DNA of 34,689 bases from an uncultured Desulfuromonadales bacterium (lineage in GTDB: Bacteria; Desulfobacterota; Desulfuromonadia; Geobacterales; CAIOGM01): assembly GCA_903929485.1 (NCBI GenBank), contig CAIYUY010000039.1, positions 1 to 34,689 on the forward strand. The letters are read 5' to 3'. The translations under genes were made by a program, and so were the position numbers. How positions within the stretch are numbered: position 1 is the stretch's first letter; every line of letters begins with the position of its first letter. The notes under the pieces were generated by a model, which saw nothing but the letters and a program-made list of their open reading frames with translations, made no database searches and had not been told where the DNA came from. Shown in pieces: positions 1 through 34,689 of the stretch.

Positions 1-139
1 CTGATTGCTACTAATCTGCGGCTGAAAACCGTTCATCCTTCGACAGGCTCAGGACGAACGGTTTTCAGCTCTGCAACTGGCCGATTTTCCGTTCATGGTG
101 AGCTTGTCGAACCATAAGCCGCAGATGAGTAGCAATCAG
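1..139. mobile_element. 139-bp inverted-repeat (MITE-like) element ending hsdR
   Basis: The two ends (1-23 and 117-139) are inverted copies of each other with one mismatch; the outer sequence is CTGATTGCTACT. Inside, 21-34 and 56-69 form a perfect 14-bp hairpin (arm GCTGAAAACCGTTC) around a motif of the type TTCGACAGGCTCAGGA, and 90-115 carries a related GTTCATGGTGAGCTTGTCGAA motif. Motifs of these two kinds recur as dispersed repeats in many environmental bacterial genomes. No ORF is present, so it would be non-autonomous. On the minus strand it joins hsdR directly and its first bases supply the TGA stop (136-138). The window starts exactly at its outer edge, so the far flank and any target duplication cannot be seen. 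Confidence 0.7.
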
Positions 140-2271
140 GTCAGGTTATGCCCCTGTGACGGCTTATCCATATACAGCGTATGCAAGCAAGGCGCGTCAA
201 AACCGGTCAGCCACATGTCCCGCACGATTACCAGCTTCAGTTCGTCACCACTATCTTTCATCCGTTCGGCCAAGGCTTTGCGCTGCTGCTTGGTGGTATG
301 ATGTTGAGCGAGTTTAGGACCATCGGACGAAGCGGCGGTCATCACCACCTTAATCGCCCCTTTGCTCAACTGGTCAGAATGCCATTCCGGCCTTAATGTA
401 ATCATTTCATCATACAGCTCCGCGGCAATGCGCCGGGACATGCTGACAATCATCGCCTTGCCGGCAAACACCTCTTGCCGTGCTTCAAAATGGCCGACCA
501 TATCCCGGGCGATGTTCTTGATCCGGTTTTCACTCCCCACCAGGGCTTCCATCTGGGTCCATTTGGCCTTGGCTTTTTGTGTCTCGGGTAGGGGTGAATA
601 ATCATTGGGCGAATAATCATTCGCCCCTACGTCATCTAAATCTTCATCCAACTCTGCGATCAGTTTTTTCCCCTCCTCGCTAAGGGCGACTTTTGCCAGC
701 CGACTTTCGTAATAAATTCGAACGGTTGCGCCGTCTTCCACTGCCTGGGCAATGTCGTAGACATCCACATAATTACCGAATACCGCCGGGGTGTTCACAT
801 CCGATTTTTCTATGGGTGTGCCGGTGAACCCCAGATAGGTGGCATTGGGGAGGGCATCGCGCAGGTACTTGGCAAAACCGTACACGACCTTTTTTCCAAT
901 CACCTCGCCGTCCGCATCCTTTTCATCGATGGTTTTGGCCTTGAAGCCGTACTGGGTCCGGTGCGCCTCATCCGCGATGACCACGATATTGCGCCGAAGC
1001 GATAACTCCTCATACACATTGCCGTCATCGGGTTGAAACTTCTGTATGGTGGTAAAGATCACCCCGCCCGAGGCAACTTTCAGCAGAGCTTTCAGCTGTT
1101 GCCGATCCTCCGCCTGTTTCGGTTCCTGTCGCAACAGTTGGGTGGCAGCCGCAAAGGTATCGAACAATTGATCGTCCAGGTCATTACGGTCGGTAATCAC
1201 CAGCACCGTCGGGTTATCCAAAACCAGCACGATTTTACCGGTATAAAAAACCATGGTGAGCGATTTGCCGCTCCCCTGGGTATGCCAGACCACCCCGGCT
1301 TTCTGGTCGCCCACAGGTTGCGTCCTCACACCGGGCACGCCGTAGCTTTCCGGCGTCTCGGCCGCGACCATCACATCGCCAACTGCGGCGGCACGCAAGG
1401 TCGAAGCCACCGCCGCATTCACGGCGTAATACTGATGATAAGCGGCAACCTTCTTCACCGTGCTAAGACTGATGACTCCTGTTTGCAGATCTTCTTTTTT
1501 GGTTTTCTCGAACACCACGAAATGACGGATCAGATCCAGCAGCGTCGCCTTGTTCAGCATGCCGTTGATCAAGGTTTCCAGTTGACTCACGAGATGGGAG
1601 GCTTCCGCCTTGCCGTCCGCCGATTTCCACGCCATAAACCGGCTTAATCCAGCCGACAGGGAACCGGCTTTGGCCTCCAATCCATCGGAAATTATCAGTA
1701 AAGCGTTATAGGTAAACAGGCAGGGTATGGCCTGCTTATAGGTTTCAATCTGTTGCCAGGCCGACTTGATAGTGGCATTTTCATCGGCGGCGTTCTTGAG
1801 TTCCATCACCACCAGCGGAATGCCGTTTACAAACAGAATCACGTCGGGGCGTTTTTTCTGATTGTTTTCGATCACGGTGAATTGATTCGCCACCACAAAA
1901 TCGTTGTTTTCCGGGTTGGCAAAATCAATCAGTCGGACCAGATCACCGCGATCACTCCCCTCCTGCTGGTAGCTCACCTTAACCCCTTCGGTCAACATAC
2001 GGTGAAACTTCTCGTTATTGGCGAGTAATTCCGGGGAATGGATCTGCTCGACTTCTTTAAGTGCGTCGTGTTGCGCCGCCAAGGGAATTAACGGGTTGAT
2101 ACGCCGTACCGCCATCCTCAAACGTTCGGCAAGCAGTACTTCTTCATAACGGCTTCGTTCGGGTCGCTCGCTGTCGGGGGCGATCTCCGGCGCATAGATG
2201 TAGGAGTAACCGAGCCGTTCAAACAGCTTTATGGCAAAGGCTTCAATGGCATTTTCAGTCAAGCGCTCCAT
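136..2271 (-). pseudogene. hsdR: Type I restriction enzyme subunit R, 3'-truncated
   Basis: HsdR is the ATP-dependent translocase and nuclease subunit of type I restriction systems. Counting from the chosen ATG (MERLTENAIEAF, preceded by AGGGAG), 711 residues remain, against roughly 1000 in intact family members. Visible are the nuclease residues (D143 after RP, then E157-L-K159), Walker A TQGSGKS (331-337), DEAH (434-437), the FTGTP motif near 482-486 and the motif V region WLTGFDAPCLHTLYMDKP. The protein then ends GHNLT, where the family continues into helicase motif VI (QAIARVNR). The missing part includes motif VI and the C-terminal assembly domain, so the product should be inactive. The stop comes from the inverted-repeat element at 1-139. 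Residues about 548-561 (VGANDYSPNDYSPL) are an in-frame palindromic repeat. Start codons further upstream would lie inside another copy of that repeat. Confidence 0.88.
588..630. repeat. REP-like palindrome inserted in frame in hsdR
   Basis: The ends GTAGGGGTGAAT and ATTCGCCCCTAC form an inverted repeat with one mismatch, and a GAATAATCATT core is partly duplicated between them. Read on the minus strand it is open and encodes VGANDYSPNDYSPL between DLDD and ETQKAKAKW of HsdR. Its arms match the palindromes at 2301, 2360, 2759, 3204 and 5247. Confidence 0.8.
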
Positions 2272-2300
2272 TATGATGGTTCTCCCTGCATTAGTCGTCT

Positions 2301-2328
2301 GTGGGGGCAAATAATTATTTGCCCCTAC
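2301..2328. repeat. REP-like palindrome upstream of hsdR
   Basis: A 28-bp palindrome with one mismatch between the arms (GTGGGGGCAAAT / ATTTGCCCCTAC). It lies about 30 bases upstream of the chosen hsdR start, where it could form a hairpin in the leader. Confidence 0.75.
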
Positions 2329-2359
2329 TACGGAAATCGTGCGGCCAATTTACATAATG

Positions 2360-2387
2360 GTAGGGGCAAAAAATCTTTTGCCCCTAC
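2360..2387. repeat. REP-like palindrome between hsdR and RAYT
   Basis: Arms GTAGGGGCAAAA and TTTTGCCCCTAC around AATC. Same family as the copy at 2301, about 30 bp away, in the short gap between hsdR and the transposase. Confidence 0.75.
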
Positions 2388-2617
2388 AACAGCACTTTGT
2401 TGCCAATTTAAATATGGTAGGTATCTTCCCGCCATTTTTGTGGATTGCATTTAATGTATTCCGAGATTTTCAGATAACTTTCTTCATCGCGGATAATGTG
2501 TTCATGATAGTTGCGTTGCCAAACCTGATCAATATCCATTTGTTCGCGAAACCACTTGGTAACTCCTATTTTAAATCCCCGTACAATTGATCCAACCGTT
2601 TTAGATGTGCCATGCAA

Positions 2618-2752
2618 GATGCACTCGCAAATTCTCCCTCAAGATGTCATTGCGAGGAGCGAAGCGACGAAGCAATCTCAGTAGTTTTAGTATGTTAGCA
2701 ATAAACTAGATTGCTTCGCTTCGCTCGCAATGACAGAATTTGCGAGTGCATC
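2618..2752. mobile_element. 135-bp MITE-like element inside the RAYT gene
   Basis: Terminal inverted repeats of 18 bp (GATGCACTCGCAAATTCT at 2618-2635, its exact complement at 2735-2752) are flanked by direct repeats ATGCAA at 2612-2617 and 2753-2758, consistent with a 6-bp target duplication. The interior is a second, imperfect inverted repeat containing TCATTGCGAGGAGCGAAGC-type motifs, a widespread dispersed bacterial repeat. It encodes no protein, so it must have been moved in trans. Confidence 0.85.
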
Positions 2753-2758
2753 ATGCAA

Positions 2759-2782
2759 GGGCAAATAATTATTTGCCCCTAC
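2759..2782. repeat. REP-like palindrome read in frame inside RAYT
   Basis: GGGCAAATAATTATTTGCCC plus CTAC; the outer left arm is incomplete. On the minus strand it encodes VGANNYLP of the transposase, directly after HGIIEIRNT. The MITE inserted immediately next to it. Confidence 0.75.
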
Positions 2783-3109
2783 CGTGTTGCGTATTTCGAT
2801 AATGCCGTGAATATGGTTAGGCATTACCACGAAACCATCAAGATAGACCTGAGGAAAATGCTCCGGTATCTCGCTCCAGCATTTTTCCGCCATGATTCCG
2901 GCATCATTGAGCGCCATATCCCCGTCTTTGATTGTTCCGAATAATGGCAACCGTTCTTGTGTGCAAATGGTGACAAAATATAAACCGGCCTGCGAATAAT
3001 CGTAGCCTTTTAGACGAATGGATTTGCGATGATGAATGTCAGGATTGAATTTCATAAATTCATTTCACCATGTCAAGACAACGATATAAACGTAAAGGCA
3101 CCACAGCAT

Positions 3110-3231
3110 TGCATGCACGACCGTGTTTGCATGACCATATCAGGGGCACGACCGTAGGGGATGACCATATTCGCACGACCGTATCAGGGGCACGACCACG
3201 ACCGTAGGGGCAAATAATTATTTGCCCCTAC
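3110..3231. repeat. REP cluster with degenerate GCACGACCGTA repeats and a perfect palindrome
   Basis: Between the transposase start and the hsdS remnant, the motif CACGACCGTA/CATGACCATAT recurs in degenerate form from about 3116 to 3207, partly as GTATCAGGGGCACGACC. The block ends in a perfect 28-bp palindrome at 3204-3231 (arm GTAGGGGCAAATAA). No coding potential is seen in this gap. Confidence 0.7.
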
Positions 3232-3242
3232 AATGCCCGACA

Positions 3243-3545
3243 TCACAATCTCATCCTAATTTCACCACTCACAAGTTTAGGTAGAAGGGTGTCCCGAAGT
3301 TTTTCGAGGGTGCGGATTTGGGAAACATTAATTGTTATTTTTTGGATTGCCGGTTGGATAATCTCATCAAATTCTTCAATTCTTTTATGATTTGGTTTTG
3401 GGATCTCATAACTTGAAAGAATCTCCCAATTAGTTCTTGGCATCCGAGTTCCGCCAGAACCTAAATCAGAATGTTCGACAACACCTTTATTGAAAAACCA
3501 AAAAAGACAAAAAGCGAACCATTCCTTAAAATCATGCTCCCTCCC
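3243..3545 (-). pseudogene. hsdS: Type I restriction specificity subunit, C-terminal remnant
   Basis: HsdS recognises the target DNA for a type I R-M complex. Only about 100 codons remain, running without a start from just after the stop of the upstream AlbA-type gene: HDFKEWFAFCLFWFFNKG, then a TRD-end-like GSGGTRMPRTNWEILSSYEI, and a typical conserved helix ending LEKLRDTLLPKLVSGEIR. The first target recognition domain, the central conserved helix and most of the second TRD are gone. An internal ATG at 3443 would give only 66 residues. Without HsdS the R-M system should lack target recognition, so this supports the view that the locus is dead. The deletion joins it seamlessly to the neighbouring gene, with no spacer. 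Confidence 0.75.
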
Positions 3546-5024
3546 TCACGCATCGCCCCCTCCTCGTTTTGCTTTCAGGAGGACGTAATAGGTGCCGCGC
3601 CCTTGCCCTTTGCGCTCAATCAACCCTTTTTCCATCAACGCACTCAAAAAGAGATGGGCTTTTGATTTACCTGAATCAAGCAAACCTTTCACATCTTTAC
3701 GACAAATCTCGCCATTGCTGAGGAGATAATTGAGAATTTGTATTTCTTCAGAGTTAAGACCCTGTAAATCGTCCGCAAATCGTCCGGGTTCGCGGCTAAT
3801 CGTCCGGTAATCATCCGATAATCGTCCGATAATAGGACGATTATCCGGTACAACCTCTACAGTATCGGGCTTTTTATCGATCATATCCACCGCCACCGGA
3901 CGATAAAACTCTACATCCACAAAATCCCCCTGTTCCCGAACCTGTGGCTCGATCAACCCATGGGCCGTGCAGGAATTTTTGATCCGCTGGATGCCGCTCC
4001 CCCACTGCTCAATAAAACCAAGTTCCTTGAAAACCCTGGCGACCACACGGTTACGGATTTCCGAGCGACCCTCTGTCAGCGATTCCGCGGTAAGAGTGCG
4101 GGGAAAACCACCGGGGGAGACGATGTTAACGATGTCATCGTACACGCCGACTTTGATATCTCGCCCCTGGTTGGTGTAATCACGGTGGATCACGGCGTTA
4201 ATCAATGCTTCCCGCAAGGCCGCCTCTGGAATTTCATACGTATCGGTCCGTTGCAACCCCTTGATTTCTCCACGCAGATTTATGTGATTTTTGATAAACG
4301 CTTCCGCCTGCTCCAGTTGACTGAACAGCTCCCCGCTGTACTCTTTGCGATCCAGAAACAGGCTCATGTCGGTCCCCTTGAAGCGGGCGCATTTGGTGAC
4401 AACATGCGGGTGCCGGCCAAGCAGAATCATGAGCCCCTGCGTGGGATAAAAAGTTCCCTGTTCCTCCTGGATGAGCTTGAGGTTCTTCAACTTTTCTTCG
4501 GTGAGCGGCTTTCCCTTGGCAGAAAACCGAGCGTTTAACGGCGACAAATCCAGAAGATCCAACGCCTGTTCCCGGCAGAGTTCTTCATCATAGCTCTGAT
4601 TTCGTTTCTGTCGCTCTAATTCAAGAATATGTTCAAAATCCGCCTTACGGTTACTGGCGCCGATACGCAAATAGGTGCCGTTGTTTTTACCTTCCGCCTT
4701 CAGATAATAGGGGAGCAGATTGCCGCGGAATACTTCAACCACCAGTAGCAGCTTCCCATTCAGGTTGGCGGTATAAATTTCCGGCAGTATGGCAGGATAG
4801 CAGCGGTCAAAGATAATCGATGTCAGCTGGTCTTGAAGGGAAAAAAGCGCATCCTCGTCCACTCCCATAAGTTCCCGGTCATCGTCCACCCCGATTATCA
4901 GTTTACCGCCACTGGTATTGGCAAAAGCCACAACGGTTTTAGCAATCTGCTCATGTCGGGGAAGCTGTGATTTCAGTTCCAGCGTTTTGTTCTCGCCTTG
5001 CCGTATCTGATCAAACAGGTTCAT
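3546..5024 (-). CDS. AlbA_2 (Schlafen-like) / HATPase_c_4 / winged-helix protein
   Basis: A 492-residue protein of the family often annotated as ATP-binding or transcriptional regulator, commonly found beside type I R-M genes and mobile DNA; its exact role is not known. The N-terminal AlbA_2 domain spans about residues 10-140 ([20 protein letters not shown], then [11 protein letters not shown], and [11 protein letters not shown]). A HATPase_c_4-like region follows ([38 protein letters not shown] at about 260-360), and the C-terminus is a winged-helix segment ([20 protein letters not shown]). The start overlaps the hsdM stop in an ATGA, so it is probably translationally coupled. The linker before the winged helix is encoded by an 11-bp-periodic repeat of AATCGTCCG. 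It appears intact while hsdS and hsdR around it are broken. Confidence 0.85.
3767..3848. repeat. 11-bp-spaced AATCGTCCG repeats in the AlbA-type gene
   Basis: AATCGTCCG or a one-base variant starts at 3767, 3778, 3798, 3809 and 3820, with an inverted relative (GGACGATTATCCGG) at 3834-3847. Spacings are 11, 20, 11 and 11, not multiples of three, so the repeat exists at DNA level and encodes varying linker residues. Confidence 0.65.
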
Positions 5025-6583
5025 GACAGATCCACTTTTGCCAGGTTTTCGGCTATGGCCATGTTCAAGGCCGACTCTTCCTGCAACTGTGCTTCAAACT
5101 CGGCTTTCAGCTCAGCGAATCGCTCCTTGAAATTAAAGTCATCGTCTTCATCGGGGAGACCGACATACCGCCCCGGAGTCAGCACATAATCCAGTTCCTT
5201 GACCCGTGAAATCGGCACTGAGGCGCAAAATCCGGGGATATCGACATACCGTAGGGGCAAATGATTATTTGCCCCTACGGTACGCCAATTATGGTAAGTA
5301 TCGGTAATCCGTTTAATGTCCTCATCGGATAGTTCACGGGTGCGACGGTTGATGAGATGTCCTAGATTGCGAGCATCCACAAACAGAATCTCGCCGCTGC
5401 GGTTTCTAAATTTGCCGTTGTTCCGGTCCCGACTCATGAACCATAACGCGGCCGGGATCTGCGTATTCAAAAACAGCTTGGCCGGCAGATTGACAATACA
5501 GTCGATCAGGTTGCCGTCTTCAATCAAGGCTCGGCGGATGTCACCCTCGCCGCTGCTTTTTGAGGTGAGCGCGCCTTTTGACAGCACCACACCGGCTTGT
5601 CCACTGGGGGCAAGATGATAGATAAAGTGTTGCAACCAGGCAAAGTTGGCGTTGCCTGTCGGCGGCACGCCATATTTCCAGCGGCCATCTTTACGTAATA
5701 ACTCGCCGTTCCAATCGCTGACGTTAAACGGCGGGTTCGCAATGATGTAGTCAGCCTTGAGATCCTTGTGGGCATCGTTCAAAAAGGAGCCTTCGTTGTT
5801 CCATTTGACCTGGGAACTGTCGATGCCCCGGATGGCCAGATTCATCTTCGCCAGCCGCCATGTTGTCTGGTTGCTTTCCTGACCGTAAATGGAAATGTCG
5901 TTAACGCGCCCCTGGTGCTCGGCAACGAACTTTTCCGATTGAACAAACATGCCGCCGGACCCGCAACAGGGGTCAAAGACCCTTCCCTGATATGGCTCAA
6001 GCATTTTCACCAACAGCTCGACGATGCTGCGTGGCGTGTAAAACTGCCCCCCCTGTTTCCCCTCCGCCAACGCGAATTCACCCAGGAAATACTCGAACAC
6101 ATGTCCAAGCACATCGGCGCTTCGGGCCTTGGCATCACCCAGAGCAATATTGGCCACCAGATCAATCAACCCTCCAAGACTCGTCGGATCAAGGTTTTGT
6201 CGGGCAAACACCTTGGGCAACACACCTTTCAGCGAGGGGTTCTCTTTCTCAATGGCGTCCATGGCCTCATCCACAAAGGTCCCGATATCAGGTTGCTTGG
6301 CGTGGGATTGCAAAAACGACCAGCGAGCCTCGGCAGGAACAAAGAATACGTTTTCTGCCTTGTATTCGTCCTTATCCTCCGGGTCCGCGCCTGCATATTC
6401 GCCGTCTCCAGCCTGCAATTTGGCAAAATGCTCCTGGAAGGAATCGGAAATATATTTCAGAAAGATCAAACCCTGCACAATATGCTTGTATTCGGCGGCG
6501 TCAATATTTTTACGTAGCTTGTCAGCGGCTTTCCAAAGCTGTTTTTCCAACGGTTCTTCGTTGACGACTTTTTCCTTTGCCAT
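5021..6583 (-). CDS. hsdM: Type I restriction-modification DNA methyltransferase subunit M
   Basis: HsdM is the adenine-N6 methyltransferase subunit (M2S core) of type I systems. The 520-residue protein has an N-terminal helical HsdM_N region ([19 protein letters not shown]), the SAM-binding motif DPCCGSGG (204-211) and the catalytic NPPF (283-286), which together identify an N6-adenine methylase. The start is an ATG with AAGGAA upstream. About residue 436, VGANNHLPL is encoded by a palindromic repeat inserted in frame between TYHNWR and YVDIPGFC, a position where relatives carry only a short, variable loop. The insertion keeps the frame and lies outside the catalytic motifs, so the enzyme could still fold, but its specificity subunit is reduced to a remnant. 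First gene of the minus-strand R-M operon. Confidence 0.92.
5247..5282. repeat. REP-like palindrome inserted in frame in hsdM
   Basis: An extended palindrome with 16-bp arms (TACCGTAGGGGCAAAT and its complement) around GATT. Read on the minus strand it encodes [12 protein letters not shown] of HsdM with no frameshift. It has the longest arms of the six family members in the window. Confidence 0.8.
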
Positions 6584-6770
6584 GTAATTTCCTTATGCGA
6601 TGCAAGTGGATATGAATACGAGGCTATTCGGAGGGGCGAAGCGTAATTTCTATCAAATCACCGCCGCATGTACTATATTTGGAGACATCCTACATTCATT
6701 TTTCCATCACTACAATCGCAAAGAGGCGGGGCTGTTTGCCACCAGTTAGCCGGGTGATAGGAGTAAATCA

Positions 6771-7733
6771 GTGCCCAGCGAAACAAAACGGTATAACGCC
6801 TTTTCCGACCTGCTGAAACGGGAATTCGATTGTCGGGTCCAGCGGATCTCCGTGGACGCCGGCTTCAGCTGCCCCAACCGTGACGGCACGGTCGGGTTCG
6901 GCGGCTGTATCTACTGTGGCGGCCAGGGGTCGGGCTCCCACGGTATCCTGCCTGGCGCAACGATCCGGGAGCAGTTGGAGCACGGCAAGGAGATCATGAC
7001 CCGAAAATACAAGGCGAAGCTCTTCATCGCCTATTTCCAGGCGTACTCCAACACTCATGCCCCGGTGGAGAAGTTGCGGCGGTTCTACGACGAAGCTCTT
7101 GCCGTCCCCGACGTGGTAGGACTCATCGTCGGAACCCGCCCTGACTGTCTTTCCCCGGAGGTGCTTGACCTGCTGGGAGAATACGCCCGTAATGGCTGGT
7201 TCTGGCTGGAACTGGGGATGCAGTCCCACCTGGACCGATCCCTGGCATATCTCCGGCGAGGGCATGATTTCAAGAGCTTCGAGGATGCGGTGCGGCGGGC
7301 GCAGGGAGTTGGATTACGGATCTGCGCCCATGTCATGCTCGGTCTGCCGGGGGAGAGCCGGGAGGAGATGCTGGAGGGAGCCGGGGTGCTGAATCGACTG
7401 GGGGTAAACGGGGTGAAGCTGCATCTCCTCCATGTCATGAAGGGAACCGTGCTTGAGGAGAACTATCTACGGGGGGAGGTTGCGACCATGGAGCGGGACG
7501 ACTACGTGGAGGTGGTCTGCGATTACCTGGAACGGCTTCATCCCCATATCGTCATCCAGCGGCTCACCGGGGACGGCGGGCGCGACCATCTGGTAGCCCC
7601 CCTCTGGTCCCTGAAAAAATTCGAGCTGCTCAACGCCATCGACAGCGAACTGGAACGGAGGGGAACGAGGCAGGGAGAAAAACAGGTTCCAGGTTTTAAC
7701 GTAGAACATAGAACCCGGGTTTTCAGGGGTTAA
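6771..7733 (+). CDS. TIGR01212-family (YhcC-like) radical SAM protein
   Basis: A 320-residue member of the TIGR01212 radical SAM family, whose substrate is unassigned. The cluster-binding region is FSCPNRDGTVGFGGCIYCGG, the spaced cysteine pattern of this family rather than the compact CxxxCxxC. Further family signatures are YFQAYSNTHAP, VGTRPDCL, WLELGMQS, HVMLGLPGES and LHLLHVMKGT. A GTG start is chosen because AGGAG lies seven bases upstream. The family normally ends soon after a WSLKKFELLNAI...QG segment; here about 16 extra residues (VPGFNVEHRTRVFRG) are encoded by a small inverted repeat at 7685-7715 related to GGTTCTA heptamers. It converges on, and overlaps by 4 bp, the outer-membrane gene on the other strand. 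Confidence 0.9.
   Translation: MPSETKRYNAFSDLLKREFDCRVQRISVDAGFSCPNRDGTVGFGGCIYCGGQGSGSHGILPGATIREQLEHGKEIMTRKYKAKLFIAYFQAYSNTHAPVEKLRRFYDEALAVPDVVGLIVGTRPDCLSPEVLDLLGEYARNGWFWLELGMQSHLDRSLAYLRRGHDFKSFEDAVRRAQGVGLRICAHVMLGLPGESREEMLEGAGVLNRLGVNGVKLHLLHVMKGTVLEENYLRGEVATMERDDYVEVVCDYLERLHPHIVIQRLTGDGGRDHLVAPLWSLKKFELLNAIDSELERRGTRQGEKQVPGFNVEHRTRVFRG
7685..7715. repeat. Inverted repeat of GGTTCTA-type heptamers at a gene end
   Basis: GGTTCCAGGTTTTAAC faces GTAGAACATAGAACC, i.e. two degenerate GGTTCTA heptamers and two complementary ones. It codes for the last residues of the radical SAM protein and could form a hairpin between two converging genes. The same heptamer is amplified at 16395-16440. 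Confidence 0.5.
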
Positions 7734-8983
7734 AACGGGTACCCCAACCCCACGAAAACCGCGGGACCTTCCTTGCCGAAACCAATGTCCACCCGACCGA
7801 CGATGTTTGGCCGCACCGTCGCCCGGAAGCCTATTCCGGGGTTCAGTTCAAAGTCGCGGACACTGATGGTATCCAACTGCTTGGTGATGGCGCCAAGATC
7901 CATGAACGGCGCCACCTCCCAGTCGGCAGTTACATTAAATATTTCCCACCTGAACAGCCGTATCCGCTCTTCGATGTTACAGAGGAGGTAGGTATTGTCC
8001 ACGAAACGATTGCGTCCATACCCCCGCAGGGAGTTTTCTCCCCCCAGGATGCTTCGTTCCAAAAACGGCACCGTCCCACTGAGCGTCTGATTCCAGGCTA
8101 CCCGGCCCACAGTGATATAGCGGGCGTCATCCAGAGGGAGATACCCCTTTACCTCCACATCATAATGACGGTAATCGGCGCTACTGCCAAGGGCCGTGGC
8201 GCTTGCCTCCACACCGGTCCGAAGATACAGACCTTTGGTAGGCGCGGTTGGTGAATCCAGCGTATTATAGACCAAGGCAAGTTTTTGGGCATGAGCGATA
8301 AAGCCGCTAATCCCCGGGACACGATTCTCGGTGAACTGTTGGCGGATAAAGGGGACAGCAGTGACCGCCCCCGGACCGATGGAGACATGGCGAAAACGTT
8401 CCCCCAGGATCAATTGGACCCCCCTGAACAGTTCATACCCTCCCGAAAGGGTGAAGCCGTATTCCACGTCGCCATAGTTTGTTTCGTCCTGCCGCTTGCT
8501 GTGCTCGAAGCCGTAAAAGCGGGCGGAACCATCATCGAACCCGTAGAGCCAGACATTTGTTTCGATCTTGGTATTCAGGAAGTTTTTGTCCCGGAGACGA
8601 AACTCGTAGTCGAAGTTCACCTTGGTGGAGTGGGAAAGGTTGGCCTCCCAGTAACGATCCGGAGTGGGGTAGAAGGCGCCGTAAAGCGTGGAGGTGATCC
8701 CGAAATTCCTGTTCCAGTTGACCTGGGGGGTTAAAAGGGTGCTCACCTCGTCCTTGACATTGTGCAACAGGAATGCGGTAAGAACACCGGCGGTGATACC
8801 TTCGTTGGGACTGGAAGCTATGACGGGGAGCGGAATGGTCACCGTCTTTACCGGATCGCCAAAACCTTCGTTACTGAGGGGATAGGGGATATCCTTCCTT
8901 GGGATCATGCTGGTGCAGGCGGAAAGCGTGAACAGCATGATCCCGAGGATCAGATTCTGAAAAAAAAGCCTGCCGTGGTGCAA
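7730..8983 (-). CDS. Omp85/BamA-family outer-membrane barrel protein with lipoprotein signal
   Basis: A predicted 417-residue outer-membrane protein of the bacterial surface antigen (D15/Omp85) type. The N-terminus has a hydrophobic stretch ending in a lipobox-like LSAC (residues 20-23), so it may be a lipoprotein. The body is rich in alternating amphipathic strands. The family loop motif is seen as GGENSLRGYGRNRF, the C-terminal part contains FMDLGAI and PGIGFRATV, and the chain ends in phenylalanine (GLGYPF), typical of barrels inserted by the Bam complex. No POTRA domain is evident, since only about 50 residues precede the strands, so it resembles short barrel-only family members. The start is TTG, seven bases after GGAG; no good ATG lies near. 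It follows the S1-domain gene by 28 bases and is probably cotranscribed with it. Confidence 0.8.
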   Translation of the reverse strand: MHHGRLFFQNLILGIMLFTLSACTSMIPRKDIPYPLSNEGFGDPVKTVTIPLPVIASSPNEGITAGVLTAFLLHNVKDEVSTLLTPQVNWNRNFGITSTLYGAFYPTPDRYWEANLSHSTKVNFDYEFRLRDKNFLNTKIETNVWLYGFDDGSARFYGFEHSKRQDETNYGDVEYGFTLSGGYELFRGVQLILGERFRHVSIGPGAVTAVPFIRQQFTENRVPGISGFIAHAQKLALVYNTLDSPTAPTKGLYLRTGVEASATALGSSADYRHYDVEVKGYLPLDDARYITVGRVAWNQTLSGTVPFLERSILGGENSLRGYGRNRFVDNTYLLCNIEERIRLFRWEIFNVTADWEVAPFMDLGAITKQLDTISVRDFELNPGIGFRATVRPNIVGRVDIGFGKEGPAVFVGLGYPF

Positions 8984-9011
8984 AATCTTTCTCCGTGCAT
9001 TGTTGCCGGTA

Positions 9012-10213
9012 TTATGACTGTTTCAGCCGGGCCTTCATCAGATCACCCAAAGAACCCAGAGAGCGAACCGCGCCTTCCGCCGCGATCTTCCTGAAGTCCA
9101 CCAGTTCCGCTTCCGCCTGAGTCGCCGCGCGACTGGCCGCCGCCGGGGAGAGGGAGATGCGCCGGCTGTCGCGGTCGACACTCTCAACCTTGACCTCCAG
9201 GGTCTCCCCTTCCTTGAGTACATCACGTGGATGGTTGATCCGCTTCCCCCCCCCCAGCCGGGAGATGGGGATAAGTCCGTCCACCCCTTCGCCCAAGGTG
9301 ACGAAGGCGCCGAAATTGACCAACCGGGCGATCCGTCCGGTGACATACGACCCTTCAGGGAAAGCAAGAACCGCCTGTTCCCACGGATCGGGCAGAGTAT
9401 CCTTGAGAGAAAAGGAGAATTTTTCCTTCTCCCAGTCCAGTGATTTGACGACCACCTGGATCTCCTGACCCTCAGTCAATACCTCCCTGATATCCGCTAC
9501 CCGCCCCCAACCGACCTCCGAGATGGGAAGGAGTCCCTCTATCCCGCCGATAGTGATGAAGGCGCCAAAATCTCGCAGGGATGTGACCGTTCCCCTGACC
9601 GTCTGCCCCACGGCGAGACTCTCCCTGAGTGCTTCTTTTTCCTGGAGACGCTCCTCTTCCAGAAGCGATCGGCGGGAAACGACGATGTTGCGTCCCCCCT
9701 CGGCATATTCGGTGATCCGGAAAGAAAAATGTTTACCGATAAAATCTTCCGGGTTGGCCCGCCGCAGATCGATCTGGGAAAAGGGACAGAAAGCGCGCAC
9801 CGAGCCGCCAACCTTGATCTCATACCCTCCCTTGATCTCCTTCTCCACGAACCCTTCCACCGGTATCCCGCCACGCCACGCATCCTCAAGCTGTGAACTC
9901 CCCGCAGCCCCCCCCCCAACCTGGTGGTGAAGCGCAGCTCGTTGCCGCCGGCTGAAATGAACCAGGCGGTGACGCTCTCCCCAATGGCCACCGTAAGATT
10001 TCCATGGGAGTCCAGCAGCTCTTTCCTGTCCAAAACTCCTTCGCCCTTCCTGCCGGTATCGATAAAGACCCAGTCGCCACTGATGGAGAGTATCCTGGCC
10101 GTAACCTTCTGCCCCGGCTCCAGCCGTCCCGGATCGCTGTAACTCCGGGCAAACAGCTCGGCAAAACTCTCTTCCTCGGCGGCGTCTTCTTCCGTCATTC
10201 TATCTGTCGTCAT
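9012..10213 (-). pseudogene. Four-S1-domain RNA-binding protein, frameshifted at a G10 tract
   Basis: Related to ribosomal protein S1 and other S1-fold RNA-binding proteins. S1 domain 1 (PGQKVTARILSISGDWVFID) is in the first frame from the ATG at 10213. Domains 2 (GGYEIKVGGSVRAFCPFSQI), 3 (VRGTVTSLRDFGAFITIGG) and 4 (VTGRIARLVNFGAFVTLGEG) are in another frame, open to 9012. The switch falls at ten consecutive G on the minus strand (9908-9917), after RFTTRL. Eleven or eight G would give one protein of about 400 residues, continuing GAAGSSQLEDAWRGGIPVEG. The frame after the tract is well conserved in character, so this is either a homopolymer sequencing error, a recent mutation or a phase-variable switch. 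A GTG at 9860 could restart translation, but without a convincing ribosome site. Leads an operon with the outer-membrane gene. Confidence 0.82.
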
Positions 10214-10284
10214 GGCTCTCTCACCTCGTCATGATTCACGTTACCGCATCCGGTGTGGTCCCGGCGCAAGAGGACACAATAGAT

Positions 10285-10408
10285 GAGAGATCAACCGTTG
10301 TCAACTCTTCCCGAATCTCCGAGGAAGAGTTGAGAGATCAACCGTTGTCAACTCTTCCCGAATCTCCGAGGAAGAGTTGAGAGATCAACCGTTGTCAACT
10401 CTTCCCGA
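10285..10408. repeat. 47-bp tandem repeat, about 2.6 copies, each with a hairpin
   Basis: Copies start at 10285, 10332 and 10379 and look identical as far as they extend. Each full unit contains an 11-bp inverted repeat (TCAACTCTTCC, 11-base loop, GGAAGAGTTGA); the third copy stops after the first arm. The geometry recalls an operator, but the sequence is not the CIRCE element. Confidence 0.85.
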
Positions 10409-10502
10409 TTATTTTTGGGGGGGGAACGGGCTGTCGGGTAGGAATCTGCTGTTGATTCAACTGACTAAAAGATCGTCGCTAATCAGGACCATGAATGAGC
10501 CC

Positions 10503-10530
10503 TTGACAACGATAAAATGAATAATATCCT
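10503..10530 (+). promoter_or_regulatory. Probable sigma-70-type promoter of hsp20
   Basis: TTGACA (10503-10508), a 16-base spacer and TATCCT (10525-10530), 55 bases upstream of the hsp20 start. The -35 box is perfect and the -10 matches 4 of 6. A heat-shock sigma factor reading a nearby CTTGAC cannot be ruled out. Confidence 0.45.
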
Positions 10531-10539
10531 CTAAATGTA

Positions 10540-10557
10540 ATCTGAATAATTTCAGAT
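10540..10557. promoter_or_regulatory. Inverted repeat in the hsp20 leader
   Basis: ATCTGAA-TAAT-TTCAGAT, a perfect 7-bp-arm palindrome between the predicted promoter and the ribosome site. The position suits an operator or leader hairpin; no known regulator motif is recognised. Confidence 0.4.
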
Positions 10558-10584
10558 AATCCAACAACAAGGAGGACATCAATC

Positions 10585-11031
10585 ATGGCAAGCGGGGATA
10601 TGCTTCGTGAACTTGATACGCTGCGACGAGAGATTGATGCGGCATTCCAGGGAGTCGGCAAGGGGAGGCTCTTTGCTCCGCCCTTCTTGGGCGATGGGGG
10701 ACGGTTCCCCCAGATTAATCTCCGGGAAGACGAGGAACATCTCTACCTGGATGCCCTGGTCCCCGGCGTGGAACCGGCGGAACTGGAGATGACAATCATG
10801 GGAAACACCCTCACCTTGGCCGGAGAACGAAAAAAGTTCGATCCCGCCGGTAAAGCCTACGCCTGGCACCGGAACGAACGAGGCGCTGGTCGGTTTCAGA
10901 GGACAATGGAACTGCCGGGTGAGATCGACAACGGCTCAATCTCAGCCATCTGCCGCAACGGCGTCCTGACGGTCACCGTACACAAGGCCGAGTCCGCCAA
11001 ACCGAAAAAGATCTCGATAACGGTGTCGTGA
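10585..11031 (+). CDS. Hsp20 / alpha-crystallin small heat-shock protein (first copy)
   Basis: An ATP-independent holdase chaperone expected to bind unfolding proteins in the cytoplasm as an oligomer. The 148-residue product has an N-terminal arm (MLRELDTLRREIDAAFQ), the alpha-crystallin domain from about residue 41 (FPQINLREDEEHLYLDALVP) to 140, including the conserved NGVLTVTVHK strand, and a C-terminal I-x-I anchor in KKISITVS used for oligomer contacts. GGAGG lies nine bases before the ATG. A paralogue follows 69 bases downstream and a shared terminator lies after it, so the two probably form one operon behind the promoter at 10503. Confidence 0.93.
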   Translation: MASGDMLRELDTLRREIDAAFQGVGKGRLFAPPFLGDGGRFPQINLREDEEHLYLDALVPGVEPAELEMTIMGNTLTLAGERKKFDPAGKAYAWHRNERGAGRFQRTMELPGEIDNGSISAICRNGVLTVTVHKAESAKPKKISITVS

Positions 11032-11100
11032 TGTCTTTGGCGGAACAGGCCGTTGGAAACAGTCGCAGCTTTCACGGCGACAAGGAAGGAGGATACCCAC

Positions 11101-11499
11101 ATGGCGGAAAAAACCATCACCACTCCTCAGCAGGAGAGCGCGTTCAAACGTGAAGAAACCCGGTCGGAAGAGCAGTACGTCCGTCCGGCAGTGGACATCC
11201 TGGAATCGGAAGACGGCTTGACACTCATCGTGGAGCTGCCGGGGGTTCCCCGTGAAAACCTGAATATCACCATTGAGAATGGCGTGTTGACCATTGAAGG
11301 AGTTCCGGGAGCGGTCGAAACAGTAGGCCATGACGTCCATGGGGAATTCGCACTCGCCCGTTTCTACCGCCAGTTCCAGATCCCCGATAAGATCGTTTCG
11401 GAAAAAGCCGACGCAGCATTCACCAACGGCGAACTGACACTTCGGCTCCTCAAATCCGAGACTGCCAGACCGAAAAAGATCTCCGTCCAAACAGAGTGA
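11101..11499 (+). CDS. Hsp20 / alpha-crystallin small heat-shock protein (second copy)
   Basis: A 132-residue small heat-shock protein paralogous to its upstream neighbour. The alpha-crystallin domain begins around residue 26 (VRPAVDILESEDGLTLIVEL) and contains PGVPRENLNITIENGVLTIE and the late-domain strand FTNGELTLRLLKSE. The C-terminal anchor is I-S-V (KKISVQTE). The ATG at 11101 is chosen because AGGAGG lies just upstream; an upstream in-frame GTG at 11053 lacks a site and would add unrelated residues. The N-terminal arm differs completely from the first copy, as is usual for Hsp20 pairs that form mixed oligomers or serve different substrates. Ends about 44 bases before a strong hairpin terminator. 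Confidence 0.92.
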   Translation: MAEKTITTPQQESAFKREETRSEEQYVRPAVDILESEDGLTLIVELPGVPRENLNITIENGVLTIEGVPGAVETVGHDVHGEFALARFYRQFQIPDKIVSEKADAAFTNGELTLRLLKSETARPKKISVQTE

Positions 11500-11542
11500 G
11501 GAGAAGAAAAGGGCTGCGGTAACAAGCAAACCGCACCGGTAC

Positions 11543-11596
11543 GCAAAAAGAGCTTCGTGGGACGCTGCTTTTTCACTCCCGCGAAGCTCTTTTTGC
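11543..11596 (+). terminator. Intrinsic terminator after the hsp20 pair
   Basis: A long stem, GCAAAAAGAGCTTCG at 11543-11557 against its complement at 11582-11596, extended by TGGG/CCCG, with five T at the end of the 3' arm. The A-run on the 5' arm makes it potentially bidirectional. Confidence 0.75.
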
Positions 11597-11663
11597 TGCT
11601 CCTGACTGCTGAAAGTTTTCACCGGATTGTTTCCGGTTTGCACGTTCGCGCCTTTCTTCGACC

Positions 11664-11705
11664 ATGAGAGCCAACGGCTCAACAAATGTTTTGCAAGGCT
11701 CTCAT
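11664..11705. repeat. Hairpin before the substrate-binding remnant
   Basis: ATGAGAGCC (11664-11672) pairs with GGCTCTCAT (11697-11705) around a 24-base loop. It lies upstream of the remnant at 11745. Function unknown. Confidence 0.4.
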
Positions 11706-11744
11706 CATCTCTGTATATTCATCTAGTAGGAGAGTCGCTTTCTC

Positions 11745-12074
11745 ATGGAGAAAACATGCCGGGGAACGGTAACCGGCTCCTCATGCCACTACTTTCTTGA
11801 GATATTGCTCCTTTTGGAAGGGGTCGATCCCAAGTCGGTGCGACTCCGTAATCTGCTACCCGAAGCCATGGCCGCGGCGCTAAAAAAAGGCGAAGTAGAC
11901 GCCATCGCCGTCTGGGAACCCTTTCCCTTCAAGGCCCTCAACAGCGTCCCCGGCGCCAAACTGCTCCCCAACTCCACCGTCTATCGGCTCTCCTTCAACC
12001 TCGTTGTGAATAAAAAGCTTCTCGACCCGCGCGGCGACGAACTAATCGGAATTCTTCGCGCCATTATCAGGTAA
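11745..12074 (+). pseudogene. Remnant of an NMT1/SsuA-type substrate-binding domain
   Basis: The 109 codons resemble the second half of a periplasmic substrate-binding domain of the NMT1/SsuA (nitrate, sulfonate, thiamine-precursor) superfamily: HYFLEILLLLEGVDPKSVRL, then LPEAMAAALKKGEVDAIAVW followed by EPF. Family members are about 300 residues with a signal peptide, both absent here. No in-frame continuation exists upstream, where the hsp20 terminator lies. It stops three bases before the ATG of the hybrid kinase. Some sensor kinases carry such a domain as their periplasmic sensor, so this may be the debris of a longer kinase gene or a separate cognate binding protein. An AGGAG lies upstream of the ATG, so a short peptide may still be made. 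Confidence 0.6.
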
Positions 12075-12077
12075 TTC

Positions 12078-14375
12078 ATGCGCATCAGGACCCTGCTCCA
12101 GTCGTCTCTCACCGTCGCCATCCTCTTGGTAATCGGACTTGCCGCGTCCAGTTGGCTCATTACCGCCAGAATGGACAAAGTTTCGATGTTGCAGGAGCGG
12201 GCTCAGACTGCGGCGAACGACGTCTCGGCCCTATCCGTACTCGTCCATGAATATGCATCATATTCCGAAGAGAGGGCCGCGCAGCAATGGCTCATAAAAG
12301 AATCCGTCTTAATCTCACTCTTGCACTCCGGAGCCAACGACATCTTCCCCGCACCGCCGGAGGCGCTCACCGAGGCAAAGGCGCTGACCGAATTATTCAA
12401 GCAACTGGTTGCGGTACAACCGGAAAAGAGCGACCTGCAAATTCGCCAAAAGAATCTGCTGCTCAACAGAATCTACGCCAGCACCCAGGTTCTTGCCGAC
12501 TCGGTGTATCAATGGGGAATTTCAACGGCCAATGAACGCAAAAAAACAGAGCATCTCTATCGCATCCTCACCATTACCATCCCCATTCTGATGTTCCTGA
12601 TTCTGACGGCCATAACCTTCCTGCTGCATCGCCGCGTGCTGAACCCTCTGCTGCAATTACTCCAAGCCGTCCAGATAACCGCAAAAGGAGATATTTCGGC
12701 GCGTACGGCGACAGGAACGGATGATGAATTCGGCGAGTTGTCTCGTACCTTCGACGCCATGGCCATCGATCTGGTTGCCGAGTTGAAGCTGGGAATCCTG
12801 GAACGGAGAAAGGCCGAAGAATCGTTGCAGGAGAGTGAATCCCGCTTCAGAAGCTACTATGACCTCGGGCTTATCGGGATGGCCATTACCTCGCGGGAAA
12901 AAGGGTGGATACAGTATAACGATTGCTTATGCTCAATTCTCGGTTATTCACGCGAGGAGTTATCGGGAAAAACATGGGCGGAAATGACCCACCCTGATGA
13001 CCTGGCGGCTGACGATGGAAAATTCGAACTCCTGTTGCGGGGAGATATTGAAGGTTACTCCATGGACAAACGATTCATCCGTAGGGATGGCCGGACGGTG
13101 GAAACCGCCCTCTCCGTAAAAGGGGTGCGAAACCCGGATGGCTCGGTAAGCCATCTTGTGGCCATGGTTCAGGATATCTCCGGACGGAAAGAGTACGAGC
13201 GTGAGCTTGAAACGGCCCGCGAGGCCGCCCAGGCAGGAAGCCGAGCCAAGAGTGAATTCCTCTCCAACATCAGCCATGAAATCCGCACCCCCATGAACGG
13301 CATCATGGGGATGACCCAGCTCCTGGAATATACCTCGTTGACCGGGGAGCAGGAGGAATACTTGGGCGCCATCAGAAAATCCTCGGAAAACCTCCTCTCG
13401 CTGATTGATGATGTGCTGGACCTCTCCAAGATCGAAGCCGGCAAGATTGAGCTTGAGCTGTTGGATTTCAGCCTGCGGGAGAGCGTCAGGGACATCATTG
13501 AAAGCCAGAGTTCCCTCATCCGAAACAAGGGTCTGACTATAAAGGTAAACATCTCCCCGGAGGCGCCCGACAACCTCATGGGTGATCAGCTTCGCCTGAA
13601 ACAGATCCTGCTCAATCTTTTAAGCAACGCCATCAAGTTCACCCATGAGGGGAGCATCAGCATTTTCGTGGAGGTCACTGAGCGCACGGCAGCCGCCACA
13701 CTTCTGAAAATCGGGGTTGCGGATAGCGGCATCGGCATCAGCCCCGGAGACATGGAGAAAATATTCGCCCCCTTTGTCCAAGCGGACACCTCGACCACAC
13801 GACGCTACGGAGGGACCGGCCTCGGCTTGGCCATCTGCACGAAACTGGCGGAATTATTGGGGGGAAGGGTCTGGGCTGAAAGCAGGGAAGGGTGTGGCAG
13901 CACCTTTTTCGCACAACTCCCCTTTACCGTCAATGAAGCCGCCGTGGCGCGCCACGACGGCGAAAAATGCAACAACGCGCCTCTCCTTCGGGACGGGCAA
14001 CCCTTGCGGATACTCCTCGTGGATGACCAGGATATCAACCTGTTCTTCGCCACACGACTCCTGCAAAAAGCCGGGCATACCATCATGGACGCCCGGGATG
14101 GCCGCGAAGCGTTGCGGAAATGGGAACTGGATCCCTTTGATCTGATCCTGATGGATGTCCAGATGCCGGTCATGAACGGGATAGCAGCCACCCAGGCAAT
14201 AAGGGAGAGGGAAAGAGGGAGCGGCGGTCATATCCCCATCATAGCCGTGACCGCCCACGCACTGCACGAAGAGGAGGAAAGGATTCGGAGCCAGGGTTTT
14301 GACGGCTACATTACCAAACCGATCATGATTGCTGAGCTGGTCGCCGAAATAAAGAGATGCATGAGCATCTTGTGA
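12078..14375 (+). CDS. Membrane hybrid histidine kinase (HAMP-PAS-HisKA-HATPase-REC)
   Basis: A 765-residue sensor kinase. Transmembrane segments lie at about 9-29 and 163-183, flanking a periplasmic helical region of about 130 residues. A HAMP domain follows (about 184-237, VLNPLLQLLQAVQITAKGDI), then a PAS domain (about 253-365, ending VAMVQDISGRKEYERE). HisKA has its phospho-acceptor at H400 in SNISHEIRTPMNGIMG. HATPase has the N box LLSNAIKFTHEG, G1 DSGIGIS, F box FAPFVQAD and G2 GTGLGLAI. The C-terminal receiver has its acceptor D693 in LILMDVQMPVMNG. All catalytic residues look intact. The phosphorelay needs an Hpt step; an orphan Hpt gene lies at 30632. The signal is unknown. The start follows a substrate-binding remnant by three bases, with CAGG six bases upstream. 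Confidence 0.93.
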   Translation: MRIRTLLQSSLTVAILLVIGLAASSWLITARMDKVSMLQERAQTAANDVSALSVLVHEYASYSEERAAQQWLIKESVLISLLHSGANDIFPAPPEALTEAKALTELFKQLVAVQPEKSDLQIRQKNLLLNRIYASTQVLADSVYQWGISTANERKKTEHLYRILTITIPILMFLILTAITFLLHRRVLNPLLQLLQAVQITAKGDISARTATGTDDEFGELSRTFDAMAIDLVAELKLGILERRKAEESLQESESRFRSYYDLGLIGMAITSREKGWIQYNDCLCSILGYSREELSGKTWAEMTHPDDLAADDGKFELLLRGDIEGYSMDKRFIRRDGRTVETALSVKGVRNPDGSVSHLVAMVQDISGRKEYERELETAREAAQAGSRAKSEFLSNISHEIRTPMNGIMGMTQLLEYTSLTGEQEEYLGAIRKSSENLLSLIDDVLDLSKIEAGKIELELLDFSLRESVRDIIESQSSLIRNKGLTIKVNISPEAPDNLMGDQLRLKQILLNLLSNAIKFTHEGSISIFVEVTERTAAATLLKIGVADSGIGISPGDMEKIFAPFVQADTSTTRRYGGTGLGLAICTKLAELLGGRVWAESREGCGSTFFAQLPFTVNEAAVARHDGEKCNNAPLLRDGQPLRILLVDDQDINLFFATRLLQKAGHTIMDARDGREALRKWELDPFDLILMDVQMPVMNGIAATQAIRERERGSGGHIPIIAVTAHALHEEEERIRSQGFDGYITKPIMIAELVAEIKRCMSIL

Positions 14376-14392
14376 ATCTAATGCTCATCAAA

Positions 14393-14539
14393 TCAGTGCC
14401 CCGGTACCGATTCCACGAAATCGCCACTGCCAAGAATCCTCTCGTCTGCAGCCTCAAGCTCCCGGATCGAGGCCTCCAGGAGGGCGGCATTCCGCTTAAC
14501 ACCCCATCCCGCTCCCGGCCATCTCTTTACGTCGGCCAT
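14393..14539 (-). pseudogene. Possible relic of a transposase C-terminal region
   Basis: The minus-strand peptide ends AALLEASIRELEAADERILG followed by SGDFVESV. The string DERILGSGDFV resembles a segment that, from memory, recurs near the end of larger Y1/RAYT-like transposases in related bacteria. Only about 20 codons look family-like; upstream residues do not, and there is no HUH motif nearby. Treated as debris, low certainty. Confidence 0.3.
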
Positions 14540-14665
14540 GCTCTCGGTCCGACTCCTCGCTCGCTTAATAGCTATTCGGCGCCAAGCTCCCCAAATTACT
14601 AAACTGCGAAAAAAACCGTAGCAGCCTGAGCAACGGGAGGGGACGTTCCGGTTGCCGGATAACAA

Positions 14666-14695
14666 GGGGCCATGAAGAAAAATCTCCATGGCCCC
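14666..14695 (-). terminator. Hairpin downstream of the quinone oxidoreductase gene
   Basis: GGGGCCATG (14666-14674) pairs with CATGGCCCC (14687-14695) around 12 bases. On the minus strand it lies about 30 bases after the gene's stop and is followed by TTGTT, a weak T-run. Probably the transcript end of the two-gene minus-strand unit. Confidence 0.5.
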
Positions 14696-14723
14696 CCGTT
14701 TCGTACCACGCGACTATCGGAGA

Positions 14724-15713
14724 CTACTGGGCGATCCGCAACACGATCTTGCCGAAGTGCTTGTCCTCTTCCATCATCTTGTGAGCCTCGGCGACCTGAT
14801 CCAAAGTAAAAACCTTCTCTATGATGGGGACGATGGTCCGGTCGGCGAATTTGGGTAAAGCCCGCCGGGTGAATTCGGCCACGATCTCCCCCTTTTCACT
14901 CACCGGCCGGGAACGGAGGACACTGCCGATGATCTGCTGCCGCTTGACCATCATGAGCGCCAGGTTAAGCTCCGCCTTGATCCCGCTGGTGACGCCGATA
15001 ACGACCAGTCTCCCTTTGTAGGCCAGGGAGTTCATGTTGGGCGCCAGATACTTGGCCCCCACATGATCCAGGATCAGGTCAACCCCCTTCTTCCCGGTAA
15101 ATTCCTTGACGATCTCTGTAAAATCCGGGGTCTCCCGGAAGTTGATGAGAAAATCAGCCCCCAGCTCCTTGACCCGCTCCATCTTCTCCGGCGCGGCGGT
15201 GACGATGAGCTTGCCGGTGGGAGCCAGAGCCTTGCAAAGCTGCAAAGCCGCGGTATTGACCCCGCCGCCGCCGCCATGAAGGATGGCGCTCTCCCCGTCC
15301 CGGAACTCGCCGATCATGAAAACGTTGAGAAAGGCGGTGATGTACGATTCGCAGACACAGGCAGCCTCCTCAAAACTCATCCTCTCGGGAATCGACATGA
15401 GATGGTCGGCGTAGGCCACGGCATATTCGGCGTAGCCACCCCCACCCACCAGGGAGATGACCCGATCCCCTTTTTGCCAGCCGGTAACGCCGGGACCCAA
15501 CTCCTCAATGACCCCGGAAACCTCCAGCCCCAGGATCACCGAATCTCCCGGCGGCGGGGGATACTTCCCTTCCCGCTGCACCAGGTCCGGTCGGTTGACG
15601 GAGGTCGCCATGACCTTGACCAGCACTTGGTTCTCACCCGGCGCAGGTCTCTCCACCTCACCCACCGTCAACACCTCCACGCCGCCAAAACCGCTTAAGA
15701 GTACTGCCTTCAT
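14724..15713 (-). CDS. NAD(P)H quinone oxidoreductase, PIG3-type zinc-independent MDR
   Basis: A 329-residue member of the zinc-independent medium-chain dehydrogenase/reductase group (quinone oxidoreductase / TP53I3-PIG3 type), expected to use NADPH to reduce quinones or similar carbonyls in the cytoplasm. Features seen are the N-terminal GroES-like half (SVNRPDLVQREGKYPPPPGD, then LGLEVSGVIEELG), the cofactor-binding glycine motif ILHGGGGGVNTAALQLCKAL, and the C-terminal KVFTLDQVAEAHKMMEEDKH with GKIVL. Structural-zinc cysteines of the alcohol dehydrogenases are absent. The ATG at 15713 follows AGGAGG; the longer open frame upstream is AT-rich and non-conserved in character. It lies 62 bases after the HAD gene on the same strand. 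Confidence 0.9.
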   Translation of the reverse strand: MKAVLLSGFGGVEVLTVGEVERPAPGENQVLVKVMATSVNRPDLVQREGKYPPPPGDSVILGLEVSGVIEELGPGVTGWQKGDRVISLVGGGGYAEYAVAYADHLMSIPERMSFEEAACVCESYITAFLNVFMIGEFRDGESAILHGGGGGVNTAALQLCKALAPTGKLIVTAAPEKMERVKELGADFLINFRETPDFTEIVKEFTGKKGVDLILDHVGAKYLAPNMNSLAYKGRLVVIGVTSGIKAELNLALMMVKRQQIIGSVLRSRPVSEKGEIVAEFTRRALPKFADRTIVPIIEKVFTLDQVAEAHKMMEEDKHFGKIVLRIAQ

Positions 15714-15775
15714 CGTGAATCCTCCTAAAATAATCAGGTAAAGGTTAAGGTAAAGCAAATACAGTTTGTTATTAG

Positions 15776-16375
15776 TCAGGCCGGCAGGAGTTCTCGCAGC
15801 TCCGTCAACGTTTCCACGCAAATATCAGCCAGTTCCGGCCAGGCGAAACTTCCCGTACGATCCACATGAACCGTCGCCGCCCCGGCGTTCCGTCCTGTCT
15901 GCAGGTCAAAAAGATAATCTCCCACCATCACCAGCGCTTCAGGCACCGTCCCCCACAATTCCGATAGACGAAATAGCCCTTCCGGGTCCGGCTTGGGGGG
16001 AACACACCCTCGGCCAAGGATGCATTCCTCCGAAAAAAACTCTCCGATCCCCAGACACTCCAGGGTCTGACGGGCGACATCACGCGTGTTACGGGTCAGA
16101 ATGCCCAACCGCGTTTCCCGTCGGCGAAGTGCGGTAATGAGTTGCAGCATCCCCGGAGCCGGTTCGATTCGATCCAGAAGACCGGTCTCCAGTTCCACAA
16201 GTTTGTCGTGCAGCGGTTGGGCCTCCTCCTGGGAAAGAGACGCCAGATAGCCCAGGATATCTGTCCCCTTGGGAACACCCAAGGCGCGCCGGATGACCGA
16301 AAAGTCATGCACCGGCAGAGTAAGCGTGCCGTCCAAGTCAAACACCCAGTACTGCCGCGACAGGATAGTTTCCAT
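15776..16375 (-). CDS. HAD-superfamily phosphatase (phosphoglycolate phosphatase-like)
   Basis: A 199-residue haloacid-dehalogenase-type hydrolase. The four HAD motifs are visible: I, FDLDGTL (12-18) with the nucleophile and acid aspartates; II, LTRNT; III, the lysine in PPKPDP; IV, VGDYLFDLQTGRNAG. The cap between motifs I and II is small and helical (C1 type). Members of this group hydrolyse small phosphate esters such as phosphoglycolate; the substrate here cannot be told from sequence. The ATG is preceded by AACAGG, and the leader consists of a heptamer tandem repeat, so the promoter must lie within or beyond that repeat. Likely cotranscribed with the oxidoreductase downstream. Confidence 0.85.
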   Translation of the reverse strand: METILSRQYWVFDLDGTLTLPVHDFSVIRRALGVPKGTDILGYLASLSQEEAQPLHDKLVELETGLLDRIEPAPGMLQLITALRRRETRLGILTRNTRDVARQTLECLGIGEFFSEECILGRGCVPPKPDPEGLFRLSELWGTVPEALVMVGDYLFDLQTGRNAGAATVHVDRTGSFAWPELADICVETLTELRELLPA

Positions 16376-16394
16376 GTGATAAAACCTGTTCTAC

Positions 16395-16440
16395 GTTCTA
16401 GGTTCTAGGTTCTAGGTTCTAGGTTCTAGGTTCTAGGTTC
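16395..16440. repeat. GGTTCTA heptamer tandem array
   Basis: About 6.5 copies of the 7-bp unit GGTTCTA, 20 bases upstream of the HAD gene start. A diverged first copy (CTACGTTCTA) lies at the edge. Degenerate copies appear as an inverted repeat at 7685-7715. Confidence 0.9.
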
Positions 16441-16463
16441 CCCTTCGCCTTTCACCCTTGCCT

Positions 16464-16504
16464 TTCACCATTCACCATTCACCATTCACCATTCACCATT
16501 CACC
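16464..16504. repeat. TTCACCA heptamer tandem array
   Basis: Nearly six copies of the 7-bp unit TTCACCA, flanked on both sides by variants (TTTCACCCTTGCC and TTTCACCTTGCC). It sits 24 bases from the GGTTCTA array, in the divergent space between the HAD gene and hemH. Confidence 0.9.
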
Positions 16505-16668
16505 TTTCACCTTGCCTTCCCAGAGTAGACCGTATCTCCGGGAGTTGTCAAGAAAACAGCATTTGATCCTTGAACTATTCTTTTCTTTACCGTCAAACAG
16601 CTTATCTGATACCCTTGCTCTAGATTTCTCGGCGCTGGGCGCCGCATCACATCACCACCGAGGTCCCC

Positions 16669-17616
16669 ATGTCCCAACCCACCGCCGTCATTCTCCTCCA
16701 GATGGGAGGCCCCGACTCCCTCGACTCGGTAAAGCCGTTCCTGTTGAACCTCTTTACGGACAGGGATATTATCAAGATCGGTCCGGCGCTCCTCCAACCG
16801 CTTATCGCCCGCTTCATCGTGAGAAAACGAGCGCCAAAGGTACGGGGATATTACGAAAAAATCGGCGGCAAATCACCCATCCGGGAATTGACCCAGGAGC
16901 AGGCCCGGTCGCTGGAGGCGCGACTGGGGAGTGACTATCGCTGTTTCGTCGCCATGCGCTACTCCCGCCCCTCCACCCGGGATGCCCTGTTTGCGGCCGG
17001 GGAGGCGGGGTGCGACCGCGTCATCGCCCTTTCCCTCTACCCCCACTACTCCCGCGCCACCACCGGCTCCAGCATCAACGAACTGAAGCGGGTACAAGGG
17101 GCCTCCGCCGCTCCCCTGGCCGTCACGTTCATCGACCGGTTTTTTGATAACCCCCACTATATCGATGCTCTGGTGGAAAAAATCCGGGAAGGGTTGGCGC
17201 ATTTTGCCGATCCTTCAGGAGTGGATATCCTCTTTTCCGCCCACTCCCTCCCCCAGTCGTTCATCGACTCGGGTGATCCCTACCTTGCCCATATTCAGGA
17301 AACCGTGCGACTGGTGGTGGCGCGTCTGGGAAAAGTGAACCATTACCTGGCGTTCCAATCACGGGCCGGGCCGGTGAAGTGGCTGGAACCGTCCACAGAG
17401 GCGATGCTGAAGGAACGGGCGGAAGCGGGATGCAAACAGATGCTCATGGTCCCCCTCTCCTTCGTCTCCGACCACATCGAAACCCTGTACGAGGTTGATA
17501 TCCAATACGGAGAAGAGGCCGCGGCGCTGGGAATCACGGAGTTCCGTCGCTCGCCGTCCCTCAACTCGTCGCCCCTCTTCATCGACTGTCTGGCGGCGCT
17601 GGTGAAGGAGGCTTAA
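16669..17616 (+). CDS. hemH: Ferrochelatase
   Basis: Ferrochelatase inserts ferrous iron into protoporphyrin IX (or coproporphyrin III in some lineages), the final chelation step of haem synthesis. The 315-residue length is normal. Seen are the N-terminal [19 protein letters not shown] followed by NLFTD, the [12 protein letters not shown] loop, MRYSRP, the catalytic H192 in [10 protein letters not shown], the [14 protein letters not shown] substrate loop and E271 in [16 protein letters not shown]. No C-terminal [2Fe-2S] cysteine set is present. The ATG is preceded only by GAGG close by. It is a single gene with its own upstream region, consistent with a cytochrome-rich lifestyle but not proof of it. 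Confidence 0.95.
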
Positions 17617-17633
17617 CCCTCTAAAAAAACCGT

Positions 17634-17783
17634 CACCACAGAGTCACGGAGAACACAGAGAAACTATTAAATAAAACAGATAAATATCCATCACCTCGGA
17701 GCTGAATCCAAGTTCAGTGCTAATAATTCCATAATAAACAGGTTTGTCGCTATTTTATCTCTGTGCTCCGTGACTCTGTGGTG
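17634..17783. mobile_element. 150-bp inverted-repeat element after hemH
   Basis: The ends (17634-17661 and 17758-17783) are near-complementary: CACCACAGAGTCACGGAG then ACACAGAGA, against TCTCTGTG then CTCCGTGACTCTGTGGTG. The 96-base AT-rich interior has no ORF. Sequences of the CACAGAGTCACGGAG kind recur as dispersed repeats in many bacterial genomes. MITE-like; no clear target duplication. Confidence 0.65.
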
Positions 17784-17817
17784 AACTGCTTTTTCTCTCC
17801 GGCCCCGAGGAGTACGC

Positions 17818-18609
17818 ATGGTCGCTACGGGAATCTCCCGCTGCTTGACATTTCTGGCTGAATCGCTCCTCTTCCCGTCATACTCGGCACGCAAGAGGCT
17901 GGCCTTCCGGTATCTCCATGGCTCCGGCCTGGAAATCGGCGCCTTGCAGCATCCGCTGGAGACGCCGCCTGGGGTGATCGTCCGGTACGTGGATCAGGTG
18001 AACCGTGAGGAGAATATCCGGCGCTACCCACATCTGGACGGCGCCCGGATCGTGGAGAACGACCATCTCGATGACGGCTTCGCGCTGACGACCATCCCCT
18101 CTGAATCCCAGGATTTCGTCATCGCCAATCACCTCCTGGAACATGCTCCCAATCCGCTGCAGGCCCTGATGAACTGGCGCAGAATCTTGAAAGGGAACGG
18201 AACGATCCTCATAACCCTCCCCAACGGCGCCAGAAACTTTGACCGGGGACGCGGAGTCACCTCTCTGGCGCATCTCGCACAAGATTACGATTTGGTTAAA
18301 AGCGACGACCTGGAGCAATTTACCCGGCGTAACCGGGAGCACTACAAGGAATTCGTGGAGATTTCCATCCCCAATCTGAACCGGATGCGGCAGAGGCGCC
18401 CCATGACGCCGGAGCGGCAACAGGAATACCTGGAAGAACTGGTCAGGGAACAATCCACCGATCCCCACTTCCATGTATTCACCAGGAGATCAATGATCAG
18501 AGTATTCTCTCATCTGGTTACCGTTCTTGCACCTGATTTGTCTCTACGGGAAATCGTCCGTTCACGCTTGGGTCAGGAGTATGTCATTATTCTGAAAAAA
18601 CTGGGGTGA
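17818..18609 (+). CDS. Class I SAM-dependent methyltransferase
   Basis: A 263-residue predicted methyltransferase of the Methyltransf_11 type. The SAM-binding first strand is GLEIGALQHPLETP (about 37-50), followed by an acidic strand end VRYVDQVNREE and the post-II/IV region DFVIANHLLEHAPNPLQAL, with motif RILKGNGTILITLPN. The C-terminal half has a helical region rich in charged residues (PERQQEYLEELVREQSTDPH). Such proteins are often found with glycan or lipid modification genes; no such neighbour occurs here, so the substrate is open. The ATG lies behind a CCCGAGGAGTACGC site. Its TGA overlaps a GTG of the next gene, suggesting cotranscription. Confidence 0.85.
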   Translation: MVATGISRCLTFLAESLLFPSYSARKRLAFRYLHGSGLEIGALQHPLETPPGVIVRYVDQVNREENIRRYPHLDGARIVENDHLDDGFALTTIPSESQDFVIANHLLEHAPNPLQALMNWRRILKGNGTILITLPNGARNFDRGRGVTSLAHLAQDYDLVKSDDLEQFTRRNREHYKEFVEISIPNLNRMRQRRPMTPERQQEYLEELVREQSTDPHFHVFTRRSMIRVFSHLVTVLAPDLSLREIVRSRLGQEYVIILKKLG

Positions 18610-18626
18610 TTGCCCCACGGAGGATC

Positions 18627-19709
18627 ATGGTGGAACAAAAAGCGGAACAGATCGAAAACCTGGCGGCCCTGACCATCGTCACCCTGTTGGCAGTGGGAAG
18701 CTTTTTCATTATTCGCCCCTTTCTCCCCGCCGCCCTCTGGGCGATCATCTTCGCCGTCTCCGGCTGGCCGCTCTTCACCCGGATCGAAAAGCGGCTGGGG
18801 GGACGGAGCACTGTCGCCGCGGCCCTTGTCACACTCCTTTTTCTTCTCCTCTTCATCATCCCCATCACCTTCATCGGAGTGAAACTGGCTGATCAGTCGT
18901 CCCTCGTGACGACGTTCATACAAAAAATGCTCCACACCGGCCTTCCCGCCTCCCCCCACTGGGTCGGCGCTCTCCCGCTGGTGGGGAGCCGCCTGACGGA
19001 ACAGTGGAATACCTTGGCGTCCCACACTCCCGACCTGGTCGCCACAATCGCACCACACCTGAAGTCGGTCGGCTCTCTGATCATCAGCGCCGGAACCGGT
19101 ATCGGCATGACCATCGCCATGCTCTGCTTGAGCATGATGATCCTCTTCTTCCTCCTGAAGGAGGGACGAACCATCGCCGCAAGCCTGGAGCGGATACTCT
19201 TCCGCGTGGGAGGCGCCAAGGGATGCAGGCTTCTTCATCTGGCCGGCGCCACCATGAGTTCGGTGGTCTACGGCATCCTGGGGGCGGCATTGGCCCAGGG
19301 AGCGCTGGCGACCTTCGGTTTCTGGCTTGCCAATGTTCCGGGGTGGCTCTTCTTGGGCCTTGCCGTGGGGGGAGTGGCGCTCATCCCCATCGGCCTGACG
19401 GCCCTGCTCATGTTTCCCGCGGCGGGGTGGCTTTTCTACTCCGGTGAGACCGGGTGGGGGATCTTCATGCTGATTTGGTCCGTCGTCGTCGTCAACATCG
19501 ACAGCTACATCAGGCCGGTGGTCATCAGCAAGGGGTCCAATCTTCCCTTCATAATCGTCTTTCTGGGGATACTGGGCGGGATCGCCACCGGCGGCATCCT
19601 CGGCCTCTTCATCGGCGCCACGGTGTTGGGACTGTTTTACACCCTGCTCATGGAGTGGGGTGAAGGGGACGCAGCTGTCGCCGCGGCGCCGGAACAGGAA
19701 AAGAGGTGA
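18627..19709 (+). CDS. AI-2E family (YdiK/TqsA-like) integral membrane transporter
   Basis: A polytopic inner-membrane protein of about 360 residues from the AI-2E transporter family, whose members export or take up varied small molecules; the autoinducer link applies only to some. Hydrophobic segments are seen near the N-terminus (NLAALTIVTLLAVGSFFIIR, LWAIIFAVSGWPLF), then LVTLLFLLLFIIPITFIGVK, then the central MTIAMLCLSMMILFFLLKEG, and a C-terminal set (FLGLAVGGVALIPIGLTALL, then FIIVFLGILGGIATGGILGL). The family signature YIRPVVISKGSNLPF is present. The ATG at 18627 lies very close to GGAGG; a GTG at 18630 fits the spacing better, and a GTG at 18606 overlapping the previous stop is also possible. 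Confidence 0.85.
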   Translation: MVEQKAEQIENLAALTIVTLLAVGSFFIIRPFLPAALWAIIFAVSGWPLFTRIEKRLGGRSTVAAALVTLLFLLLFIIPITFIGVKLADQSSLVTTFIQKMLHTGLPASPHWVGALPLVGSRLTEQWNTLASHTPDLVATIAPHLKSVGSLIISAGTGIGMTIAMLCLSMMILFFLLKEGRTIAASLERILFRVGGAKGCRLLHLAGATMSSVVYGILGAALAQGALATFGFWLANVPGWLFLGLAVGGVALIPIGLTALLMFPAAGWLFYSGETGWGIFMLIWSVVVVNIDSYIRPVVISKGSNLPFIIVFLGILGGIATGGILGLFIGATVLGLFYTLLMEWGEGDAAVAAAPEQEKR

Positions 19710-19761
19710 CTCAAAACTCCAGCTCTATCCGTTCTACCGCTACCTGTGAGAGTACCTTGCC

Positions 19762-21528
19762 ATGCCGCTTATCCTTCGCTTGAACATTATCTCCCTGGCA
19801 CTCTTCGTCCTTGCGGGTTCCCCCTCCCCCCTCCGTGCAGCGGAATCGGTGAAGGTACGGGTAGAGGGTATCCAGGGGGAGCTCCTGCAGAACGTCAAGG
19901 CGCTCCTCGCCCCCCCTGACGCTCTGCTCCAAAACGATGGGGTGGATAAACTCTGGCTGGAGTATTATGCGGCCCAAGCCGAGACAAAAACCCGGACGGC
20001 CCTGGAACCTTTCGGCTATTACCACGCTACGGTGACCGCCACGCTCACCGGCACTGAACAGGACGGCTTCATACTGAACGTTACCGTGGCGCCGGGGGCG
20101 CCGGTACGCCTGTCTCAGGTACAGATAGAGCTGCGGGGATCGGGGAGTTCCGAGGAGAGCCTGACGGCTCTTGTGGCGGACTTTCCCCTCAAGGCTGGAG
20201 AGCTGCTCCTCCACCGGAGATATGAGAAGGGTAAGGAGGAACTCCTGTCGCGGGCGCAGAGCCTGGGGTACCTGGACGCCGTCTACACCACCCACGAAGT
20301 CCGGGTAACTACCGCCACCAAAACCGCGCGGATCACACTGCTGCTTCAGACCGGCCATCGGTACCGATTCGGCCAAGTGACCTTCCAGGGGGCTCCCCTA
20401 CACCCGGATAATCTGCTCCGACGCTATCTCTCCTTCAAGAGCGGCGCCCCCTTCTCCTATGACAAATTGGGGAAGAGTCACTCCAATCTTTCCGGCAGCG
20501 GTTACTTCAAGGAGGTCACACTCATCCCGCTCAAGGATGAGGCCGTTGACTATGAGGTTCCGGTGCGTGTTCGGCTGACTCCCGCCCCGGGACGAACGAT
20601 CAGACCGGGAGTCGGCTACGGCACCGACACCGGTTTCCGGGGATCCCTCAGCTACAAGGCACTGAACCTGTTCCAGCTGGGGCACCTCCTGACCGTGGAG
20701 GGAACGGCGTCCGAGAACTTCCAGGGGATTGCCGGCCGCTACGTCATACCCAGCCCCGATAGCCTGAAGAGCTTGACCGGATTCCAGGCCAACCTCCAGC
20801 GGGAAGAGGTGACCTCCTACCTCAGTACACTGGTAGCCCTGGAAGCCAACAGAAGTCAGGGCTTCGGCAGCGGTCTCCTGGGGACAGCTTATCTCAGGCT
20901 CCAGTACGAGCAATTTACCGTCGGGTTGCAGGACTCCTCCGCCCGCCTCGTAATGCCGGGGCTCCGTTTCTCCGGACGGAGGTACGACAGCATCACCCGT
21001 CCCACCAGCGGATATGAGTACGGTTTTGAATTGCGAGGCACTCATCGACTCCTTGGCTCGGATACCGGTTTTATCCAGGCCATCGGCGAAGGGACTCACC
21101 TGATGCCGCTCCCCGGTCGCCTCACCCTGGGAACCCGGGGAAAGATCGGAGCGACCTGGCAGGATGATCCCCTGGCGGCGCTCCCGGCATCGCTCCGATT
21201 TTTCACCGGCGGCGACACCACTGTCCGCGGGTACGCCTACAAGTCTCTGGGAACCAAGGACGCTCTGGGTGTGGTCATCGGCGGCAGAAACCTCGTCCAG
21301 GGGAGCATGGAGCTGGAGCGCGCCATCTTGGACAGTTGGGGAATATCCCTCTTCTACGACCTGGGAAACGCTTTTCAGTCATTTACCGACTTCCGCCTTT
21401 ACCAGGGGGCCGGGATCGCTCTCCACTATTACACCAGGGTGGGGGGGCTGAATCTCAGTCTTGCCCGGCAACTGGGGGTCGACGATCCCGGTTTCAGGCT
21501 CCATTTCACTATCGGGTTCCAGCCATGA
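19762..21528 (+). CDS. tamA: Translocation and assembly module outer-membrane subunit TamA
   Basis: TamA is an Omp85-family outer-membrane barrel that works with TamB in assembling outer-membrane proteins and in envelope lipid homeostasis. The 588-residue protein has a signal peptide (about 1-26, ending SPLRAAES), three POTRA-like repeats (about 28-95, 110-185, 190-265; the third contains YRFGQVTFQGAPLHPDNLLR) and a C-terminal 16-strand-type barrel. The barrel carries the TamA/BamA loop motif FFTGGDTTVRGYAYKSLG. Length and layout match E. coli TamA (577 residues). The C-terminal residues are FTIGFQP, not a terminal phenylalanine. Its stop overlaps the tamB start (ATGA), so the two products are translationally coupled. 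Confidence 0.92.
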   Translation: MPLILRLNIISLALFVLAGSPSPLRAAESVKVRVEGIQGELLQNVKALLAPPDALLQNDGVDKLWLEYYAAQAETKTRTALEPFGYYHATVTATLTGTEQDGFILNVTVAPGAPVRLSQVQIELRGSGSSEESLTALVADFPLKAGELLLHRRYEKGKEELLSRAQSLGYLDAVYTTHEVRVTTATKTARITLLLQTGHRYRFGQVTFQGAPLHPDNLLRRYLSFKSGAPFSYDKLGKSHSNLSGSGYFKEVTLIPLKDEAVDYEVPVRVRLTPAPGRTIRPGVGYGTDTGFRGSLSYKALNLFQLGHLLTVEGTASENFQGIAGRYVIPSPDSLKSLTGFQANLQREEVTSYLSTLVALEANRSQGFGSGLLGTAYLRLQYEQFTVGLQDSSARLVMPGLRFSGRRYDSITRPTSGYEYGFELRGTHRLLGSDTGFIQAIGEGTHLMPLPGRLTLGTRGKIGATWQDDPLAALPASLRFFTGGDTTVRGYAYKSLGTKDALGVVIGGRNLVQGSMELERAILDSWGISLFYDLGNAFQSFTDFRLYQGAGIALHYYTRVGGLNLSLARQLGVDDPGFRLHFTIGFQP

Positions 21529-24500
21529 AGCGGATCATCCTCTACGGTAGCCTGGCCCTGATTCTGGGGGGAATCCTTGCCGTCCTGAGTGCCGGAAGCC
21601 GGCTATTGGGCTCCCCCCAGGGAGTCCGGTGGCTGCTCGGGGAACTCTCCCAACGGACGGACGTGAAGATCCATGCCCGATCCATAACCGGGGGGATGAG
21701 GAAGGGAGTCAGGATGGAGGGGGTGACGATCCGCTGGCCCCTGGGAGAGGCAACCGTGAAGGAGATCCGCCTCCGCTGCCAACCGCTCCTGCTTCCCTTC
21801 GGACAGCTGGCCGTTGAGGAATTGTCACTCCACGGAGTCCGCATCCAAGACAACCGGCCTGACAGCGGGAAGCCCCCAGAGCTAACCTGGCCGGAGCTCA
21901 CCGGGGCTTACACCAGGCTGAACGCCTGGATCGACCGCCTGGAACTGGACGATCTGGAGTATCGGCGGCCGGCCGAACCTCCGGTGGCAATCACGAGGTT
22001 CTCCGCCGCAGTGGAGTGGCGCCATTTTGCCCTCACGGCAACGACTCTGGAGTTGGTTGTCCCGGCGGGACAGGTCACCGGGATGATTACCGCCGGTTTC
22101 GGACGCCCCACGCTTGCCGCGAACATCACCATGACCCCCGGCGCCGCTACCCCCGTATCTCCTGCGGCGGGGTTTTCCAGGTTCCAGCTCCGCACCCGGC
22201 TCTTTCCCGGAAACTCCCCCCACCTCCTTGCCGGTCCGCTTACTCTCACCGCATTCCGCGATTCCCGAAAGGTTCTGGAACTCACCGGCGACATCCTCAC
22301 CACCCGTAACGCCTTAAATCTACGGGGGGTAAACCTTATCCGCACAGGTCAACGGGGTACAATTCGGGGAGACGGGGAGGTCATCCTCACCCCAAAGGAA
22401 CCTCGTGGAAGATTAACCCTCCGGGTGAGCGATTTGGATCTTGCCGCGGAAATCGGAACGGCCACGAACCTCACGGGAACCCTCACCCTCCAGGGAACCG
22501 CCATCCGCTACGCCGGACGGTTCGATTTGGACAACCAAGGGGAAACATGGCGAACAGCGCGACTCACCGGGAGTTTCTCGGGGAATGACCAGGATATGAT
22601 CTTCTCGGGGCTGACCGGCCACCTCCTGGGGGGGAGAATGAAGGGAGAGCTTCGGTTGGGCTGGAAGGAGGGGATTGTCCTGACCGGCTCTCTCCGGGGT
22701 GATAAGCTGGATCCGGCCCGGATGGCTCCGGAGTGGAACGGGGTGGTGAACCTGGAGCTGCAGGGGAGCGCCACCTGGCCGAAAGCCGGACCGCGCAGCG
22801 TCACTTGCTCCGGCCGACTCCTGAGCAGTCGTCTCCGGGGTCGCCCCCTGGCCGGTGAGATCTTCGCCCATGCCGCGGGCGACACCCTCCGGATAGAGCG
22901 TCTGCTTCTGGCTGGAGACGGCTTTCATCTCCGTGCGGCCGGCGATCCGCGCCAACAGCTGAAGGTGGCGGCAAAAATTACCGACCTCTCCGGAGTCGTC
23001 CCCGGGACCGGCGGCGAGCTGGATCTCACCGGGTGGCTGCGCCACACCGCCGGACGGACGGCCGGATCATTTACCGGCCATGGCCGGGAGCTGAGAGGGG
23101 GTAGGGTGCGAATCGGGTCCGCCCAGCTGGCTGCTCGTGTTGATACGACACCCGGCTTCCCCCTGGAAGTCACGGCCCGGATGACGAAGGTCACCTGCAA
23201 CCGGCTCCACGCCGACCACGTCTCCCTGATGCTCCAGGGGTCTCCCGAGCGTCATACCCTGAAGCTGGCGCTGAATTCGGCGGGGGCCGAGATCACCGTT
23301 GTTGCTGCCGGAGGGTACGACGGTCGGGCAACCTGGCTGGGGGAAATCACAGCTCTCTCCGGGAGGGACCGTGTCGGCCCCTGGAAGCTGGCGTCTCCGG
23401 CCAAACTCACCGTCTCACCGGAGACGCTCTCCCTCTCCCCCCTACGCCTTACCGGCATCGGCACGGGGGAGTTGGATCTGACGGGCCGAATCTTGTTCGC
23501 ACCCATCAGGGGGGAACTCCGGGCCGCCTGGAACGCTCTTGACCTCAGCCGGGGAGAGGAGTGGTTATCGGGTGTCCGGCTCTCCGGAACAACTTCCGGC
23601 GCCATCCGGATGGAGAGTCCTACCGGTGAAGGGGTGAAACTGGCAACCAGGATTAACGCCGTCGGCGTAGTGGCCACGGCCGACCGTACGGTCACGGTAC
23701 GACAGGCATCCCTGGAGCTGGAGGGGGACGAGAAGGGTATCCGCTCCTCCCTGGATTTCGCCACTGCCGAGGGAATCGGGCTCCATGGCCGGTTTACCTC
23801 ACCGCTCCCGGCCCGCCGGCAGATCCCCCAACAGGGGCTACTGAACGCCACCTGGGAAGGGGTAGATCTTGCCCTCCTCCGCCGGCACCTTCCCCCGGAC
23901 CTGGAGCTGAGCGGCGCCCTCTCGGGAAAGATGAACGGAAATCTCCTCCCCCATGAGCGTCTCGACCTGACAGGTACCGCCACCCTGAACGACGGCGCCG
24001 CACGGTGGCGCAGCGGCAGGGGGGAGCTCTCCGCCAAGATCGGGAAGGGTGACCTCTCCTGGAGTTGGCGGGGGGAAACGCTGAACGCCGCGGCGAGCCT
24101 GACCCTGGCCGAGCACGGAAAGGCGACCGCTGACGTTACCCTTCCGCTCCCGGCGCGGCTGACGACCCGACTGGATAGGGAAGCGCCATTTTGGGGGAGC
24201 CTGAAGGGGGAATTTCACGAAAAAGGTCTTCTCACGACCCTCCTCCCGGGGCTGTTGCAGGAAAGCAACGGCGACGTGGCGGTTGATCTCCAAGCCAAGG
24301 GTTCCTGGCGGAAACCGAGCCTGACGGGACGGCTGGAGCTGTCCAAGGCGGGAGCCTACCTCCCCTCTGCCGGCGTCACCCTGAAGGAGTTGCGGCTGGT
24401 CGCATCCCTGGAACGTGACCAGCTCACGGTGGAGCAGTTCACTATCTCCTCGGGAGGGGGGAGAGTAGAAGGAAACGCCTTCGTCCTCCTTGCCGGGTAT

Positions 24501-25529
24501 AAGGTCATTGGGTATAAGGGGAGCATCAAGGGTGAAAAATTTCAGGTCGTCCACCTCCCCGATTTTCAGGCGCTGGCGTCTCCCGACATTACCTTTGAGG
24601 GGAGTCCGGAAAAACTGACGATCCGGGGAAGCGTCAGGATACCGGAACTGCTGGCCAAGGGGAGTGACCGGACCACCGTAGTTCGGCCCAGCAGCGACGT
24701 GATCGTGGATCGCGGCGTGAGAGATGACGGAGGGATGAAGGGGGGGCCGGCGCTGGATATCCGGATCAGGACGGAACTGGGTGACCGGGTCTTCCTCAAG
24801 GAAGCAGGACTGGACGCCAAACTTGAAGGAGGGGTGGAGGTGACGCTCCGCGACGGAGAGAGGTTGAAGGGGAGCGGTGAAATCCGGGTAGCCAAGGGGC
24901 GTTACAGCAGCTATGGTGTCACACTGGATGTGAAGCAGGGGAGAGCCGTCTTTGCCGGCGGGTCGGTGGAACAACCGACTCTCGATATACTGGCGCTCCG
25001 TGAAATCGGCGACGTCAAGGCCGGTGTCACCGTCCGGGGAACCCCCGGGGCGCCGGTGGTCAGACTTTACTCCGACCCGGCCATGCCGGATGTGGATATC
25101 CTCTCGCTGGTCGTCCTGGGGCGAAAGCTCAACGACTCCGAAGAGAAAAGTGATCTCCTCATGAAAGCAACATCGTTCCTGGCATCAAGAGGGGAGTCGA
25201 TCTACCTCCAGGAGCAGATCAAGAGCCGCTTGGGAATCGATACCTTTGAGGTCACCACAGCGAAGCAGCAGACGTCCAACTATACGAAGATCGAATCGAG
25301 CCTGCTGGATACGGGGCAGAAGAGCGCCACCGGCAGTATCGCCGAAAGCACGCTTCAGGTGGGGAAATACCTGACACCGAAACTCTATTTCAGTTACGGC
25401 TGGTCGCTCTTCAACGACAGCCACGTCTTCACTGTCCGCTACAACCTCACGAAGCAATGGGAGATCGAGACTCGCGGCAGCACCGAAGCTACGGGGGGGG
25501 ACATTTTCTACCGGATCGAGTTTGACTGA
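21525..25529 (+). CDS. tamB: Translocation and assembly module inner-membrane subunit TamB
   Basis: TamB is a long beta-taco (AsmA/VPS13-like) protein anchored in the inner membrane that spans the periplasm to TamA. The chosen ATG overlaps the tamA stop; a 1334-residue protein results, similar to E. coli TamB (1259). A single N-terminal transmembrane helix (IILYGSLALILGGILAVLSA) is followed by over 1000 residues of repetitive, amphipathic strands. The C-terminal DUF490/TamB domain is clear: GVTVRGTPGAPVVRLYSDPA, MPDVDILSLVVLGR, then LGIDTFEV, VGKYLTPKLYFSYG and the last residues YRIEFD. A hydrophobic groove of this kind is thought to move phospholipids between membranes. Confidence 0.93.
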   Translation: MKRIILYGSLALILGGILAVLSAGSRLLGSPQGVRWLLGELSQRTDVKIHARSITGGMRKGVRMEGVTIRWPLGEATVKEIRLRCQPLLLPFGQLAVEELSLHGVRIQDNRPDSGKPPELTWPELTGAYTRLNAWIDRLELDDLEYRRPAEPPVAITRFSAAVEWRHFALTATTLELVVPAGQVTGMITAGFGRPTLAANITMTPGAATPVSPAAGFSRFQLRTRLFPGNSPHLLAGPLTLTAFRDSRKVLELTGDILTTRNALNLRGVNLIRTGQRGTIRGDGEVILTPKEPRGRLTLRVSDLDLAAEIGTATNLTGTLTLQGTAIRYAGRFDLDNQGETWRTARLTGSFSGNDQDMIFSGLTGHLLGGRMKGELRLGWKEGIVLTGSLRGDKLDPARMAPEWNGVVNLELQGSATWPKAGPRSVTCSGRLLSSRLRGRPLAGEIFAHAAGDTLRIERLLLAGDGFHLRAAGDPRQQLKVAAKITDLSGVVPGTGGELDLTGWLRHTAGRTAGSFTGHGRELRGGRVRIGSAQLAARVDTTPGFPLEVTARMTKVTCNRLHADHVSLMLQGSPERHTLKLALNSAGAEITVVAAGGYDGRATWLGEITALSGRDRVGPWKLASPAKLTVSPETLSLSPLRLTGIGTGELDLTGRILFAPIRGELRAAWNALDLSRGEEWLSGVRLSGTTSGAIRMESPTGEGVKLATRINAVGVVATADRTVTVRQASLELEGDEKGIRSSLDFATAEGIGLHGRFTSPLPARRQIPQQGLLNATWEGVDLALLRRHLPPDLELSGALSGKMNGNLLPHERLDLTGTATLNDGAARWRSGRGELSAKIGKGDLSWSWRGETLNAAASLTLAEHGKATADVTLPLPARLTTRLDREAPFWGSLKGEFHEKGLLTTLLPGLLQESNGDVAVDLQAKGSWRKPSLTGRLELSKAGAYLPSAGVTLKELRLVASLERDQLTVEQFTISSGGGRVEGNAFVLLAGYKVIGYKGSIKGEKFQVVHLPDFQALASPDITFEGSPEKLTIRGSVRIPELLAKGSDRTTVVRPSSDVIVDRGVRDDGGMKGGPALDIRIRTELGDRVFLKEAGLDAKLEGGVEVTLRDGERLKGSGEIRVAKGRYSSYGVTLDVKQGRAVFAGGSVEQPTLDILALREIGDVKAGVTVRGTPGAPVVRLYSDPAMPDVDILSLVVLGRKLNDSEEKSDLLMKATSFLASRGESIYLQEQIKSRLGIDTFEVTTAKQQTSNYTKIESSLLDTGQKSATGSIAESTLQVGKYLTPKLYFSYGWSLFNDSHVFTVRYNLTKQWEIETRGSTEATGGDIFYRIEFD

Positions 25530-25643
25530 GAACGTTACAACTCCCGGGTGATCCCCCTTGATGTTTTCCAGCGCGATGCCTATACTTATGTCCGGAGAAT
25601 GCACGCCACGGGCTGACCGGAAAAGGCGCGAAGGAGAACAACG

Positions 25644-32874: not shown

Positions 32875-34689
32875 ATGCCCACGCTTAGAAGAAACCTTTC
32901 AGCCATCATAGGGATCATGGCATTCGCCACACTCTTTCTGCTTTTCCGCACACCACCCGCCGGTGCCGAGTCCGGTCGGCACGAGATCGTTTTCATCGAT
33001 TCCGGCGTGCGGGATGCCCAGGTTTTGGCGGATGAGATCCGGCCCGGAGTGGAGGTGATCCGGCTTGAAGCCGGAAGCGACGGGTTGGCGCAGATTGCGG
33101 AGCGTATGGCGGGAAAAAACGGGATCGAAGCCGTCCACATCATTTCGCATGGTTCCGAAGGCGTACTACAATTGGGATCGATCATGTTCTCCTCGCGTAA
33201 CATTAGGGAACATGCCACTGATCTGACTGTAATCGGCCATGCTCTGAAACCGGACGGAGATATTCTGCTGTACGGCTGCAATGTCGCCAAAGGCTCTGCC
33301 GGCAAGGCGTTTATCGCTGATCTTGCAACCGCGACCGGAGCTGTAGTTGCAGCCTCAACAAATCCCACCGGACCGGCAACTCTTGGCGGTGACTGGAGCC
33401 TGGAGGCTAGTACGGCTAGGGTCGTCGCCCGCACTCTGGCATATGGGGAAAAATACAAAGCACTTCTGGACGTGACATACACTACGACGTCTACCGGCAG
33501 TGATGCCGTCCAAGGGTCGGGGACAACACTTGCTCACGATACCTACTTTAACTATACCGGGTTGGACAGCTTGGGAAGTCACCTTATCAGTGCCGACGAA
33601 TATGGAATTTACAATGGGACCTCATCAGCACCGTCAGCGGCTCCATCGGGAACAATTAATATAGCCTCAAAAACCAACGGAAATGTTTTCACTATAAAGT
33701 ACTTGACCGTGGTGGCACAGACCGATAAAAGTTGCTCGTTTTCAGTGAAGTTCGACAATAATGCCACCCCGGTGGCATTCACCGCAGGTTCTACTCCGGT
33801 GACAAGCTTCACACTGACTAACAGCAACAGAGACTCCGTCTCGGCTAATTGGAATTATAAAACGTTTGCCTTTACTCCGACCGTGGTCGGCGCAATTCAT
33901 GTAACCATCTCAGAAACAACGGGGAACGGAATCGGCATTGACACTGGAATAGCGTCATTTGTCATCGGAGCATTACCCGCGCCGGCCCCCGCTCCCACTG
34001 TTACCGGTATTTCTCCGACCGGAGGACTACCCGGCGGCGGCGCCTCGGTAACCATCACCGGCGCCAACTTTAACGGAGCCACCTCCGTGACCATCGGCGG
34101 TGCGGCCGCCACCGGCGTAACTGTAGTCAGCGCCACTTCCATCACCGCCACCACACCCGCGGGATCGGCGGGAGCGAAAGACGTGGTAGTCACCACACCC
34201 AACGGCACCGGAACTGGAACTGGTCTGTTCACCTATGTTGCAGCCCCCACGGTCACCGGTATCTCACCGACCAGCGGCGCCACTGCGGGCGGAACATCAG
34301 TCACCATAACCGGAACAAATCTGACCGGAGCGACAGCCGTAAAGTTCGGCACAACCAGCGCAACAATCAACACCAATACCGCCACCCAGATCACCGCGAC
34401 CTCTCCGGCAGGAAGCGCCGGTCAAGTTGATATCACCGTGGTGACCGCTGGAGGGACGAGCGCGACCAGCGCGAGTGACAAGTTTACCTATGTTGCCGGC
34501 GCTCAGACCGCAACGGCTGCCGCCGCGACGCTTACGCCGGTGGCGGCAGCCAATGACGCCATCACGCTGACGGTCAAGGATTCTCTCGGCAATACGGACA
34601 CCAGCTTTACCGGAGCCAAGAACGTAACCATTTCGGGTTATCAACAAGCGCCCGATGCCGGCTACGGGAGCTTCAACGGCGCAACCTTA
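32875..34689 (+). CDS. Large exported DUF4347 / IPT-TIG repeat protein, 3' end outside window
   Basis: The 5' 605 codons of a gene that is open to the window end. AGGAGG lies seven bases before the ATG. A signal peptide is seen (about 1-32; IIGIMAFATLFLLFR then PPAGAES). Residues about 38-165 form a DUF4347 domain, a domain found at the N-terminus of giant secreted or surface proteins: IVFIDSGVRD, VHIISHGSEGVLQLGS (H88, H92), DILLYGCNVAKGSAG (C135), GGDWSLE. A beta-rich, serine/threonine-rich segment follows (about 200-370), then two IPT/TIG immunoglobulin-like domains from about 372 (APTVTGISPTGGLPGGGASV and APTVTGISPTSGATAGGTSV), then the start of another Ig-like repeat. The rest is probably more repeats, perhaps with an anchoring or secretion end. 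Likely a surface adhesin or S-layer-like protein. Confidence 0.85.
   Translation, partial: MPTLRRNLSAIIGIMAFATLFLLFRTPPAGAESGRHEIVFIDSGVRDAQVLADEIRPGVEVIRLEAGSDGLAQIAERMAGKNGIEAVHIISHGSEGVLQLGSIMFSSRNIREHATDLTVIGHALKPDGDILLYGCNVAKGSAGKAFIADLATATGAVVAASTNPTGPATLGGDWSLEASTARVVARTLAYGEKYKALLDVTYTTTSTGSDAVQGSGTTLAHDTYFNYTGLDSLGSHLISADEYGIYNGTSSAPSAAPSGTINIASKTNGNVFTIKYLTVVAQTDKSCSFSVKFDNNATPVAFTAGSTPVTSFTLTNSNRDSVSANWNYKTFAFTPTVVGAIHVTISETTGNGIGIDTGIASFVIGALPAPAPAPTVTGISPTGGLPGGGASVTITGANFNGATSVTIGGAAATGVTVVSATSITATTPAGSAGAKDVVVTTPNGTGTGTGLFTYVAAPTVTGISPTSGATAGGTSVTITGTNLTGATAVKFGTTSATINTNTATQITATSPAGSAGQVDITVVTAGGTSATSASDKFTYVAGAQTATAAAATLTPVAAANDAITLTVKDSLGNTDTSFTGAKNVTISGYQQAPDAGYGSFNGATL

Follow-up and report, generated by a model that had tools for sequence, protein, structure and literature searches.

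What is the short hairpin that interrupts an otherwise recognizable transposase gene, how did it get there, and what did its arrival do to the gene? The question arises near one end of the window, the 34,689-bp stretch of DNA analyzed here, which corresponds to contig C39 in the draft genome of an uncultured Desulfuromonadales bacterium (5.36 Mb in 369 contigs). As set out below, the hairpin is very probably a MITE of a lineage-resident family that inserted recently, in one clean event and by means of a trans-acting transposase, into an otherwise open gene for a RAYT (REP-associated tyrosine transposase). A check of the sequence placed the element's boundaries (Table 1) exactly, to the base, where the original prediction had drawn them: its last 18 bases are the perfect reverse complement of its first 18, and ATGCAA adjoins it on either side. 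Folded as a single strand, the element forms a near-full-length hairpin (-69.5 kcal/mol). It is short (<500 bp), and inspection of its sequence and open reading frames revealed no transposase coding. No Rfam family matched the window.

The two halves of the interrupted gene match separate pieces of the RAYT model NF047646. When the element and one ATGCAA are removed in silico, ...RNTVGANNYLPLH and GTSKTVGSIVRGF... fuse into a single 168-aa reading frame, free of stops and frameshifts, whose product matches the model over positions 6-133 (65 bits, E 6.7e-18), in agreement with the prediction of a RAYT gene split by a MITE. That score does not reach NCBI's curated NF047646 threshold of 80 bits, and against Pfam the joined protein scores 18.8 where 23 is required; it is therefore best described as a divergent RAYT. 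Its HIH motif occupies residues 81-83, and its Y153 lies within YIKCNP, in accord with the class-2 Y...NP signature of RAYT proteins (PMC6006769). The insertion site falls between the HUH motif and the catalytic tyrosine, in the length-variable loop of the family. RAYT matches are present in 139 of 396 sampled genomes of the phylum, and the nearest homologues (61% and 62% identical) are uninterrupted at this site, as are most others; homologues without the 135 bp speak against its being a native part of the gene. In the window, the N-terminal reading frame now continues into MITE sequence as far as a stop codon at 2687-2689, giving a product of 122 aa whose final 21 residues are encoded by the element. 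Because this product ends before the catalytic tyrosine, the window RAYT is presumed dead, and loss of its function is very likely.

Table 1. Positions of the element, the interrupted gene and the neighboring palindromes in the window.
Feature	Position	Strand	Evidence
MITE, non-coding hairpin, 135 bp	2618..2752	.	TIRs, fold, identical C33 copy, dozens more with the same boundaries
Left terminal inverted repeat (TIR) GATGCACTCGCAAATTCT	2618..2635	+	Sequence
Right terminal inverted repeat	2735..2752	-	Sequence
Target-site duplication ATGCAA, left copy	2612..2617	.	Sequence; family duplications
Target-site duplication ATGCAA, right copy	2753..2758	.	Sequence; family duplications
Left inner stem arm TGTCATTGCGAGGAGCGAAGCGACGAAGCAATCTC, stem class A	2645..2679	+	Read from sequence
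Right inner stem arm, final base common to right TIR	2708..2735	-	Sequence
Hairpin centre; minus strand with CTAACATACTAAAAC, which differs at two positions from the common centre motif YAACNNNNTGAWAT	2680..2707	.	
RAYT N-terminal part up to the insertion	2759..3055	-	NF047646 6-68; ORF
HUH motif (HIH) in RAYT N-terminal part	2807-2815	-	
RAYT C-terminal part; stop 2408-2410	2411..2617	-	NF047646 75-133
Catalytic Tyr, Y...NP signature	2456-2458	-	Signature as in PMC6006769
GTAG-type REP palindrome within RAYT frame (TVGANNYLPL); degenerate foot shared in part with the MITE target site	2755..2782	.	
REP palindrome GTGGGGGCAAATAATTATTTGCCCCTAC adjoining RAYT gene	2301..2328	.	
REP palindrome GTAGGGGCAAAAAATCTTTTGCCCCTAC adjoining RAYT gene	2360..2387	.	
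REP palindrome GTAGGGGCAAATAATTATTTGCCCCTAC upstream of RAYT gene	3204..3231	.	

A DNA search of the host genome showed that the element belongs to a dispersed family. One copy, on contig C33, is 100% identical to the window element over its length; further copies are 97, 96, 93% and less identical, nearly all sharing both end bases, and dozens at 82-97% identity have identical start and stop bases. A profile built from 13 copies picked out no fewer than 48 full-length members among the retrieved host loci, and a pattern for the end motif gave 99 matches in the host genome versus 3 for the reversed control. Exact 6-bp duplications flank 24 of the 45 copies with usable flanks, while one further copy has a 7-bp duplication and eight more match at 5 of 6 positions; when, as a control, the left flank of one copy was set against the right flank of another, 0.4% of pairs were exact and 5.9% matched at 5 of 6. 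The prospect, raised beforehand, that copies with the same ends might lack duplications was thus not borne out. The duplications begin with A in 23 of the 24 exact cases and end with T in 22, from which a target of roughly AAnnTT, rich in AT, can be derived; the ATGCAA of the window is one of the two with a final A, and the C33 copy has a different duplication of its own, AGATGT. The host family is a MITE family: its members are short, bear TIRs, have a near-constant duplication length, and are dispersed with the same ends.

On contigs C277, C332 and C161 the MITE is broken at or beside one stem arm by a sequence starting TAAATATTCG[GC]TTAACC, which in C277 and C332 runs on identically into a frame beginning MPQASSAL; the interrupting sequence is possibly another mobile element, with the hairpin as its landing site. 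At a locus on contig C325 (1667-1753), pieces of stem and centre from the MITE follow a full copy at a distance of roughly 30-120 bp, as if a partial second copy had been added beside the full one.

The element, its ends, the duplication, the copy family, the identity of the gene and the position of the break can each be read from the sequence, and they fit a simple course of events. A non-autonomous MITE of a family resident in the Geobacter-group lineage would have entered the open RAYT gene once, brought in by a trans-acting transposase, presumably of the DDE type, that recognizes the GATGCNCTCGCAAA ends. Staggered cuts by this enzyme, 6 bp and sometimes 7 bp apart at AT-rich sites of the approximate form AAnnTT, would have duplicated ATGCAA. 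Translation from the HUH half would then enter the MITE and end at 122 aa, short of the catalytic tyrosine.

The perfect duplication, the identical copy elsewhere and the lack of other damage in the gene suggest that the insertion was recent. The earlier claim of a recent insertion with a 6-bp duplication is well supported by the C33 identity, by the exact duplications across the family and by the intact flanking frame. A companion claim, that exact excision restores the gene, stands as a computation: joining the flanks in silico does yield an open RAYT, but neither an excised nor an empty allele of this locus was seen. The joined sequence represents the site before insertion and has no bearing on whether precise excision occurs. 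A natural empty site within the genus could not serve for comparison, the locus being absent from all three other genomes of the genus.

The alternative that survives best, although we consider it unlikely, is that the RAYT was already a pseudogene, or that the MITE is old and fixed, so that REP activity is unaffected by the break. The scores of the joined protein, below the curated cut-offs, are compatible with this, as is the presence of other open RAYT-like genes in the genome: there are three, on contigs C176, C310 and C221, 48-52% identical to the window RAYT. The distribution of the associated palindrome points the same way. The GTAGGGGCAAATAATTATTTGCCCCTAC type has five copies in 3 kb of the contig (starting at 2301, 2360, 2755, 3204 and 5251) and only five elsewhere in the genome, all variants with 2-3 mismatches; because it is nearly confined to the locus, there is little sign that the window RAYT spread the repeat through the genome. 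Against an old or inconsequential insertion, however, the remainder of the reading frame is intact and shows homology right up to its end, and a MITE identical to another copy and bounded by a perfect duplication looks recently inserted. The suggestion that one short element silenced the mobilizer of another repeat family accordingly has to be narrowed: the window gene is broken and its product has lost the catalytic tyrosine, but three RAYT-like genes remain open and the REP type is nearly local.

Palindromes of the GTAG type were also observed in coding frames. In the type I methyltransferase gene hsdM (5021-6583, minus strand), the palindrome at 5251-5278 lies in frame and encodes 10 residues; the closest solved relative, 3khk, has a different, shorter sequence at this position, so the palindrome looks like an in-frame REP insertion, as in the RAYT gene. 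VGA.. segments (VGAIHELPL, VGAKNFSPL, VGAGL) recur at the corresponding variable loop of many RAYT homologues; they would be encoded by GTAGGGGC-type palindromes, and RAYT genes may often bear an in-frame REP there.

The constant 6-bp duplications lead us to infer a DDE-type transposase acting in trans as the mover of the MITE. It is very improbable that the hairpin was instead moved by a RAYT or Y1 enzyme of the single-strand, HUH kind. The long imperfect hairpin and the several RAYT or Y1 genes in the genome might suggest such a mover; however, the element has no GTAG foot, and its family is typically bounded by exact 6-bp (rarely 7-bp) duplications, whereas IS200/IS605-type Y1 enzymes are not expected to leave target duplications.

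A transposase gene with matching GATGCACTCGC ends, which the original prediction proposed might exist elsewhere in the genome, was sought in the draft host genome and in relatives and was not found. There were no IS-length pairs among the 99 host matches to the end motif or among 73 matches to a shorter, 13-base version. Likewise, no autonomous partner with inverted ends up to 4 kb apart was present in 61 stretches of named genomes, 29 loci from the order and 74 viral-contig stretches. Clean inverted end pairs in these stretches span 69-182 bp; longer pairings required mismatches and had no matching duplication, except for one chance case in a cyanobacterium. A search for transposase ORFs beside unpaired ends returned only host genes or other stem types, and none of the DDE_Tnp_1 genes in five genomes (the transposase family searched) is flanked by such ends. 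Either there is no partner, or it fell into assembly gaps, or its ends have diverged. The matches on viral contigs, considered as possible elements, formed no element-like pairs and look like chance.

An assembly mis-join, in which a repeat present identically in two or more places of a short-read draft wrongly linked unrelated flanks, is least probable of all and can be rejected. The draft does comprise 369 contigs, the C33 copy does match the element exactly, and some MITE copies are located at contig ends; yet each of the identical copies retains its own exact duplication (ATGCAA and AGATGT), which a swap would have broken, and the window flanks join in frame as a single NF047646 protein.

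The preferred reading, a MITE insertion by a trans-acting transposase, can be set beside known systems. Chunjie, a MITE of Geobacter uraniireducens, is 235 bp long and has 37 further copies of 178-235 bp (PMC10969869). Going by its description, Chunjie shares with the present family the same broad lineage, dozens of copies, TIRs, flanking direct repeats and one copy within a functional gene region, and differs from the window element in length (235 versus 135 bp); G. uraniireducens was absent among the exact matches to GATGCNCTCGCAAATTCT. In Type II MITEs, kinship to the partner IS is limited to the TIRs (PMC10969869). The window element resembles these in being short and non-coding, with TIRs and a target duplication, and in presumably being moved in trans, but differs in that no partner IS was found and in that a short centre motif, besides the TIRs, is common across stem types. 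A RAYT (TnpA-REP) together with GTAG REP palindromes constitutes a REPtron (PMC3733652, PMC6006769). The window locus is REPtron-like in that its gene resembles the RAYT model, though with a score under the curated threshold, encodes the HUH and Y...NP motifs, and is flanked by GTAG-type palindromes; unlike a REPtron, its RAYT is interrupted by a MITE and its palindromes are almost local to the gene. Neither these ends nor a RAYT gene holding a MITE came up in the open-licence papers searched. As a kind, such an insertion is a known thing, and the break by itself is ordinary life for a transposon; this locus offers a clean record of one selfish element, a presumably trans-mobilized DDE-type MITE, breaking the gene of another, an HUH-type RAYT.

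Greater weight attaches to the wider family, in which the same ends and the same centre accompany changing stems. Across the order, 24 of 141 genomes, from 14 of 29 genera, contain the pattern GATGCNCTCGCAAANNNTC, and its reversed control had no matches. Among named carriers, Geobacter, Trichlorobacter and other Desulfuromonadales MAGs predominate; one Paludibacter MAG contains a clean 160-bp element with the duplication AAAAAT. Pairing of ends gave 84 distinct candidates (a few chance pairs included), 43 of them with exact 6-bp and 4 with exact 7-bp duplications, and duplications in other genera are mostly 6 and sometimes 7 bp. Element length, 135 bp in the window, ranges from 97 to 174 bp in related genomes. 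Between the same ends lie at least five stem types: CATTGCGAG...GAAGCAATC, which is that of the window, CTTCGACAAGCTCAG, CATCCCCGAAT, CCCTCCCCC, and an AT-rich type found in Trichlorobacter. A motif close to YAACNNNNTGAWAT occupies the centre of most elements, with a mean of 0.6-1.3 mismatches per stem class versus 3.1-3.8 in shuffled sequences; the corresponding p-values are only descriptive, since the motif was derived from the same sequences on which it was scored. One element, built on yet another stem (TTCCGGCG), lacks the centre motif. In other genera the CATTGCGAG-type stem is also found apart from these ends, around a different centre.

We tentatively propose a modular superfamily in Desulfuromonadia in which the GATGCNCTCGCAAA... 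ends and the centre close to YAACNNNNTGAWAT are kept while the stems are swapped for other palindromic repeats, so that the set of ends may serve as a vehicle spreading unrelated repeats. On the sequences compared, one transposon chassis with exchangeable stems would be the simplest reading; the hairpins may instead have arisen by parallel evolution rather than by stem exchange. If general, stem exchange within one transposon chassis would be a route by which several palindromic repeats spread, a proposition that is testable.

A further, hsdR-like frame (136-2310, minus strand) stops at 724 aa after ...KPSQGHNLT, near the start of the contig. Proteins of the hsdR type are usually longer, and the frame may be frameshifted or interrupted.
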